Assembly: GCF_000687555.1 (NCBI RefSeq)
Contig: NZ_JHWJ01000003.1
Location: 186,001 to 250,000, forward strand
Direction of reading: 5' to 3'
Origin: [Clostridium] aerotolerans DSM 5434
GTDB lineage: Bacteria; Bacillota; Clostridia; Lachnospirales; Lachnospiraceae
DNA length: 64,000 nucleotides
Shown here: positions 1-64,000 of the stretch, in pieces
How the letters are laid out: each line of letters begins with the position of its first letter
How positions within the stretch are numbered: the first letter of the stretch is position 1
Made by a program: the position numbers and the translations under genes
The notes under the pieces: generated by a model
What the model was told of the DNA's origin: nothing
What the model saw: the letters and a program-made list of their open reading frames with translations, nothing else
Database searches by the model: none

Positions 1-586
1 GACTATTTGCGTAATCTGATATCAGCTCCCAAATTTCATCCCTTCCCTGCTTTGTTTCCGCAGAAAAAGGAATCACAGTTACATCACTTCCGATTCCCAA
101 ACCGGTCCTCACTTGCTTAATTGCCTTCTGTACCTGGCTTCTCTTTAATTTGTCCAGTTTTGTGGCGATGATGACTGGCTGATACCCCTGATACACGATC
201 CAGTCATACATGGTCTTATCGTTGACGGAAGGTTCGTGGCGGATATCAATCAATAAGAATACGCACTGGAGCATAGGGGATTTGTGGAGATAATTTTCAA
301 TCATCTTTCCCCATTTTGCTTTTACCTCCAGGGCTACCTTTGCATAACCGTATCCTGGAAGATCCACATAATAAAACGCATCATTGATATTGTAAAAATT
401 TATTGTCTGGGTCTTTCCCGGCTGGGAAGATGTCCTGGCAAATGATTTGCGGTTCATCAGAGCATTGATCAAAGAGGATTTTCCTACGTTTGATTTTCCT
501 GCAAAGGCGAATTCCGGCTTAGTATTCTCCGGAAGCGTGCTTGTAATGCCACATACCGTTTCCAGTTCTACGGATTTAATAATCAT
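1..586 (-). CDS. engB: Ribosome biogenesis GTP-binding protein EngB/YsxC (3' end cut by window)
   Basis: TRAFAC-class GTPase needed for late assembly of the large ribosomal subunit (family knowledge). Reading minus from the ATG at 584-586 gives an open frame of 195 codons that runs off the window edge without a stop. It shows the P-loop GKSNVGKSS, a switch region with PGKTQTINFY, the G3 motif DLPGYGYA and the G4 motif TKLDK. The family is about 200 residues, so only a few C-terminal residues are missing. A ribosome site (AGAAAGGAA) precedes the ATG, and the gene starts 12 bases after the lon stop, as in many Firmicutes. Confidence 0.95.
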   Translation of the reverse strand, partial: MIIKSVELETVCGITSTLPENTKPEFAFAGKSNVGKSSLINALMNRKSFARTSSQPGKTQTINFYNINDAFYYVDLPGYGYAKVALEVKAKWGKMIENYLHKSPMLQCVFLLIDIRHEPSVNDKTMYDWIVYQGYQPVIIATKLDKLKRSQVQKAIKQVRTGLGIGSDVTVIPFSAETKQGRDEIWELISDYANS

Positions 587-598
587 ATGATTTCCTTT

Positions 599-2917
599 CT
601 ATTCCTGGAGAAATGCCTCCTGTAAGACCTCTGACATATGCTTGACATACACGATGGTAAGATTCCCGATAATCTCATCTGAAAGCTCCAGAATATCAGG
701 TTTATTCTTAAATGGAACCAGCACGGTCTCCACATGTGCCATACGGGCAGCCAGTATCTTCTCCTTCAGACCACCGATCGGAAGCACACGGCCTCTTAGA
801 GTTATTTCTCCAGTCATGGCCACCTTTGCCTTTACTTTGCGGTTAATGACCGCAGAAAGCATGGCTGTTGCCATGGTGATGCCTGCCGAAGGACCATCCT
901 TTGGAACGGCTCCTTCCGGTATATGAAGATGGATGTCGTGCTTTTCGAAATAATTATCTGCCACCTTATAGTCCGGGCAGACCGAACGCACGTAACTAAG
1001 TGCCGTCCGGGCAGATTCCTTCATGACATCTCCCATCTGTCCGGTAAGGGATAAATTTCCTTTTCCAGGCATAACATTGACTTCGATCTGCAGGGTACTT
1101 CCTCCAACGCTGGTCCAGGCAAGGCCTCTTACGATTCCCACCTCATCATCCTCATTGACATCTTCAAAGGTTACTTTCTCTTTACCTAAGTATGTTTCAA
1201 GATTCAAATCTGTAATCTCGATGGCCTCTTTTTTGTTCTCCAAAAATTGTCTGGCAGCTTTACGGTAAACAGCACCGATTCTTCTCTCCAGCGTTCTGAC
1301 GCCTGCTTCTCTTGTATAATTGTGAATTATTTTTTCAAGGGCTTTATCTGTAATGGTGACCTGACTCTCTGTCAGCCCATTCTTTTCCCTTTGCTTTCTT
1401 ACTAAGTAATTCTTAGCAATATGGAATTTTTCATTCTCCGTATAGCTGGTTACTTCAATTAATTCCATACGGTCAAGGAGCGGCCCCGGTATGGTTGTGG
1501 TGGTATTGGCCGTAGCAATGAATAAAACATTGGATAAATCAATGGGAAGCTCTATATAATGATCCCGGAACTTTACATTCTGTTCACTGTCAAGGACTTC
1601 TAAAAGAGCGGAAGAAGTATCTCCCTTGTAATCTCTGCTGACCTTATCAATTTCGTCCAAAAGCATAAGAGGATTGCTGACTCCTGCCTGTCTTATAGCC
1701 TCTGCTATTCTTCCCGGCATAGCACCTACATATGTTTTCCTGTGACCTCTGATCTCAGCTTCGTCCCTGACTCCACCCAGACTGATTCTTACATATTCCT
1801 TATTCAGCGCCTTTGCCACAGAGCGGGCGATAGAGGTTTTACCGGTTCCTGGAGGTCCTACCAGACAAACGATAGGGCTTGTTCCTTTTTTTGTCAGCGT
1901 ACGGACTGCCAGGTATTCAAGAATACGTTCCTTCACTTTTTCAAGACCATAATGGTCCTCATTTAAAATATCTTCGGCATGGGATATGCTGTTGTTATCC
2001 TTGGAAACCTTTTTCCAGGGAAGCTCCAAAACAGTCTCTAAGTACATGCGCACTACATTGGCCTCCTGGCTTCCGCCTGGCATCGCCTTAAAGCGCTCGA
2101 TTTCCTTTTGGATCTTGTCCTTAATCTCCTTGTCAGCCTTTAATGATTTTAACCGCTTGTTGTATTCATCTGCATCGGTAAGAGGATTATCCTCTCCTAA
2201 CTCTTCCCGGATTACCTTTAACTGTTCCCTTAAAATATAATCCTTCTGATTCTTATCAATTCGCTCTTTTACCTGAGACTGTAATTCCCGTTTTACCTTT
2301 GTGACCTCAATTTCAGTCAAAAGATGCTTCATGACAAGAGCATACCTTTCATCCAGCATAATGCTCTCTAATACCTGCTGGCGCACCTGGTAATCCCAGG
2401 AAAGCTGTACGGCGATCTGATCCAGAAGCTCTCCTAAATCTGTCAGTATTAAAAGACCAGGGATCACTTCTTTTGCAAGCCTCTGGTTTTCCTTGCCGTA
2501 TTCTGAAAGCTTATCCTGAACAATCTGCAGCATAGCCTGTTTTGTTACATCATCTATCATCTCATCAAATTCAAATACTGTATCGATTTCTCCCACCAGC
2601 ATGGGTTCTTCATTCTCAAGAGCCAAAAGCTCTGCACGTTCCAGACCTTCCACCATAACACGGATTACATTGCCAGGCATCTTTACCAGCTGCTTGATAA
2701 CAGCAATCGTACCGATGGAATGCAATCCCCCGAAATCAGGATTCTCTTCTTCTGAATCCCTCTGGGTGACGAGACACACCTTCTGGTCTCCAACCATTGC
2801 TTTTTCTACGGCTGCCGCAGACTTTGGCCGGCTGATATCAAAATGTAACATCATTTTGGGAAGAACCGTCATCCCGCGCAGGGCGATAACTGGCATTGTG
2901 ATTGTCTTATGCACCAT
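599..2917 (-). CDS. lon: ATP-dependent serine protease Lon
   Basis: Cytosolic AAA+ protease that degrades misfolded and regulatory proteins. The protein has the N-terminal substrate-binding LAN domain (PVIALRGMTVLPKM), a coiled middle part, the Walker A motif GPPGTGKT, Walker B LMLLDEID, and the C-terminal protease domain with the catalytic serine in PKDGPSAG and the lysine in GGLKEK. An upstream in-frame ATG at 2986 exists, but AAAGGAG sits eight bases before the ATG at 2915-2917. That start gives 772 residues, the normal Lon size, and removes a tail that would be encoded by the hairpin in front of the gene. It lies between clpX and engB, probably in one operon. Confidence 0.96.
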   Translation of the reverse strand: MVHKTITMPVIALRGMTVLPKMMLHFDISRPKSAAAVEKAMVGDQKVCLVTQRDSEEENPDFGGLHSIGTIAVIKQLVKMPGNVIRVMVEGLERAELLALENEEPMLVGEIDTVFEFDEMIDDVTKQAMLQIVQDKLSEYGKENQRLAKEVIPGLLILTDLGELLDQIAVQLSWDYQVRQQVLESIMLDERYALVMKHLLTEIEVTKVKRELQSQVKERIDKNQKDYILREQLKVIREELGEDNPLTDADEYNKRLKSLKADKEIKDKIQKEIERFKAMPGGSQEANVVRMYLETVLELPWKKVSKDNNSISHAEDILNEDHYGLEKVKERILEYLAVRTLTKKGTSPIVCLVGPPGTGKTSIARSVAKALNKEYVRISLGGVRDEAEIRGHRKTYVGAMPGRIAEAIRQAGVSNPLMLLDEIDKVSRDYKGDTSSALLEVLDSEQNVKFRDHYIELPIDLSNVLFIATANTTTTIPGPLLDRMELIEVTSYTENEKFHIAKNYLVRKQREKNGLTESQVTITDKALEKIIHNYTREAGVRTLERRIGAVYRKAARQFLENKKEAIEITDLNLETYLGKEKVTFEDVNEDDEVGIVRGLAWTSVGGSTLQIEVNVMPGKGNLSLTGQMGDVMKESARTALSYVRSVCPDYKVADNYFEKHDIHLHIPEGAVPKDGPSAGITMATAMLSAVINRKVKAKVAMTGEITLRGRVLPIGGLKEKILAARMAHVETVLVPFKNKPDILELSDEIIGNLTIVYVKHMSEVLQEAFLQE

Positions 2918-2938
2918 AATGTTCTCTCCTTTGCATTC

Positions 2939-2976
2939 AAAAAGGTGTTGCAGCAGTTTTCTCGCTGTAACACCTT
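2939..2976 (-). terminator. Hairpin plus T-tract between clpX and lon (attenuator or weak terminator)
   Basis: Arms 2942-2954 and 2964-2976 (AAGGTGTTGCAGC and GCTGTAACACCTT) can pair over 13 positions with one G-U pair. On the minus strand the hairpin is followed by TTTTT at 2939-2943. It sits between the clpX stop and the lon ribosome site, so it may lower lon expression relative to clpX or mark lon as a separate transcription unit. Confidence 0.6.
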
Positions 2977-2994
2977 CCCGACTCATGCAGGGAT

Positions 2995-4296
2995 CTATGC
3001 GATCTCGCCTGTTTTATCTTTTCTAAGCTTTTGGGCCAGCGATTTTCTGGGAACTGTCGTATCCCGGAAGATGAGTTCTGGCTCACCTGTCTTATCTACA
3101 ACTTCTTTGGTAATCTTGCAGATTCCGATGTTGCTGTCGGAAGGAATCTCATACATAAGCTCCATCATGACGCTTTCCATAATGGAACGAAGACCTCTGG
3201 CACCGGTTTTTCTTTCTACGGCCAGCTCTGCAATTCTTTCTACCGCGTCCTTGGACAGTTCAAGTTTTACATCGTCAAGTTCAAACAATTTCTGATATTG
3301 TTTCACCAGGGCATTCTTTGGCTCTGTTAATATCTTAACCAGTGCTTCCCTGTCTAAAAGCTCCAGGGAAACAGTAATCGGCACACGGCCGATAAACTCT
3401 GGAATCAGACCAAACTTCACCAGATCCTGAGGAAGGGTCTTTCTTAAAAGATCATCAATATCTGTCTTATTCTTATCTACGATTTCCGCATTAAAGCCGA
3501 TGGAACCGGCACTTAAACGGCTTTCAATAATTTTTTCCAGTCCATCAAAGGCTCCGCCGCAGATGAACAAAATATTCGTTGTATTGATCTGTAAAAGTTC
3601 CTGATGAGGATGCTTTCTTCCTCCCTGAGGAGGCACACTGGCAACCGTACCTTCCAGGATCTTTAACAGTGCCTGCTGAACACCTTCACCGGATACATCT
3701 CTTGTAATGGAGACATTCTCCGATTTCTTTGTTATCTTATCAATCTCATCGATATAGATAATTCCGTATTCCGCTCTGCTTATATCATAATCAGCTGCCT
3801 GGATTAATTTCAAAAGAATGTTTTCTACATCCTCTCCCACGTAGCCTGCTTCTGTCAGGGCAGTTGCATCTGCAATGGCAAAAGGAACATTTAACACCTT
3901 TGCAAGGGTCTGGGCAAGGTAAGTTTTACCGGAGCCGGTAGGTCCTAACATAAGAATATTGCTCTTTTGCACATCCACATCCAATTTCTTTCTGGATGTG
4001 ATTCTCTTATAGTGGTTATAGACTGCTACTGACAATACCTTTTTTGCGTTGTCCTGACCAATCACGTAGCTGTCCAGAAATTCTTTGATTTCCTTTGGCT
4101 TCATCAGATTGATATCAGCAAAATCAGGTCCTTCTTCTTCATGATTGTCAAATTCTTCTTCCAATATCTCTGCGCATAAATCAATGCACTCATCGCAGAT
4201 ATAAACATTATTGGAACCGGCAATCAATTTCTTTACCTGATCCTGGGTTTTCCCGCAAAAAGAGCATCGGATCTTTTCGTCAGTTCTGACCGGCAT
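2995..4296 (-). CDS. clpX: ClpX, ATPase subunit of the ClpXP protease
   Basis: AAA+ unfoldase that feeds substrates into ClpP. The 433-residue protein has the N-terminal zinc-binding domain (C11, C14, C34, C37), Walker A GPTGSGKT at 118-125, Walker B IIYIDEID at 179-186, the IGF loop for ClpP docking at 266-268, and a sensor-2 region with [11 protein letters not shown]. The start at 4294-4296 is preceded by GAGGTG. It follows clpP by 64 bases on the same strand, the usual Firmicute order. Confidence 0.97.
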
Positions 4297-4360
4297 ACAT
4301 ACACCTCATTCTTTCCTATAGTTACTTATGCTTTAAACATAAAGGTCTGCCCAAAAGGGA

Positions 4361-4948
4361 TTAACGATTGTGGTTGTAAAGTATATCATCTATCAGGCCG
4401 TATGCTTTTGCTTCATCCGCAGTCATATAATTGTCACGTTCTGTGTCGCGCTCAATCACTTCGTACGGCTGGCCTGTATTAGCTGCCAGTATATCATTCA
4501 AACGCTTTTTAATCTTTAAAATGTTGTCTGCAACGATTCTGATATCCGTCGCCTGTCCCTTGGCTCCGCCTGAAGGCTGATGGATCATTACCTCTGCATT
4601 AGGAAGAGCAAATCTCTTTCCTTTTGCTCCGCCAGCTAAGAGGAAAGCACCCATGCTGGCCGCCATACCCATACAAACGGTTGAGACATCACATTTGATG
4701 TAATTCATGGTATCATAAATTGCCATACCTGCGGTAACAGAACCGCCAGGACTATTGATATAGAGGTTGATATCCTTATTAGGGTCTTCTGCCTCTAAAA
4801 ATAACAGCTGTGCCACAATCAGGCTTGCTGATACATCAGAAACTTCTTCACCAAGGAAAATAATTCTCTCCTTAAGAAGTCTGGAATAAATATCGTAAGA
4901 ACGCTCGCCCTTACTGGTTGATTCAATGACATAAGGTACTAAACTCAT
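4361..4948 (-). CDS. clpP: ClpP, proteolytic subunit of Clp protease
   Basis: Serine peptidase that forms the tetradecameric chamber of ClpXP/ClpAP. The 195 residues match the family length. The catalytic triad is visible as S98 in GMAASMGA, H123 in MIHQPSGG and D172 in [10 protein letters not shown]. The start is preceded by AGGAGGA. The gene lies between tig and clpX. No CtsR box was recognised upstream, so heat-shock control cannot be read from the sequence. Confidence 0.98.
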
Positions 4949-4979
4949 CTGTCTTCCTCCTGTCTCTTTTCTTCAAAGC

Positions 4980-5018
4980 CGAATAGACTCCGGACAAAAA
5001 ACGTCAGGAATCTATCCG
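4980..5018 (-). promoter_or_regulatory. Long imperfect hairpin in the tig-clpP spacer
   Basis: Positions 4980-4995 (CGAATAGACTCCGGAC) and 5003-5018 (GTCAGGAATCTATCCG) can form a 16-position stem with one mismatch and two G-U pairs around a seven-base loop. No T-run follows on the minus strand, so a processing or stabilising hairpin in the tig-clpP transcript is more likely than a terminator. Confidence 0.45.
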
Positions 5019-5029
5019 AATGAAACATC

Positions 5030-6316
5030 TTATACTAATTTTGCTTCCGCAACAAGAAAGTCTACTGCTTCCTGAACTGCAAGATCTTCCTTCATCTGAT
5101 TGATACCGCTCTCTCCAAGATATTCTTTCACCTGGTCAGCTTCCATCTGGTAAGCTTCTGCCATGCCAGCGATTTCCTTCTCAACAGCTTCATCAGCTAC
5201 TGTGATGTTCTCAGCCTTAGCAACTGCTTCTAATACAAGTCTGGTCTGGATTCTCTTAAGTGCCTGTGGCTTCATCTGATCCTTTAAGGATTCGATTGTC
5301 ATGCCTGTAAATTTCATGTACTGGTCAAGAGATAAGCCCTGGCTCTGCATTCTTCTTGCATAGTCGTTCACCATGTTGTTTACCTGGCTTTCGATCATTG
5401 GCTCAGGGATCTCCATGGTAGAATTCTCAACAATCTTCTGAACTACATTGTCTTCGTTCTCTGTTGCTGCTTCTTTTTCTTTCTTTTCTGCAAGCTTAAC
5501 TTTGATGTCATTTTTGTACTCTTCCAGAGTTTCAAACTCAGAAACTTCGCTGGCGAACTCATCTGTTAACTCAGGAAGCTCTTTTTTCTTAATTTCCTTA
5601 ACGGTAACCTTGAACATAGCTGGCTTTCCGGCTAAATCTGTTGCATGGTACTCATTTGGGAATGTAACATTCACTTCACAAGCTTCACCGATTTTCTTAC
5701 CGATTAACTGCTCTTCAAATGTATCAATGAAGGAATGGGAACCGATGGTAAGAGGATAATCCTCTCCTTTTCCGCCTTCAAAAGTCTTTCCATCAACAAA
5801 ACCTTCAAAATCAACGACAGTCTGGTCGCCGTCTTCCACTGCTCTGTCTTCTACAGATACCAGTCTGGAATTCTGCTCCTGAACTCTCTTTAATTCTGCA
5901 GCAATGTCTTCCTCAGTCACTTCTGCAGAAGCTTTTGTTACTTCAATTCCTTTATACTCGCCTAAAGTTACATCAGGCTTTACGGCAACGGTAGCGGTAT
6001 AGATTAAGTTCTGTCCTTTTTCTACCTGTACAATGCTGATCTCTGGTCTGGAAACGATGTCCAGTCCGCTTTCTTCTGCTGCACCTGCATATGTTGCATC
6101 AAGAGCTTCGTTTACTGCATCTTCGTATAAAACGCCTGCTCCGTACATCTTTTCAATCATGGCCTGAGGAGCTTTCCCTTTTCTGAAACCTGGGATATTA
6201 AATCTGCCCTTATTCTTATTGTAAGCTGCGGTAAGCGCCTTGTCAAACTCCTCAGCCGGCACCTCTACCGTTAACTTTGCCATGTTCTTCTCTAATTTTT
6301 CTACTTGTAAACTCAT
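5030..6316 (-). CDS. tig: Trigger factor, ribosome-associated chaperone and prolyl isomerase
   Basis: Binds nascent chains at the ribosome exit tunnel. The N-terminal ribosome-binding signature is clear (FNIPGFRKGKAP), followed by a central FKBP-type PPIase domain (DGDQTVVDFEGFVDGKTFEGG to KVTVKEIK) and a helical C-terminal chaperone domain. The frame is open further upstream, but AAGGAGGA eight bases before the ATG at 6314-6316 and the typical sequence MSLQVEKLEKN set the start there, giving 428 residues, the normal size. It heads the tig-clpP-clpX-lon-engB series. Confidence 0.96.
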   Translation of the reverse strand: MSLQVEKLEKNMAKLTVEVPAEEFDKALTAAYNKNKGRFNIPGFRKGKAPQAMIEKMYGAGVLYEDAVNEALDATYAGAAEESGLDIVSRPEISIVQVEKGQNLIYTATVAVKPDVTLGEYKGIEVTKASAEVTEEDIAAELKRVQEQNSRLVSVEDRAVEDGDQTVVDFEGFVDGKTFEGGKGEDYPLTIGSHSFIDTFEEQLIGKKIGEACEVNVTFPNEYHATDLAGKPAMFKVTVKEIKKKELPELTDEFASEVSEFETLEEYKNDIKVKLAEKKEKEAATENEDNVVQKIVENSTMEIPEPMIESQVNNMVNDYARRMQSQGLSLDQYMKFTGMTIESLKDQMKPQALKRIQTRLVLEAVAKAENITVADEAVEKEIAGMAEAYQMEADQVKEYLGESGINQMKEDLAVQEAVDFLVAEAKLV

Positions 6317-6382
6317 CAATGGGTTCCTCCTTGAAATATATGTGAACCGCCATACCGACAGGGCGTTACACTTCAATTTAGC

Positions 6383-6391
6383 ATTATACCA
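6383..6391 (-). promoter_or_regulatory. Extended -10 promoter of the tig-clp-lon series
   Basis: On the minus strand TGGTATAAT occupies 6391-6383. This is a perfect TATAAT with the TGN extension, about 65 bases before the tig start. No good -35 box is seen, which fits an extended -10 promoter. Confidence 0.6.
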
Positions 6392-6426
6392 TACTCGTCC
6401 CGTAAATTCCAGTATTATTTACGAAA

Positions 6427-9405
6427 TCATAGGGCATTTCCTGAAAACTCCTGCATCTTCTTCACAATGTACGGGTCAAGGGGACGAATCTCCATTTGTG
6501 GTCTGGCAATATAGTATCCCTGGAAAAGCTGGACACCACAATCCATTAAAAATTCCAGTTCTTCTGCCGTCTCCACGCCTTCTGCCAGCACCAGGATGCT
6601 GTTTTTTTCAGCAAAACCCATTAGATTTTTTAAAATGATCTGGCGGTTGGGGTCCTCATGGATACGCCGGATCAGGCTCATATCCATCTTTACAATATCT
6701 GGTTTCATGTGAAGGAGAATGGATTCGCTGTTATATCCGGTGCCAAAGTCGTCGATGGCTGTGAGGCCGCCCCATTCCTTTGCCATTTCCTTTTTGCTCT
6801 GCATGAAGTTCTGGCTGGCCGGCTCCCCTTCCGTCATCTCGATTACCACTCTTGACAAGAGCTCTCCATACTGCTCCTCCAGCTCTTTGATTCCTTCTTT
6901 TGTCAGACAGACACTGGCGATGGAATTGATAAACAGCTTTTCATCCTTTCCAAGCTGTCCTGCCTCTGCCTCCGCTTTTGCAGCCCTCAATCCGGCAAAC
7001 CAGGTAAGGATTTCCATCTGCGGCAGCTTTGCCTGGGCTCTGGTTAAGTTAATCACCTCACCAATCCCTTTGATATTGGAAAAATCGGGCCGCATGAGAA
7101 GCTCATATCCATAGACAGCTCCTTCTCTTGTGGCAATGGGTTGAAAGGCAAACCGCACTTCCTTTCTATCCAGCAGCCGGTTAAGCTCTTCACTTCCTGT
7201 GAGCATATAGGAATTATGCGTATACTCGGATATATCAAATTCCTTAACCACACCTTTTACACTGTGCTTCACCATGTACATGGCAAAGTCTGCATAATTA
7301 AACAACGCATCAAAATCAAGTGCATCATCCGGATACCAGGAAAGCCCCCCGGATACCCGTATGGGAAACTGATAGCCGCTCTCCATCTTCAAGGTGAACT
7401 TTTTAAGGTGCTTCATAAAATCCCGGACAATCTTTCGGATATCTTCTTTTTTCTGGCCTTTTAAGAATACTACAAATTCATCCCCCGAATATCTGGAAAT
7501 AATACCTCCATATTCCATAAATTTTTTCAGGCAGTCTGCAAATAGCACAATATAGCGGTCACCCTCGTCATGACCGTAGGTATCATTGATATATTTTAAA
7601 TTATCAAGATCCCACATAATTACGGCTGCAATCTCGTCTTGTAACCCTTCTATGGCTGCCAGAGCCTTCTCTCGAAACGCTCTGCGGTTATATATTTCTG
7701 TTAAAAGATCATAATTTCGTTCCCGCTCGAGCTTTTCTTTCTCCTCTACATTTACTGTTACATCGGTGCAGACTCCAAGAATGGTTCCTTTTTTTGATTC
7801 ATCCAGAATGATTTCAATCCATCTAAGGCCATCTGGTCCCTCAAGACATTTTAAGATCCGGTCTCCTTTTAATTCTATCTGCCCAAAGGTCTGTCTTAAT
7901 AAGGGATCGAATTCCTCTGCCCTTATGTAACAATAAGCCTCTTTCATCCTACCCCAGCCAAGCATTTCAAAGAGGGATCTGCTGCAGAAAACTCTTTTTT
8001 CTTCCTCCTCGTATTCAAATACTCCAACAAGAACATTGGCATGCTCCAAAATCCCGGACATTTTATAGGAGGCCCGGTCCACATCCCGGTTTAACAGTTC
8101 AATGGTTTCTGATAATTCGTCGATTTCCTTTACATGGACCCGCTCTAAAGACAATCCGCGGCTCCCTGATTTTCTTCTCAATTCCTCCACCAGTCTGCGA
8201 ATAGGCTCTGTCATGATTCTTCCTATCATATATGCTCCCAGTAAGCTGAAAAGCAGCGGGACCAGCATGGAGCTAAAAAGCATGCGTCTAACGGCATTAT
8301 AAAAGGACAGAAGATCCTTCTGCCTCGCCATGCCCACCATTACCCACTCGTTGTCTCCATACATTCCGTCTGTTCCATAAATATTAAGCTTATTTACGCT
8401 GGCATACCATTCGGTGCCTTCCGGTGATTTTAAGGTACTGATATTTTCCTTATGGTTGTATTCATATTCAATTTTTGTATTCTCATTGAAATACTGATTA
8501 TAGAGATATCCCGATTCCGCAACGGGAATGATGGTATTGGTTCCTTTTTCCCGTAGACCAAGGAGCCAGCATTCATTAAAGCTGCCATTAATCTGCTCCT
8601 GTGAAAGAATCTGTTCCAGCTGGTTTACCGTCATCTCAAGTCCGCAGACCCCTATAATCGTACCATCTTTCAGAATAACAGGGGCAGAATAGGTAATGAC
8701 CTCCGTATCTTTGGGACTTAGCCGAAAGGGTGAACTTAAATAAGCATACCTCATGGTATCCTTCTTTTTTCCCTTATACTTTATCGCCGCATCATAAGGC
8801 TTTTGATAAAAATCAGCCGTTCCTTTTCCTCCTGTATTTAAAAATCCCAGTTCCCAGAAAGAATCCAATGGAATATTGTATTTTTCAGCCAGTGAGGGCA
8901 ATCCCCGTTCCATTAAAAGAGAGGAATTGTCATTTAGATATCCTCCCGGATTGGAATTCCGGATATAGAAGCCTGCTTTCATCTCTGCCGGGCTTTTCAT
9001 AGCCGCTGGCCCGTTTAATACCATAAAGACACCAGTCGCATTGCTTAAATGGAGCATTTCAATAGACTTTTCCATTATGGTATCAACGATTTCACGGTTT
9101 AAGTCATAATCTGAAAATATGGCCTCCGGCTCTCGTTGTTCTTTTTTAAGTATTTCCTCGATCTCTTCTGACATAAATCCGGAATTATTGAGCATCACCA
9201 ACCAATGGTGCATGGTTTCCTTCTCAAATCCGGTCATGGTATTTTGTGTGTTTTCTGTCAGTATGTTTATTTCGTTCTTCTTTAGCTTGATGGAAACCCC
9301 GCCGAATAAAACAGTTCCGGCAATGACCGCTGCCTGTAATACCAGAAGAATAAGCAACGGTCCAAGCAGCTGGGTACGAATGGATTCACTTTTCTTTTTT
9401 TTCAT
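6427..9405 (-). CDS. Membrane Cache-HAMP-PAS-GGDEF-EAL protein (cyclic-di-GMP turnover)
   Basis: A 992-residue signalling protein. The order is TM helix about 13-36, large extracytoplasmic region of Cache type to about 370, second TM helix about 375-397, HAMP-like segment (EPIRRLVEEL), PAS region about 455-560, GGDEF domain with RYSGDEF near 640, and EAL domain. The EAL domain has YELLMRP near 767, DDFGTGYNS near 883, KMD and LAEGVET near 938. Both active sites look largely intact. No RxxD inhibitory site is seen before SGDEF. Whether it makes or degrades cyclic-di-GMP cannot be told from sequence. It starts three bases after the solute-binding lipoprotein gene, suggesting that protein presents a ligand to the Cache sensor. 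Confidence 0.93.
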   Translation of the reverse strand: MKKKKSESIRTQLLGPLLILLVLQAAVIAGTVLFGGVSIKLKKNEINILTENTQNTMTGFEKETMHHWLVMLNNSGFMSEEIEEILKKEQREPEAIFSDYDLNREIVDTIMEKSIEMLHLSNATGVFMVLNGPAAMKSPAEMKAGFYIRNSNPGGYLNDNSSLLMERGLPSLAEKYNIPLDSFWELGFLNTGGKGTADFYQKPYDAAIKYKGKKKDTMRYAYLSSPFRLSPKDTEVITYSAPVILKDGTIIGVCGLEMTVNQLEQILSQEQINGSFNECWLLGLREKGTNTIIPVAESGYLYNQYFNENTKIEYEYNHKENISTLKSPEGTEWYASVNKLNIYGTDGMYGDNEWVMVGMARQKDLLSFYNAVRRMLFSSMLVPLLFSLLGAYMIGRIMTEPIRRLVEELRRKSGSRGLSLERVHVKEIDELSETIELLNRDVDRASYKMSGILEHANVLVGVFEYEEEEKRVFCSRSLFEMLGWGRMKEAYCYIRAEEFDPLLRQTFGQIELKGDRILKCLEGPDGLRWIEIILDESKKGTILGVCTDVTVNVEEKEKLERERNYDLLTEIYNRRAFREKALAAIEGLQDEIAAVIMWDLDNLKYINDTYGHDEGDRYIVLFADCLKKFMEYGGIISRYSGDEFVVFLKGQKKEDIRKIVRDFMKHLKKFTLKMESGYQFPIRVSGGLSWYPDDALDFDALFNYADFAMYMVKHSVKGVVKEFDISEYTHNSYMLTGSEELNRLLDRKEVRFAFQPIATREGAVYGYELLMRPDFSNIKGIGEVINLTRAQAKLPQMEILTWFAGLRAAKAEAEAGQLGKDEKLFINSIASVCLTKEGIKELEEQYGELLSRVVIEMTEGEPASQNFMQSKKEMAKEWGGLTAIDDFGTGYNSESILLHMKPDIVKMDMSLIRRIHEDPNRQIILKNLMGFAEKNSILVLAEGVETAEELEFLMDCGVQLFQGYYIARPQMEIRPLDPYIVKKMQEFSGNAL

Positions 9406-9408
9406 GAC

Positions 9409-10854
9409 TTATTCTCCGATGATCGTCTCCAGCTGCTTTTTGGTGTTCTCATACCATTGTTCAAAATTATCATCTGAGAGAAAAGCAGAAACCGCATTCT
9501 CCCTGGCCATTCCCTGTTCCATAAGCGCGCTTACCTTTTCATAATCTTCTTTTGCTTTACTGCTCATGGAAGTTTGCAGGATCTCCCTTGCTTTATCTCC
9601 GCCTTTAAAAGGTTTTGAAGTGTAGAGCCGGTATCGATTGGCTGTATCCAGTCCAATAAGCAGATTTTGTGATGCCGGGCTTGCTTTCCCTGATTCCTCC
9701 AGAAACGGCTTTAGAATCTCCTGGGTTCCTGATACCTTTTTTACAGGAAGATAGCCGGAGCCTATGGAAAATTCCATGTTATTTTCCACACGTGTAAACC
9801 ACTTTAAAAATACAGTTGCTGCATATTCCCTTTTTTCTTCGGAACGAAATACCATCATACCAGCTCCCTGGGAAACGGCAGAGGGAATCGTACCCTCGAA
9901 ATTAGGCAGAGAATAGAGCTTGCTTTCAATGGAATAGCTGGTCCCATCATCTAAGGTAACGGAAGAAGGAAAATAAGAAATTCCACTGGTTGCTCCCACA
10001 TACGCCGCAAGTTTTCCAGTCTTAACATCGTCGCTCCTGAATTTGCCATAGGAACCAAAATATCCATTGACATAAGGTACGTAATAGTTATCCCAAAGCT
10101 TTCTCATGGTCTCTTTATGAAAATCCAAGGCTGTCTTGCCGTTCTCTGTCTGAAAGATTTCATGGCCAAGCTGCATGCTTCCAATAATTATGTAATTAGC
10201 GAAGGCATCTCTACCGAAAAATGCCTTTCCATCATCCGGTGTACTTGTGAGACTGTCTGTCCACTTATAGTAGGCCTCGGCCACCCGTGTAATGCCTTCC
10301 CAGCTTGAGAATGCCGCTTCCGTCACTCCTGTTGCCTCTGCAAACTTTTCCCAATCGGTCTGATTCACCGCAAGAATTTCCGTTGACTTCGCAATGGGGA
10401 ATACTTTTATGGCATCGCTGCCATCTATTTTCCCCTCTTCCATATAGGCGTCTACGTATTCTGAGATTTCTTCCGGTGTCAGATATGGGCTTAAGTCCGC
10501 CGCAAGTCCCATCTGGTCGATCTCATATACCTTATCTCCATAGGCTGAAAATACATCAGGAAGTGGATCAGAACCAATTTTCTTATCTATGCTTTCATTG
10601 ATCAGATTGCTTAATTCGTCTATGCTTCCTTTATTAAATGCTTTTACAATGATCCCCTGCTTCCGGCCCTCATTTTCATTGAAGGAGCGAATCAGCTTAT
10701 CAAATTCTTCTTTCTGTACGCCATTATAGTAATGCCATACGGTAATGCTGATGGGATTTTCCTCTGAAAGCCCGTAGGGGCCCTTTTTTTCACAGCCTGT
10801 TAAAAGGCTTAAGAAGGCAGCCATCATAAAGGGCAGCATCCATGTTTTTTTCAT
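9409..10854 (-). CDS. Family-1 extracellular solute-binding lipoprotein, probably a sensor partner
   Basis: A 481-residue protein with a signal peptide and lipobox LLTGC (Cys21), so probably anchored outside the membrane. The body reads as a carbohydrate-type ABC solute-binding protein: ITVWHYYNGVQKEEFDKLI near the N-terminus, a central YIIIGSMQLGHEIF region, and AVSQGAGMMVFRSEEKREYAATVFLKW, here quoted in part (motif AVSQGAGMMVF). No ABC permease or ATPase lies beside it. Its stop is three bases from the start of the Cache-GGDEF-EAL gene, so ligand delivery to a sensor is a better guess than transport. The ligand is unknown. Confidence 0.85.
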   Translation of the reverse strand: MKKTWMLPFMMAAFLSLLTGCEKKGPYGLSEENPISITVWHYYNGVQKEEFDKLIRSFNENEGRKQGIIVKAFNKGSIDELSNLINESIDKKIGSDPLPDVFSAYGDKVYEIDQMGLAADLSPYLTPEEISEYVDAYMEEGKIDGSDAIKVFPIAKSTEILAVNQTDWEKFAEATGVTEAAFSSWEGITRVAEAYYKWTDSLTSTPDDGKAFFGRDAFANYIIIGSMQLGHEIFQTENGKTALDFHKETMRKLWDNYYVPYVNGYFGSYGKFRSDDVKTGKLAAYVGATSGISYFPSSVTLDDGTSYSIESKLYSLPNFEGTIPSAVSQGAGMMVFRSEEKREYAATVFLKWFTRVENNMEFSIGSGYLPVKKVSGTQEILKPFLEESGKASPASQNLLIGLDTANRYRLYTSKPFKGGDKAREILQTSMSSKAKEDYEKVSALMEQGMARENAVSAFLSDDNFEQWYENTKKQLETIIGE

Positions 10855-10870
10855 ACTTTAACCCACCCTG

Positions 10871-11431
10871 TCACATAGGAACCTGATCGTACTGGATTGC
10901 CTCCTTGATTCTTCTTGCTTCTTCTTCACTTGATAGATATTTTAATAGCTCAATCCCTAAGTCAAGGGCATAACCAAGTCCTCTCGCTGTTGTAATGGTT
11001 CCGTCTGTAACCACACCCTGGCTGGTATGTCTGGCACCTGTAAGCTCGCTTTCAAATCCTGGGAAGCAGGTCGCACTTTTCCCTTCTAAAAGGCCAAGCT
11101 TTCCTAATACACTGGGAGCTGCACAGATTGCAGCGATTCTTACATTTTTCTCATACGCTTCTTTCAGTAACTCTAAAAGGCCTTCATGGGCTCCTAAATT
11201 TTTAGTTCCCGGCATTCCTCCCGGAAGAAACAGTAAATCAGCATCAGAAAACTCCGCTTCTGAAAACTCTAAATCTGCCTGAAGCTTTACCTTATGAGAG
11301 GTAACAACGTCCCTGGTTCCCATGACTGATACCAGCTTTACATCCTGTCCTCCGCGAATCAATACATCCGTAACTGCCAATAATTCAACTTCTTCTGACC
11401 CATCTGCCAAAAATGCATATACTTTACCCAT
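10871..11431 (-). CDS. DJ-1/PfpI family protein (YajL/ThiJ-like)
   Basis: A 186-residue class I glutamine-amidotransferase-like fold. The family acid is in GSEEVE (residues 11-16), and the nucleophile elbow is AAICAAPSVLG with C103. GGMPGTKNL and SHKVKL are also typical of the YajL/PARK7 branch. Members act as deglycases or redox-stress chaperones; the exact substrate is not predictable. It sits between two solute-binding protein genes with spacers of 16 and 14 bases, so it is probably co-transcribed with them. AAAGGAGAGG precedes the ATG. Confidence 0.9.
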   Translation of the reverse strand: MGKVYAFLADGSEEVELLAVTDVLIRGGQDVKLVSVMGTRDVVTSHKVKLQADLEFSEAEFSDADLLFLPGGMPGTKNLGAHEGLLELLKEAYEKNVRIAAICAAPSVLGKLGLLEGKSATCFPGFESELTGARHTSQGVVTDGTITTARGLGYALDLGIELLKYLSSEEEARRIKEAIQYDQVPM

Positions 11432-11445
11432 AGTAATCCTCTCCT

Positions 11446-12495
11446 TTACTCTTCAAATTTATTGACTGTTGTAATTTTTATATAGTCTACCAGATACTTT
11501 GTTTCTGCCTCTTCGCCACTTATCATCTGAATCAGGGTATCCGCTGCCAATTTTGCCTGGCCCTCATGATCGTTTAAAACAGTTCCCTGGATATCGCCTG
11601 CTTTTATCGCCTGAACGGTCTCCAAAAGTGCGTCCACTCCTACCAGATAAATATCTTTTCCCGGTTGATAGCCCGCTTCCTTAGCTGCTTCCATGGCGCC
11701 CATGGCAATGGCATCGTTTCCGCAGAACATGACCTCTATCTGTTTCCCATATTGAGAAAAAGCTTCCTGTGCCTGCTTCTTTCCTGTCTCCATGCTCCAG
11801 TCGCCGTTTGCTGTATAGAGGGTTTCTGTCTTTATGCCCCCTTTTACAAGAGCCTTAATGGCATATTCCGAACGGTAATCGCTGTCTTCATTGCCAGGCT
11901 CTCCCTTTAACAGAACACAGGATACCACTCCATCTTTATTGATATCTCCTTTTTGAGGAGTTTCTAATATAATCTCACCCTGATAGGTGCCGGCCTGCCT
12001 GGAATCGGTCCCCACACTGGATATTGCCATCTGGTTGCTTTTCCACCTCTGCTGCTCCGCCTCGTTAGGTACCCGGTTTATAAATACCAACGGAATCTTA
12101 GCCTGACTTGCCGCATCTGCCAGCTGCCCTGCCACTGAGGTATTGACTGGATTTACAATAATTCCCTGACAGCCATCTGCAATAAACTGGCTCACCTGCT
12201 GGTTCTGGATATCCTGATTGCCGCCTGCATTGCGCATAATTACCTCTGCATGATACGTCTCTTCCAGATACTGTTTTAACTCTGCACGATACAGCTTCAT
12301 AAAGGTGTCATCATAACGATATATGCTCACACCAATCTTAGGTCCTTTTTCTTCCAGAACCTGGCCGCTCTCTGTTTCTTTCGCCTGGGTTTCCTTCACT
12401 TCATTTTGTTTCTTGGAAAAAGTGCAGCCATGAAGCAGGAAAATGGTTCCTGCGATGAAAAAGGCTGTCAATATCCCTTTTTTTGACCACTTCAT
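11446..12495 (-). CDS. Galactose/glucose-binding-type lipoprotein (MglB-like)
   Basis: Periplasmic-binding protein of the MglB group. It shares GVSIYRYDDTFMKLYR, the calcium-loop pattern DINKDG, and MFCGNDAIAMGAMEAA with the mglB copy at 15.9 kb. The start at 12493-12495 has CAGGAG upstream and yields a signal peptide ending in the lipobox LLHGC (Cys24). Longer in-frame starts at 12531 and 12561 lack a good ribosome site. It heads a probable operon with the DJ-1 protein, the family-1 binding lipoprotein and the GGDEF-EAL protein, and no permease genes are present, so it may feed a sensor or use the MglAC permease encoded nearby. Confidence 0.85.
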   Translation of the reverse strand: MKWSKKGILTAFFIAGTIFLLHGCTFSKKQNEVKETQAKETESGQVLEEKGPKIGVSIYRYDDTFMKLYRAELKQYLEETYHAEVIMRNAGGNQDIQNQQVSQFIADGCQGIIVNPVNTSVAGQLADAASQAKIPLVFINRVPNEAEQQRWKSNQMAISSVGTDSRQAGTYQGEIILETPQKGDINKDGVVSCVLLKGEPGNEDSDYRSEYAIKALVKGGIKTETLYTANGDWSMETGKKQAQEAFSQYGKQIEVMFCGNDAIAMGAMEAAKEAGYQPGKDIYLVGVDALLETVQAIKAGDIQGTVLNDHEGQAKLAADTLIQMISGEEAETKYLVDYIKITTVNKFEE

Positions 12496-12582
12496 CTCTT
12501 TCTTTCTCCTGGATTTTACTGTATTTCTCATATTACCACGTTTTTCTTGATTTTGCCACATACTTCTATTTTTTATCCAATT

Positions 12583-12597
12583 GTGTTATACTAACAC
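12583..12597. promoter_or_regulatory. Palindrome overlapping the divergent promoter region
   Basis: GTGTTATACTAACAC is a perfect GTGTTA-TAC-TAACAC inverted repeat. It contains TATACT (12587-12592), a likely -10 box for the plus-strand CYTH gene, and lies about 90 bases before the start of the divergent lipoprotein operon. A regulator bound here could control either side. Confidence 0.45.
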
Positions 12598-12631
12598 CAT
12601 TCGGCATAAAACAAGCTTTAGGAGGCCTTTC

Positions 12632-13084
12632 ATGGAAATAGAACGAAAATATTTAATCTCCGATCTCCCGGAGGGAGCTACTGACTATCCTTATCATCTC
12701 ATTGAGCAGGGATACCTTTCCACAGAGCCAGTGGTCCGTGTAAGAAGAGAGGATGACAGCTATTATCTCACCTATAAATCAAAAGGGCTTTTAGAGAGAG
12801 AGGAATATAACCTTCCTCTGACTAAGGATTCCTACGATCACTTGATTCTAAAGGCAGACGGGCATATCCTTACGAAAAAAAGATACTTGATTCCAGTAGA
12901 GGATTCTGATTCTCTGACGATTGAGCTGGATATCTTTGAGGGACGGTTTGAAGGGCTTATGCTTGCAGAAGTAGAGTTTGAGAGCCGGGAAGAGGCAGAG
13001 GCCTTTGCTGCACCGGAATGGTTCGGCGAAGATGTAACATTTTCCGGCGAGTATCAAAACAGCCGTTTAAGCAGGCTGGCATAA
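12632..13084 (+). CDS. CYTH domain protein (triphosphate tunnel metalloenzyme)
   Basis: A 150-residue protein beginning MEIERKYLI, the ExExK signature of CYTH/TTM enzymes. Further acidic and basic strands follow (VRVRRE, YYLTYKSKG, LTIELDIFEG, AEVEFES), as in tripolyphosphatases and class IV adenylate cyclases. The small bacterial forms usually hydrolyse inorganic triphosphate; the true substrate is not known. AGGAGG six bases before 12632 fixes the start, although the frame is open from 12581. It is a single-gene unit closed by a strong terminator. Confidence 0.88.
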   Translation: MEIERKYLISDLPEGATDYPYHLIEQGYLSTEPVVRVRREDDSYYLTYKSKGLLEREEYNLPLTKDSYDHLILKADGHILTKKRYLIPVEDSDSLTIELDIFEGRFEGLMLAEVEFESREEAEAFAAPEWFGEDVTFSGEYQNSRLSRLA

Positions 13085-13087
13085 AGA

Positions 13088-13142
13088 AACCGAAGCGAAG
13101 GCAGAATAAATTAATATTCTACACCTTCGCTTCGGTTCTTTT
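13088..13142 (+). terminator. Bidirectional terminator between the CYTH gene and mglC
   Basis: A perfect 14-bp inverted repeat, AACCGAAGCGAAGG at 13088-13101 and CCTTCGCTTCGGTT at 13124-13137, is followed by CTTTTT on the plus strand and TTTCTTT on the minus strand. It separates two convergent genes. Confidence 0.88.
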
Positions 13143-13179
13143 TCTGACTATGCAGACGAAAGTCTTCCTGCCATTTGTA

Positions 13180-14178
13180 TTATTTCTTAGCGATATATTT
13201 TCTGATATCAAGAGCGATTGCTACTACGATTACAATACCCTGTGCAATGTACTGGTAGTTGGTATCCACGCCAAGGTACTGGAGACATGTTTTTAATATC
13301 TCAAATACCAATACACCAATGAGAACGCCGGATACTTTACCAATACCACCGTTAACGGAAACACCACCGATGGTACAGGCGGCAATTGCCTCCAGCTCCC
13401 AGCCCATACCCATGTTTACAGAGGAACCGCCTGATTTGGCACCTACAAGAAATCCTCCCAGTGCATAAAGAACGGCTGCTGTTACATAAATGATGATCTT
13501 GGTCTTATTGGTATTTACACCGGAAACCTCTGCTGCCTGCTCATTTCCGCCAATGGCATACATATATTTTCCGTGAGGAGTCTTGTTATAAACAAACCAG
13601 ATAATAAGACCAATCGCCAGGGCGATTAAAAATAAATAAGGAATCACACCAAAAAGTCTTCCTTTTGCCACCTCAGTATAAGCCGGGCGGTAGCCTCCGA
13701 TTGGTGTTGCATTGGTATACACAAGGCACGCACCGTATACAATTAACTGCATACCCAGAGTTCCGATAAAGGCCGGTACCTTAAGGTATGAAATAACAAG
13801 GCCATTGATCAATCCGAAAATGGCACAGACAGCGATACAGATTAAAAGCACTACAAAGACCCACCAGATCCCAAAATCAGGAAGATTCGGGAAGAATTTT
13901 CCGCTGTATCCTGGTTTTTGGAGCAGAGTACCTGCAAGACAGGCAGAAAGTCCTACAATACGTCCTGCGGAAAGGTCTGTACCTCTGGTGATCAGACAGC
14001 CTGAGATACCGCAGGCAATGATGAACCGAGGTGCAACATTCAGTGCTATATTCTTCAAGTTATCTGGTGATGCAAAAGCTGGCTGCTTGATTGCCGTAAA
14101 TATGGCCAGCAGGATGAGGACAACGATGATTCCATTATTAATAAGGAAATCCTTCATATTAACCTTCTTAGCTGTCAT
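13180..14178 (-). CDS. mglC: Mgl-type sugar ABC transporter permease
   Basis: Integral membrane subunit of a galactose/methyl-galactoside-type importer, 332 residues with eight or more hydrophobic segments. The conserved permease loop reads EAAEVSGVNTNKTK-like (here EQAAEVSGVNTNKTK) and AIAACTIGGVSVNGGIG. The ATG overlaps the mglA stop by four bases, and AGGAGG lies seven bases upstream, so translation is probably coupled. It works with the ATPase at 14.2-15.7 kb and the binding protein at 15.9 kb. Confidence 0.92.
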   Translation of the reverse strand: MTAKKVNMKDFLINNGIIVVLILLAIFTAIKQPAFASPDNLKNIALNVAPRFIIACGISGCLITRGTDLSAGRIVGLSACLAGTLLQKPGYSGKFFPNLPDFGIWWVFVVLLICIAVCAIFGLINGLVISYLKVPAFIGTLGMQLIVYGACLVYTNATPIGGYRPAYTEVAKGRLFGVIPYLFLIALAIGLIIWFVYNKTPHGKYMYAIGGNEQAAEVSGVNTNKTKIIIYVTAAVLYALGGFLVGAKSGGSSVNMGMGWELEAIAACTIGGVSVNGGIGKVSGVLIGVLVFEILKTCLQYLGVDTNYQYIAQGIVIVVAIALDIRKYIAKK

Positions 14179-15731
14179 GACTTAACCTCCTGAGTGGAAC
14201 TTTCTCCTATTTTATCGTTTAGATCAAATTTTGTGGCAAACGCCATAATCTTCTCCTGGGTTGCCTCCTCATCTTCTACTTCTCCTGTTATACGTCCGCT
14301 GCACATAACAATGATTCGGTTTGACATGCCAATGAGTTCAGGCATTTCAGAGGATATCATAATAATGGATTTTCCCTGCTTCACTAAATCCACCATAATT
14401 TGATAAATTTCAAACTTAGCGCCGATGTCAATTCCTCTGGTCGGTTCATCCATGATGAGAATGTCCGGATTATTGGCCAGCCATCTGGCTATAATTACCT
14501 TCTGCTGATTTCCGCCTGAAAGGGATTGAATCTGTGTTCTGTCATTGGGCGTTTTTATACTCAGCCTGGAAATGCTGTCTTTTACTACCGTTCCTACCTT
14601 TTTACTGTTAATAACACCTGCTTTTGTATAATTCCGGTAGGAGGAGATTGCCGTATTGTCAGAAATACTCAGGCATCCGAAGATTCCGTTTCCCCTTCGG
14701 TCTTCGGTTATCATCCCAACGGAATTATTAATAGCATCCTGTGGGTGCTTGATTGATACTTTCTCCCCAAGGATTTCAATATCTCCGGAAGCGATGTTTC
14801 GCATCCCAAAGATAGCCTCCATAAGCTCGGTCCTCTGAGCTCCAACCAGCCCTCCAAAGCCTAATATCTCGCCACGCCTTAACTCAAAGGAACAATCCTG
14901 AAAGGAACGCTTGTGAATGCTTGACAAATGGCTTACCTTTAATAACACTTCATCCGTTCTGTAATCATCCTTTGGCGGATAAACATTACCAAGCTCACGT
15001 CCTACCATCTGTTTTACAATGTCTTCATCTGTAATGTCCTTAACTTCCCAGGAGCCCACGTAAGTGCCATCCCGCATGATGGTGATATCATCAGCAATCT
15101 GCCTGATTTCTGCCATCTTATGGCTGATATATATCATAGAAACTCCCCTGGATTTTAATTCTTTTATAATCCGAAAGAGGGCTTCTACTTCGTTATCAGT
15201 CAGAGAAGAAGTCGGCTCATCCAGAATCACGAGTTTCGCATTCTGGCTTACTGCTTTCGCAATCTCTACTGACTGCATTTGTCCGATTGAAAGAGTTCCC
15301 AGCTTCGCTTTGGGATTAAACTCCATTTTAACATCCTTAAGCCACTTCTCTGCTTCTGCATTCATAAGTTTGTGATCCACAATCTTTAATGGACCAAATT
15401 TTATGAGAGGATATCTTCCCAGATACATGTTCTCTGCAATGGAACGCGCCGGAACCGGCTGCAGCTCCTGATGTACCATGGCAAGTCCTTTGTGCAAGGC
15501 ATCATCGGGGTTTGCAATATCCACTTTGTTGCCGTCGATGAAGACTTCACCTTCATCCATGTTATAGATGCCAAAAAGGCATTTCATAAGGGTTGATTTG
15601 CCTGCTCCGTTCTCCCCCATCAAGGCGTGAACGGTACCGGGACGTACTTTTAAGTTAATCTTATCAAGTGCCTTGACTCCGGGAAAGGTTTTACTGACTC
15701 CAACCATTTCCAGTCTATACTGCTCTGCCAT
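14175..15731 (-). CDS. mglA: Mgl-type sugar ABC transporter ATPase (two ABC domains)
   Basis: Duplicated ABC ATPase of 518 residues. The first half has Walker A GENGAGKST, signature LSIGQMQS and Walker B LVILDEPTSSL; the second half has a degenerate P-loop (GLVGAQRTE), signature LSGGNQQK and LIMDEPTRGID. This two-domain design is typical of CUT2 sugar importers. The start at 15729-15731 is supported by AAAGGAG; the longer start at 15758 has no ribosome site. A terminator-like hairpin lies between it and mglB. Confidence 0.94.
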   Translation of the reverse strand: MAEQYRLEMVGVSKTFPGVKALDKINLKVRPGTVHALMGENGAGKSTLMKCLFGIYNMDEGEVFIDGNKVDIANPDDALHKGLAMVHQELQPVPARSIAENMYLGRYPLIKFGPLKIVDHKLMNAEAEKWLKDVKMEFNPKAKLGTLSIGQMQSVEIAKAVSQNAKLVILDEPTSSLTDNEVEALFRIIKELKSRGVSMIYISHKMAEIRQIADDITIMRDGTYVGSWEVKDITDEDIVKQMVGRELGNVYPPKDDYRTDEVLLKVSHLSSIHKRSFQDCSFELRRGEILGFGGLVGAQRTELMEAIFGMRNIASGDIEILGEKVSIKHPQDAINNSVGMITEDRRGNGIFGCLSISDNTAISSYRNYTKAGVINSKKVGTVVKDSISRLSIKTPNDRTQIQSLSGGNQQKVIIARWLANNPDILIMDEPTRGIDIGAKFEIYQIMVDLVKQGKSIIMISSEMPELIGMSNRIIVMCSGRITGEVEDEEATQEKIMAFATKFDLNDKIGESSTQEVKS

Positions 15732-15837
15732 CCCGTTTCTCCTTTCATTACGTTTCATTATTATTGCCCATGCTTTCTGGGCATCCAGGTATACCCGTAG
15801 GGTGTTTCATTATTATAAGGGTGTTCCTATTATCTTT

Positions 15838-15870
15838 AAAAATCGGGTGTGCCTTACCGACACACCCGAT
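15838..15870 (-). terminator. Partial terminator between mglB and mglA
   Basis: ATCGGGTGTG at 15842-15851 and CACACCCGAT at 15861-15870 form a perfect 10-bp stem, followed on the minus strand by TTTTT (15838-15842, partly within the stem). Such elements often allow high expression of the binding protein and lower read-through into the ATPase and permease genes. Confidence 0.75.
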
Positions 15871-15885
15871 ATTCAGCTTTTTAAA

Positions 15886-17007
15886 TTATTTTAATTTATC
15901 TAAGATATCCTGAGCATTTCCTTTGGTAACCTTGATATAGTCAACCATGTTTACGTTTTCAACAGCTTCGCCTTTTAAGAACTTAGCAGCCATATCGCTT
16001 GCTGTCTTAGCCTGAGAGAAGTGATCGTTGAATACAGTACCGGTCTGCTTGCCGTCGATTACGTTCTGAACTGCTTCTGTTAACGCATCAACACCAACCA
16101 AATAGATATCTTTATCTACGGTGCGGCCTGCTGCCTCGATTGCCTGTAAAGCGCCAAGTGCCATAGCATCGTTGTTGCAGAAGATAACTTCGATCTGGTC
16201 ACCGTACTGTGTTAAGGCATCCTGTGCGATCTGCTGTGCTTTTGCCTGATCCCAGTCACCGCGCTGCTTTAAGAGTTCCTTTACTTTCATACCGGACTCT
16301 GTAAGAGCTTTCACAGAAAACTCTGTTCTGTACTGTGCATCAACGTTCTCTGGGTCACCCTGAATCATAATATAGTTAATAACGCCATCGCCGTTGATAT
16401 CACCTTTGTTGGAGGTTTCAAGAATTTCTTCTCCCTGATAGGTACCGGACTGTCTTGCGTCACATCCTACGTAGGTTGCATTGATTTTCTCATCTTTCCA
16501 TCTCTGTTCTTCTTCTGTATCAGGCTCACGGTTAATGTATACAACTGGAATTCCCGCTTCTTTACACATGTTGGTGATTTCTGGAGCGGAGGAAGCCTGA
16601 ACAAGGTTTAAGATCAGTACATCATACTTCTGTGTGATGAAGTTCTGAATCTGATTGGTCTGCTCTGCCTGATCACCCTTACCATCCTGAATAACTACAT
16701 TCTCCTTTTTAAAGCCAAGATCCTCTGTCAGATAGCGCTGAAGCTCTGTTCTGTAAAGAGTCATAAAGTTATCGTCGAACTTGTAGATAGAAATACCCAC
16801 TTTCTTATCTGCTAAGTCTCCGCCTACTGCGTCCTTCACTGCCTTTGCAGTGGTCTCTGCTGCGCTGCCATCCTCTTTTTTGGTCTCAGCTGCAGTGGTA
16901 GCTTCTGGTGCTGCCGTAGTTCCTTTGGCTCCTGAACCGCATCCTGCCATGGAAAATACCATTGCTGATGCAAGGCCAACTGCTAATACTTTTTTAAGTA
17001 ATCTCAT
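15886..17007 (-). CDS. mglB: Mgl-type galactose/glucose-binding lipoprotein
   Basis: Extracellular binding subunit, 373 residues. It has signal peptide and lipobox MAGC with Cys23, the sugar-binding region GISIYKFDDNFMTLYR, the calcium-loop pattern DINGDG, and IFCNNDAMALGALQAIE. The start at 17005-17007 follows GGGAGG by seven bases; the 16 extra upstream codons that are open have no such support. It is the first gene of the transporter unit, with its own promoter and a terminator behind it. Confidence 0.94.
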   Translation of the reverse strand: MRLLKKVLAVGLASAMVFSMAGCGSGAKGTTAAPEATTAAETKKEDGSAAETTAKAVKDAVGGDLADKKVGISIYKFDDNFMTLYRTELQRYLTEDLGFKKENVVIQDGKGDQAEQTNQIQNFITQKYDVLILNLVQASSAPEITNMCKEAGIPVVYINREPDTEEEQRWKDEKINATYVGCDARQSGTYQGEEILETSNKGDINGDGVINYIMIQGDPENVDAQYRTEFSVKALTESGMKVKELLKQRGDWDQAKAQQIAQDALTQYGDQIEVIFCNNDAMALGALQAIEAAGRTVDKDIYLVGVDALTEAVQNVIDGKQTGTVFNDHFSQAKTASDMAAKFLKGEAVENVNMVDYIKVTKGNAQDILDKLK

Positions 17008-17032
17008 GAAAAATCCTCCCTTTACATTATAA

Positions 17033-17104
17033 AATGAGCGTATCGATGTAAGCACTTTGCTTTATCAACACGCTCATTATATAGTTTTTTTGTGCACTTT
17101 TCCA
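17033..17104 (-). promoter_or_regulatory. mglB promoter with overlapping inverted repeat
   Basis: A perfect TATAAT lies at 17081-17076 on the minus strand, with a weak -35 (TGGAAA, 17104-17099) 17 bases upstream. AATGAGCGT (17033-17041) and ACGCTCATT (17070-17078) form a 9-bp inverted repeat whose promoter-side arm covers part of the -10 box. It resembles an operator or looping site more than a leader hairpin. Confidence 0.55.
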
Positions 17105-17201
17105 TAAGATATTATTGGGTCATATATCGAATTTTTTAGATTATCTATATTTTTATAAAAAATTTTTTTATTTTTGTGACTCACAGACAAAGCACCGTTC
17201 T

Positions 17202-18224
17202 TTATTGCTGGTAAACCGCTTTCTGACCACAGTCATAATATTTGCCATCACGAAGAGCTACCTTATCCTGTACATTTTCTCCTAAGGATTCTGCTGCTGC
17301 AATTTCAAATATGACCTTTGCATATTCCTCGCCGTCACACTGAACGGTTCCGAATATTTTACCGGTACGAAGCCCCTCTATGCCCTGGGGAGTGCCGTCG
17401 ATCCCTACGATCTTAATTTGCTTTTTGATGTTATTTCTCTCCAGGGCATCTGATGCTCCAAGAGCCATATCATCATTGTTACAGATCACCACCTCAATCT
17501 GGTCCGGGTATTCGGTAAGCCACTGTTCCATCCAGGCGGAGGCCTGACTTCTGTCCCAACTGGCTATGGCGCCAGTGATCTTCTCCAGGGGTACTCCCCC
17601 GTTTTTTAGAGTCTGTATGGACCATTCTGTACGGATCAGGGCATCCTGATGGCTGCTCTCCCCCTCTAAAAGAACGTAGCTTACTTTTCCATCTCCATTT
17701 AGATCAAGAGAAGCCGGATTTTTTTTATAAGCCTCCACCAGTATATTTCCCTGCAAGACAGCAGTTTCCTTTGCATCCACTCCCACATAGTAAAGCTTCT
17801 CCCACCGCCTCATATCCTCTTCTACCGGCTCTCTGTTAAAAAATACCACAGGCAGATTGGCATCCATTGTCTTATTTATAATATTGGACGCCATGGAGCG
17901 GTCTACCACATTAACGCAGATGGCATTATAGCCAAGGGAAATAAAACGGTCAACCTGACTGTTCTGTGTATTTTGATTTCCCTTGGCATCTACGACTTCC
18001 ATAACTACCTTAACTCCGGTCCTCTTTTCGTATTCCTTTGCCTGGTCCTCTAAATTGGAACGCAGCATATTGATAAATGAGTCATCCCCCCGGTAAAGTG
18101 CTACACCAATGCGAATGGCTTTTTTATCGTCTGTTTCTCCCGCTTTAAAATTCTTATAAGAAACCCCTGCCAAAATCAAAAGTATTACAAGTGCTGCTGC
18201 TATGATCCCATGAATTTTTCTCAT
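17202..18224 (-). CDS. Membrane-anchored galactose-binding-type protein (sensor component)
   Basis: A 340-residue MglB-like protein with RIGVALYRGDDSFINMLR, the calcium-loop pattern DLNGDG and VICNNDDMALGASDALE. Its N-terminal hydrophobic segment (IIAAALVILLILAGVSY) is not followed by a lipobox cysteine or a clear cleavage site, so it may stay as a membrane anchor. It is the last gene of the regulator-kinase-binding protein operon and sits directly before mglB. By analogy with Clostridium XylFII, which presents xylose to the kinase LytS, it may present sugar to the adjacent kinase. Confidence 0.85.
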   Translation of the reverse strand: MRKIHGIIAAALVILLILAGVSYKNFKAGETDDKKAIRIGVALYRGDDSFINMLRSNLEDQAKEYEKRTGVKVVMEVVDAKGNQNTQNSQVDRFISLGYNAICVNVVDRSMASNIINKTMDANLPVVFFNREPVEEDMRRWEKLYYVGVDAKETAVLQGNILVEAYKKNPASLDLNGDGKVSYVLLEGESSHQDALIRTEWSIQTLKNGGVPLEKITGAIASWDRSQASAWMEQWLTEYPDQIEVVICNNDDMALGASDALERNNIKKQIKIVGIDGTPQGIEGLRTGKIFGTVQCDGEEYAKVIFEIAAAESLGENVQDKVALRDGKYYDCGQKAVYQQ

Positions 18225-18238
18225 ATACCTTCCCCCAT

Positions 18239-19210
18239 TTAATCAATCGGATATAAGATTTTTTCCAACTTGCTTTCCCGCAGGTTGGATTTGTTAATAT
18301 AATAGGATTCCAAAACAATCTGGTCTCTTTCCTGTCTTTTGTGGAGCGCATCCACTGCCTTCTCAATGCTGGTATAGCCTGCATCAAACTGATTGCTTGC
18401 AATAAGCCCTTTTATGATTCCATTATCCAGCTGCTTTAATAGCTTCGTGGTACTGCCTACTCCATAAAGTCCTGCAATATAATTACCATAGACCGGACTT
18501 CCGGCGATGATGGTTGCCGCTTCATCAAGACTCTCCACGTCAATGGCTGCGATAACAGCCTCTTTGCTGTCTGGATATACGGTTTCTTCTATGACCTTTC
18601 GAAAGGTTTCGTTCTCCTTCTTTTCATACAGACCAACAGAAAATCCAGAATCTTTAAGAACGGCAGTCAGTCCGTCGTACACTTCTCTGTTATATCCATA
18701 ATCCAGCCCTTCTGTAAAAATCCACACCGGAAGAGAAGTGGAATGTTCCGATGCAATGGCTTGCCCCAGCTTTTTCCCCTCCTCTTCATAATTAAGGGAA
18801 ACGCTGCTGCGTACAAGTTCATTGGGGAAGAGATTTCCAAGTACAATAACCGGGCTGTTAAGAACCATGTTATCCAGGGCCTTAGCACATGCCTCTGGTT
18901 TGGCTGGTGCCAAAATGACTGCTGCCGCACCATCATCCATCTCTCTTTTTAACAGCTCCATCTGCTGAATGTCATCCCCTTTTTCAAAAAGTGTGATAAA
19001 GCTGACATCTACGTTATATTCTTCTGCCGCCTTATCCACGCCCTTTCTGAAATTTGCATAATATTCGTCGCTGGTATCACTGATAATAATGGAAACCGGA
19101 TAAATATCTGTTTTCTTTTCTTTAATGATCAGATCCGTGGAGGACAAAAGAAACAGGACAACCAGCAGTAATGCCATAAAACTCCATAGTAATTTTTCCT
19201 GTTTTGTCAT
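18239..19210 (-). CDS. Membrane-anchored periplasmic binding protein (sensor component)
   Basis: A 323-residue type-1 periplasmic-binding-fold protein (PVSIIISDTSDEYYANFRKG near the start, then AAAVILAPAKPEA and AVIAAIDVESLDEAATI). It has an N-terminal TM segment (FMALLLVVLFLLSSTDLII) without lipobox. It is more divergent than the other sugar-binding proteins here and lacks the calcium-loop motif. Its ATG overlaps the kinase stop by four bases, strong evidence for a joint sensory unit. It may be the receptor that binds the kinase ectodomain. Confidence 0.82.
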   Translation of the reverse strand: MTKQEKLLWSFMALLLVVLFLLSSTDLIIKEKKTDIYPVSIIISDTSDEYYANFRKGVDKAAEEYNVDVSFITLFEKGDDIQQMELLKREMDDGAAAVILAPAKPEACAKALDNMVLNSPVIVLGNLFPNELVRSSVSLNYEEEGKKLGQAIASEHSTSLPVWIFTEGLDYGYNREVYDGLTAVLKDSGFSVGLYEKKENETFRKVIEETVYPDSKEAVIAAIDVESLDEAATIIAGSPVYGNYIAGLYGVGSTTKLLKQLDNGIIKGLIASNQFDAGYTSIEKAVDALHKRQERDQIVLESYYINKSNLRESKLEKILYPID

Positions 19211-20979
19211 ACTCTTTTTTCCTTTTCTGAAACAGACCCATAAGAAACGGCAGGCAGGTGAATGGTAATGGTGGTTCCTTCGTCTGGCTCAGAGTTTATA
19301 ATAAGGCCATATGCTTCCCCAAAATAAAGCTTAATCCGTTCGTTCACATTCTTTACGCCGATCCCGGAGCCCTTTTTAGAGGTGCTGTGAGACTGTCCGG
19401 TAAATAAGCTTTCCACCTGTTCCTCTGTCATGCCCAGTCCATTATCCTTTACGATAAAATAAAGCTCTTCTCCCCGGCAAAAGACCTCTAAATAGATCTC
19501 TCCCTCTCCATCCATAAACTCCATGCCATGATAGATGGCATTTTCCACAAGAGGCTGCAGCATGAGTTTTAAGCTGGTCAGCTCCAGACATTCTTCCTCT
19601 ACATGGATTTCATAAGAGAATTTATTTTTAAACCGCATGTGCTGGATCATCAAATAATTCCTTACGTGCTCAAGCTCGTCCCGGACGGTAATTATGCTTT
19701 TTCCTTTGCTTAAGCTGATGCGGAAAAACCTGGCCAGGGCGGTTACCGCTTTCACCGCTTCATTTTTTTGTTCGTTTTCGATCATCCATACTATGATGTC
19801 AAGGGTATTGTATAAGAAATGAGGATTGATCTGAGATTGGAGCGTGTCAAATTCCTGCTTACGTTTGGCTTCATGCTCGGAAACAATGTCATCCATAAGG
19901 ACGCGGATCTGCTTTGCCATGTTTTTAATGGAATTTCCTAAATGCTGGATTTCGTAGGAACCTCCAATTAAAACAGGGGTGTCCAAATTTCCTTCTTCCA
20001 GCATTCCTACGGATTTTTCTAGCTCTTTGATCGGATTCGTGATACGTGATGAGATGTAAGAGTTTATTACGGCAAGTACGGATAAAATTAAGGTGATTAA
20101 AAAGACAATGAAAAGTCTTGTTTTAATGGAATTTAAGGATACTACATTTTTGGGAGTCACTCCGATGACCTTCCAGCCAGTATAACCAATTGATTTGACC
20201 GTTATGATCCTCTCTTTCCCCTCCAGCTCCTCTCTGTGGTTTCCATCCTTATAGGTGGCAGCCGCCAGATTGCTTTCTTTTAAACGGCCGGAGTCAATGA
20301 GCTGCATATTGGGGTGATAAAGAATCTGACCGTCACTGCTTATGAGATAGACGTAGCCGTCCTTACCAGTGGTTACCCCGTCAAAAAGATGTTCCAGGCT
20401 GGAGTAGCTTAAGTCCACAAGCAATACACCCTGGGTGGTGGAGGTTCCTTCCGTAAGCTCTACGGCTCTTGATAGGGAAATCACCCATCGGTACTGATTT
20501 TCATTGCTGTCAAAAATGTACTGGACATGAGGATAGGAGAAATGCTGGTTCTCCGTTTTATCCAGTGCATTCATGAACCAGTGCTCCTCTGTCACCTTAA
20601 GGCCATTTTTAAGCCTGGCCGCAGGCACTGCCTCTACCATGGAGCCAGTCTGGGTAAAAAGGGCAATATTATCCACATTGTCCTTGTTGTTGTCATATAG
20701 CAGGGTGATTTCATTATTTATGGATTCGGAAGAAATGTCTGCATTTTTAACGGCACCATAATAAAGGGAATCCGACAGCTTCATGACCGTTCGCAGATAA
20801 GATTCCACAGACCTTGCCACCTGGTTGATCAGGCTCTGATTTTCAGCCATTACCTTTTCCGTCACCTGGCCGGTGAGACGCTGGTATAGGGAAAAGGTGA
20901 TTAAAAGGCTGGCAGCCAGAGCTGTCACGGTAAAATATACAAATATGGTATAGCGAATGCTGTTATATTTTTTCTCCAT
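19207..20979 (-). CDS. LytS/YesM-type sensor histidine kinase
   Basis: A 590-residue membrane kinase: TM about 10-32, extracytoplasmic Cache-like domain to about 295, TM near 300-322, HAMP (ITNPIKELEKSV), His-kinase motif SQINPHFLYNTLDII with the phospho-accepting histidine, and an HATPase domain (LVENAIYHG, KDNGLGM, GSGIGVKNVNERI). The start overlaps the regulator stop in a TAATG arrangement. It pairs with the YesN-type regulator upstream and two binding proteins downstream, so it probably controls the mgl transporter in response to sugar. Confidence 0.92.
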   Translation of the reverse strand: MEKKYNSIRYTIFVYFTVTALAASLLITFSLYQRLTGQVTEKVMAENQSLINQVARSVESYLRTVMKLSDSLYYGAVKNADISSESINNEITLLYDNNKDNVDNIALFTQTGSMVEAVPAARLKNGLKVTEEHWFMNALDKTENQHFSYPHVQYIFDSNENQYRWVISLSRAVELTEGTSTTQGVLLVDLSYSSLEHLFDGVTTGKDGYVYLISSDGQILYHPNMQLIDSGRLKESNLAAATYKDGNHREELEGKERIITVKSIGYTGWKVIGVTPKNVVSLNSIKTRLFIVFLITLILSVLAVINSYISSRITNPIKELEKSVGMLEEGNLDTPVLIGGSYEIQHLGNSIKNMAKQIRVLMDDIVSEHEAKRKQEFDTLQSQINPHFLYNTLDIIVWMIENEQKNEAVKAVTALARFFRISLSKGKSIITVRDELEHVRNYLMIQHMRFKNKFSYEIHVEEECLELTSLKLMLQPLVENAIYHGMEFMDGEGEIYLEVFCRGEELYFIVKDNGLGMTEEQVESLFTGQSHSTSKKGSGIGVKNVNERIKLYFGEAYGLIINSEPDEGTTITIHLPAVSYGSVSEKEKRV

Positions 20980-22595
20980 TACCTGGCTCCGCGATATCTG
21001 GTGGGTGATACACCGAATTTTTTCTTAAATACATAGCTGAAATAATTCTGTTCCTGGTATCCTACCTTGGAAGCAATGATGTAGGTCTTATCATCTGTTT
21101 TGTTTAAAAGCTCTACCGCCTTATTAAGCCTTACGTCCGTAAGGTAAGCGATATAAGCCTGTCCGGTCTCCTTTTTAAATACAGTGGAAAAGTAAGCCGG
21201 GCTCATATGAAGATGGCGGCAGATCATCTCTACCGACAAATCCGGATTCTGGTAGTTATCCAGGATATACTGTTTTGCCTCCTGGATGACCTGTCTGGTG
21301 GTCATATCACGTTCCTGATTGATGAGATGGTTTAGCTTGCCTGCAATCCTAAGGAGCCACTGACCAAATTCCTCTATCTTTTTCAGCTTATCAAACAGGA
21401 CCATGGACTCCAGCTCTTCCCCCATAATATCCTCAAGAGCCAGGTCATACTGCTGCATCATCTGAATGATGCTGTTAAAGATGCCGATCATGTAGACCTG
21501 CTGCTGACGAAAATGGACCTTAGCTGTTTTCATCTTCTCCATAATATTCTTTACAGAAGATTCAATCTTTTCTTCCGGTCCAAATTTGATGGCAGAGATC
21601 AGCTCTCCTTCTGTCAAGCTGTCAAATTCCAGTTTTCCGGAGCCCACAGGTTCCATATCATTGATATATATGGTACTGCCATTTCCTGCGATGGCCTTGT
21701 AGCCAAGGGCATCTACCGCAGATTGGTATGCCTTTGGAATCCCTGAAATATCTTCACAGCTATGGCCGATGCCAATGGTGACGGGAACCTTTAAGATACG
21801 TTTCGTTTCTTTGCAGATATCCCCAAGGACATCGGTCAAGCCAGTAATGGAATTATCCTCATCAAGAGCGGTAATCACCACCATATCTGCTTCTGAGGCA
21901 GACTGAAACAGGGCGAACCGACAGTATCCCTCCAGCTTCTCCCTTACAATCTGCATGACAGATATGGGAATCAGCTCTTCCTCGCTATGAAGAGAAAGAG
22001 ACTCTACGACATCTCCTTCTTCTACATCAATGGCTGCCAGCATCCATTTTCTCGCTCCCAGAATGGGAATATCGTATTCCCTTAGCTTCTGTTCCGCCAG
22101 GTCTTTTTTTAGATTTTTATGGACCAGCTCATTGAAAAACTGTTCCCGAATAATAGGAAGGCTTTTTCGGTATTTGTCCCTTAAACGGCTTAGATTTCGT
22201 TTTTCTTCAATCTCGAAATCCAGATTTTCTTTAATCCGTTTTAAAATGGAGGTCAGCTCCTCCACATTGACCGGTTTTAAAATATACTCGGATACATTCA
22301 GCTTGATCGCCCTTTGGGCATATTCAAAATCATCATACCCGGAAAAAATCACCACCTTCATGGAAGGATAGCGCTGTCTGACCTTTTCTGCCAGTTGAAG
22401 CCCATCCATGTAAGGCATACGGATGTCAGTCAAAACTACATCCGGCTCCAGCATCTCTATTTTTTCCATGGCATCTTCCCCATTTTCCGCATCCCCAACT
22501 ACGTGGAATCCAGCAGCCTGCCATTCAATTTTCTTTATAATGCTTTTGCGTACCTCTTCTTCATCGTCCACTAAAATAATGCTGTATAAATCCAT
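20979..22595 (-). CDS. YesN-type response regulator (REC + AraC HTH)
   Basis: A 538-residue regulator. The receiver domain has VDDEEEVR, the phospho-acceptor in VLTDIRMPYMDG and the lysine in YILKPVN. A long central region follows, then a C-terminal AraC-type double HTH with LSVEMICRHLHMSPAYFSTV-like helix (LHMSPAYFSTVFKKETG) and VGYQEQNYFSYVFKKKFG. The ATG is preceded by GAGGGG. It starts only 31 bases after cbiC with no terminator seen between them, so some read-through from the cobalamin genes is possible. Likely target: the mglB promoter. Confidence 0.92.
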   Translation of the reverse strand: MDLYSIILVDDEEEVRKSIIKKIEWQAAGFHVVGDAENGEDAMEKIEMLEPDVVLTDIRMPYMDGLQLAEKVRQRYPSMKVVIFSGYDDFEYAQRAIKLNVSEYILKPVNVEELTSILKRIKENLDFEIEEKRNLSRLRDKYRKSLPIIREQFFNELVHKNLKKDLAEQKLREYDIPILGARKWMLAAIDVEEGDVVESLSLHSEEELIPISVMQIVREKLEGYCRFALFQSASEADMVVITALDEDNSITGLTDVLGDICKETKRILKVPVTIGIGHSCEDISGIPKAYQSAVDALGYKAIAGNGSTIYINDMEPVGSGKLEFDSLTEGELISAIKFGPEEKIESSVKNIMEKMKTAKVHFRQQQVYMIGIFNSIIQMMQQYDLALEDIMGEELESMVLFDKLKKIEEFGQWLLRIAGKLNHLINQERDMTTRQVIQEAKQYILDNYQNPDLSVEMICRHLHMSPAYFSTVFKKETGQAYIAYLTDVRLNKAVELLNKTDDKTYIIASKVGYQEQNYFSYVFKKKFGVSPTRYRGAR

Positions 22596-22626
22596 ACTAT
22601 CGTACCCCTCATAAGAAACATCCTGA

Positions 22627-23262
22627 TTATTTTACCTGATATAACAAGGCGTTCACTATGGCTGCTGCCACATTGCTTCCACCCTTTCTTCCTCTGGCCA
22701 CAATGTAGGGGATTCCCTCAAGAGAGAGAATCATCTCTTTTGACTGCACTACATTGACAAATCCTACAGGAACTCCTATGATCAGTCTCGGACGGATCTT
22801 ACCTTCTTTTATCAGCTCATGAAGCCGTACCAGGGCTGTTGGTGCATTTCCAATGGCGAAAATACATTCCCCAGGAAGCTTGGAAGCCTTGTCCATGCTT
22901 GCGCAGGCTCTGGTAGTATTATGCTCCTTTGCATATTCTGCCACATCCTCATCTGCCATAAAACAGTCTACGGTGCAGTTAAGTCTTTTTAAAGCTGCTT
23001 TATTAATTCCAGCTTTCCCCATATTGGTATCCGTAATAATAGAGACGCCTTCTTTTATCGCTTTTAGCGCAAGTTCCACGGCATGAGGGGAAAAAATCAG
23101 ATTATCCGCATACTCAAAATCGGCTGAGGTGTGGATGACTCGTTTGATTACCAGCTCATTTTCAGGGTCCAGCTTTTTTTCGCCCAGCTCTTCTGTAATG
23201 ATTTCAAAGCTTCTCTTTTCTATCTCTTCCGGCAGCACTCGCTCTAATTCGTATTGTTTCAT
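22627..23262 (-). CDS. cbiC: Cobalt-precorrin-8 methylmutase
   Basis: Moves the C-11 methyl group to C-12 to form cobyrinate. The 211 residues show RVIHTSADFEYADNL with the catalytic histidine, ITDTNMGKAGI and IGVPVGFVNVVQSKE. A longer start at 23283 overlaps the cbiP stop, but GGAGG lies five bases before the ATG at 23260-23262, so the shorter form is preferred. It is the last gene of the downstream cobalamin block. Confidence 0.93.
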   Translation of the reverse strand: MKQYELERVLPEEIEKRSFEIITEELGEKKLDPENELVIKRVIHTSADFEYADNLIFSPHAVELALKAIKEGVSIITDTNMGKAGINKAALKRLNCTVDCFMADEDVAEYAKEHNTTRACASMDKASKLPGECIFAIGNAPTALVRLHELIKEGKIRPRLIIGVPVGFVNVVQSKEMILSLEGIPYIVARGRKGGSNVAAAIVNALLYQVK

Positions 23263-23279
23263 CGATTCCTCCGTTGTTG

Positions 23280-24806
23280 TCATTTGTTCATAGTTAACCC
23301 CATGATACGGTAGATTGCTTCCATATCAAGGCTTTCTCTCAGCATGTCTGCCAGACGTTCATATTGCTCTTCCTTATAATCCTGGTAGGATATCCCCTCA
23401 ACCTCACCGGAGATTCCTTTCATTCTCATAAGCCCTTCAACCACAGCTTCTCCGATTCCTTCTTTATCAAAGATGCCATGGATATAGGTTCCGTATACAT
23501 TCCCCCTCTGACATCCGTCCATCTTTGCTAAATGGGAGCCGGACTGGCTTTCCATTACATAGGAAAGAGGCGGCACTGCCCGCACCGTTTCCCCCATATG
23601 TATCTCATAACCTTCCATATTTCTGCCGGATAACCCTGCCAGTACACCATCTACACTTGCAAAGGCTCCCGTCACTCTGGTTCTGGTTTTTTCTTTTTCA
23701 AATACGGTCCTTACAGGTAAAAGTTCCATTCCCCGAATCTGCTGGGAAGCAGACGCTGTCTCCACTCCATGAGGGTCTGAAAGGCTTTCCCCCAGCATCT
23801 GGAACCCACCGCAGATACCAAACACGGGAATGCCCTCTGCTTCCAGCTTAAGGATAGCGGCTTCCAACCCATTTTGCCGCATCCAGAGAAGATCTTCCAC
23901 GGTATTTTTACTTCCCGGCAGGATTACCATATCAGGACTTCCAAGGTCCTTCGCCCGTTCCACATACCGAAGCTGTACCTCAGGCATAATGGAAAACACC
24001 TGAAAATCTGTGAAATTGGATATTCTGGGAAACCGGATCACTGCGATTTCGGCTTTTGTGTGCTCCGTCCGCTCGGTTCCTTCCAGATGGGTTCCAAGGC
24101 TGTCTTCATCTTCTATATCCACCTTCATGTAAGGCACCACACCTGCCACCGGTATGTGAAGCTTATCTTCAATCATCTGCAGCCCTGGATCCAAGATGGT
24201 TTTATCTCCACGGAACTTGTTGACCACCAATCCGGCGATTCGCGCCTTTTCTTCCGGTTCTAACAGCATAACAGTTCCATAAAGCTGGGCAAATACGCCT
24301 CCCCGGTCAATGTCTCCTACCAAAAGGACAGGAGCATCAGCCATCTTAGCCATTCCCATATTTACTATATCATCCTGCTTTAAATTAATCTCAGCCGGGC
24401 TTCCCGCACCTTCTATCACAATGATATCATACTCATTAGAAAGCTTGTCAAAGGCTTTTTGAATCTGGGGAACCAGTTCTTTCTTATATGCAAAATACTC
24501 TTTTGCAGGCATATTCCCGATGGAAATGCCATTTACAATCACCTGAGAGCCTACGTCATTGGTAGGTTTTAGGAGAATGGGATTCATGGCCGCATCCGGT
24601 TTTACTCCCGCTGCCTCTGCCTGGACCACCTGGGCACGCCCCATCTCCAGGCCATCTTCCGTGATATAGGAATTGAGAGCCATGTTCTGGGATTTAAAGG
24701 GCGCTACCCGGAAGCCATCCTGTTTAAAGATACGGCATAGACCTGCAACGATCAGGCTTTTTCCTGCATTTGACATGGTTCCCTGTATCATAATCGTTTT
24801 TGCCAT
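23280..24806 (-). CDS. cbiP: Cobyric acid synthase (glutamine-hydrolysing)
   Basis: Amidates four side chains of adenosylcobyrinate a,c-diamide. The 508-residue protein has an N-terminal DTBS-like ATPase domain ([31 protein letters not shown]) and a C-terminal class I glutaminase with the nucleophile in [11 protein letters not shown] and the histidine in YIHGIFD. It starts four bases after the cobD stop. Confidence 0.95.
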
Positions 24807-24810
24807 TCTC

Positions 24811-25899
24811 TTATTCCCCTTTTTCCAGTATGGTTTTTAATATGGTTAGAAATTCTTCATTCTCTGCTCTTTGTTTGATGCAGATACGGTAATACGTCCC
24901 ATCAAGTCCTCGATAGTTTCCACAGGAACGAATAAGAACCTGTTTTGACAGCATCTGATGATATAAAAGCTTATCCTGTGCCAATGCCTCTGGCCTTTCA
25001 TCTTTAAAGAAAATATAGTTTGCCATGGAATCAAATACATGAAGACCCAGGGAGGATAGCTGACCTTTCATAAAATTCCGTTCTTTGATCATCAGCTTTC
25101 TTGTATTCTCTACATACTCTGTTTCAGATAATGCCGCTTCCCCGGCTGCCTGGGCCAAAGAAGATACACTCCAGGGCTGCCGCAGACTGTGAATCTGCTC
25201 CAGAATCTTAACATTATTGCAAATCCCGTACCCAAGGCGGATTCCTGCCATGGCATAAATCTTTGTAAATGCCTTTAGAAGGAACACATGGTTCCATTCC
25301 AGGCGGCTCATGGAATCCAGGATGGAGTAGCGTTTCGGCTCCTCCAGGAATTCATTAAAGCATTCGTCCACGACACAAAATATGTGGTTTGTCTTACAAA
25401 ACTCCATGAACACTTCCATACGCTCCCTTGTAATGGCAAAGCCAGTGGGATTGTTTGGATTGCATAGGAATATCATCTGAAACTGGATGTTACTTTCCTT
25501 AATCCAGGATATCAAATTTTCCACATTTAGTAAAAATCCCTCTTCTACCTTTAGATCATAATAGGATATATGGCAGGAAACCGCCCTGAGGGCCTGCTCA
25601 TATTCCAGAAAAGAGGGAGCGATCAAAAGAGCCTTCTTGGGCTTTAAGGCAGCTACCACCTGAAAGATTAAGTCCGCAGCACCATTCCCACACACAATCG
25701 TATCCTCAGAAACTCCATGAAACTTAGAAAGCTTGTTTCTAAGTAAAGCTGACTGGCTGTCCGGGTAACGGTCACAATCTGCCACTGCTACGCAGATTGC
25801 CTCCGCTACGCCCTTTGGAACTCCCAAAGGATTAATATTGGCTGAATAATCTATTTTAACACTATTGGTGTAAATGTCTCCGCCGTGCTGATATTCCAT
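24811..25899 (-). CDS. cobD: L-threonine-O-3-phosphate decarboxylase (CobD-like PLP enzyme)
   Basis: Makes (R)-1-amino-2-propanol phosphate for the nucleotide-loop linker. The 362-residue fold-type I aminotransferase-like protein starts with the family mark HGGD and has [32 protein letters not shown] and the PLP lysine in [18 protein letters not shown]. It resembles HisC, but the cobalamin context and the HGGD start support CobD. ACAGGAGA precedes the ATG. Neighbours are cbiB and cbiP, the other enzymes of this step. Confidence 0.9.
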
Positions 25900-25925
25900 G
25901 GTTTTCTCCTGTATACAATAAACAT

Positions 25926-26921
25926 TTATAGGGTGATAAAAAAGAGTATGATAACCGGGACCAGGGCAAGAAGGTATGTAACTGTCATAAGGTCATTGGC
26001 CCTTCTGATATCTTCATGTTCCACTGGCCTTACAGAATCTCCAATGGTCGGTTTTTCATACAGCTTTCCAAAATACCAGGCGTTGCCTGCCAACTGAATC
26101 TGCAGGACCCCCGCGCATACGGATTCTGTCTGGGCGGAGTTGGGACTTTTGTGATTGAACCGGTCTCTTTTAAAAATCTCAATCCCTTTGTTTCCATTAT
26201 AAGGATTGGAAGCTTTTATTCCCCTGGAAAGGAACTGGCACACATAGCCTGCTCCTATCATGAGTCCGGCCGATATCCTTGCCGGTATAAAATTGCAGAT
26301 ATCATCAAGCTTTGCCGCCGTCCGGCCAAACCATAAATAGCGGTCGTTTTTATAGCCAACCATGGAATCCATGGTATTAACTGCTTTATAAAGGCAGATT
26401 CCTACCCCTCCAAAGAAAATCATGGAGAGTAAGGGAGCAATCACACCGTCAGATGCATTTTCCGCTACAGTTTCGATGGCGGCTTTTGCAATTCCCTCTT
26501 CGGACAGGGATTTGGTATCTCTTCCTACAATCATGGAAACTGCCGTCCTGGCCGCTTCCACATCTCCTGTTTCAAACGCCTTTAAGACCTTCATGCTTTC
26601 AGACCGAAGAGAACGCCAGGCCATCATCTGATAGCAGATGATACTTTCTACCACGTAACCGATATAGGGAGAGAATCTGTAAGCGGTAAATAGGATGCCT
26701 CCTGAAAGTCCTCCTGTCACCAGTAGGACAAGAACCACCAGGAAACGTCCAGCCATTAGTTCTCCTTTATCCCCTTTCGGAAACCATTTTCTTAACGCCT
26801 TCTCAAGCCTTGTAATCAGATTACCAATGCCACAGACCGGGTGCCACAGCCACCTTGGATCTCCCAATAAGAAGTCCAGAAAACAGCCGGTTAGCACTGC
26901 TAATAAATGTAGTTGAATCAT
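25926..26921 (-). CDS. cbiB: Adenosylcobinamide-phosphate synthase
   Basis: Membrane protein that attaches aminopropanol phosphate to adenosylcobyric acid. The 331 residues start with the family pattern LTGCFLDFLLGDPRWLWHP and contain ASDGVIAPLLSMIFFGG, YKAVNTMDSMVGYKN and SPNSAQTESVCAGVLQIQL (quoted in part), with several TM segments. It follows the short cobU-like gene by 20 bases. Confidence 0.95.
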   Translation of the reverse strand: MIQLHLLAVLTGCFLDFLLGDPRWLWHPVCGIGNLITRLEKALRKWFPKGDKGELMAGRFLVVLVLLVTGGLSGGILFTAYRFSPYIGYVVESIICYQMMAWRSLRSESMKVLKAFETGDVEAARTAVSMIVGRDTKSLSEEGIAKAAIETVAENASDGVIAPLLSMIFFGGVGICLYKAVNTMDSMVGYKNDRYLWFGRTAAKLDDICNFIPARISAGLMIGAGYVCQFLSRGIKASNPYNGNKGIEIFKRDRFNHKSPNSAQTESVCAGVLQIQLAGNAWYFGKLYEKPTIGDSVRPVEHEDIRRANDLMTVTYLLALVPVIILFFITL

Positions 26922-26941
26922 ATTTTTCTTCCTTATTATCT

Positions 26942-27328
26942 CTATTTAATCCTGGTGGCGATGCCGCAAACCAGGCGGTATACTTCATCGGATGATTTTG
27001 CGATGCGGACTGAGGCTCTTCCTGTTTCTTCTCTCCATGCCCTGTCCTCCGGGTCCATTGGAACTATGCCGCAGCCAAGTTCATTGGATATGATGATCGC
27101 ATCCGGATTATTTCTTTCTATAGTGGAAATAAAATCCTCCACACTGTCATCTGTTTTTAAAATCCGCTTTATGTATTCATGAAAATCGTGGATGATAGAG
27201 CTGCTTTCCGCAGATTTTAAGGAATCTGTCTTTCCTTCTGAGACGTTAACCATGATTCCCCGTTTCTCAGCCAGCTCCCTGGCAAAATCAAGTTTTCCCT
27301 GCCACGCTCCTCCAATAATCAGTATCAT
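26942..27328 (-). CDS. Short CobU-like protein lacking the central guanylyltransferase part
   Basis: A 128-residue protein whose two ends match CobU. The N-terminus is MILIIGGAWQGKLDFA, a P-loop in which the usual Ser/Thr after GK is leucine. The C-terminus is ISNELGCGIVPMDPEDRAWRE and SSDEVYRLVCGI, the typical CobU tail. The central segment carrying the HR guanylylation motif in the complete copy at 31.6 kb is absent. It may be a kinase-only or non-catalytic partner, or a decaying paralogue; the frame is intact and AAAGGAA precedes the ATG. Confidence 0.8.
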   Translation of the reverse strand: MILIIGGAWQGKLDFARELAEKRGIMVNVSEGKTDSLKSAESSSIIHDFHEYIKRILKTDDSVEDFISTIERNNPDAIIISNELGCGIVPMDPEDRAWREETGRASVRIAKSSDEVYRLVCGIATRIK

Positions 27329-27351
27329 AGTAATTCCTTTCTTTTTCCATG

Positions 27352-28140
27352 CTACACCAGATGTGACACCACTGCCAGCCCCGCTGCCAGAGCCAGTTCA
27401 CATATCTGCAGGAAATATCCGGCCAAATCCCCGGTAATACCTCCAAATTCCCGTTTTGCCATATTGTAATAATACCAGTACACCAAAGAGGCAATCAAAA
27501 AGACAATTACCGCAGCAAGGATACCTCCAAAATACCAGATGCCAAGCTCTCCAAGGATAAGATAAAGTATCATCACAATTCCAACCGTTCTTTTATGGGC
27601 GGCACCGGAAAACGAAGCAGCCAGTCCACTTTTTTTTGCCATGGGAAACGTTACCACGGCCAATCCGCTTAAGGCTCGTGTGAGAATAAATATCATTCCA
27701 AATGCAGGAAGCATATTTGGTCTCAGCTCTCCAAATACAGCCGCATATAGAAGCAGGTAGACGCCGCATCCTATAATGGCAAATGCCCCCGTATGGGGAT
27801 CCTTTAAGATTTCCAGTTTCTTTTCCGTCTCCATATGAGAGGATCTTGCATCTATCACATCTAAAAGACCATCCATGTGAATTCCGCCTGTAATAAGAAT
27901 AGGGAGGATAACAGGAAATAATTTTCCAAAATAAGAAAAACCAAACCGATTACAGACCCAATAAATGAGTAGCTGTAATACTCCTATCACCGCTCCTATT
28001 AAAGGAAAAAAGCACATGGCATATTTCATCCGTTCCCTGGTCCATTCCACCTGAGGCATGGGGATCCGGGAATACATGGAAAATGCGATTACAAAGCTTC
28101 CCATTAAATTTATCATCATTTTTATACCTGCCTCTGCCAT
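27352..28140 (-). CDS. cobS: Adenosylcobinamide-GDP ribazoletransferase (cobalamin synthase)
   Basis: Membrane enzyme joining alpha-ribazole to adenosylcobinamide-GDP. The 262 residues have the signature GGIHMDGLLDVIDARSS and the loop LKDPHTGAFAIIGCGVYLL, with several TM helices. The start is uncertain: ATG at 28140 has no good ribosome site, whereas the ATG pair at 28119/28116 has AGGCAGG upstream and would shorten the protein by seven or eight residues. It is the first gene after a promoter at 28194-28222. Confidence 0.93.
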   Translation of the reverse strand: MAEAGIKMMINLMGSFVIAFSMYSRIPMPQVEWTRERMKYAMCFFPLIGAVIGVLQLLIYWVCNRFGFSYFGKLFPVILPILITGGIHMDGLLDVIDARSSHMETEKKLEILKDPHTGAFAIIGCGVYLLLYAAVFGELRPNMLPAFGMIFILTRALSGLAVVTFPMAKKSGLAASFSGAAHKRTVGIVMILYLILGELGIWYFGGILAAVIVFLIASLVYWYYYNMAKREFGGITGDLAGYFLQICELALAAGLAVVSHLV

Positions 28141-28193
28141 AACCTAGCTAAAAATAAACGATTAAATTACTTTTCCATTTTTAGACATAAAAT

Positions 28194-28222
28194 ATCATAC
28201 CACACTATCAGGAAATTGTCAT
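28194..28222 (-). promoter_or_regulatory. Promoter of the cobS-cobU'-cbiB-cobD-cbiP-cbiC block
   Basis: On the minus strand ATGACA (28222-28217), a 17-base spacer and TATGAT (28199-28194) each match five of six consensus bases. The start codon follows about 55-80 bases later. No B12-box-like sequence is seen in this short leader. Confidence 0.65.
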
Positions 28223-28377
28223 TTCTATTCCAGATGCCTGTGGTAATTTTACTTTAGATTGCAGAAAAGGATTATGAGTCTGTACAGCTGTCAAATTTGA
28301 GAAAATCATCCTTCATTGAATCATGAGCTTCTTACTCCACAGGGCAATTTATTTTATAACACCATTTTAGTAACAAT
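28223..28377. other. Intergenic stretch without a recognisable gene
   Basis: Between the cobS promoter and the hydF terminator, within a gene-free gap of about 300 bases (28141-28442), I see no credible coding frame, tRNA or repeat. The sequence is AT-rich and may hold upstream control sites for cobS. Confidence 0.5.
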
Positions 28378-28424
28378 AAAAGACAAAGCAGTATCTGCTG
28401 TTACAGATACTGGCCTTGTCTTTT
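28378..28424 (-). terminator. Strong terminator after hydF
   Basis: Arms starting at 28378 (AAAAGACAAAGCAGTATCTG) and ending at 28424 (CAGATACTGGCCTTGTCTTT plus T) pair over about 20 positions with a small bulge. T-runs are present on both sides. It isolates the hydrogenase maturation genes from the cobS block. Confidence 0.9.
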
Positions 28425-28442
28425 ATTTATTCTGTGAATCAA

Positions 28443-29639
28443 TTATGGTATCAAATGTTCCAAATCCGGAAGTACCATGAGACTTCTCTTTAAAATCCCT
28501 TTCATAAATGCAATGGCTGTTCCATAATTGGTAAATGCCACACCGGCATCTGCCGCGCATTTTCTGCGGTACTCCATCTCTCTTTCATTCAGCATGCAGC
28601 CTCCGCAGTGGATAATCAGGCGGTAGGAAGATATATCATCGGGGAATTCTCTGCCGGATGTGGTTTCTATTACAAGTTCTTTTCCCGTAGACTCCTTCAG
28701 CCAGCGTGGCAGCTTTACCGTGCCGATGTCATCGCACTGCCGGTGATGGGTACAGCCCTCAGAGATAAGGACTTTATCCCCATCCTTTAACTCCGGAATC
28801 ACGGAAACACCTTTCACCGCATCAGTCAGAAAGCCCTTGTATCTGGCCATGAGAATGGAAAAAGAGGTAAGTAAAATATCTTCTGGCGTATCCTTATTTA
28901 CCTGTTCAAACGCCTGACTGTCGGTAATCACAAGAGCAGGCTTTGTCCCTAACCGAAGAAGAGTATCCTTAAGTTCCGTGTCACGGACGGATATAGCAAC
29001 GGCTCCTGCTTCCAGAATATCCCTTATGGTCTGCTGTTGGGGCAGTATGAGACGTCCTTTGGGAGCTGCAGTGTCAATGGGGATTACAAGAACAACCAGA
29101 TCCAGAGGCTTTAATAAATCTCCGACAATCTTCATCTTGGCATCCCCGGTATTTACAAGGGTTCCGATTCGTTCCTTTAATTCATGGATAAACAAGCCTT
29201 CGGTTGCGCTGACAGCCAAACCGTCTGAATACTCATGACTATCTGTCTGGTCACATTTATTATAAGCGACTACATAAGGTATTTTTTTCTCTTGAAACAG
29301 GCCGATGAGCTCTTCATCCATCTCAGTCTTACCAAGGGTGCCGTCAACCACTAAAACAGCACAGTCTGCCCGGTTAAGTATCTGCTTTGTCTTTCTGACT
29401 CTCATTTCCCCTAAGGCTCCCTCATCATCAAAACCAGGGGTATCAATAATGACTACCGGACCCATGGGAAGAAGCTCCATGGACTTGTAAACAGGATCGG
29501 TGGTGGTGCCTTTTACATCAGATACTACGGACAGTTCCTGTCCTGTTACTGCATTGACTACGCTGGATTTACCTGCATTGCGGCGGCCAAAAAAGCCGAT
29601 GTGTACCCGTTCAGATGACGGTGTCTCGTTAAGTCCCAT
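28443..29639 (-). CDS. hydF: [FeFe]-hydrogenase maturation GTPase HydF
   Basis: Scaffold that assembles the di-iron subcluster and transfers it to apo-hydrogenase. The 398-residue protein has a GTPase domain (GRRNAGKSS, DTPGFDDEG, YNKCDQTD), a dimerisation domain and the C-terminal Fe-S ligand pattern CTHHRQCDD followed by IIHCGGCML, the CxH...HCxxC layout of HydF. GAGGTG precedes the ATG. It lies 31 bases after hydG; hydE is not in the window. Confidence 0.96.
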   Translation of the reverse strand: MGLNETPSSERVHIGFFGRRNAGKSSVVNAVTGQELSVVSDVKGTTTDPVYKSMELLPMGPVVIIDTPGFDDEGALGEMRVRKTKQILNRADCAVLVVDGTLGKTEMDEELIGLFQEKKIPYVVAYNKCDQTDSHEYSDGLAVSATEGLFIHELKERIGTLVNTGDAKMKIVGDLLKPLDLVVLVIPIDTAAPKGRLILPQQQTIRDILEAGAVAISVRDTELKDTLLRLGTKPALVITDSQAFEQVNKDTPEDILLTSFSILMARYKGFLTDAVKGVSVIPELKDGDKVLISEGCTHHRQCDDIGTVKLPRWLKESTGKELVIETTSGREFPDDISSYRLIIHCGGCMLNEREMEYRRKCAADAGVAFTNYGTAIAFMKGILKRSLMVLPDLEHLIP

Positions 29640-29670
29640 GCTTTCACCTCATTATTCGTATGTGCTACTA

Positions 29671-31086
29671 CTAGAAACGGAAATCCCTGATGCCTTCTTC
29701 TATCTTCTTTAAATGATCTTCACAAATCAGCCGTACCTTTTCTTTGGGAATACGGTCTAATTCAGCTTCAATCAGCGCCTGTCCCACTTGATGGGTCTCT
29801 TCTGAGGCGTAATCCATTAAGTATTCCTTTAAGGTCATAAGCGCATTGGGCTGGCAGCAGTTATGAATCTGGCCGCTCTTTAACAGCTTCATAAAACGGT
29901 CTCCGGTCCTTCCCTCCCGGTAACAGGCGGTACAGAAGGAAGGAATGTATCCCATATCCATGAGCCAGCGTACCACCTCATCAAGGGAACGCTGATCCGA
30001 TACATCAAACTGCTCAGTATCTGTAGGGCGTTCCTCTTCCTGATATCCGCCTACACTTGTTCTGGAACCACCGCTCACCTGAGACACTCCAAGACGAAGC
30101 ACTTTTTCTCTTACCGCCTGACTCTCTCTGGTAGAAATGATCATTCCTGTATAAGGCACAGAAACCCGGATCAGAGCACATAATTTGGCAAATATCTCAT
30201 CATCAATTCCATTGGCAAATGCTGAGGGGTCAATATCATCCGCAGCCTTAATACGGGGAACGCTGATGGTATGAGGACCTACCCCTTTTGCAGCCTCTAA
30301 ATGCTCCGCATGCATCAAAAGACCTGCAAATTCATATTTATAACGTTCCAGACCAAAAAGCACGCCTAAGCCTACATCATCAATCCCCCCATCCATGGCA
30401 CGGTCCATGGCCTCGGTATGGTAGGCATAATCATGCTTTGGACCTGTTGGGTGAAGTTCTTCGTAGCTCTCTTTATGATAGGTTTCCTGAAAAAGAATGT
30501 AGGTTCCGATTCCTGCATCCTTTAGCTTACGGTAATTCTCCACAGTGGTTGCAGCTATGTTAACATTAACCCTTCGTATCTCGCCGTTCTTATGCTTGAT
30601 GGAATAAATGGTATCAATACATTCCAGGATATACTCAATGGGGTTGTTGACCGGGTCCTCACCAGCCTCTATGGCAAGACGCTTGTGCCCCATATCCTGA
30701 AGCGCAATCACTTCTTTCCTTACCTCTTCCTGAGTCAGTTTCTTTCTTGCTATGTGCTTGTTCTTTAAATGGTAAGGACAATAAGTACAGCCGTTCACAC
30801 AGTAATTGGACAGATACAAAGGAGCGAACATAACGATACGGTTTCCGTAAAAGTCTTTTTTAATCTGTTCCGCCAGATCGTAAAGCTCTTTTATCTTCTC
30901 CGGGATATCACAGGCCAGGAGCACAGAAGCCTCCCGGTGTGTCAGTCCCTTTAAGCTGCGCGCCTTTTCAATAATCTGGTCGATCAGTTCAATATTGTCT
31001 TTGTTTCTTTCCGCATAATCAAGTGTTTCAAGAATTTCTTCGTGTGAAATAAATTCTTCCGCCTTCAGCGATTTAGGATCATACAT
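29671..31086 (-). CDS. hydG: [FeFe]-hydrogenase H-cluster radical SAM maturase HydG
   Basis: Tyrosine-cleaving radical SAM enzyme that supplies CO and cyanide ligands. The 471-residue protein has the CX3CX2C motif in NYCVNGCTYCPYHLKN and the C-terminal cluster ligands CTACYREGRTGD and IHNCCQPNA, which separate HydG from ThiH. GGSRTSVGGY is also typical. AAAGGAAG precedes the ATG. It is between the TM1266-like regulator and hydF. Confidence 0.96.
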   Translation of the reverse strand: MYDPKSLKAEEFISHEEILETLDYAERNKDNIELIDQIIEKARSLKGLTHREASVLLACDIPEKIKELYDLAEQIKKDFYGNRIVMFAPLYLSNYCVNGCTYCPYHLKNKHIARKKLTQEEVRKEVIALQDMGHKRLAIEAGEDPVNNPIEYILECIDTIYSIKHKNGEIRRVNVNIAATTVENYRKLKDAGIGTYILFQETYHKESYEELHPTGPKHDYAYHTEAMDRAMDGGIDDVGLGVLFGLERYKYEFAGLLMHAEHLEAAKGVGPHTISVPRIKAADDIDPSAFANGIDDEIFAKLCALIRVSVPYTGMIISTRESQAVREKVLRLGVSQVSGGSRTSVGGYQEEERPTDTEQFDVSDQRSLDEVVRWLMDMGYIPSFCTACYREGRTGDRFMKLLKSGQIHNCCQPNALMTLKEYLMDYASEETHQVGQALIEAELDRIPKEKVRLICEDHLKKIEEGIRDFRF

Positions 31087-31186
31087 AAATGTTACTTCCT
31101 TTCTTTAGGGTCAGCTTTTTGCTTCTCCGTCAGTGGTATATTACTTCATAAGACCTTGGTCTTTTGAAATTATTTCCGGCTTTTTA

Positions 31187-31438
31187 TCAGCCGCTTACTC
31201 CCTGGTAAGCTGTCTTGGAGCTGATTCCTTTCAGCTTCCCGATCTTTCCCGTCAATGCAGAAATGGCGGTCTGCGGCCCGTCAACCGCTATGCTTATGAT
31301 GCAAACTCCTTTTTGAGGATATGGGATTCCCATACGCCCGATGATGATATTGCGGTAATCATGAAGGATGTCATTCAACAGCTCTACAGACTCCTCTTCC
31401 TCCACCACGATTCCGATAACAGCAATTCTAGTTTCCAT
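31187..31438 (-). CDS. TM1266-type iron-only hydrogenase system regulator
   Basis: An 83-residue ACT/ferredoxin-like-fold protein: METRIAVIGIVVEEEE, then DILHDYRNIIIGRMGIPY and VCIISIAVDGPQTAISALTGK. Small proteins of this kind commonly sit beside hydE/F/G and are called putative hydrogenase regulators; the molecular role is not established. GGAGG lies seven bases before the ATG. It is the first gene after the leader RNA and terminator at 31487-31584. Confidence 0.87.
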   Translation of the reverse strand: METRIAVIGIVVEEEESVELLNDILHDYRNIIIGRMGIPYPQKGVCIISIAVDGPQTAISALTGKIGKLKGISSKTAYQGVSG

Positions 31439-31486
31439 GTCTGTTCCTCCATCTTTATCACACCTGATACGGTTCTTTTAAAATGC

Positions 31487-31512
31487 AAAAAACCGCACCA
31501 AAAAGGTGCGGC
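31487..31512 (-). terminator. Intrinsic terminator in front of the TM1266-hydG-hydF genes
   Basis: GCCGCACC, a TTTTT loop and GGTGCGGT form an eight-pair stem on the minus strand (31512-31505 with 31499-31492), followed by TTTTTT to 31487. It is about 50 bases before the ATG of the regulator gene and about 100 bases after the cobU stop. Confidence 0.88.
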
Positions 31513-31584
31513 AAACATAACATTCCCCAAATGCCGAACCTTCTACCTCAAACAACGTTTTTGGTGTCAGGATACTGCTATGTT
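31487..31584 (-). ncRNA. Candidate structured leader RNA ending in an intrinsic terminator
   Basis: Reading the minus strand from about 31584, AACATAGCA (31584-31576) can pair with TGTTATGTT (31522-31514), closing a 9-bp helix with one G-U pair. Inside are nested short pairings: CCT/AGG (31571-31569 with 31541-31539), ACC/GGT and AAAC/GTTT, closed by a three-base loop. One base after the closing helix begins a terminator (31512-31492 stem, five-base loop, then T6). A good promoter ends just before the structure. It does not match a riboswitch consensus I can recall. It could be a riboswitch-like attenuator for the hydrogenase maturation genes or a separate small RNA. Confidence 0.5.
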
Positions 31585-31587
31585 AAG

Positions 31588-31616
31588 ATAATAACATATT
31601 TGAGGATTTTTTTCAA
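31588..31616 (-). promoter_or_regulatory. Promoter of the leader RNA / hydrogenase maturation unit
   Basis: TTGAAA (31616-31611) overlaps the cobU stop codon, a 17-base spacer follows, then TATTAT (31593-31588). Both boxes match five of six consensus bases. Initiation a few bases downstream would place the RNA start at or near the closing helix of the structured leader. Confidence 0.7.
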
Positions 31617-32164
31617 TTAGTTCCTTTTACGATTATGGGAATTCCGGCTATCACTTCTATCACGCGATCCGAAATACGGGCAATCTCCTGATTGATTCTT
31701 GCCAGGGCCTCCCGGTATTCATTGGTCTCAATGCTATAGCTGTCTCCATCGGAAAAAACTTCATTGGTCACTATGGTAAGGTTACCTGTCTGGTGTTGAA
31801 TTCGGCTGATTCCTTCTAATATTTCCGACACCGCCTCATGGGGCGTCAGTAAAACCTCCCCCTTTTCCATAAGGCCAAAAAGTTCGTTGGATACCAGATT
31901 TGACATACATTCCAAAAGGACCTCCAAAACCGCCTCCTGTTGTGAGAAATGGACTTCTTTTAGATTCCGGTAACATTCCACCGTCTCAAATCCTTTTTCT
32001 GCTCTCATGAGACGGTGCCTCTGAATTCGTTTTTCACATTCCTCATCCCAGGGCTTCATGGTAGCGATATAGATGCGCCTTCCCTTGGACCGGCTGGTAA
32101 TCATGTTTTCTGCATATTCTGATTTTCCGCTTCCGCTTCCTCCGATGATCAGGGTTATCATCAT
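31613..32164 (-). CDS. cobU: Adenosylcobinamide kinase / adenosylcobinamide-phosphate guanylyltransferase
   Basis: Complete CobU, 183 residues, with P-loop GGSGSGKSEYAE, the guanylylation-site region RIQRHRLMR and the tail IVTNEVFSDGDSYSIETNEYR. It phosphorylates adenosylcobinamide and activates it with GMP. The ATG overlaps the cobT stop by four bases. A second, shortened paralogue is at 26.9 kb. Confidence 0.94.
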   Translation of the reverse strand: MMITLIIGGSGSGKSEYAENMITSRSKGRRIYIATMKPWDEECEKRIQRHRLMRAEKGFETVECYRNLKEVHFSQQEAVLEVLLECMSNLVSNELFGLMEKGEVLLTPHEAVSEILEGISRIQHQTGNLTIVTNEVFSDGDSYSIETNEYREALARINQEIARISDRVIEVIAGIPIIVKGTN

Positions 32165-33240
32165 TTACCTCCCAAAGGCTTATACTCTTCAATCTTAATA
32201 TCTTCAAAAGAACTCATCTTCTCATAAATATCAGCTGCCATGGTAAGAAGGGGAATGGCAGCCACAGCTCCGCTTCCTTCTCCAAGGCAAAGACCTGCCT
32301 GAATGAGGGGAGTCAGCTTCAGCTCATCAAGGAGCAGCTTTCCTGCTGGTTCCGCTGAAACGTGGGACGCCAGCATAAAATCACGGCAGCCAGGATGAAT
32401 CTTCTCCGCAGCCAGAGCGGCGGCTCCTGAAATAAATCCATCCAAAAGAATGGGGATCCGGTAAATGGCCCCTCCCAGAAAAACTCCTGTAAGACCAGCC
32501 AGATCAAACCCTCCTACCTTGGAAAGGACATCGATTCCATCCTTGCAGTCAGGTCCATAGGTTTTTATGGCTTCCTCAATGACTCTCCGCTTCCGGTCCA
32601 GTCCCTCATCGCTTAGTCCTGCACCTCTGCCTGTCAAAAGGCCAGGCTCCATGCCTAAAAGCATGGAGGTCACCGCACTGCTGGTGGTAGTGTTTCCGAT
32701 TCCCATTTCTCCCGTGGCAATCAGACGGTAGCCTTTCTCTGCCAGAACTTTCACAAGCTCGATACCGGTTTCAATTGCTTTTATAGTCTCCTGCCTTGTC
32801 ATTGCAGGCTCCTTGGAGAAGTTTTTCGTTCCATAAGCCAGCTTTTTACGTATCAGTGGGTAACGGTCCCCGGATTCCAAATCTCTGGAAACACCAATAT
32901 CTACTGGAAATACGTCCACTCCTGCCCGCTCCGCCATAATACAGACGCTGCTGTTTCCATGGGTCATGTTTTCAGTTACAACCGCAGTTACTTCCTGCCC
33001 AGTCTGTGTAACCCCTTCTTCCACAATTCCATTATCCCCACACATAATGATGAGTGCTTTTTTATCCATATGGACTCTGGGATTTTGGCTGATTCCGGCT
33101 ATTTTAATGATGTCCTCTTCCAGGGCCCCAAGGCTGTAGAGCGGCTTTGCTACCCGGCTCCAACGAATTTTGGACATCTCCATGGCCTCTTCATCCAGTG
33201 GAGCGATTTTAAGTAGATATTCCTTTAATTCCTCTGTCAT
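32161..33240 (-). CDS. cobT: Nicotinate-nucleotide-dimethylbenzimidazole phosphoribosyltransferase
   Basis: Activates the lower-ligand base as its alpha-ribotide. The 359-residue protein has MCGDNGIVEEGVTQTG, GEMGIGNTTTSSAV and the C-terminal catalytic glutamate region LCLGEGSGAVAAIPLL. It starts four bases after the cbiA stop and overlaps cobU by four. No bluB or bza gene is visible, so the base is either made elsewhere or salvaged. Confidence 0.95.
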   Translation of the reverse strand: MTEELKEYLLKIAPLDEEAMEMSKIRWSRVAKPLYSLGALEEDIIKIAGISQNPRVHMDKKALIIMCGDNGIVEEGVTQTGQEVTAVVTENMTHGNSSVCIMAERAGVDVFPVDIGVSRDLESGDRYPLIRKKLAYGTKNFSKEPAMTRQETIKAIETGIELVKVLAEKGYRLIATGEMGIGNTTTSSAVTSMLLGMEPGLLTGRGAGLSDEGLDRKRRVIEEAIKTYGPDCKDGIDVLSKVGGFDLAGLTGVFLGGAIYRIPILLDGFISGAAALAAEKIHPGCRDFMLASHVSAEPAGKLLLDELKLTPLIQAGLCLGEGSGAVAAIPLLTMAADIYEKMSSFEDIKIEEYKPLGGK

Positions 33241-33244
33241 ATCA

Positions 33245-34657
33245 TCAGCCCTTTCCTGTCACAGGCATTTCACAGCTTTCTTGTGACTTATAGTTTCTAC
33301 ATGCTTCCAAAAAGCGATGGGGCAAGGATGGGTTAGAGGGATAATAAAAATGAGGAAAGCCTGCCATCAGATGATTCTTCCCATGAACACAGTCCCAGCT
33401 TCTGTTTTGTCCCGGCTTTACCGCTTCCATATGGTCGCCATTATTTTCACTGTCCCAATAGTGGAATTCGTGGCCTCTTATGGATTCTCCTTTTTTCAGA
33501 AATGAAAGGTCCTCCTTGGGATGGACCTCAATATAACCGAATCGTCCCAGCCGTTTGGTGGGAAATACTCTCCCTTTAATTACCCCAGCCATAGGATACG
33601 TGCCTTCACCCGTGGCAAGCTCTTCATGAAGATACATAAAACCACCGCATTCAGCCAGTATGGGCAGGGAGGAATGAAACACACGGTTCACTTCCAAAAG
33701 CATGGATGTGTTCTCAGACAATTCTTTTGCATATAGCTCAGGATACCCGCCTCCAAGGAGAATCCCTGATATTCCTTCCGGCAGCTTATGATCCTTACAC
33801 GGACTAAATGGAATCAGCCTTGCTCCCATGGATTTTAGAAGTTCCAGATTTTCCTGGTAATAAAAGCAAAAAGCATCATCCATTGCAATTCCAATGGACA
33901 CCTGCTCTAGTTCCTCACCTGTATGTACATTCTCTTCAACAAAAGAAGCGGAAGAAGAAAGAGGATTTGCACTCTCTGTAAGCTCTAACAGCCCTTGAAT
34001 ATCAATGGTAGCTTCCATAGTCTCAGCCAATTGTTTCAGCTTATCTTTCAGCCCCCCGATCTCACCCGGCAGGACCAGGCCAAGATGACGGCTGTCAAGT
34101 TTCCCTTCCTCGCATTCCGGCAGATATCCATAAACCTTCACTCCCAGTGCCTCTATCTCCGGTTTCAGTCGTTCTGCCATGACCTTAGAGGTACGATTTA
34201 GGATAACTCCGGCAATATGGCTGTCAGTCTTATATTCCAGGAACCCCTTTATCACTGCTGCCAGAGAAAGACTGGCGCCCTTGCAATCTATAATCAGAAC
34301 TACAGGGGCATCTATGGCACAGGCCACTTCGTAGGAGCTTGCCTGGGTGGTATTGCCTCCCACTCCATCGTAATACCCCATGACCCCTTCTATCACAGAC
34401 ACATCCGCACCTAAAGCCCGTGTCATGAACTGGTCCCTTACTCTTTCTTTTTCCAGAAAATAAGTATCTAAATTTCCCCCTTCAATGCCCAGCACATGCT
34501 TATGGAACATGGGGTCAATGAAGTCGGGACCGCATTTAAAGGACCGGCAGGAAATGTTTCGTAATTGAAAGGCAGTTAACAGCCCACAGGTAATCATGGT
34601 CTTTCCGCTGCCGCTTTTAGGGGCTCCAAGAAGGAGTCTATGAAAAGAATCACTCAA
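33245..34657 (-). CDS. cbiA: Cobyrinate a,c-diamide synthase (TTG start proposed)
   Basis: Glutamine-dependent amidation of the a and c side chains. The N-terminal ATPase domain has LLLGAPKSGSGKTMITCG and VIEGVMGYYDGVGG; the C-terminal glutaminase has GGGYPELYAKELSEN and ILAECGGFMYLHEEL with the nucleophile cysteine. An ATG exists at 34693 but has no ribosome site. AAGGAGGTG lies eight bases before the TTG at 34657-34655, which overlaps the end of cbiT. That start gives 470 residues beginning just before the P-loop strand. Confidence 0.92.
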   Translation of the reverse strand: MSDSFHRLLLGAPKSGSGKTMITCGLLTAFQLRNISCRSFKCGPDFIDPMFHKHVLGIEGGNLDTYFLEKERVRDQFMTRALGADVSVIEGVMGYYDGVGGNTTQASSYEVACAIDAPVVLIIDCKGASLSLAAVIKGFLEYKTDSHIAGVILNRTSKVMAERLKPEIEALGVKVYGYLPECEEGKLDSRHLGLVLPGEIGGLKDKLKQLAETMEATIDIQGLLELTESANPLSSSASFVEENVHTGEELEQVSIGIAMDDAFCFYYQENLELLKSMGARLIPFSPCKDHKLPEGISGILLGGGYPELYAKELSENTSMLLEVNRVFHSSLPILAECGGFMYLHEELATGEGTYPMAGVIKGRVFPTKRLGRFGYIEVHPKEDLSFLKKGESIRGHEFHYWDSENNGDHMEAVKPGQNRSWDCVHGKNHLMAGFPHFYYPSNPSLPHRFLEACRNYKSQESCEMPVTGKG

Positions 34658-35222
34658 CCGGAACACCTCCTTCTCCTCCAAAGGAAATGACATACACCGG
34701 GTTTTGACCCATCATCATATGATAGCTGCCTGCCGTTTTTCCTTTGGAAACCTGTACCTGTACAATTTCCGCTTCTACAGAATGTGCTTTTAGCCAGGCA
34801 AGTACATCTGCTACGGATTCCAGAGCAAGCACATTTATGACGATCCTTGCCTTTGGATTTTTCTTAAGGACGGTATCTAAAACCTCTCCCATGGCCCCAG
34901 AGGTGCCACCAATAAATACATGGGTAGGTGCCTCTAAATCAGAAAGAGCATGAGGTGCAATACCTTCGATTACAGTCACGTTTTCCGCAGTAAATTTTTC
35001 CTTATTTGCCTGAATCAGTTCAATGGCTTCCGGCTTTTTTTCTATGGCGTAGATCCGTCCTGAGGAAAGGGCGAAAGCCGCTTCTATGGAAACGGAGCCA
35101 GTGCCTGCACCTACATCATATAAAATGGAATCCTGGCTTAGCTCCAGTTTAGAAAGAGAAACAGCCCTGACCTCACTTTTGGTCATGGGCACAGCTCCTC
35201 TGATAAAGACTTCATCTCTCAT
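34650..35222 (-). CDS. cbiT: Cobalt-precorrin-6B C15-methyltransferase (decarboxylating)
   Basis: A 190-residue class I SAM methyltransferase with MTKSEVRAVSLSKLEL, the SAM motif YDVGAGTGSVSIEAA, the acidic loop IYAIEKKPEA and HVFIGGTSGAMGEVLD. It methylates C-15 and decarboxylates the acetate at C-12. It is separate from CbiE here, which is instead fused to CbiJ. AGAGGTAGG precedes the ATG. Confidence 0.94.
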   Translation of the reverse strand: MRDEVFIRGAVPMTKSEVRAVSLSKLELSQDSILYDVGAGTGSVSIEAAFALSSGRIYAIEKKPEAIELIQANKEKFTAENVTVIEGIAPHALSDLEAPTHVFIGGTSGAMGEVLDTVLKKNPKARIVINVLALESVADVLAWLKAHSVEAEIVQVQVSKGKTAGSYHMMMGQNPVYVISFGGEGGVPVE

Positions 35223-35225
35223 ATC

Positions 35226-36683
35226 CTACCTCTCAATCCATATTGCTGACAGCACATCAAAAGAACCATCTTTCAAGGTTTCCGGCGTACCGGTGGTAAT
35301 TCGCTCATCTGGGTAGGAAAGCCGCTCTCCAACAGAGAGAGAGACATGTCCAAACCCTTCTTCTATGAGCCGTCGGCACACTTGGTTCACGGTATTGGTT
35401 CCGTCTAACAGTGCAAATACCTTATGGAATTTTAAAAGCTCCCGTGCCACATCTCCATCTCTTCCATGAAGGCTTATGAGTCTGGCATCCTCCCAGCCAG
35501 TCTTCAGCCTGGCACATAGGTAAGATACCGAAGAAATACCGGGAAGAACCTCTATTTCATACTGGTTTTCCTTTGTTTCAGCCAGAAACGCTTCTATCAT
35601 CTTTTTTGCACCGCTGTAAAATCCGGTATCTCCAGAATAAAGAATGGCTATCTTCTTGTATTCTTTATGCTCATTCAGCCAGGGAAGAATGTCACGGCTT
35701 AAATACCAGGGAATCTGCTTTACACCTGGAATCAATTCCCCAATGCTTTTAAGCATTCTATCTGCTCCAAATACCACCTGACTGTCTTTTAATGCTTTGA
35801 CAGCCTGTCCGGTCATCTGTTCCGGGCCGCCCATGCCAATTCCAATGAGGGATACGCTTCTTATTACAAATGATTCAGAAGGCAATTCTTTATCTGCCGA
35901 GTCCTTTTCTTCTGCTTCATACGCAGAAAGGAACTCTTTTGCTTCTGTTAAGGTCATACCCGATTCAACCGCGGGGCGGCCAACCACTACAGCTTTTATC
36001 TGACAGGCTTCTGCTGCATTTATTTTTTCCTGGAAACCTCCGGCTGCTCCTGCCTCTTTGGTCACCAGATAGCGAATATCATACTGCCGGATCATGGCTT
36101 CGTTCAGTTCCTGGGAAAACGGGCCCTGCATCCCGATTAAGCGCTTTCCTTTTATGCCGATTTCCTCACAGGCAGAAATAACACCCACCGTAGGAAGGAC
36201 CCTGGCGTAGACACGCTCCTCAAAGGAGTCTAAACGAGTAAAGCGGATAAGCTCCTTGCTTCCTGTGGTAACAAGGATATTTCCAGGCTCATTTTCCAGA
36301 TACTTAACTGCCTCTTCTACAGAATCGACCCAGACAACATGATCCCCTGCTCCTAAATCCTCTACGCTGGTCAAGGATTCCCGTATCACACGAATTCTTC
36401 TTGTCCCTGTTTTTTCACAGGAGGAGGCAATGTTTTTACTCACCACTGCTGCATAGGGGTGGGTGGCATCGAACACAAGAGTAATCTTGTTGCGTCTGAT
36501 AAACTGCTCCATCTCTTCCTCATCCATTGGCGTTTCATGAATAAAAAGATAGGGACTTTCCGGAAGGACCATTTTGCCGTAACCAGTGGCAACGCTGACC
36601 CATACCTCCTTTTTTTGCTGGTGGCAGTATTCAGAAAGAAGACGTCCTTCCGTTGTTCCTCCGAAAATCAGAATCCTACACAT
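35226..36683 (-). CDS. cbiJ-cbiE: CbiJ-CbiE fusion: cobalt-precorrin-6A reductase and C5-methyltransferase
   Basis: A 485-residue two-domain protein. Residues 1 to about 255 are a CbiJ/CobK reductase (ILIFGGTTEGRLLSEYC, FDATHPYAAVVSKNI, VTKEAGAAGGFQEKI). After an acidic linker (EAEEKDSADKELPSESF) residues from about 272 are a CbiE/CobL N-type tetrapyrrole methyltransferase (SLIGIGMGGPEQMTGQAV, YSGDTGFYSGAKKM, LPGISSVSYLCARL). CbiJ reduces precorrin-6A, and CbiE methylates C-5 of the product, so the fusion joins consecutive steps. The start overlaps the cbiH stop by eight bases. Confidence 0.94.
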   Translation of the reverse strand: MCRILIFGGTTEGRLLSEYCHQQKKEVWVSVATGYGKMVLPESPYLFIHETPMDEEEMEQFIRRNKITLVFDATHPYAAVVSKNIASSCEKTGTRRIRVIRESLTSVEDLGAGDHVVWVDSVEEAVKYLENEPGNILVTTGSKELIRFTRLDSFEERVYARVLPTVGVISACEEIGIKGKRLIGMQGPFSQELNEAMIRQYDIRYLVTKEAGAAGGFQEKINAAEACQIKAVVVGRPAVESGMTLTEAKEFLSAYEAEEKDSADKELPSESFVIRSVSLIGIGMGGPEQMTGQAVKALKDSQVVFGADRMLKSIGELIPGVKQIPWYLSRDILPWLNEHKEYKKIAILYSGDTGFYSGAKKMIEAFLAETKENQYEIEVLPGISSVSYLCARLKTGWEDARLISLHGRDGDVARELLKFHKVFALLDGTNTVNQVCRRLIEEGFGHVSLSVGERLSYPDERITTGTPETLKDGSFDVLSAIWIER

Positions 36684-37410
36684 TGCGGTATCCTCTCGGC
36701 GTTACCATGTTTCCATCTATTTCTTTTGTCATGGAATTTCCTATGTATACGGTAGTAAACATATCTACCTGAGTATCCCTTAATTCTTCCAGACTTAAGA
36801 CGCTCTTCTCTTCCTCGCTTCTTCCTACATTTCTTGCGATTCCGCAGACAGTCTTAGGATTTTTGTACTCCATCACAATTTCACAGGCCTTCTTTAAATA
36901 ATCTGACCTCTTTTTACTGGAAGGATTGTACAGGCAGATTACCATATCCGCTTTTGCCGACATTCTTAACCTGTCTTCAATCAGTTCCATAGGGGTAAGA
37001 AGATCACTTAAGCTGATGACTGCAAAGTCATGACCAAGTGGAGCTCCAAGGAGGGCACCCCCACTTAACGCGGCAGTTACACCCGGAACCATCTCAACAT
37101 CAACGCTTCCATCCGAAAGCTCCAGAATCAATCCGCTCATTCCATATACGCCGGAATCTCCGCTGCATACCATGGCTACTGTCTTTCCTTTTTTTGCTTC
37201 ATCAAGAGCCATCTGGCACCGCTCCTTCTCCTGACGCATTGGAGTCGTAAGAGTTTCCTTATCCGGGAAATGATCCCGAATGAGATCTATGTATACAGTA
37301 TACCCAACAATGAGTTCACATTCCTTTAATATATTGATCGCCCTGACTGTCATGTCCTCATAGGAACCTGGGCCGATTCCCACGACATAAAGCTTACCTG
37401 TTTTTTTCAT
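36676..37410 (-). CDS. cbiH: Cobalt-precorrin-3 C17-methyltransferase
   Basis: Ring-contracting methyltransferase of the anaerobic pathway. The 244-residue protein has KLYVVGIGPGSYEDMTVRA, CSGDSGVYGMSGLILEL, VPGVTAALSGGALLGAPLGHDF (in part) and LYNPSSKKRSDYL, matching CobJ/CbiH. The frame is open 40 codons further, but the ATG at 37408-37410 overlaps the cbiG stop by four bases, has GGAAGG upstream and begins at the family N-terminus. Confidence 0.94.
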   Translation of the reverse strand: MKKTGKLYVVGIGPGSYEDMTVRAINILKECELIVGYTVYIDLIRDHFPDKETLTTPMRQEKERCQMALDEAKKGKTVAMVCSGDSGVYGMSGLILELSDGSVDVEMVPGVTAALSGGALLGAPLGHDFAVISLSDLLTPMELIEDRLRMSAKADMVICLYNPSSKKRSDYLKKACEIVMEYKNPKTVCGIARNVGRSEEEKSVLSLEELRDTQVDMFTTVYIGNSMTKEIDGNMVTPRGYRNV

Positions 37411-38444
37411 ATCTCTACCTTCCAATCCCGGACCGCCAATGCCACTGTTACACCATGGTGGGGCTGTTTCTGAATCAGAAGCTTTCCACCACCCATTTCC
37501 TCCACGCAGGTTATGGCGGCCCGTTCGCATACATTATCAACACCAGTTACCTGTTTTACAAAAGACGAGGAAGAAAACTCTCCCTTAGCCTTTGATAGAA
37601 CTTCCGCCGGGTACGTAACAAACGGAATTCCATAAAAGGCTGCCAATTGGCAGATTCCTGGTTCTTCTTTCTTTATATCAATGCTGGCACATACAGCCAG
37701 ACTTTCTTTCTTTATATTCCAATCAAAAAGCACCTGATCCACAGCAGATTTTATGGTATCGAAAGAAACTCCTTTTCTGCAACCGATTCCAAGTACTGCG
37801 ATCTTAGGAACCAGAAGCAGAGAATCTTTCCATTCTTCCTCAAGGTGATCCTTTATACTGATACAAACAGACGGAGATAAAGGACCGTCTTTGCAAAGTC
37901 CTTTTGGAAGCTCTCCTTCTATAGGGAAATCACTGAAAAATCCAACATTATCTCCATTTAGCAGAGAAGATGATATATCCTTAATCCCAGACAAAGGGGA
38001 GATAAAAAGTCCATGTTCTTTTGCAAACAGATCAACCGCAAATCTGCCATGATTGTCCGTTGCTGTCGTAATCACTGCCTGTCCTCCTGAAATATTGGCT
38101 GCCCGGGTTGCCAGTTCGTTGGCGCCTCCTAAGTGACCGGATAGCAGCGAGATGGAGAAGCGGCCTAAGTCGTCTAACACCACCACAGCGGGGTCTTTCT
38201 CTTTCCCTTTTAAATATGGAGCGATGGCACGGACTGCAATTCCTGTTGCCCCGATAAAGACAATTCCCTCTTTCCGCTCAAACTGATCCCCTGTCCAAGC
38301 CTTTAAAGGCGCGTTCACCTGCAAAAGTCCGCTGCCCTCTGGTCCGAATCCTTCGCAGACATCTCCGGACCTTGACAGTCCCTCCATAAGCCTTACACAC
38401 AATCCGGCTCCAGCCCTGGTAAAGCAGATAAGGGATATTTTCAT
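37407..38444 (-). CDS. cbiG: Cobalt-precorrin-5A hydrolase
   Basis: Opens the delta-lactone of cobalt-precorrin-5A and releases acetaldehyde. The 345 residues include VFIGATGIAVRAIAPYLKGK, SLLSGHLGGANELA and the C-terminal AVLGIGCRKGVSFDTIKSAV, all CbiG hallmarks. It is linked to cbiF and cbiH by four-base overlaps on both sides. Confidence 0.94.
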   Translation of the reverse strand: MKISLICFTRAGAGLCVRLMEGLSRSGDVCEGFGPEGSGLLQVNAPLKAWTGDQFERKEGIVFIGATGIAVRAIAPYLKGKEKDPAVVVLDDLGRFSISLLSGHLGGANELATRAANISGGQAVITTATDNHGRFAVDLFAKEHGLFISPLSGIKDISSSLLNGDNVGFFSDFPIEGELPKGLCKDGPLSPSVCISIKDHLEEEWKDSLLLVPKIAVLGIGCRKGVSFDTIKSAVDQVLFDWNIKKESLAVCASIDIKKEEPGICQLAAFYGIPFVTYPAEVLSKAKGEFSSSSFVKQVTGVDNVCERAAITCVEEMGGGKLLIQKQPHHGVTVALAVRDWKVEI

Positions 38445-39208
38445 GAATCTTCACCGGTTCCTTTCCGGTACTCTGTAGTGAATACAGGATCGTAAAGCTT
38501 AGACCGTTCATAGCCTGTCTGAGCCACCGCATCTCCTACTACAATGAGAGCAGTTTTTTTAATGCCCCACCTTCTGGCATTCTCTTCCAGAGTTGCGACC
38601 GTACAAACTACAGTCTTTTCATCCTCCCAAGTAGCTTTATAAACGATGGCAGCCGGTGTTTCAGGAGCATATCCCCCTTTGATCAGCTCTTCGGATAAAG
38701 CCGTAAGCATTCCTGTGCTTAAAAATATGACCATGGTGGCACCATGAGAAGCAAAGGAAGCGATGGATTCCCTTTCTGGCACAGGTGTCCTGCCTGCCAT
38801 ACGGGTAATCACTACGCTTTGGCTTATTTGAGGAAGAGTATATTCCATCTGAAGAGCGGATGCCGCACCGCAAAAAGAACTGACACCAGGACAGATCTCA
38901 TAAGAAATCCCTCTGGCATCAAGCTCGTCCATCTGTTCCCTGATGGCACCGTAAAGACATGGGTCTCCCGTATGAAGCCTTACCATCATCTTTCCTTCGG
39001 CTTCTCCCTTTTCTAACACAGAGATCACCTCTTCCAGAGTCATCTTGGCGCTGTCATAGACCTGGCACGTTTCTTTTCTGTAATCTAAAAGAAGGGGGTT
39101 TACGAGAGAACCTGCATAAATAATTATATCCGCTTTGGAAAGGAGTTCTTTCCCTCTTACTGTAATAAGATCCGGTGCTCCCGGACCTGCTCCAACAATA
39201 TGTACCAT
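38441..39208 (-). CDS. cbiF: Cobalt-precorrin-4 C11-methyltransferase
   Basis: SAM-dependent tetrapyrrole methylase of 255 residues: VHIVGAGPGAPDLITVRG, IIYAGSLVNPLLL, RLHTGDPCLYGAIREQMDEL, YEICPGVSSFCGAASAL and GRTPVPERESI are typical of CobM/CbiF. It overlaps cbiG by four bases and starts two bases after the cbiL stop. Confidence 0.96.
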   Translation of the reverse strand: MVHIVGAGPGAPDLITVRGKELLSKADIIIYAGSLVNPLLLDYRKETCQVYDSAKMTLEEVISVLEKGEAEGKMMVRLHTGDPCLYGAIREQMDELDARGISYEICPGVSSFCGAASALQMEYTLPQISQSVVITRMAGRTPVPERESIASFASHGATMVIFLSTGMLTALSEELIKGGYAPETPAAIVYKATWEDEKTVVCTVATLEENARRWGIKKTALIVVGDAVAQTGYERSKLYDPVFTTEYRKGTGEDS

Positions 39209-39210
39209 AT

Positions 39211-39888
39211 TTACCTCACAATCAGCAATGAATAGTAACCAGCTGTATCTGGTATCTCATCCAGGTTTAAATAAATCCGTTCCTCTTCCATGCCGCAATT
39301 TTCCACCATGACCGCGGTTAAGCCGCTGTTTTTTATTTCTTCCTTCACTGCGCTCATCTGCCTGCCTGCTTTCATAAGTACCTTGACCCCAGGCAGCTTT
39401 AATGCATGGGATACCTGATAGGAAGCCGGTATGATGTGAAGTTCCTCTGACCCAGTCACCAGTGGAAGATTCAGTCTTGCGGCCGCTGCACAAAAGGAAG
39501 GGATTCCGCTGACCAGCTGCGTCTCATAGCCTTCGCTTATGACACGCTCTGCCAGATAGGCAAAGGTAGAATAGATGCTCACATCTCCAAGAGTGAGAAA
39601 GCCCACGTCCTCTCCCTGCTTAAGCCGCTCTATCACAGCCTCTGCTGCCTCGTCATGACTTCTTTTTAGCGCTTCTTCATCTTTTGTCATAGGCATATGA
39701 AGGCAAAGACATTCCTTCTCTATAATTTCAGGCACCGCCTGTCTGGCGATCTCATAGGAAGTGCACTTTTCCTTGTCCTTATGAGGAATTGCAATTACAT
39801 TTAATTCTCTGATTCTTTTTACTGCTTTTATCGTCATCAGCTCAGGATCCCCTGGTCCGACTCCAATTCCATACATGATCCCTGCCAT
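39211..39888 (-). CDS. cbiL: Cobalt-factor II C20-methyltransferase
   Basis: First corrin-specific methylase of the pathway, 225 residues, with MYGIGVGPGDPELMTIKAV, FLTLGDVSIYSTFAYL and LVSGIPSFCAAAARLNLPL. AGGAGG seven bases before 39888 supports the listed start over the internal Met five residues later. It sits between cbiD and cbiF. Confidence 0.95.
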   Translation of the reverse strand: MAGIMYGIGVGPGDPELMTIKAVKRIRELNVIAIPHKDKEKCTSYEIARQAVPEIIEKECLCLHMPMTKDEEALKRSHDEAAEAVIERLKQGEDVGFLTLGDVSIYSTFAYLAERVISEGYETQLVSGIPSFCAAAARLNLPLVTGSEELHIIPASYQVSHALKLPGVKVLMKAGRQMSAVKEEIKNSGLTAVMVENCGMEEERIYLNLDEIPDTAGYYSLLIVR

Positions 39889-39903
39889 GTTTTATCCTCC
39901 TGT

Positions 39904-41088
39904 CTATTCCCTGTCCTCTTCTCGTGTTGCAAAATGGCTTATCATCTCCTGTGCGCCCTCACTCATACCGAGGATCCCGTATGTGGTGGAAAAGGTTACT
40001 ACTTCCACATGGACTCCTCCGCTCCAGCGAGACACATGAGCTTGAATTCTATGTACGACTTCTTTCATTACCGGTTCAAGAATATTATTTTCCTTTAGAA
40101 TCTTAGAAGCCTCTTCCATGGTATTGGCACTTAATATCTCCCTCTCAAGCTTATGGGAATCCGGAATTACGCTGCTAACGCAATCCCAAAGAATCTCCAT
40201 GCGCCGGTCTCCATGCTTGGAGTGGGTGTTGTATACCCCTCCTGCCACCTTTATCAGCTTTCCAATGTGGCCGACGAACAAAATCTCTTTAAAGTTATCC
40301 TCTCCTGCCATGGAAAAAGCTTCCCCAATAAAATTACTGCAGGTGACTCCTTCTGACATGGAAAGAAATAATGTTTCCTTAATGAATGCTTCTCCATAAT
40401 TCCCTGGTGTGAGTATGACCTTTCTTTCCCCTGCCACAGCCTTCATATGAAGCTCCAGACGTATGGTGGCGGTGAGCGCTTCTTCACTCATAGGGTTAAC
40501 AATTCCCGTGGTTCCCAGGATAGACAGCCCTCCTACGATACCAAGCTTTGAATTAAAGGTCTTTTCTGCCAGCTTTTTTCCTTCCGGCATAGACACAGTT
40601 ATCAAAAGAGGTCCCTCAAATCCGGCTTCTCTTCTGGCCTCTTCCACTCCCTGAAAAATCATGGCTCTGGGAACGGGATTAATGGCCGGTAAGCCAATGG
40701 GACAGGACAGACCTGGCTTAGTCACCCAGCCGATTCCTTCCCCTGCGGTCAGAAACAGAGGGCTTCCCTTCTCATTCTCTAAGTCGTATCGGTAACAGGT
40801 CTTAAGAGCTTCCTTTTCATCTCCATAAAAATGACCCACACTTGCAAAAACAAATGCCTGATGGGTCACATCAGGATCATCTCCTGCATCCTTTTGCACT
40901 CCGCAGGCTGCATCCTGACCATTCAGGACAACGCGAAAAAGGGGCAGATCGGCTTCCGTCCCCTTTGGTGTCACAAGCTTCATATGTTGTAAAGGATTCC
41001 CAGTAAGCAACATGGCTGCTGCTGCCTTTGCCGCAACAGCGGCACATGTGCCAGTGGTAAATCCGCTTCTTAGTTGGTGTTTTTCCAT
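39904..41088 (-). CDS. cbiD: Cobalt-precorrin-5B C1-methyltransferase
   Basis: First gene of the upstream cobalamin block, 394 residues. LRSGFTTGTCAAVAAKAAA, AGDDPDVTHQAFVFA, GEGIGWVTKPGLSCPIG and GTTGIVNPMSEEA identify CbiD, a marker of the anaerobic pathway that is not related in fold to the other methylases. About 20 bases of leader separate it from the -10 box of the promoter. No cobaltochelatase (cbiK/cbiX), cobalt transporter or adenosyltransferase gene is near. Confidence 0.95.
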   Translation of the reverse strand: MEKHQLRSGFTTGTCAAVAAKAAAAMLLTGNPLQHMKLVTPKGTEADLPLFRVVLNGQDAACGVQKDAGDDPDVTHQAFVFASVGHFYGDEKEALKTCYRYDLENEKGSPLFLTAGEGIGWVTKPGLSCPIGLPAINPVPRAMIFQGVEEARREAGFEGPLLITVSMPEGKKLAEKTFNSKLGIVGGLSILGTTGIVNPMSEEALTATIRLELHMKAVAGERKVILTPGNYGEAFIKETLFLSMSEGVTCSNFIGEAFSMAGEDNFKEILFVGHIGKLIKVAGGVYNTHSKHGDRRMEILWDCVSSVIPDSHKLEREILSANTMEEASKILKENNILEPVMKEVVHRIQAHVSRWSGGVHVEVVTFSTTYGILGMSEGAQEMISHFATREEDRE

Positions 41089-41109
41089 TTTTTATCCTCT
41101 TTGATGTAC

Positions 41110-41138
41110 ATTATAAAAGATTTTTGCCTATGGCGCAA
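41110..41138 (-). promoter_or_regulatory. Promoter of the cbiD-to-cobU operon
   Basis: On the minus strand TTGCGC (41138-41133), 17 bases, then a perfect TATAAT (41115-41110). The leader to cbiD is only about 20 bases, too short to hold a cobalamin riboswitch. Confidence 0.65.
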
Positions 41139-41162
41139 GGGAATTCCTAGCTTTTGCCTATG
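41122..41162. repeat. Two 11-bp direct repeats at the cbiD promoter (possible operators)
   Basis: TTTTGCCTATG occurs at 41122-41132 and again at 41152-41162, 30 bp apart (about three helical turns). The first copy fills most of the -35/-10 spacer and the second lies upstream of the -35 box, overlapping the stop codon of the SASP-like gene. Confidence 0.6.
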
Positions 41163-41379
41163 CTTCCTCTTCTTTTTCCAAAGCTTCTCTTTTTAATTCT
41201 CTTTTTCGTTTCGTAATCAATCCACCGATTCGGCCGCTCTCTTTGGCAGTCAGGCAGCGCCAGCCGCCTCTTATTACTTTATCGCCAAGCCCGAGTTCGG
41301 TGGCTATTTCAAACTTAAGTACTTCTTCTGGTTTTAAATTGTGGGGATCAAATGGTTCGTTATTTTTTACTTTTGACAC
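41158..41379 (-). CDS. Alpha/beta-type small acid-soluble spore protein-like
   Basis: A 73-residue protein with KFEIATELGLGDKV followed by CLTAKESGRIGGLITKRKREL. The spacing and the EIA-ELG and AKESGRIGGLITKR parts fit the alpha/beta SASP family that coats spore DNA; FEIA resembles the GPR cleavage site. It differs by an insert with two Trp/Cys residues (GGWRC), a proline-rich start and a charged tail. The start codon is GTG with AAAGGAG ten bases upstream. It lies between a terminator and the cbiD promoter, so it is probably a single-gene unit. No sigma-G promoter was clear. Confidence 0.75.
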   Translation of the reverse strand: MSKVKNNEPFDPHNLKPEEVLKFEIATELGLGDKVIRGGWRCLTAKESGRIGGLITKRKRELKREALEKEEEA

Positions 41380-41451
41380 TTTATTCCATCTCCTTTCTTA
41401 AATCTAGTGAGAGTATACCCGCTAAAGAAAGGTTTAAACGTACTGTAATAT

Positions 41452-41489
41452 AAAAAAACAGGGGCTATGAATGGAATCACAGCTCCTGT
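41452..41489 (-). terminator. Terminator after the second PspC gene
   Basis: ACAGGAGCT (41489-41481) and AGCCCCTGT (41466-41458) pair with one mismatch, followed by seven T on the minus strand (41458-41452). It ends the PspC-PadR-DUF1700-DUF4097-PspC unit. Confidence 0.8.
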
Positions 41490-41509
41490 CTTAAAATTTA
41501 TTTCTACCC

Positions 41510-41698
41510 TTATCTTCTTGGAATGATAACTGCCGCAATGATATAGGCAATGATTCCAGGTCCTGAACAAGTTAACAGTACCCATAAAAGGCGCACGATC
41601 GTCGGATCAATTTCAAAATATTCACCAATTCCTCCGCATACACCACAAAGCATTTTATCGGTTTCAGAGCGGTATAACCTTTTTTGATTGTCTCCCAT
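41510..41698 (-). CDS. PspC domain small membrane protein (second copy)
   Basis: A 62-residue protein with KRLYRSETDKMLCGVCGGIGEYF-like core (quoted part MLCGVCGGIGEYFEIDPT) and one TM region ending AYIIAAVIIPRR. PspC proteins take part in envelope-stress responses. It is closely similar to the first gene of the same unit at 43.7 kb, so the operon starts and ends with a PspC gene. GGAAGGAG precedes the ATG. Confidence 0.9.
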   Translation of the reverse strand: MGDNQKRLYRSETDKMLCGVCGGIGEYFEIDPTIVRLLWVLLTCSGPGIIAYIIAAVIIPRR

Positions 41699-41740
41699 TT
41701 GTATTTCTCCTTCCTATTATATCATAATTTGACCATAGAC

Positions 41741-42649
41741 TTATAACTCCGGATTTTTAAATGTTATTTGAACCGCACTCACTTCACAGTCCAGGATCAT
41801 GGATTTTGGTGCATCGGGATTTTGAGTTATGGTTTTATCGAAAACAAATATACTTTGATTTTCAAGCTTTACGGCTCCCAGGCTGGCACTGACATCATAG
41901 CTGAAATCCTCTTTTTTGCCGTCCAGTTGGAGCTTTACAGCACTGGCTTCGCTATTTAAAGAGACTTGATTTGCTACATTGCCTGAATAATTCACAGCTC
42001 CTGCTTCTGAATTAATGAATAAGGTGTCGATGTTACCCTTCCCTATCTTTGCTGATCCTGCTTTTATATCCAGATTACATTCGTCAGCTATAAGGCCATC
42101 TGCTGAAAAATAAACACTTGAATCCTCATTCTTATAGACCACACGTTGAGGTTCTACTTTGATATCCACAGTAGTGAACTTGTAATCCTTTGGTACATGA
42201 ATGGTAAAAAGCAATTTGGGATTTCTAACATTTACTTTTTTTGAATGAGTTTGAAGAAGCAGTTCCCCTTCATTCTCTTCTATCTCGTAAAAAGATTCAT
42301 CCTTGTTGCAGAAAATGGTAATTTCATCTCCCTGAGAATCTTCCACAATCCGTACTCCGCCTGCTGAGATGTCTGCTTTTAAACTCTTAATACCGGCAGC
42401 CGAATAAATCTGACTTCCCTGTCCGCTAAGATCAAGCGTCTGCTCTCCCATTTCGTCAAAAGAAAAATCATTGTTATTCCAAAAATCTTCTTCGGCAATT
42501 TGTCCCAGCTCGAGCCCCCACTGCTTTAAACGCAGCGGAATTACATCCATCACGGTTCCTCCCATTGCCACAGCCGCCGCCGTAATCCCGCCGCCTGCCA
42601 GCACGCATACAGCACCGGCTATGATGCAGCTCTTTATAAATTTGTTCAT
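41741..42649 (-). CDS. DUF4097 family protein, membrane-anchored
   Basis: A 302-residue protein with an N-terminal TM/signal segment (IIAGAVCVLAGGGITAAAV) and repeated beta-strand units such as IKSLKADISAGGVRIVED, CNLDIKAGSAKIGKGNID and LFINSEAGAVNYSGNV, as in DUF4097 beta-helical putative adhesins. These proteins often accompany LiaG-like or PspC-based envelope-stress systems. It overlaps the DUF1700 gene by four bases. Confidence 0.85.
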   Translation of the reverse strand: MNKFIKSCIIAGAVCVLAGGGITAAAVAMGGTVMDVIPLRLKQWGLELGQIAEEDFWNNNDFSFDEMGEQTLDLSGQGSQIYSAAGIKSLKADISAGGVRIVEDSQGDEITIFCNKDESFYEIEENEGELLLQTHSKKVNVRNPKLLFTIHVPKDYKFTTVDIKVEPQRVVYKNEDSSVYFSADGLIADECNLDIKAGSAKIGKGNIDTLFINSEAGAVNYSGNVANQVSLNSEASAVKLQLDGKKEDFSYDVSASLGAVKLENQSIFVFDKTITQNPDAPKSMILDCEVSAVQITFKNPEL

Positions 42650-43389
42650 AGACGGCTCCTCCTTCTATTTAATAAGTTCTGGATCGCATTGACAATTCCT
42701 CTAAAAAGGTACGGAAGAAACTTTCCGTAAAATGCCCCGCACACTGCGAGGCCAAGAAGCCCAAGTCCAAGCAGCGCAACGCCGATTCCCAAAACCAGGA
42801 AACCGCCCATGGGATGGACTGCTACTGATACAAAGCCTGCTATGATAACTGCAAAGCCGCTTACAAGGAGGGCAAGTGTGACTGCCCCAAGCCCTACGAC
42901 CGCTGCCACCAGAATACCAAAAAGTCCTCCTAAAAGTCCCATAAAACCGCCTCCGATTCCCAGAATCAGGGGAGAGGCTGCAATAAGAAGTATGGCCCAA
43001 AGGATAAGCTTTACCGTTCGGTTTGATTGGTCACGCTTTCTTTCGCCATAAACTTCCTCTTCGGTTCTTTGTTCTCCACGGCTTTCTCCCTCTCTCACAT
43101 CCGGGAGATCATACCGTTTTGCCATCTGATAGTTGGGGTCCTTAAACCGTTCATCTTCATAGCCATTTTCCGTAAATTCTCCGCCATCACCGAGGTGACC
43201 GGATATCTCAGAGCGAATGATGGAGGCGATTCGTTCCGGACTTCCAAAGTCACGAATGACCTGCTCTTCCTTGTCCGGTCCGGCTTCTTCCAGATAATCC
43301 CTGTAATATCCGATGGCATCTGCCTTATCTTCATCCGGTATATCCGATAACAGATATTCCAGACTTTTCATAAACTCATCCTTACTCAT
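42646..43389 (-). CDS. DUF1700 membrane protein
   Basis: A 247-residue protein: MSKDEFMKSLEYLLSDIP and DKADAIGYYRDYLEEAG form the DUF1700/HAAS cytosolic helical domain, followed by a charged linker and several Gly-rich TM helices from about residue 125. It is the classic partner of PadR regulators in Firmicutes and is probably a membrane sensor or anti-regulator. Its start overlaps the padR stop by four bases. Confidence 0.9.
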   Translation of the reverse strand: MSKDEFMKSLEYLLSDIPDEDKADAIGYYRDYLEEAGPDKEEQVIRDFGSPERIASIIRSEISGHLGDGGEFTENGYEDERFKDPNYQMAKRYDLPDVREGESRGEQRTEEEVYGERKRDQSNRTVKLILWAILLIAASPLILGIGGGFMGLLGGLFGILVAAVVGLGAVTLALLVSGFAVIIAGFVSVAVHPMGGFLVLGIGVALLGLGLLGLAVCGAFYGKFLPYLFRGIVNAIQNLLNRRRSRL

Positions 43390-43706
43390 ACATGTGCCTC
43401 CTCAAATATTTGGGATATTTTTCTGGAATAACCAATCCATTCACCTTTGTACAGGTTTAACTGAATACGTCCTTTTTCCGTAATTTTGTAATATCTACGA
43501 TTTCTGCCATCAAAAGCCAGATCGTACACTTCAAGACATTCTTCCTTTTGTAATCTCCGTAGAACAGGGTACAGGGTTGATTCCGATATCTCTATTACAT
43601 TTCTCACATCCTGGGTGATCTTATATCCATAAGTACCTTCCTGATCTCTTGACACTATCGCCAGGACAATGGCGTCCAGTAAAGCTGCTCCCGTGTTAAA
43701 AACCAT
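43386..43706 (-). CDS. PadR family transcriptional regulator
   Basis: A 106-residue winged-helix protein: LDAIVLAIVSRDQEGTYGY, ISESTLYPVLRRLQKEECL and GRNRRYYKITEKGRIQL are typical PadR motifs. It likely represses its own unit; candidate operators are the repeats at 44047-44078. AGGAG precedes the ATG. It stands between the first PspC gene and the DUF1700 gene. Confidence 0.92.
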   Translation of the reverse strand: MVFNTGAALLDAIVLAIVSRDQEGTYGYKITQDVRNVIEISESTLYPVLRRLQKEECLEVYDLAFDGRNRRYYKITEKGRIQLNLYKGEWIGYSRKISQIFEEAHV

Positions 43707-43748
43707 ATGTCCACTCCTATCTCTGCATGCAGGAAACGATCGTCTGCA

Positions 43749-43988
43749 TTAATTTTCTGGTGCCTTGGGTATAATTGCTGCTGCAATGATATAAAGAATC
43801 AGACTGCCGCCTACGAGAGATAATCCCGTAAACCAATGGAATAAATTACGCCATGTTTGAAACATCATTAGAAATATCCATATTAGTCTTATCATTACCG
43901 GATCTATCTGAAAGTACTCTCCGATCCCACCGCAAACTCCGCATAACACTTTATTCTTTACAGAACGGTACAAACGCTTTGGCTCCAC
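43749..43988 (-). CDS. PspC domain small membrane protein (first copy)
   Basis: PspC-type protein of 79 residues with KRLYRSVKNKVLCGVCGG, EYFQIDPVMIRLIW and TM segments ending LILYIIAAAIIPK. The frame allows a GTG at 43997, but GGAAGG lies eight bases before the GTG at 43988-43986, so that start is preferred. It is the first gene of the PadR-linked unit. It is longer than the second PspC copy by a TM-loop insert. Confidence 0.87.
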   Translation of the reverse strand: MEPKRLYRSVKNKVLCGVCGGIGEYFQIDPVMIRLIWIFLMMFQTWRNLFHWFTGLSLVGGSLILYIIAAAIIPKAPEN

Positions 43989-44046
43989 GATTGTCACCTT
44001 CCTTTCTCTTATTTAGTATGAACAGTTATAATATTATGTCTTACCC

Positions 44047-44078
44047 TATATTATATGTTGTATAGTATATATTATATG
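44047..44078. repeat. Direct repeats in the PspC/PadR promoter (likely operators)
   Basis: The 11-mer TATATTATATG occurs at 44047-44057 and 44068-44078, exactly 21 bp apart (two helical turns). The second copy covers the -10 box. AT-rich repeats at this place fit autoregulation by the PadR protein of the operon. Confidence 0.6.
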
Positions 44079-44099
44079 AGGTATAATATTGTTTGTCAA
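44071..44099 (-). promoter_or_regulatory. Consensus sigma-A promoter of the PspC-PadR unit
   Basis: On the minus strand TTGACA (44099-44094), 17 bases, TATAAT (44076-44071): a perfect match in both boxes and spacing. Such a strong promoter would need repression, which fits the operator-like repeats. Confidence 0.85.
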
Positions 44100-44146
44100 C
44101 ACTTATTTATTGATTTATCATCACTTTTTAACTGTAAATAATTTCT

Positions 44147-44195
44147 ATAAAAAAACGAAACACCAGATCATTCGTTTTGACCTGATGTTTCGTTT
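44147..44195 (-). terminator. Terminator after the pyridoxamine-oxidase-fold gene
   Basis: Arms 44153-44169 and 44179-44195 (AAACGAAACACCAGATC and GACCTGATGTTTCGTTT) pair over 17 positions with few mismatches and are followed by a T-run on the minus strand. Confidence 0.87.
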
Positions 44196-44221
44196 CTAAT
44201 ATATAATGTTTCATAAATCCT

Positions 44222-44695
44222 TTACTCATAGTACTTGCCGGTGAGCTCTTCCACAATGATACGTATGACAGCAGTTCCTTTTACCATATTGTCAGGAAGG
44301 GTTATATGGGCCAGTTGTGGGGTATATTTTGCCACAATGTTTTGAAGCACTTCCCTCTTCTCTTCTAAGTCCGTGACCAAAGCCGCATTCCCTGTTGCAA
44401 TGGCACTCTCATATTTTGTATTTGTGTCACAGGGCTTACCGTTCTCATCGAGCAAAAGCGCCTGCATATCATACGCAGTAAATCCCACTTTACTATTACG
44501 AATGATATTGTCAATCTTTTGTCCTTTTGGCAGACCATGTACATAGATATTGTTATTGATAGAAACAAAGTGGACCGGAGTATTATATGGGGTGCCATCT
44601 TCGTTAAGGGTTGCCAGACTGCCAGTTTCTACCCGGTTCAATAAATCTTTCAGCCGATCGTCTGATAGCGGATGGGTCTTCATTCTGTACTGCAT
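44222..44695 (-). CDS. Pyridoxamine 5'-phosphate oxidase-fold protein (NimA-like flavin-binding)
   Basis: A 157-residue split-barrel protein with DRLKDLLNRVETGSLATLN, GTPYNTPVHFVSINNNIYVHG, KVGFTAYDMQ and a late KYTPQLAHITLPDNM segment, matching small FMN-binding proteins of the NimA/PNPOx-like group. The substrate is unknown. AGGAGG eight bases before the ATG at 44693-44695 sets the start; the longer open frame has no ribosome site. A MocR regulator gene lies directly upstream, which fits control by vitamin B6-type ligands. Confidence 0.85.
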   Translation of the reverse strand: MQYRMKTHPLSDDRLKDLLNRVETGSLATLNEDGTPYNTPVHFVSINNNIYVHGLPKGQKIDNIIRNSKVGFTAYDMQALLLDENGKPCDTNTKYESAIATGNAALVTDLEEKREVLQNIVAKYTPQLAHITLPDNMVKGTAVIRIIVEELTGKYYE

Positions 44696-44772
44696 ATCAT
44701 TTTCCTCCTGTGAGACGCTTATTGATCTTAACTTTATTATAATACGAAGAAAAAGTTTCATCGATCATGCTC

Positions 44773-44801
44773 ATTATACCCAAACACCGTATCCTTGATA
44801 A
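44773..44801 (-). promoter_or_regulatory. Promoter of the PNPOx-fold gene with overlapping dyad
   Basis: TTATCA (44801-44796), 17 bases, TATAAT (44778-44773) on the minus strand. A 7-bp inverted repeat GTATCCT (44789-44795) / AGGATAC (44824-44830) flanks the -35 box, and ACTGT occurs twice between and beside its arms. This resembles the multi-site operators of MocR regulators. Confidence 0.55.
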
Positions 44802-44833
44802 GGGACAGTTTTGACATTTTTACAGGATACAGT

Positions 44834-46246
44834 TCAGACATGTTCAAACCATGCTCTGTTCAGACCCTCTACGGCAGGCAGAATATCTTCCTCTTTTATC
44901 CCTCCATATCCAAGAATGACACAGTGAGTCTTATAATTACTCTTTTCCAGCCAGGAAGGAGAAACAGGGCTAACAAAAACGCCATACTTCAAAGCCTCTC
45001 TCACAAGAATATCCTCTTGCTCCCCATTCTTAAATTCTAGTAACAGATGAAGCCCAGCATGATGACCGTAAACATTCACCCGGTCTCCCATGACGTTTCC
45101 AATGGCAGCAATCAGGGCATCATGCTTTCTTTTCTGGCTTAAGCATACCCGGCGGAGATGCTTTTCCCAATGTCCGTCTTTCATAAAATGATAAAGTATC
45201 TTTTGCTCCATCAGGGGAATTGTACATTCATACCCAGTATACTTCTCATCATAAGCAGCTAACAGCCAGGAAGGCAAAACCAGGTAAGACATCCGAAGCC
45301 CTGGTGATAATGACTTTGAAAATGTCCCAATATAAATCACACGCCCAGCCTGATCTATGGATTGCAGCGACGGAATGGGTCGTCCTTTGTAGCGAAACTC
45401 ACTGTCATAGTCATCTTCTATGATTACCATATCACTCTTTCGTGCATGATTTAATATCTCCAGCCGGTTGTGGATGGGCATAACAGCGCCTTTAGGAAAC
45501 TGATGGGAAGGGGTGAGATAAACCATTGGTACCGATTTTGACGATAGACTTTGTATCTCTATTCCGTCTTCCCCAACCGGAACAGGCTGTATTTGAAACC
45601 CGTTGCTTTGAAATACGGCCCTTGCGCCTTCATAACAAGGCTCTTCCATTGCAATTGTTTTCTCGCCTGAGAAAATTCGTATCACGATTTCCAGGGCAGA
45701 CTGAGTCCCGCTGCAAAGGATGACCTGCTCTGTTTCGCATTTCACCCCACGGCTGACATAGAGGTACTCTTTAATCTGCTGACGCAGTCCAAAGTCTCCC
45801 TTTCCATCGGAACATCCGTTCCATGAATTAGTCAGAGGTCCATCTAAAACATGAGCCCCATATGTCCGCCAGAGCTTCTTTGGGAAACTGGATTCCTCAA
45901 GCTCCCCATATTGAAAGCTGTATTTTATCTTATGGTCAGATGGAGAATGAGGCCGGGATTCGGGTTCATTATGCCGATATACTTCGGTCGGTTTCTCCAT
46001 AAGATCAAACTCTAATTTGTTTACGATGTATCCTGCTCCTAGCTTACTGGTGATATATCCCTCCAGCCTAAGCTGATCGTAAGCATTTTCTACTGAGTTT
46101 CTGCCAACCTGCAATTCTTTCGCCAGAGCTCTTGTGGAGATAATACGGGCGTTAACAGGTATGTTACCAGTCAGGATGTCCTTTTTCAACTGTTCATATA
46201 TCTGCTGATATATGGGTGTCTTATTATCACGATCAATGTAGAGCAT
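44834..46246 (-). CDS. MocR/GabR-type regulator (GntR HTH + aminotransferase domain)
   Basis: A 470-residue protein: N-terminal GntR winged helix (PIYQQIYEQLKKDILTG, STRALAKELQVGRNSVENAY) and a fold-type I aminotransferase-like domain with ILCSGTQSALEIVIRIF, EEPCYEG, IIEDDYDSEFRY and the PLP lysine in IGTFSKSLSPGLRMSYL. GGAGG precedes the ATG at 46244-46246. It is probably a regulator of the adjacent PNPOx-fold gene. It is preceded by an extended -10 promoter. Confidence 0.93.
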   Translation of the reverse strand: MLYIDRDNKTPIYQQIYEQLKKDILTGNIPVNARIISTRALAKELQVGRNSVENAYDQLRLEGYITSKLGAGYIVNKLEFDLMEKPTEVYRHNEPESRPHSPSDHKIKYSFQYGELEESSFPKKLWRTYGAHVLDGPLTNSWNGCSDGKGDFGLRQQIKEYLYVSRGVKCETEQVILCSGTQSALEIVIRIFSGEKTIAMEEPCYEGARAVFQSNGFQIQPVPVGEDGIEIQSLSSKSVPMVYLTPSHQFPKGAVMPIHNRLEILNHARKSDMVIIEDDYDSEFRYKGRPIPSLQSIDQAGRVIYIGTFSKSLSPGLRMSYLVLPSWLLAAYDEKYTGYECTIPLMEQKILYHFMKDGHWEKHLRRVCLSQKRKHDALIAAIGNVMGDRVNVYGHHAGLHLLLEFKNGEQEDILVREALKYGVFVSPVSPSWLEKSNYKTHCVILGYGGIKEEDILPAVEGLNRAWFEHV

Positions 46247-46274
46247 ATTTTCCCTCCTCACCACTTTGTCCTGA

Positions 46275-46283
46275 ATTATAACA
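46275..46283 (-). promoter_or_regulatory. Extended -10 promoter of the MocR gene
   Basis: TGTTATAAT on the minus strand at 46283-46275, about 30 bases before the start codon. A convincing -35 box is absent. Confidence 0.5.
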
Positions 46284-46333
46284 CACTCCACCCAATCTGT
46301 ATCCCATGTTTTCTATTAATTCGTGACCTGACC

Positions 46334-47383
46334 TTATCTCTCCTGGGCAATCCGGTTGACAACATCAATATAGTCACTGCAATACGTCTGATAAACGCTC
46401 ATGACGGCCGACCGGAAACGAACCTGTTCATTTGGCTTTAACTCTGTCACCACACAGCCAGCCTTTGTTAACCGCTCTCTGGCATCCTGCTCTCTGATTT
46501 TCCACAGCTCTCTTTCATAAAGGGCGGATTCTTCTCCGCAGGCTCGGATAATTTCCTGGTCCTCCTCGCTTAACCGATCCCAGGTGGACTGGGATGCCAG
46601 CTGAAGTTCCGGAATTCTGCTGTGAGCATCGAGAGTGACGTATTTAGCAACCTCATAGTGGCGCATGGTATCATAGGAAGGCCAATTATTTTCCGCACCG
46701 TCAATATGGCTCGTTTCCAGTGCCGCGTAAACCTCGGAATAAGCCATAGGCACTGCTTTTGCTCCAAGAGCCTCTACCATGGCCGCCATCATGTCTGATT
46801 TTGCCACCCGGATGCGCATTTTCTTTAAATCTTCCACCCGCTCAATGGGGTGGGACGAATTATAAAAATTCCTGGCTCCTGCATCAAACCAGGATAGAGC
46901 CACCATTCCACTGCCGTCTAATTCCTTTTTAAATTCTTCCCCGATTTCTCCATCGAGTACCTTCCACATGTGGTCCTCATCCCGGTAAACATAGGGAAGC
47001 TGGAGCACATTGAACTTTGGCCTGATATCCGTAAGCATCATCACCGATACCCTGGCAAAATCAATTCCCCCGTATTGAAGCTGCTCGGTAATCTGATCCT
47101 CGTCTCCCATCTCTCCACCGGAAAAAACGTTGATTTTTATCCTTCCTCCCGTTCTTTCAAAGACCAGCTGTGCAAATTTTTTTGCCCCCTGGGTGGTGGG
47201 ATAATCATCCGGCTGGTTATCCGCATAGGTAAATACATATTCCGGCGTTGTTTTAAGCCCCGGAAAAACAGGGAGCTCTCCCCTGTGCCTTAAATTCCAC
47301 AAAAAGACTGTCCCCAAAGCAGTCAATGCTAATACTGCCGCATAAATGCTGGCTTTTGCTATTCTTTTTTTCATTTCCTTCAC
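46334..47383 (-). CDS. Orphan TRAP-type substrate-binding protein (DctP family), membrane-anchored
   Basis: A 349-residue protein with DctP features: QGAKKFAQLVFERTGGRIKI, VFSGGEMGDEDQITEQLQYG, LPYVYRDEDHMWKVLDG, AKAVPMAYSEVYAALETSHIDGAENNWPSY (in part). The N-terminal segment IYAAVLALTALGTVFLW has no lipobox and may be an uncleaved anchor. No DctQ or DctM membrane genes are adjacent. The start appears to be GTG at 47383-47381, with GAGGAGG nine bases upstream; an ATG three codons later is possible. It follows the ribose-type binding protein gene by 60 bases, so it may be an accessory binding or sensing component of that system. Confidence 0.85.
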   Translation of the reverse strand: MKEMKKRIAKASIYAAVLALTALGTVFLWNLRHRGELPVFPGLKTTPEYVFTYADNQPDDYPTTQGAKKFAQLVFERTGGRIKINVFSGGEMGDEDQITEQLQYGGIDFARVSVMMLTDIRPKFNVLQLPYVYRDEDHMWKVLDGEIGEEFKKELDGSGMVALSWFDAGARNFYNSSHPIERVEDLKKMRIRVAKSDMMAAMVEALGAKAVPMAYSEVYAALETSHIDGAENNWPSYDTMRHYEVAKYVTLDAHSRIPELQLASQSTWDRLSEEDQEIIRACGEESALYERELWKIREQDARERLTKAGCVVTELKPNEQVRFRSAVMSVYQTYCSDYIDVVNRIAQER

Positions 47384-47389
47384 CCCAAA

Positions 47390-47417
47390 ACGCCTCCTCT
47401 GGGCACAGAGGAAGCGT
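47390..47417 (-). promoter_or_regulatory. Hairpin covering the ribosome site of the DctP gene
   Basis: ACGCTTCCTCTG (47417-47406), loop TGCC, CAGAGGAGGCGT (47401-47390) on the minus strand form a 12-pair stem with one U-G pair. The 3' arm contains GAGGAGG, the ribosome site of the next gene, and is followed by TTTT. It may block translation or weaken transcription into the DctP gene. Confidence 0.65.
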
Positions 47418-47443
47418 CTTAATCTTACTTATAGTATTTTTGT

Positions 47444-48529
47444 TTATGGATTAATTATACTCTGAACCTTAGGATCATCCACATTGGTCTTATCTACCAG
47501 AATAACACCAGTATCCACGGTTTTCTCTTTTACACCATTACCATCGGCAAGTTCAAGGGCTGTCTTAACCCCATCATAGCCCATATAGAACTGACGCTGT
47601 ACCACAGAAGCTACATCGTACTTCTCACTGCGGATCATGGTCTCAATCTCAGCAGAGAAATCAAAGCCAACCATGGAAATATCGTCACGTCCGGATTCTG
47701 TAATACCAGTTACAAATCCTACGGTAGAACCGTTATTTGGTCCAAATACTGCTTTTAAGTTAGGATAGGTGGTAATGAAATCCTGGCAGAAGCCTACTGC
47801 CTTGCTGATATCACCATCATTTACCTTGATGTCGTTATTTAAGACCTTCCAGCTCTTTGGAGCATTGGAATCCCAGTACTCGTTAAAGCCTTTTACACGG
47901 TCATTGATGGTCTGGGAGCCGGTGGAACCAACCTGAATGGCAATTTGAGCCTCTTCTGTTTCACTGATTCCTCTGTCTTTTAATCTGCGGATCATCTCTT
48001 CAGCCGCAGTTCTTCCAGCTTCTACGTTGTTTGTAAGAAGAGCTGCGCTGTAATTGTCGCTCTTAATGACGGTATCTACTAAAACAACCGGAATACCAGA
48101 ATTATTTGCTTCTGTTATGGGTGCGTCAAGGGATACACTGTCAAGGGGAGCAATGACGATTCCATCTGCCTGAGCAGATACCGCATTCTGAAGAAGGGTA
48201 AGCTGTCCTTCAATATCAGATTCCAAAGCTGTTCCAACGACGACTACATTACAGCCCAGCTCTCTGCCTGCCTGCTCTGCACCTGCCTGTAAAACGCTCC
48301 AGTACTGGTTTCCCAACACCTTTACGATTACGTAGATGGTCTTACCCCCTGCTTTTTGTTCTGTCTTAGCCTCAGCTTTGGTACTCTCTGCCTTCTCCGG
48401 TGCTGATGTTTCCTTGCTGCCCTCCGCTGCAGTGGTCGCTGCTGCGCCTCCTGTCGGTTTGCTGGAACAGCCAACCAAACCGGTAACTGCCATGGCTGCC
48501 GCCAACAATACTGCCGTTACTTTTCTCAT
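47444..48529 (-). CDS. Ribose-type ABC transporter substrate-binding lipoprotein
   Basis: A 361-residue CUT2-type binding protein with signal peptide and lipobox GLVGC (Cys21), then a Ser/Thr/Ala/Glu-rich linker and KTIYVIVKVLGNQYWSVL, QADGIVIAPLDSVSLDA, VFGPNNGSTVGFVTGI and ISMVGFDFS. It belongs to the RbsB group; the sugar is unknown. The partner permease and ATPase are directly upstream. AGGAGGAG precedes the ATG. Confidence 0.92.
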   Translation of the reverse strand: MRKVTAVLLAAAMAVTGLVGCSSKPTGGAAATTAAEGSKETSAPEKAESTKAEAKTEQKAGGKTIYVIVKVLGNQYWSVLQAGAEQAGRELGCNVVVVGTALESDIEGQLTLLQNAVSAQADGIVIAPLDSVSLDAPITEANNSGIPVVLVDTVIKSDNYSAALLTNNVEAGRTAAEEMIRRLKDRGISETEEAQIAIQVGSTGSQTINDRVKGFNEYWDSNAPKSWKVLNNDIKVNDGDISKAVGFCQDFITTYPNLKAVFGPNNGSTVGFVTGITESGRDDISMVGFDFSAEIETMIRSEKYDVASVVQRQFYMGYDGVKTALELADGNGVKEKTVDTGVILVDKTNVDDPKVQSIINP

Positions 48530-48556
48530 TTCTTCTCCTCCTGGAATTATATAGTT

Positions 48557-49606
48557 TTATTTTGTCAAGCCAAAGAACCGCTTGATTGCCCCTAAATCAC
48601 CGCTCTTTTTCGCTGTCTGAGATGCAACTGCGATCAAAAGGATAACGCCTACAATTACCTGCTGCCAGAATGAATTGACTCCATTTAAATTGAGTCCATT
48701 ACGAATGACACCCATCATTAGGGCACCGATTACCGTATTTAAAATCTTACCTTCTCCACCCATAATGGAAATTCCGCCTAATACAGACGCTGCAATGGCT
48801 TCCATCTCATATCCGTTACCAGCGGTAGGCTGGGCACTGGATAATCTTGAGGCAACTAATATTCCGCAGATTGCAGCAGACAGACCGGAAATACAGTAAG
48901 CGAACATACGTGTTTTTACTGCATTGATACCAGAAAGCTTAGCCGCTTCTAAGTTGGAGCCGCAGGCATAAATCTGGCGGCCGATACGCATCTTTGCAAG
49001 GACCACTCCAAGGATCAATGCATAGACAAGAGTAATAATAACGCTGTATGGAAGCCCGTCCCCTCCAATTCTGCCTCCGCCAAGAACGTAAAACTGCTTC
49101 TGAACTTCTGCGGAAGGAATGTTGGTGGTATAAAGCGGAGCACCGTTTACCAATACATTGGCCATGCCTCGGTATACCCACTGGGTTGCTAACGTGGCGA
49201 CAAATGGTACCACTCCTAAAATCTCGATAAAGAAACCGTTCATAACACCTGTAAGCAGGCCCATGATCAGGCATAAAATAATACATACGGGAAGGGGAAG
49301 CCCCATCATCAAAAGGGCTACCATAATAATGCCTGACAATGCCATGGAAGCACCTGCAGATAAATCGTTACCACCGCAGACAAGACAAAATGTCAAACCG
49401 CATCCAATAATCGTATACGTTACAATCTGCTGCAAAAGATTCTGTAAATTAGCAGGAGCCAAAAATTTTGTCGGCTGAAGAACTGAAAACAGTACAAACA
49501 GTCCGATCAGGATTCCCAGTGAATAGATTGCACGCCTTGTGGCCGCATCCAGCTTGCCAAACGAGCCGCCTTTCTTTTCCTGCCCCTTTGCTTTTATAAT
49601 TGCCAT
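48557..49606 (-). CDS. Ribose-type ABC transporter permease
   Basis: A 349-residue CUT2 permease with many TM helices and the conserved parts TFCLVCGGNDLSAGASMAL, ACGSNLEAAKLSGINAVKTR (in part) and AIAASVLGGISIMGGEG. It forms the channel for the neighbouring ATPase and binding protein. It starts two bases after the ATPase stop, with AAGGAG upstream. Confidence 0.93.
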   Translation of the reverse strand: MAIIKAKGQEKKGGSFGKLDAATRRAIYSLGILIGLFVLFSVLQPTKFLAPANLQNLLQQIVTYTIIGCGLTFCLVCGGNDLSAGASMALSGIIMVALLMMGLPLPVCIILCLIMGLLTGVMNGFFIEILGVVPFVATLATQWVYRGMANVLVNGAPLYTTNIPSAEVQKQFYVLGGGRIGGDGLPYSVIITLVYALILGVVLAKMRIGRQIYACGSNLEAAKLSGINAVKTRMFAYCISGLSAAICGILVASRLSSAQPTAGNGYEMEAIAASVLGGISIMGGEGKILNTVIGALMMGVIRNGLNLNGVNSFWQQVIVGVILLIAVASQTAKKSGDLGAIKRFFGLTK

Positions 49607-49608
49607 CC

Positions 49609-51153
49609 TTATTCTCCTTTTCTATCTCCTCCGCCCGGTAAAACAGGCGCCTTTTTTCCTTCCAGTTTGTTATAACCGGCTGCCAGATATAAAATCTCTT
49701 CCTGGGTCGTAGTTTTCGCATCCAGTTCTCCATTAATCTCACCCTGATGGATAACAACGACCCTGTCACTCATGCCAAGGATTTCAGGTAATTCTGATGA
49801 GATCATGATAATGGATACGCCCTGATCACTAAGCTGGTTGAAAAGCTCATATACCTCGTACTTTGCTCCTACATCAATTCCTCTGGTAGGTTCATCCACG
49901 ATCAGCACCTTAACATCATTGCACAGCCACTTTGCCAGGACCACCTTCTGCTGGTTTCCACCGGAAAGATTTCCGCAAAGCTGATGGACACTGGGTGTTT
50001 TCGTCCTCATTCGCTTTACATATTTTTCAGCATTTTCAAGTCCTGCCTTATCATCAATAAAGCCGAAACGGGTTATGCTTGGGAGATGAGCCATATTGGT
50101 GTTGTATTTAATGTCCAGACCAAGGGCCAGTCCATCCCGCTTTCTGTCTTCTGTGGCGTAGCCAATTCCATGCTTAATGGCCTGAATGACGGAAGTCACC
50201 TTAATGGGCTTTCCCTCCATAAAAAGCTCCATGGAGTCCGGCTGGTCCGCGCCAAAGATACAACGCATAAGCTCTGTTCTGCCAGCACCCACAAGACCTG
50301 AAATTCCAAGGATCTCTCCCTTTCTTACATACAGGTAATCCGCATTTACCTTGGTACCGCGGCGTACATTTTTAGCTTCCAGTACAATGTCTCCGATGGT
50401 CCGCTTATGCTTTGGATATTTGTCCTCCAGCGAACGGCCTACGATCATGTTTACCAGTTCATCCATTGTGATCTCATTTAAATTTCTGGTTCCTATGTAC
50501 TGTCCATCCCGGATTATGGTCACCCGTTCACATATCTGGTTCAGCTCCGCCATTCGATGGGAGATATAGACCATTCCAACGCCTTTTTCCTTCAGACGCC
50601 TGATAATTCCAAACAGCTGCTCGATTTCCTTCTCTGTCAGCGTAGCCGTTGGCTCATCAAGAACCAGTATCTTGGAATTAAAACTGATTGCTTTTGCGAT
50701 TTCCACCATCTGCTGCTGTGCAATGCTCAAGCTTCCTACGTGATCATAGGTATTTAAATCAATGCCTAAGTCGACCAGTATCTTTTTTGCTTCCTCGTGC
50801 ATCCTGTTGTCATCAATAAAGATACCTTTTTTATGCGCCCTGCCAATAAATATATTATCCGCAACGCTTAAATGCCCGCACATGTTAAGTTCCTGCATAA
50901 TAATGCTGACCCCAAGCTCATGTGCCCTGGCAACCGAATCAATGACTACTTTTTCCCCCTCAATAAAGATTTCTCCTTCGTCTGCCTGATACACTCCGGA
51001 TAAAATCTTCATAAGAGTGGATTTGCCAGCTCCGTTTTCGCCTACAAGTCCTAATACTTCTCCTTTATATACTGACAGTTTTACTTTATCGAGAGCCTTG
51101 ACCCCGGGAAAGCTTTTGCTGATTCCTTCCATACGAAACAATTCCTGTTCCAT
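49609..51153 (-). CDS. Ribose-type ABC transporter ATPase (two ABC domains)
   Basis: A 514-residue duplicated ABC ATPase with Walker A GENGAGKST, signature LSIAQQQM, Walker B LVLDEPTATL in the first half; and GLVGAGRTE, LSGGNQQK and LIVDEPTRGID in the second. It drives the permease at 48.6-49.6 kb. GAGGAGGATGAGGG precedes the ATG. It is the first gene of the unit rbsA-rbsC-rbsB-dctP-like. Confidence 0.94.
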   Translation of the reverse strand: MEQELFRMEGISKSFPGVKALDKVKLSVYKGEVLGLVGENGAGKSTLMKILSGVYQADEGEIFIEGEKVVIDSVARAHELGVSIIMQELNMCGHLSVADNIFIGRAHKKGIFIDDNRMHEEAKKILVDLGIDLNTYDHVGSLSIAQQQMVEIAKAISFNSKILVLDEPTATLTEKEIEQLFGIIRRLKEKGVGMVYISHRMAELNQICERVTIIRDGQYIGTRNLNEITMDELVNMIVGRSLEDKYPKHKRTIGDIVLEAKNVRRGTKVNADYLYVRKGEILGISGLVGAGRTELMRCIFGADQPDSMELFMEGKPIKVTSVIQAIKHGIGYATEDRKRDGLALGLDIKYNTNMAHLPSITRFGFIDDKAGLENAEKYVKRMRTKTPSVHQLCGNLSGGNQQKVVLAKWLCNDVKVLIVDEPTRGIDVGAKYEVYELFNQLSDQGVSIIMISSELPEILGMSDRVVVIHQGEINGELDAKTTTQEEILYLAAGYNKLEGKKAPVLPGGGDRKGE

Positions 51154-51199
51154 CCCTCATCCTCCTCTCTGCTTGTTCACACCTCCTGTGCTTACATTC

Positions 51200-51228
51200 A
51201 TTATATCTGCTGCATATACCGGATTCTA
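51200..51228 (-). promoter_or_regulatory. Likely promoter of the ribose-type ABC unit
   Basis: A perfect TATAAT at 51205-51200 on the minus strand with a weak -35 (TAGAAT, 51228-51223) and 17-base spacing. An extra AGGAGGTG at about 51182-51189 lies in the leader without a sensible frame behind it. Confidence 0.5.
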
Positions 51229-51280
51229 TCGTAAGTTTTTATCATCCCTAGTATAATTTTATCTTTTTTTATAAATAAAG

Positions 51281-51323
51281 AAAAAAGAGCTGCTGCATAG
51301 CCAGCCGGCTAACACAGCAACTC
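51281..51323 (-). terminator. Terminator after the TetR gene
   Basis: GAGTTGCTG and CAGCAGCTC (outer arms, 51323-51315 and 51295-51287) with an inner TAGCC/GGCTA stem form a strong hairpin followed by six T on the minus strand. Confidence 0.87.
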
Positions 51324-51354
51324 ATTTTAAATTTAAAATCACAGGATAATTCTG

Positions 51355-51960
51355 TTATCTTAATGATTCCTTTTGTAATTTATTAACCTGGAACAAAAAA
51401 TACTCCATCACTTCATCTGTCTGTTGCTCCGGCCATTGATCCAGCATATTACCAGGATCAATGCAGGCATTATACATCATGCCCCGGCAAAACCTCAATA
51501 ACTTCCAGGCAAGCTCATGTACTGCCTCGTGATCAGGCTCTTTTCCCAAATAAGCTGATATCTCTTCCTTTAGGTCTACAAATATGGGACGGCTTTCACG
51601 AAAGAAATACTCATCATAATACACCAGGTGGCTGATGTATACGGATTTCACTGAATTAATATTATCCCAACTGATCAGTCCCAGATGCAGCGCGATGATA
51701 CTTCGAATATTTTGAAGCGGTGTCCCATCCCGGGCCAGCTCTTCAAATTTATAATCAACGGTTTGATAGCTAAAAAGGATCGCTGCTTCCTTACTGTCAA
51801 AATGATGGTAAAATGCCCCAGGAGAAATTCCCGTATGACTGCAGATTTCCCTTATTGTTAATTGTGAAATAGGACGTTCCGATACCATCTGGGTAATCGA
51901 CTCTATGATTGCTTTCTTTGTCTTCTCTGCCTGTAGTTTTCTTTTATTTTTTTCTACCAT
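51355..51960 (-). CDS. TetR family transcriptional regulator
   Basis: A 201-residue protein with the N-terminal HTH TKKAIIESITQMVSERPI, LTIREICSHTGISPGAFYHHF and SKEAAILFSY, plus a ligand-binding C-terminal domain. The ATG at 51958-51960 has GAGG seven bases upstream; a GTG two codons earlier lies too close to it. It follows the flavin oxidoreductase gene by 74 bases and probably controls it. Confidence 0.9.
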   Translation of the reverse strand: MVEKNKRKLQAEKTKKAIIESITQMVSERPISQLTIREICSHTGISPGAFYHHFDSKEAAILFSYQTVDYKFEELARDGTPLQNIRSIIALHLGLISWDNINSVKSVYISHLVYYDEYFFRESRPIFVDLKEEISAYLGKEPDHEAVHELAWKLLRFCRGMMYNACIDPGNMLDQWPEQQTDEVMEYFLFQVNKLQKESLR

Positions 51961-52034
51961 GCTCACACCTCACAGGCATTGTAGCATAAAAAGCAGTCAG
52001 AAACAACCAGACATTAAGGAACCATCAGATGAGA

Positions 52035-54110
52035 CTATATGGAAAGCGCAGCATCGTATGCTCCCCATACAACATTCATCAAATTGCCGACGCTTTTTGC
52101 ATCTCCAATGATATGAACATTTTTATCATTACTTTCAGTTACAGGAGAGGGGATATAACCTATGGAGGTAATCACATTATCCGCCTCAATCAATTCTTCT
52201 CCGTGGTCTGTCATAATGACGACTCCCTGATCCCTTATTTCAATCACCTTTGATTCCAAATAAACCGGTGTTTCATATCTTCTAAACGCATCACGTAAGA
52301 AGTTTGCATTGGCTGCACTTAAACCGTCGATTTTTAAAATGTCATCCATCATTTCTATGATGACCGGCTGTTTTCCTTTTAAAATAAGATCATAGGCGAT
52401 CTCACAGCCAGTCAATCCACCTCCAATAATGGCTACACGATTTCCATCCGCTTTCTTTCTGCCTCTTAAATATTCAATTGCTTCCATGACGTGGTGGAGT
52501 TTGGCACCAGGAACAGAAAGGGTTCTGGGAACAGCACCCGTTGCAACAATGATCTCATCCACACTCATAGAGTCCAAGTCTTCTTTTTTTATCTGGGTAT
52601 GATAGATAACGTCAATATTTAAGTTACTGATCTGGCGCTTATACCACTGAATGAGCATTTTATCCTTCTCTTTAAAATCAGGTGCTCCGGCAGCAATGAA
52701 TACTCCGCCTAACTCATCCGTTTTTTCATAAATAGTTACTTCATGTCCCCGCATGGCTAAAAGACGGGCTGCTTCCATTCCTCCGATGCCGCCGCCGATC
52801 ACAGCAATTCTCTTTTTTGTTTCCGCCGGGATTATTTGATATTCCTGTTCCTGAAGTGTAACTGGATTAATCGCACAGCACCCCATCTTTCCCTCCGGCA
52901 TAGAGCCTGGATTGCCTTTATATTTGCTGACTGCAAAGCATCCATTGTGGCAGGCAAGACAAGGGCGTATGTCATCGACCCGGTCTTCTTTGATCTTTGA
53001 AACGTACGCTCCGTCACAAAGAAGCTGTCTGGCAATGCCAATTCCATCAACTTTGTTATCCTTTAACGCCTGAGCTGCTGTATCCGGGTCTTCCATACGT
53101 CCCGCACATACCACAGGGATATTAACGTAAGGCTTAATGGCTGCAGAGCTTTCAAGGTTACAGCTTAATGGCATATATAACGGCGGATGTGCCCAAAACC
53201 AGGAATCATAAGAGCCGTTATCCGCATTTAACATATCTGCCCCGGCCTCTTCCAGGATCTTTGCTCCCTTAATACCTTCTTCTAAATCACGGCCAAATTC
53301 AATATAGTCCTCACCTGGCAATGCTCCTTTGTTAAATCCAATCATTTTGCTTTCTACACTGTAGCGGACGCTGACAGGGTAATCCATGCCACAGACCGCT
53401 TTAATTTCTTTAATGATTTCTGTCACAAACCGGAATCGGTTTTCCAGAGAGCCGCCGTATTCATCTGTGCGGTGATTTGTTGCAGATATTGTAAACTGAT
53501 CCAGCAGATACCCTTCGTGTACCGCATGAATCTCAACCCCGTCAATTCCTGCCTTTTTGCAAAGAGCGGCGGCTCTTCCATATTCCTTTACCATTTGTTT
53601 TATCTCTTCCCTGGTCATCTCTGTACTTAAAATATCAGGGTCCCATACATTAGGTAAGCCGGCAGATGGGGAACGAAAGATTCTGTCTACATCAAAAGGT
53701 ACCGGAGTCTCTACCTTTTTCCCCTCTTTTTGTGCATAGTAAATATCTCTTAATGGCTTAATGGCAACCATTGCCCTCCCCATTCCTGCACCAATCTGAA
53801 GGAAAACCTTAGAGCCATATGTATGGATTTCTTCCATAAGACTTTTCACCGGTCCCATCATGATCTCTTCCTGATCTCCCAGCCAGCTGTCCCCCACCAT
53901 GCTTTTTACTGTTACCATTCCAGGTACCATGAGAGCTACCTCATTCTTTGCCCTTTCCAAATAATAATCTCTGCAATGCTTGTTAAACTCATACCCCATC
54001 ATACCTTCAACAAGATTTGTACCTTCCATGGCACATAAAACAATCCTGTTTTTAATCGTTATCTGGCCAATTTTTAATGGCTGAAACAGCGGTTCATACT
54101 TGTTTGACAT
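52035..54110 (-). CDS. NADH:flavin oxidoreductase / enoate reductase-type protein (old yellow enzyme with Fe-S and FAD domains)
   Basis: A 691-residue protein. The N-terminal OYE TIM barrel binds FMN (LFQPLKIGQITIKNRIVL, GVEIHAVHEGYLLDQF, TDEYGGSLENRFRF). The 4Fe-4S motif is CLACHNGC with a later cysteine in KMGCC. The C-terminal part is an FAD/NAD domain (IAVIGGGIGGMEAARLLA, VAIIGGGLTGCEIA). The layout is that of 2,4-dienoyl-CoA reductase, 2-enoate reductase and BaiCD/BaiH steroid reductases; the substrate cannot be chosen. AAGGAG precedes the ATG at 54108-54110. A TetR regulator is downstream. Confidence 0.9.
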   Translation of the reverse strand: MSNKYEPLFQPLKIGQITIKNRIVLCAMEGTNLVEGMMGYEFNKHCRDYYLERAKNEVALMVPGMVTVKSMVGDSWLGDQEEIMMGPVKSLMEEIHTYGSKVFLQIGAGMGRAMVAIKPLRDIYYAQKEGKKVETPVPFDVDRIFRSPSAGLPNVWDPDILSTEMTREEIKQMVKEYGRAAALCKKAGIDGVEIHAVHEGYLLDQFTISATNHRTDEYGGSLENRFRFVTEIIKEIKAVCGMDYPVSVRYSVESKMIGFNKGALPGEDYIEFGRDLEEGIKGAKILEEAGADMLNADNGSYDSWFWAHPPLYMPLSCNLESSAAIKPYVNIPVVCAGRMEDPDTAAQALKDNKVDGIGIARQLLCDGAYVSKIKEDRVDDIRPCLACHNGCFAVSKYKGNPGSMPEGKMGCCAINPVTLQEQEYQIIPAETKKRIAVIGGGIGGMEAARLLAMRGHEVTIYEKTDELGGVFIAAGAPDFKEKDKMLIQWYKRQISNLNIDVIYHTQIKKEDLDSMSVDEIIVATGAVPRTLSVPGAKLHHVMEAIEYLRGRKKADGNRVAIIGGGLTGCEIAYDLILKGKQPVIIEMMDDILKIDGLSAANANFLRDAFRRYETPVYLESKVIEIRDQGVVIMTDHGEELIEADNVITSIGYIPSPVTESNDKNVHIIGDAKSVGNLMNVVWGAYDAALSI

Positions 54111-54132
54111 ATACCTTCTCCTTTTTAACATT

Positions 54133-54152
54133 ACTTGTTCGGTTAACTTGTT
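54133..54152. repeat. Direct repeat in the reductase leader (possible TetR site)
   Basis: ACTTGTT occurs at 54133-54139 and 54146-54152, 13 bp apart, between the -10 box and the ribosome site of the flavin oxidoreductase. GTTAAC is centred between the copies. It may be the operator of the adjacent TetR regulator. Confidence 0.45.
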
Positions 54153-54158
54153 ATGTAA

Positions 54159-54187
54159 ATAATATCACTTTGTTACATTTTTGTCAA
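54159..54187 (-). promoter_or_regulatory. Strong sigma-A promoter of the flavin oxidoreductase gene
   Basis: TTGACA (54187-54182), 17 bases, TATTAT (54164-54159) on the minus strand. The match is 11 of 12 positions with optimal spacing. Confidence 0.8.
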
Positions 54188-54234
54188 TCCAGTATTCTGG
54201 CAAAATTTCAACTGCAAAAAATCTCCCATATCGC

Positions 54235-54263
54235 AAAAAATAAGAGCCTGGATTACCAGGCTC
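54235..54263 (-). terminator. Terminator after the AraC-type response regulator
   Basis: GAGCCTGG, loop TAAT, CCAGGCTC: a perfect 8-bp stem at 54263-54244, followed by TTATTTTTT on the minus strand. Confidence 0.9.
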
Positions 54264-54268
54264 TGTCC

Positions 54269-55066
54269 CTATGAAAGCTCATTCAATCGATTCATTCTAT
54301 ACTCTGACGGATTAATCCCGACCAGACGTTTAAAGACCTTTGTAAAATAATTGGAATCCAGGTATCCCACTCTTGCACCAACATCTTTCACGATTACATT
54401 GGGCTGTTCCAGAAACTTTTTTGCCTCGCCAACCCTGTAATCCATGAGGTAAGAGGTAAAGCTTTGACCGAACTGCTGCTTGAACATTTTACAAAAATAA
54501 GGCTCTGAATACCCGATGGAACGAGCTACTTCATTCATCGAAATATCATTCATGAAATTAGAACGGATGTATTCCTCCACCATAGAGGTCATTACCGACA
54601 GCCGGCTGCTGTTATAATCCGGTTCTTTTTCTGATAGGGCAATACCATCTTCTGATGCCGGCCCCTGTTCCTCATTGGTCTGCGGAGCAACATCACCGCT
54701 CACCCTTAGAGCTTCTTCCACTACATTAATGATTTCCTTCTGAGAATAGGGCTTTAATAAATATTCCATGGCTTTTATGGATATGGCTTTCTTTGCATAG
54801 TCGAACCTGTCATATGCCGTTAAAAATATAAGGCAGCAATGCGGGTCTTCCTTTCTCATAATTTCAGCAGCCTGAATTCCATTCAGGCCTGGCATCCCAA
54901 TATCCAAGATAGCTACCTGAATCTTTTCCCGCCGAAAGACCTCCACTGCTTCTTTTCCGTTCTGTGCCTCAAACACCAAACAGCTCTCCCCAAACTTTTT
55001 CTGAATCATCTTCTTAAGCACAATCCGCTCAATCATTTCGTCTTCCACTATCATTAACCGTTGCAT
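54269..55066 (-). CDS. YesN-type response regulator (REC + AraC HTH), compact form
   Basis: A 265-residue regulator: receiver domain with MIVEDEMIE, phospho-acceptor in AILDIGMPGLNG, FLTAYDRFDYAKKA and EYLLKPYS; then a short linker and an AraC HTH (ISMNEVARSIGYSEPYFCKM, GYLDSNYFTKVFKRLVGINP). It lacks the long middle domain of the regulator at 21 kb. It starts eight bases after the kinase stop. The target is unknown. Confidence 0.92.
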   Translation of the reverse strand: MQRLMIVEDEMIERIVLKKMIQKKFGESCLVFEAQNGKEAVEVFRREKIQVAILDIGMPGLNGIQAAEIMRKEDPHCCLIFLTAYDRFDYAKKAISIKAMEYLLKPYSQKEIINVVEEALRVSGDVAPQTNEEQGPASEDGIALSEKEPDYNSSRLSVMTSMVEEYIRSNFMNDISMNEVARSIGYSEPYFCKMFKQQFGQSFTSYLMDYRVGEAKKFLEQPNVIVKDVGARVGYLDSNYFTKVFKRLVGINPSEYRMNRLNELS

Positions 55067-55074
55067 TCCCCGTA

Positions 55075-56556
55075 TTACCCCTTTTTCCGACCGAATTCAA
55101 TTTCTACTACAGTGCCCTCGTTCTCTGTGCTGTGAATGGTTACCTTCCCATATTCGTAATAAGCAGAAATTCTTCTGTATATATTTCCAAGACCAATTCC
55201 CAGTCCGGTTCCTTTTGTTTCCATGGCATTTCGTATGGCTTTAAGCTTCTCGGTATCCATCCCTTTTCCGGTATCCGAGACGGATATCCATAAATTCTCC
55301 CCCGATTTTTTAATATCGATCTGAATGGCGCCCCCCATTTCTTTCTCCGATATGCCGTGAATCACCCCATTTTCCACCAGGGGCTGGAGAAGGAAAACAG
55401 GAACCTCTTCCTGATACAAAGCGCTGTCACAATTGATATTCCATTGAAACCGGTCTTTAAAGCGCATTTGCTGGATGTACATATAATCCCGCACTACCTT
55501 AAGCTCCTGTTCCAGAGGCTCGAAGGCGTTTGAGGTCCTAAGACTATAACGAAGAAGATTTCCAACGGCCACCAGCATCTCTTCAGTTACCGGCGCTTCT
55601 TCCATCTGAGCCATTCTTGTCATCATATTTAAAGTATTAAACAGAAAATGAGGGTTCAGCTGACTTTTAATCAGCTGAAGCTGAGCCATGGAGAAACGTT
55701 TTTCAAGCTCCGCCCTCTCAAGCTCATGGCGGTAAAGCTTTTCTTCCACCTGTCTTTTCTCTTCCGTTGCAATCACATAATTTTCGGTGGAAGATTTCAT
55801 TTTATTAAAGGCATTCACAAGCTGTCCGATTTCATCAGTTCCGTCCCAGCGCACATCCGGAGAAGAAAAATCATTCTTTTCAATCCTCCCGGAAACAGTA
55901 GCCAGCTGTACCACCGCCTTAACGATACTCCCTGTAATGAACCGGAGAAGAATCACCAGCACCACAAAGGCCGTAAGGCTTATCACAACCAAAAGATAAG
56001 GCATCCGCTTCAGCGCTGAAATCTGGACTTCATAATAATCATTTCCCGCCATTAACACGATCTTTGTGAGGCGGTTGGCATAGATTTCCAGATATTTCTG
56101 CATGTTATAGGCCTTGTACAGCTCTCTGATGTAGTTATCATCTCCAGAGCTCATGGATACTACCTTTTCCCGTTGCTTTTCATAGGTCTCATATCCATTG
56201 ATAATATTCCAGGTCACTCCAAAACGGGCCTCCCCTATCTTATCGTAGTCATAAGGAAGTCCATCTAAATGAATTCTAGTCTCCCTGCAGGCCAGCTGGT
56301 ATGCCGACCGGTTCTCCGGTGTATTGTTTGAAAGAAGTCGGGCAAACTGCTCCCTCTCCTTTTCCATGGATTCCTGAAATTTATAGCAGGCCAGATTGTC
56401 ATCCATAATCACTCTTGCACCATCTACGAATATGTAAACCACCTTTAAATTGATAAAAATAGAAGCACCCATAATCATTCCAACGCTGCCAATGATTACG
56501 TACAGCTTCTTTTTTAGTGTCATCTGATACCAAAGGGCAAGCAGCCGTTTCCCCAC
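55075..56556 (-). CDS. YesM-type sensor histidine kinase
   Basis: A 493-residue kinase. TM near the N-terminus (VIIGSVGMIMGASIFINL), a helical extracytoplasmic sensor of about 160 residues, TM (LLVVISLTAFVVLVILL), HAMP, coiled coil, then SQLNPHFLFNTLNMMTRM with the phospho-accepting histidine and an HATPase domain (LVENGVIHGI, SDTGKGM, GLGIGLGNIYRRI). GGGAGG seven bases before the GTG at 56556-56554 supports that start. It forms an operon with the compact regulator. Confidence 0.9.
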   Translation of the reverse strand: MGKRLLALWYQMTLKKKLYVIIGSVGMIMGASIFINLKVVYIFVDGARVIMDDNLACYKFQESMEKEREQFARLLSNNTPENRSAYQLACRETRIHLDGLPYDYDKIGEARFGVTWNIINGYETYEKQREKVVSMSSGDDNYIRELYKAYNMQKYLEIYANRLTKIVLMAGNDYYEVQISALKRMPYLLVVISLTAFVVLVILLRFITGSIVKAVVQLATVSGRIEKNDFSSPDVRWDGTDEIGQLVNAFNKMKSSTENYVIATEEKRQVEEKLYRHELERAELEKRFSMAQLQLIKSQLNPHFLFNTLNMMTRMAQMEEAPVTEEMLVAVGNLLRYSLRTSNAFEPLEQELKVVRDYMYIQQMRFKDRFQWNINCDSALYQEEVPVFLLQPLVENGVIHGISEKEMGGAIQIDIKKSGENLWISVSDTGKGMDTEKLKAIRNAMETKGTGLGIGLGNIYRRISAYYEYGKVTIHSTENEGTVVEIEFGRKKG

Positions 56557-56608
56557 CTGATTTCCTCCCAATCCCCATTTGTCGTATTTTGTGCAATAAT
56601 CATAATTT

Positions 56609-56637
56609 ATCTTAGCTTCCCTTAAACTTTTTGTCAA
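56609..56637 (-). promoter_or_regulatory. Promoter of the kinase-regulator pair
   Basis: TTGACA (56637-56632), 17 bases, TAAGAT (56614-56609) on the minus strand, about 50 bases before the GTG start of the kinase. Confidence 0.65.
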
Positions 56638-56652
56638 TATTATTGTATATAG

Positions 56653-56692
56653 AAAAAAACACAGCCGCATAATGAGAGTTTTTGCGACTGCG
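56653..56692 (-). terminator. Terminator after the D,D-carboxypeptidase gene
   Basis: ACGCAGTCGCA and TGCGGCTGTGT form an 11-pair stem with two G-U pairs, followed by seven T on the minus strand; a T-run is present on the plus side too. Confidence 0.85.
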
Positions 56693-56703
56693 TTTTTTTG
56701 TAA

Positions 56704-57939
56704 TTACAAATTAAATGCCTTTAAGAGACGTTTCAAATAATCCATGAATTTAGCTTCCCGGACGGCCTGGGCAGTAAGAATGGGAACCTCTCCTATCTTC
56801 TTTCCACCAAGGGTATAGACAAGAGAACCGGCCGGCTGGCCTTCTTCTAAAGGTGCCGGAAGGGAAGGAACCAGTTCCAGCTTCTTTTCAATGGCTGCAA
56901 AATCTTCCCCTTTTAAGCTCAGATAAGAAAATGAACCGCCATATTTTAAGGGCACCTCTTCCTCCACACCGTTATCTACGATCATGTTGGGAAGAGGAAT
57001 CATATCTTTATCTTCATACAGCTTACAGTTAGCATATCCATAGTTTAACAAGGTCTGGGCATCGGCAAACCGAACCTTATAATCCGGTGCTGCCATAATG
57101 GAAGCAATGAGCCGGACACCATCTTTTTCCGCTGTGGCTGACAAACAGTACTTGGCAACAGAGGTAGAACCTGTTTTTAAACCAGTTACATTAAAGTTCG
57201 TGGCCATCTTTAACAGCTTGTTGGTATTGGACAGACCGAATTCTTTTGTCCCCTGCTTTGTTACATGGGTGATGTTCTCCATCCAGATGGTGGAGTAATT
57301 ATGTATTTGAGGATATTTGTTAATAAGCTCTCTGGACATAATAGCAATATCCCTGGCAGTCGTTACATGGGTGGGGGACTCTGTAAGTCCGCAGCAATCT
57401 TCAAAATGAGTATTGGTCATTCCAAGAGCTGCAGCCCTCTCATTCATCATTTTAATAAACTCATCTTCTGTTCCTGCTATGTATTCTGCCATGGCCACAG
57501 AGGCATCATTACCAGAGGCAACCACAATACACTTAATCAGGGTTTCCACTGTCTGAACCTCTCCCTCTTCCAGGAACACCTGAGAACCACCCATGGATTT
57601 TGCATGGGCACTGGTAACGACCTCATCCGTAAGTTTAATTTTGCCGGAATCCAGCGCATCAAATATAAGGATCAGTGTCATGATTTTTGTAATACTGGCT
57701 GGGCTTCTCTTTACATCCGCATCCTTTTCATAGATGACCTGACCGGTCGAAGCCTCCATTAAAACAGCACTTGGGGCCTGGATCGCCGGGCCTCCCTCTG
57801 CATTTACCTCCTTCGCCTGTTCTGCCTGTACAATCATATCCGAGGCTACCGCGATATCAGGCTCCTGTCCTGCGGCCGGAATGCATAAACTGTAACAAAG
57901 CAGGATACAGCTTAAAACAAATGCCGTAACTCTCCTCAT
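56704..57939 (-). CDS. D-alanyl-D-alanine carboxypeptidase (PBP5/DacF type)
   Basis: Trims peptidoglycan pentapeptides outside the membrane. The protein has a signal peptide (VTAFVLSCILLCYSL ... PAAGQ), SxxK in SPASITKIMT, SxN in VASGNDASVAMAEYI and KTG in GLKTGSTSVAKYC, then a C-terminal beta domain and an amphipathic tail (YLKRLLKAFNL). The ATG at 57939 is about 12 bases from AGGGG; an ATG four codons earlier (57951) is adjacent to it, so the start is uncertain by four residues. It may belong to the sporulation-related DacF/DacB branch, which sequence alone cannot settle. Confidence 0.93.
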   Translation of the reverse strand: MRRVTAFVLSCILLCYSLCIPAAGQEPDIAVASDMIVQAEQAKEVNAEGGPAIQAPSAVLMEASTGQVIYEKDADVKRSPASITKIMTLILIFDALDSGKIKLTDEVVTSAHAKSMGGSQVFLEEGEVQTVETLIKCIVVASGNDASVAMAEYIAGTEDEFIKMMNERAAALGMTNTHFEDCCGLTESPTHVTTARDIAIMSRELINKYPQIHNYSTIWMENITHVTKQGTKEFGLSNTNKLLKMATNFNVTGLKTGSTSVAKYCLSATAEKDGVRLIASIMAAPDYKVRFADAQTLLNYGYANCKLYEDKDMIPLPNMIVDNGVEEEVPLKYGGSFSYLSLKGEDFAAIEKKLELVPSLPAPLEEGQPAGSLVYTLGGKKIGEVPILTAQAVREAKFMDYLKRLLKAFNL

Positions 57940-58130
57940 GCTAGATACCATCCCCTGAAAATTACTTTATACCATTGTATGGGGACATATCCTATTCATA
58001 TGCCAATTTTTCCAAAAAAAATTCCCAGCTTATCGTTTCATCTTCCTATAAAGTATGTTATACTTGTACAGGAAATGTTACACTCATTGGGTAACAACCT
58101 AATATATTGAAAAAGCTAAGGGGTTAGACT

Positions 58131-59516
58131 ATGAACTTTAATAATTTCCGTGAACGAAATTTCGGCAGAGGTCGAAACCGCATTCAAAGCACAATCATGA
58201 TTGCAATCTCTGTATTATTAATCATCGCAATTCTTGCACTCTGTGGCATTGCCATAAATAAAAAGCTGGGTAATGGCACATTGCCAGCTGATTCTTCTGT
58301 CGCAAACCACTCCTCTGAAAGTGAAGCAACTGCTGCCAGTGAGCCAGAGAAGGATCCTGGTTTAACTCTTCTTGAAAAAGCTGAGGCACTGTCGGTCCAA
58401 TACGATTATGACGGAGCCATTGCCCTCTTACAGTCCGATACCAATCTGGCCGCCAGAGAGGATTTTAAATCAGCCATTGCCGGCTATGAAACTGCCAAAA
58501 GCGCTTTAGTCCCCGTTAATCCCCAGGATGTGACCCATGTATTTTTTCATTCTCTGATCATGGACAACAAAAAGGCCTTTGATGGAGATAAGAAGCAGGC
58601 AGGCTATAACCAGATGATGACCACCAAGTCTGAATTCTTAAAGATTATGCAGTCTATGTACGATAAGGGCTACGTGCTGGTCAGGATTCACGACCTGGCA
58701 TATGAGACAAAGGATGAAAACGGCAATCCCAAATTTACATATGGCAACATCATGTTACCTGAGGGAAAAAAAGCATTCGTCCTTTCCCAGGATGATGTTT
58801 GTTACTACGAATACATGGATGGGGACGGCTTCGCTTCCAGGATTGTCATTGGAAAAGACGGCTACCCTACCTGTGAGATGAAGATGGATGATGGCAGCGT
58901 TTCCGTTGGAGATTATGATCTGGTCCCCATTTTGGAAAACTTCATCCAGACACACCCTGGTTTTTCCTACAAAGGAGCAAGGGGAATCCTGGCTTTTACC
59001 GGGTACAACGGAATCTTGGGATATCGCACCGACGAAGCTTATAAAGATACCAACCCTAATTTTGAAGAAGACAAAAAACAGGCGGCAGCCGTAGCCCAGA
59101 ATCTAAAGGAGCATGGCTGGGAGCTGGCTTCTCACAGCTGGGGCCACCGCAACATGGGCGGAATCTCCATGGAGCATTTTAAAATAGATTCTGATAAGTG
59201 GGCAAAGAACGTAGGGTCCTTAATCGGCCCAACAGATATTATTCTCTTCCCCTTTGGAAGTGACATTGGAAGCTGGACGCCTTATACGGAGGCAAACGAA
59301 CGTTTTACTTATTTACAATCACAGGGCTTTCGCTATTTCTGTAATGTAGATGCCAGTAAATCCACCTGGATGCAGCTTGGACAAGATTATTTCCGCCAGG
59401 CCAGAAGAAATCTTGACGGATACCGGATGTACTATTATCCAGACAGCTTAAAAGATCTCTTTAATGTACCTGATGTATTTGATCCGGACAGGCCTACCCC
59501 GGTTCCTCCCATGTAA
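58131..59516 (+). CDS. Membrane-anchored polysaccharide deacetylase (NodB-like)
   Basis: A 461-residue protein with a short basic N-terminus, one TM helix (SVLLIIAILALCGIAI), a helical linker (LEKAEALSVQYDYDGAIALL) and a NodB-type deacetylase. Metal-site motifs are visible as FVLSQDDVCYYEY (catalytic and metal Asp) and ASHSWGHRN (two His); IILFPFGSDIG matches the later substrate-groove motif. It probably deacetylates a cell-wall or exopolysaccharide. It is a single plus-strand gene diverging from the carboxypeptidase gene and ending at a strong terminator. GGGG lies eight bases before the ATG. Confidence 0.88.
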   Translation: MNFNNFRERNFGRGRNRIQSTIMIAISVLLIIAILALCGIAINKKLGNGTLPADSSVANHSSESEATAASEPEKDPGLTLLEKAEALSVQYDYDGAIALLQSDTNLAAREDFKSAIAGYETAKSALVPVNPQDVTHVFFHSLIMDNKKAFDGDKKQAGYNQMMTTKSEFLKIMQSMYDKGYVLVRIHDLAYETKDENGNPKFTYGNIMLPEGKKAFVLSQDDVCYYEYMDGDGFASRIVIGKDGYPTCEMKMDDGSVSVGDYDLVPILENFIQTHPGFSYKGARGILAFTGYNGILGYRTDEAYKDTNPNFEEDKKQAAAVAQNLKEHGWELASHSWGHRNMGGISMEHFKIDSDKWAKNVGSLIGPTDIILFPFGSDIGSWTPYTEANERFTYLQSQGFRYFCNVDASKSTWMQLGQDYFRQARRNLDGYRMYYYPDSLKDLFNVPDVFDPDRPTPVPPM

Positions 59517-59565
59517 GCGGCAATGCTAAACTGGAAACGTTTAATAAATGAATACGCATATAAGT

Positions 59566-59613
59566 AAAAAGGTATTTTGACATGGTTTTGCACCTGTCAA
59601 AATACCTTTTTTT
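59566..59613 (+). terminator. Bidirectional terminator after the deacetylase gene
   Basis: AAAAAGGTATTTTGACA (59566-59582) and TGTCAAAATACCTTTTTTT (59595-59613) form a perfect 17-bp hairpin. T-runs on both strands let it serve the convergent GTPase gene as well. Confidence 0.93.
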
Positions 59614-59646
59614 ATGATGAACTACGTTATATACTTAAATGATGTA

Positions 59647-60600
59647 TTAAAATTCTACAAATCCTTTGATCGGCTGGTCAGGGGATACGGTTTCTGCATA
59701 AAGAACCGGGCCTTCCCCGTTATAATCCTTCCAGTATTCATAGGCGATCCTAGCCTTTACCTTGACCCACTGCTTTGTCTCAAGATTATTGGCTTCTCTT
59801 GATTTTGTTACAAATCCTAAGAAGGTCATATCATCTTCACAGCAAGTCATGGCCATACGTCCCGGTACAAAGTAATTTCTTGGGAACTCGGGAGTTTTTA
59901 ATACCATAGCTGTAAATTCCACGGTTTTCCCTTCATACCGATCTCTTCGCTCCATACAGTCAATATACCAGACTCCATAAGCCTTAGGCGATATCTGAAT
60001 CACTTCCTGGCTCACATCATAGGGCAGATCTTCTTCTGCAATCTCATTGACCTCTCCCTCAGAATCTTCAAATACAATCTCGCCTTTTGGACTCATGGAC
60101 TTAAGCGTCCGGCGATAGCCGGAAAGATCCTCGATTCCATCACAGCGGTTGCAGATGATCATCTCGGAATTTTTGACCATTGCGAAAAGAAGCGGCTTCA
60201 TATTGGCTGAGTATAAATCAAAGGTGGACATATCAATCAATGTAATTTGCTGATAAACGTTCCAGTCATCCGGAAGCTTTAACTGATCTAAATTCCACAT
60301 TCCGTTCCATTCAATCAGAACACGCTCCGGATTGTGAAGCAGCTCCAGCTCCAGAAGCCGGTCTGGCGTCATCTCTTCTAAGCTGTCAATGAAAACAGCC
60401 TCTGTATGATTACGGGAAAGCAGCTCTGAATCATATTCTGTCTCACCCTCTTCGCAGACAATTAACAGTGTCTTCCCTTCTGTCTTAAAATAATCCTGTT
60501 CCATGGTAAACTGAAGGAACTGGGTCTTACCTGATTCCAAAAATCCATTAATCAGGAATACCGGCATAAAATCATCTTCCATTGTTTCGGTATTGCTCAT
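59647..60600 (-). CDS. CobW-type GTPase fused to a YcgQ/TIGR03943-like C-terminal domain
   Basis: A 317-residue protein. The N-terminal part is a divergent CobW/COG0523 G3E GTPase: VFLINGFLESGKTQFLQF, LLIVCEEGETEYD, RVLIEWNGMWNLDQL and IICNRCDGIED. The usual GCxCC metal-binding motif is missing. From about residue 215 it resembles the C-terminal domain of YcgQ (DUF1980) membrane proteins: GVWYIDCMERRDRYEGKTV-type start, FVPGRMAMTCCEDDMTFLGF, WVKVKARI. No TM helix is seen, so it is a soluble fusion. GGAGG lies five bases before the ATG at 60598-60600. It follows the His-rich CobW gene by 17 bases, suggesting a joint role in metal handling. Confidence 0.75.
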   Translation of the reverse strand: MSNTETMEDDFMPVFLINGFLESGKTQFLQFTMEQDYFKTEGKTLLIVCEEGETEYDSELLSRNHTEAVFIDSLEEMTPDRLLELELLHNPERVLIEWNGMWNLDQLKLPDDWNVYQQITLIDMSTFDLYSANMKPLLFAMVKNSEMIICNRCDGIEDLSGYRRTLKSMSPKGEIVFEDSEGEVNEIAEEDLPYDVSQEVIQISPKAYGVWYIDCMERRDRYEGKTVEFTAMVLKTPEFPRNYFVPGRMAMTCCEDDMTFLGFVTKSREANNLETKQWVKVKARIAYEYWKDYNGEGPVLYAETVSPDQPIKGFVEF

Positions 60601-60617
60601 GTTTTCCTCCATTCCAA

Positions 60618-61850
60618 TTAACGCTTAAACGCTTTTTTCAGCTCTTCTTCTTTTAAATTGGCTCCAATGACACATACCTTGCCGGTATATTCCGGAACTC
60701 CGTTACGGATTTCATACTGCTCCGGCACAAGATCAAAGTAAAGCCACTGACCCTTTTCTTCTCCTGGGATCATACCCTTTGCCCGAAGCACATCTCCAAA
60801 GCCTTCTCCGTATGCCAGCTCATCGAGGATCTTATCCAGCTCTTCCCTGCTGATAGAAGCAACATTCTCTGCTCCCCAGCTGGTGAATACCTCATCTGCA
60901 TCATGATGGTCATGGTCATGACCGCAGCCGCAGCCTTCTCCATGATGATGATGATGCTCATGGTCATGGTCGTGATCGTGATGATGACCGCAGCCACAGC
61001 TCTCCTCGTGATCATGGTGATGATGCTCATGGTCGTGATCGTGATGATGACCGCAGCCACAGCCCTCCTCGTGGTCGTGATCATGGTGATGATGTTCATG
61101 GTCATGATCGTGGTCGTGATGATGACCACAGCCGCAGCCACCCTCGTGAGCATGGTGGTGATGCTCATGGCCGTGATCATGACCGCAGCCACATTCTCCT
61201 TCGTGGTCATGATGATGGGACTTGACCTCAGCCAAAAGATCTTCAACCATGGTATCAGGCTTTTCAATAATTTCCATAAGCTGTTTTCCGCTCAGTTCTC
61301 CAAATGGAGTGGTGACTACGGACGCTTTTGGATTTAATTCCCTGATGATTTCAACCGCCTGGTCAACCTTGTCCGATGGAGCGATGTCCGTACGGCTTAA
61401 AACAACGGTTCCGGCATTTTCTATCTGGTTATTAAAAAATTCACCAAAATTCTTCCGGTACATTTTACACTTCTGGGCGTCTACAATGGTCACTGCGCTG
61501 TTTAAGACCACATCAAGCTGGGAAGCAACGTCAACAACTGCCTTCATAACGTCAGACAGCTTACCTACGCCAGATGGCTCGATAATTACACGGTCAGGCT
61601 GGTATTTTGTAAGCACTTCTTTTAAGGATTCTCCAAAATCGCCTACAAGAGAACAACAGATACAGCCAGAATTCATCTCACGGATCTCAATGCCTGCATC
61701 CTTTAAGAAACCGCCGTCAATTCCTATCTCACCAAATTCATTTTCAATCAGGACAACCTGCTCACCTGCAATGGCCTCCTGTAATAACTTCTTAATAAAA
61801 GTCGTCTTTCCAGCTCCAAGGAAGCCGGAGATAATATCAATCTTTGTCAT
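60618..61850 (-). CDS. CobW/COG0523 metallochaperone GTPase with long His/Cys repeat
   Basis: A 410-residue G3E GTPase: Walker A GFLGAGKTTFIKKLL, IENEFGEIGIDGG, the metal-binding motif NSGCICCSLVGD, VIIEPSGVGKLSDV and LSRTDIAPSDK. Residues from about 210 to 317 are a repeat of CGCGH units joined by His/Asp/Glu runs, then a CobW C-terminal domain (YGEGFGDVLRAKGMIPGE). COG0523 proteins deliver zinc or other metals; the repeat is probably a metal store or buffer. It is the first gene of a pair with the fused GTPase. No zinc-uptake operator (Zur box) was recognised upstream. Confidence 0.93.
   Translation of the reverse strand: MTKIDIISGFLGAGKTTFIKKLLQEAIAGEQVVLIENEFGEIGIDGGFLKDAGIEIREMNSGCICCSLVGDFGESLKEVLTKYQPDRVIIEPSGVGKLSDVMKAVVDVASQLDVVLNSAVTIVDAQKCKMYRKNFGEFFNNQIENAGTVVLSRTDIAPSDKVDQAVEIIRELNPKASVVTTPFGELSGKQLMEIIEKPDTMVEDLLAEVKSHHHDHEGECGCGHDHGHEHHHHAHEGGCGCGHHHDHDHDHEHHHHDHDHEEGCGCGHHHDHDHEHHHHDHEESCGCGHHHDHDHDHEHHHHHGEGCGCGHDHDHHDADEVFTSWGAENVASISREELDKILDELAYGEGFGDVLRAKGMIPGEEKGQWLYFDLVPEQYEIRNGVPEYTGKVCVIGANLKEEELKKAFKR
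60901..61218 (-). repeat. Degenerate tandem repeat encoding the His/Cys-rich region of the CobW protein
   Basis: Five units, each with a CGCGH block and a following HHHDHDHDHEHHHH-type run, are encoded in tandem. At DNA level they give recurring gatgatgaccgcagcc-like and catgatcgtg-like blocks on the plus strand. The region can easily change length by slippage. Confidence 0.9.
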
Positions 61851-61903
61851 GTCAGTACGTACCTCTTTTCTTTCCAGAGTTTAACAAGAAACTACAACTA
61901 CTT

Positions 61904-61932
61904 ATTGTGTCACAAACTTTACCATAAGTCAA
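61904..61932 (-). promoter_or_regulatory. Likely promoter of the CobW gene pair
   Basis: TTGACT (61932-61927), 17 bases, CACAAT (61909-61904) on the minus strand, about 55 bases before the start codon. Confidence 0.55.
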
Positions 61933-62014
61933 GCAGAGTGCCTTCGGTTTTCTTTTGCATAATCTGCAAAAATTATCAGCTGATCCAATGATTCCAATTT
62001 AAATGTATCACTTT

Positions 62015-62042
62015 TTGACACCTTTTTCTGATATACTATAAA
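62015..62042 (+). promoter_or_regulatory. Promoter of the peptidase E gene
   Basis: TTGACA (62015-62020), 16 bases, TATAAA (62037-62042); an alternative TATACT at 62032 is too close to the -35 box. The start codon follows about 30 bases later. Confidence 0.65.
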
Positions 62043-62072
62043 AAAGACAGCAAAGAAAGGAGCTAACAGCTA

Positions 62073-62699
62073 ATGAAAAAACTATTTCTGGCATCCTCAT
62101 TTCAGGATGTGGCAGACCTGCTTCCAGATTTCGAAAAAAACTTAAAGGGGAAAACAATTACCTTTATTCCAACTGCAAGTATCGTGGAAACGGTTAATTT
62201 TTATGTGAAATCAGGCAGAAAAGCATTGGAAGATATGGGACTTCTGGTTGATGAGCTGGAGATTTCCACTGCATCAGCAGAAGAAATCACTTCAAAACTC
62301 AAGCAAAATGATTATATTTACGTGACCGGAGGCAATACATTTTTCCTGCTTCAGGAAATGAAGCGTACCGGTACTGATCAGTTAATAAAAGAGGAAGTAG
62401 ATTCAGGAAAGCTTTATATTGGAGAATCTGCAGGAGCCATTGTTGCATCGGCTGATATTGAATATGCAAAAGGTATGGATTCTGTTGATGAGGCACCGGA
62501 CCTTGAAAGCTTTAAGGCGCTTAGTCTTGTAGATTTCTACCCTGTCCCACACTATAACAATCCGCCTTTTCAGGAAGCCACGAAGCAAATTATAGATACT
62601 TATTCCTCCACATTAAAGCTCTCTCCCATCAGCAATCAAGAGGCCATTCTGGTCAATCATGAAGAGATAAAAGTAAAGGCAAGCCAGCTCCATTCATAA
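62073..62699 (+). CDS. Peptidase family S51 (peptidase E / cyanophycinase-like)
   Basis: A 208-residue protein with KLFLASSFQDVADLLPDF, FIPTASIVETVNFYVKSGR, the conserved YVTGGNTFFLLQEM and the nucleophile elbow IGESAGAIVAS carrying the catalytic serine. LVDFYPVPHYNN supplies the expected later acid/His region. Peptidase E cleaves Asp-X dipeptides; the substrate here is not certain. AAGGAG lies 11 bases before the ATG. It is a single-gene unit with its own promoter and terminator. Confidence 0.88.
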   Translation: MKKLFLASSFQDVADLLPDFEKNLKGKTITFIPTASIVETVNFYVKSGRKALEDMGLLVDELEISTASAEEITSKLKQNDYIYVTGGNTFFLLQEMKRTGTDQLIKEEVDSGKLYIGESAGAIVASADIEYAKGMDSVDEAPDLESFKALSLVDFYPVPHYNNPPFQEATKQIIDTYSSTLKLSPISNQEAILVNHEEIKVKASQLHS

Positions 62700-62755
62700 A
62701 TACGGATTCTGTCCATTTACTGATTTTTGATATGGTATCATGGTTATCATGCCAT

Positions 62756-62806
62756 AAAAATACGCCTTGAAACGGGATTTATAAGACCGATCAAGGCATA
62801 TTTTTT
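62756..62806 (+). terminator. Bidirectional terminator after the peptidase E gene
   Basis: GCCTTGA and TCAAGGC (arms at 62764-62770 and 62791-62797) extended by TA pairs and flanked by AAAAA on one side and TTTTTT on the other. It lies between convergent genes. Confidence 0.8.
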
Positions 62807-62841
62807 ATCCTTTTTTCCACAGGGTGCTTGTAATAAGACTT

Positions 62842-63027
62842 CTAAAGCTCCTGCTTTTCCCTTTCCTGCTCATCAAAACAGTGAAAACAGCATCCGCTGC
62901 ATCCAGAACAGTTTCCGCAGCAGTTACCCTTTTGCTTTGTCAATTTCTTTCCGGCAAGATACACCAGAACAATCAGAATCAGAGAAATAATAATCGTAGA
63001 TCCATTGGCGGAAAGCCACAACAGCAT
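62842..63027 (-). CDS. Small Cys-rich membrane protein (FeoB-associated type)
   Basis: A 61-residue protein: one TM helix (STIIISLILIVLVYLAG), a short basic stretch (KKLTKQKG) and a cysteine cluster NCCGNCSGCSGCCFHCFDE with eight cysteines and one histidine. It resembles the FeoB-associated Cys-rich proteins that accompany ferrous iron transporters, but no feoA or feoB gene is nearby. GGAG precedes the ATG by nine bases. The cluster suggests metal or redox binding; the function is unknown. Confidence 0.75.
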   Translation of the reverse strand: MLLWLSANGSTIIISLILIVLVYLAGKKLTKQKGNCCGNCSGCSGCCFHCFDEQEREKQEL

Positions 63028-63057
63028 AAGAGGTCTCTCCTTCCTTTATTGTCCCCA

Positions 63058-63076
63058 TCTCTAAGTAGCTTAGAGA
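63058..63076. promoter_or_regulatory. Inverted repeat upstream of the Cys-rich membrane protein gene
   Basis: TCTCTAAG-TAG-CTTAGAGA is a perfect 8-bp inverted repeat with a three-base centre, about 30 bases before the start codon. It could be an operator or a leader hairpin. Confidence 0.4.
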
Positions 63077-63156
63077 ATCAGATACTTTTATATATAGAAT
63101 ATTCTCTCGCTCACGGATTGTAGCCAGGTTCCAGATAAATCATTGCATACCTGTCA

Positions 63157-64000
63157 TTATTTATTTACTCTGGACTTAATGAGTTTTCCGATTTCCTTTA
63201 CCGTCTCTGATGGCTGATAATCCTCTTCATCAAACAAAAACTGATGCAGGTGCTTGACACTGTCCACCATATCAATGGGCACAACGTAGTCCTTTACTTT
63301 CCCGATGGCAGCGTCTTTTACTTTATAGGGAAATCCCTCCGATACTGTCATGTGGAACCGCCTCACATTCTTTATCAGGGGCAGAAGATCCTTCATTCCA
63401 ATGCTGGTCGATATCTGGGGAAGAACGGTAGATACCAGCCTATTTAAGGTAGGCAGATCAGCTTCTCTGGCCTTCTTAAGCACCAGATTCGCAACCTCTC
63501 TCTGCCGTTCCGTCCGCTTAAAGTCAGTATCCGTTTTACGAAGCCTGGCATAAGCCACCGCCTGAACCCCATCTAAATGATTTAAGCCTTCCTTCTTTAG
63601 ATGATGGGAGCCTATGCCTGTAGATTCCACGGTCTCCGTAATAAAACCATTGATTAACCGAAACTCTTCATGGCTGATATCAACATCAATCCCGCCCAAA
63701 ATATTGATAGCCTCTGCAACCGCCTTCCAGCTAAATGCGGCATAATCATCAATGCTTAAATCAAGATTTTCTGTCAGAGCCTCCACTGCCTGTGCAGGAC
63801 CTCCAAAGAAGTAGGCATCGTTGATCTTCCCATACCGTCCTTTTTTATCAAGCTTTAAGTAAGTATCGCGGTATACAGAAACGACTCTCATTTCTCCGGT
63901 ACCCAGATTAATATTAAAGACCATCTGCATATCAGACCTGGTACTCTTTTTTAAATTGCCTTCTCTGGAATCCACACCGAAGACAGCAACGGTCCAATAG
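63157..64000 (-). CDS. LytR-CpsA-Psr family cell-wall ligase (5' end cut by window)
   Basis: LCP proteins attach wall polymers such as teichoic acids to peptidoglycan. The frame stays open to the window edge; upstream of the first internal Met it reads WTVAVFGVDSREGN, the conserved LCP core start, so the N-terminal TM part is missing. Further family motifs are RSDMQMVFNINLGTG, VVSVYRDTYL, YGKINDAYFFGG, INILGGIDVDIS, LDGVQAVAYARLRKTD and FKRTERQREV. The C-terminus ends within a normal tail at 63157. Confidence 0.93.
   Translation of the reverse strand, partial: YWTVAVFGVDSREGNLKKSTRSDMQMVFNINLGTGEMRVVSVYRDTYLKLDKKGRYGKINDAYFFGGPAQAVEALTENLDLSIDDYAAFSWKAVAEAINILGGIDVDISHEEFRLINGFITETVESTGIGSHHLKKEGLNHLDGVQAVAYARLRKTDTDFKRTERQREVANLVLKKAREADLPTLNRLVSTVLPQISTSIGMKDLLPLIKNVRRFHMTVSEGFPYKVKDAAIGKVKDYVVPIDMVDSVKHLHQFLFDEEDYQPSETVKEIGKLIKSRVNK

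Follow-up and report, generated by a model that had tools for sequence, protein, structure and literature searches.

A putative transcription attenuator built around a double tandem-GA hairpin in front of [FeFe]-hydrogenase maturation genes in [Clostridium] aerotolerans

The leader and its gene neighborhood

The window, i.e. the whole 64-kb stretch of [Clostridium] aerotolerans DSM 5434 DNA that was analyzed, carries on its minus strand, in this order, cobT, cobU, a leader region, a gene for a TM1266-family protein, hydG and hydF, followed by a cobS-like gene and more cob genes. This is the arrangement of TM1266 and hyd genes behind cobU that an earlier note on this DNA had described. The TM1266-family gene (31187..31438, minus strand; TIGR03959) is the first gene behind the putative attenuator, and its product is a candidate for the factor that reads it. 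The next two genes, hydG (29671..31086) and hydF (28443..29639, both minus strand), match TIGR03955 and TIGR03918, respectively, above cut-off. The cobalamin cluster contains two CobU-like genes, at 26942-27328 (-) and 31613-32164 (-), and the match of the former is confined to the C-terminal part of the family and scores below the model cut-off.

In this genome the conserved leader block and the cobU stop overlap. By DNA search, the leader was recovered near full length in 24 of 25 genomes of the genus, the 25th being 67% complete, and it is 98% shared with two genus members; the closest named relatives among the fetched records are Clostridium sp. 12(A) and Lacrimispora. At seven genus loci (L019-L025) there is no abutting cobU-like ORF, and the conserved block still starts at TTGAAA. 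When the 100-nt leader was folded and compared with shuffled sequences, the z-score was -2.58 and 1 of 200 shuffles folded equally well, with part of this stability contributed by the terminator.

The block begins with the promoter that the earlier note had proposed, TTGAAA-17-TATTAT (31588..31616, minus strand), which has a TG before the -10 element and agrees with 10 of 12 consensus positions. The TTGAAA is identical in all 23 distinct leaders of the genus. Across 46 leaders, promoter-like sites (at least 9 of 12 positions, at most 45 nt upstream of the hairpin described below) occur in 19, compared with 6.8% of base-shuffled controls, and several of the distant leaders inspected have a TTGACA/TATAAT-like promoter directly in front of the hairpin. 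Because the distant leaders inspected keep only the inner hairpin, several of them with a promoter right before it, this promoter is probably genuine, and the start of the RNA probably lies close to the hairpin.

The block ends in a strong intrinsic terminator (31482..31512, minus strand), with a stem at 31512-31492 and a U-rich tail. All seven counted pairs of its stem are formed in each of the 23 distinct genus leaders, which bears out the strong terminator previously noted before the TM1266-like gene.

A covarying hairpin with two tandem-GA loops

Between promoter and terminator lies a hairpin of 33 nt (31539..31571, minus strand), the conserved core of the leader, in which UGA-N4-RAA on one strand faces UGA-N4-RAA on the other. 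The hairpin is thus built with two tandem-GA internal loops and has near two-fold symmetry; the internal-loop bases are highly conserved. With exceptions, its consensus is YCU-GA-(3 to 4 bp)-RA-(3 to 4 bp and loop)-GA-(3 to 4 bp)-RA-AGR. It is the best match in the window to model R3 (42.3 bits), a model that contains an identical hairpin from locus L034. From 9 to 11 of its 11 pairs are formed in all 23 distinct genus leaders. On its own the hairpin is weak, at a computed -3.1 to -6.5 kcal/mol.

Covariation was assessed in two alignments. The first (A3) comprises 21 TM1266 leaders, gathered with a pattern in which the two ends were set (UGA on strand 1, RAA on strand 2) and the RAA of strand 1, the UGA of strand 2 and the pairing of the inner helices were free; of the 26 hairpins of a preceding set (A2) it omits 5, namely L048 and four whose middle helix is shorter. 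The second (A5) comprises 47 hairpins, found with a descriptor in which most of the four middle pairs were obligatory and the inner and outer pairs, though optional, added to the score; seven hairpins whose middle helix has 3 bp are omitted from it, as are L089 and 12 doubtful loci removed by hand. UGA-N4-RAA stands on both strands in 18 of 21 and 39 of 47 hairpins, respectively, a pattern that is partly imposed by the searches.

Covariation in relatives, which the earlier note had suggested as a check, was found in this hairpin. Among the 47 hairpins there are 101 double-sided cells versus 32.5 in shuffles (reached in 0 of 500), and at most 20 remain when the partner strand is slid; the covariation score is 0.579 versus 0.185 (0 of 500). 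For the 21 TM1266 leaders the corresponding values are 19 cells versus 6.3 and a score of 0.287 versus 0.171 (each 0 of 500), while sliding the partner strand leaves at most 3 pairs and 5 cells. One inner pair of the hairpin is A-U in 25, G-C in 15 and U-A in 7 of the 47. Six of the 11 pairs are altered on both sides in the 21 leaders, a number of pairs that does not rise above shuffles in either alignment (80 of 500 with 21 leaders, 307 of 500 with 47 hairpins), nor does the number of further pair types (470 and 167 of 500). As would be expected of a riboswitch, the hairpin combines conserved structure with covariation across taxa, two of the five covariation measures failing to exceed shuffles.

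Several other folds were tried. The 9-bp helix that the earlier note had placed around the fold (31584-31576 with 31522-31514) does form in the window, with 9 of 9 pairs, but is not conserved in the genus: all nine pairs are found in 2 of the 23 distinct leaders, and 3 to 8 in the other 21 (5 in 14 of them). An RNA on the opposite strand was rejected on RNAalifold energies (-18.1 versus -27.5 kcal/mol). The first consensus fold, in which helices P1 and P2 enclose the inner hairpin, was made into a covariance model (R1) and yielded 32 matches (E up to 5) on 77 loci fetched by TM1266 protein similarity, all on the coding strand and upstream of TM1266. The fold itself was dropped, as those distant leaders found by R1 that were inspected keep the inner hairpin only. 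In 397 genomes of the family R1 gave 14 matches, two of which are the window's genome and its sister; five lie before TM1266 (L113-L116, L122), and the other seven, with no hyd gene near, were set aside (L117-L121, L123, L124). The inserts of L117, L118, L120 and L123 resemble inverted repeats at promoters. In L120 (G407) and L123 (G109), both of genus g86, a promoter-like site before an unidentified gene is flanked by a conserved inverted repeat, AAGUCCUCU...AGAGGACUU.

Mutually exclusive pairings

The 3' strand of the hairpin has a second possible partner. The sequence AAGGUUCGGCA (31532..31542, minus strand), which overlaps this strand and includes the linker, can pair with UGCCGCACCUU (31503..31513, minus strand), the 5' half of the terminator, at 10 of 11 positions in the window and at 9 or 10 of 11 in all 23 genus leaders. 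In distant leaders the two antiterminator strands have changed together: GAAAGAUACAG with CUGUAUCUUUC in L101, GAAAGGCC with GGCCUUUC in L105, and AAAGACGCAG with CUGUGUCUUU in L122. A permutation test was carried out on 46 leaders (descriptor score of at least 6, more than 40 nt upstream of the start). Mean best complementarity was 9.22 with a leader's own downstream sequence versus 7.66 with swapped ones (0 of 5000 permutations), and 8.60 versus 7.49 (0 of 5000) in the 36 leaders without TTCGG.

Computation thus finds in the leader both mutually exclusive pairings, such as form the expression platform of a riboswitch, and a hairpin that overlaps the antiterminator of an intrinsic terminator, as in a protein-directed attenuator. 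In each of six leaders folded, the computed minimum holds the terminator, and in five of the six it also holds the hairpin, in full or in part (it is absent in L101). Forcing the antiterminator costs 0.8 kcal/mol relative to the minimum in the window and 1.6 to 8.4 kcal/mol in five relatives. Since the terminator is in every computed minimum, the hairpin is weak and the forced antiterminator is less stable, the model calculations suggest that switching would depend on kinetics or on a factor.

A second copy at the hydG ribosome-binding site

A second, weaker double-GA hairpin lies at 31102..31134 (minus strand), and its 3' end runs into the Shine-Dalgarno-like sequence of hydG, AAAGGAAG (31095..31102, minus strand; assigned by inspection). 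Against R3, a model that includes the hydG copies of relatives, it scores 17.9 bits (E 0.035), second in the window to the core hairpin. This copy recurs at the same place in relatives, 9 to 15 nt before the hydG start and extending into AAGG, and does so in other genera also. Allowing for a CUAA variant, such Shine-Dalgarno-proximal hairpins precede 21 of the 119 hydG genes that come from the TM1266-bearing set; nine of these belong to the window's genus, and one, L094, looks like chance. Where a genome has no TM1266 match, 1 of 34 hydG genes is preceded by one (L310). Among 179 distinct hydG upstream regions, 22 (L094 included) have a hairpin at or over the Shine-Dalgarno sequence, at most 20 nt from the start, as would a translational operator. 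From this position, the second copy probably acts on translation.

Distribution among hyd genes and genomes

A model built from TM1266 leaders only (R2) matched 41 of 391 genomes of the class at E of at most 0.05. The following counts cover the 30 loci returned, with 12 further match rows outside them. TM1266 leaders account for 15 loci (two being the window's genome and its sister), and the hairpin also lies before hydG at four (L136, L139, L146, L150), before hydE at two (L135, L141) and before hydF at one (L131). Together, 22 of the 30 are leaders of TM1266 or hyd genes; one precedes a FecCD permease gene (L137), and seven were set aside, five with no hyd gene near (L143, L145, L147, L149, L153) and two antisense inside hydE genes (L134, L148). 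In one search, matches above E of about 0.1 were counted as chance.

With R3, 37 of 40 genomes were matched, most of them having been picked for earlier matches. This search added a leader before aspA-hydF (L362), where aspA encodes an aspartate ammonia-lyase (NCBIfam PRK12273 over cut-off, TIGR00839 below); 10 of the 15 regions fetched after it had no hyd gene (L363, L364, L366, L367, L370-L375) and were rejected. Passages of one paper place aspartate ammonia-lyase genes with hyd genes and state that the enzyme can supply H-cluster nitrogen in vitro (PMC11736057). Across the phylum, R3 matched 15 of 353 genomes, and 8 of 14 new loci fit the pattern (three before hydE, three before TM1266, one at a hydG Shine-Dalgarno sequence and one before FecCD), the remaining six having no hyd gene (L384-L388, L390). 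Leaders with the hairpin before a FecCD-family permease gene were seen in L377 (G850), where the copy adjoins TM1266, and in L137 (G786). The best NCBIfam models for the FecCD gene are vitamin B12, F420-0 and iron permeases, all below cut-off.

A descriptor scan of the upstream regions of hyd and TM1266 genes found hairpins in 58 of 541 distinct regions: TM1266 45 of 187, hydG 8 of 155, hydE 3 of 93 and hydF 2 of 106. These counts are not prevalences, many loci having been gathered by similarity to the window's TM1266 and four (L328-L331) for earlier matches. The controls gave no hairpin in 20 shuffles per region and none in 547 reverse complements. The hydE matches L087 and L089 and the hydG match L094 may be due to chance. 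The double-GA hairpin is thus found on several transcripts of one pathway, as would the site of a trans-acting attenuator protein.

TM1266 as candidate reader

Of 73 leader-type hairpins, from a sample in which TM1266 loci are over-represented, 59 have the TM1266 gene directly behind them. The family is described in TIGR03959 as 'iron-only hydrogenase system putative regulator', and the structure entry PDB 2nzc names it only as a hypothetical protein; its Pfam and NCBIfam matches include no DNA-binding domain. Pfam matches it to the NikR C-terminal domain, which suggests a ferredoxin-like fold. Ferredoxin-like topology is also used by RRM proteins. In the RNA-seq table of one paper, the Thermotoga neapolitana homologue is listed together with hydE, hydF and hydG, as an association only (PMC7039931).

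A helix of near two-fold symmetry is the shape that might be expected for the site of a symmetric dimer. Because the conserved bases of the hairpin are so arranged, a dimeric protein is favored as reader, and TM1266 is the first candidate. Pointing to it are the symmetry of the site, its position next to the protein's own gene, the co-occurrence of the two, and the annotation as a regulator without a DNA-binding domain. Co-occurrence of hairpin and TM1266 is suggestive of a trans-acting protein, with two exceptions. These are genomes without a TM1266 match that carry the hairpin at hydG, Shine-Dalgarno-proximal in L310 (G609) and leader-type in L298 (G433). TM1266 is present in other species sampled from both genera, and in G433 the contig stops about 300 bases past hydG; the missing match is possibly due to an assembly gap.

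Most of the TM1266 genes scanned (all but the 45 of 187) have no detected hairpin. When 51 TM1266 proteins with the leader were compared with 116 without it, the residues conserved most strongly were common to both sets. A residue signature was rejected, as six positions differ in conservation by more than 0.3, but none of the six is invariant in one set only and none is decisive.

It is conceivable, and we put it forward tentatively, that TM1266 founds a new class of RNA-binding regulators. As a small homodimer with a ferredoxin-like fold, it would read a dyad-symmetric double tandem-GA hairpin at terminators and ribosome-binding sites. Assembly of the H-cluster (hydE, hydF, hydG, aspA) and an associated FecCD-type transporter, of either the iron or the cobalamin class, would in this way be coupled to the availability of iron or an H-cluster intermediate.

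A proposed mechanism and its alternatives

We suggest with good confidence, on the strength of sequence comparison, that the leader acts in cis to attenuate transcription of [FeFe]-hydrogenase maturation genes, a confidence that extends to the attenuator and not to its reader. This reading draws on conservation, covariation, mutually exclusive pairings and association with hyd genes, all of them computed. It retains from the earlier note, which had seen the layout of an attenuation riboswitch, a structured and covarying attenuator leader tied to hydrogenase maturation genes, but not the 9-bp fold proposed there.

In the scheme that we infer, for start site and direction of switching as for reader and signal, transcription would begin about 10 nt before the hairpin, as placed by the promoter. 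A factor would hold the double-GA hairpin closed and sequester its 3' strand (GAAGG/GAAAGR), so that the terminator forms and the operon is off. Once the hairpin is released, its 3' strand and the next 6-7 nt would pair with the terminator's 5' half, letting RNA polymerase read on. The second copy, at the hydG ribosome-binding site, would add control of translation. The reader would be a symmetric protein dimer, with TM1266 as first candidate, and H-cluster assembly would come under feedback control, in which iron or a cluster intermediate might serve as co-signal.

The same terminator/antiterminator platform could serve a riboswitch in which the hairpin binds a small ligand directly (iron, SAM, or a product of tyrosine or the H-cluster) and no protein takes part; the two readings differ only in the reader. 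The anatomy would be identical, the internal-loop bases are highly conserved, the element also precedes FecCD-type permease genes, and hydG hairpins occur in the two genomes without a TM1266 match. On the other hand, a plain hairpin with two 2x2 GA loops offers little room for a metabolite pocket, and the near two-fold symmetry, which is absent from the earlier note, is more easily explained by a dimer; it fits a dimeric protein at least as well as a metabolite-binding riboswitch. Direct binding of a metabolite or metal is unlikely in our view, if well worth consideration.

Two further explanations would do away with the switch or enlarge it. That the hairpin is incidental, the terminator ending the cob operon alongside an independent promoter or closing a stand-alone small RNA, would suit the strength of the terminator and the overlap of the block with the cobU stop in this genome. 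It is most improbable, given that the block, promoter included, is kept at genus loci without an abutting cobU-like ORF, that the hairpin recurs elsewhere before hydE, hydF, hydG, aspA-hydF and FecCD genes, and that antiterminator complementarity is specific to each leader. The other is a larger RNA of Lacrimispora type, started further upstream and including the promoter segment, with P1 (UCCUCA/UGAGGA) and P2 (UAUGU/ACAUA) enclosing the hairpin. RNAalifold prefers this fold on the 23 genus leaders. Its covariation within the genus is modest: on 16 sequences, 93.5% of cells are paired and three pairs show double-sided changes, a number of pairs that 99 of 500 shuffles reach. We consider it highly improbable, as P1 and P2 take their 5' strands from the promoter itself and are absent from the distant leaders inspected, several of which have their TTGACA/TATAAT-like promoter directly before the hairpin. 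P1 and P2 probably reflect genus-specific DNA conservation or coincidence. The genus-level complementarity between promoter segment and leader (31617-31518; UCCUCA/UGAGGA and UAUGU/ACAUA) includes some double-sided changes.

Relation to known regulatory systems

No Rfam family (release 15, 4227 families) matched the window or 12 relative loci, and with the leader alone at a lax threshold there were 11 matches, all far below gathering scores. A known riboswitch or sRNA was rejected on these scores, in line with the earlier failure to recognize a riboswitch class here. In the open full-text literature, as far as titles, abstract openings or passages go and with subscription literature mostly outside the search, no RNA regulator of hyd maturation genes was found. 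We therefore class the leader as a new and apparently uncatalogued attenuator family.

The BglG/LicT-RAT, PyrR and TRAP systems are protein-controlled attenuators acting at intrinsic terminators. Like them, this leader has a hairpin, competing antiterminator and terminator, and a candidate regulator gene alongside; unlike them, it has no Rfam match, is a plain hairpin with two tandem-GA loops and serves [FeFe]-hydrogenase maturation genes. With transcription-attenuation riboswitches it shares a promoter, a compact conserved fold, an antiterminator/terminator switch and recurrence before the genes of one pathway in several families, but its conserved bases are nearly two-fold symmetric rather than arranged as a multi-helix pocket, and any ligand is putative. 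The second copy resembles hairpins that sequester ribosome-binding sites in that it overlaps or abuts the hydG Shine-Dalgarno sequence; here, however, the same motif is also a predicted transcription attenuator within one operon. The TM1266 family (TIGR03959; PDB 2nzc), whose gene directly follows most leaders found, has no mode of regulation in the descriptions that we found.

For the way in which anaerobes adjust the costly synthesis of the [FeFe]-hydrogenase cofactor to demand, the literature searched describes no RNA-level mechanism. A conserved RNA site on several transcripts of the pathway makes RNA-level control, and a role of TM1266 in it, testable; the double-GA site might also be a handle on biological hydrogen production.

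A second conserved module, approximately CGUUCUGA-n-GAGGG-n-CCC-RA-n5-AAGGCGGU, was observed upstream of the pre-TM1266 terminator, in several loci just after a first hairpin (L172, L181, L184 and L213 of genus g362, and L158, L163, L198, L202, L193 and L381). Five of these loci (L213, L172, L381, L184, L181) were searched against Rfam without a match to the module, which is perhaps a tandem variant of the double-GA hairpin or a separate aptamer.
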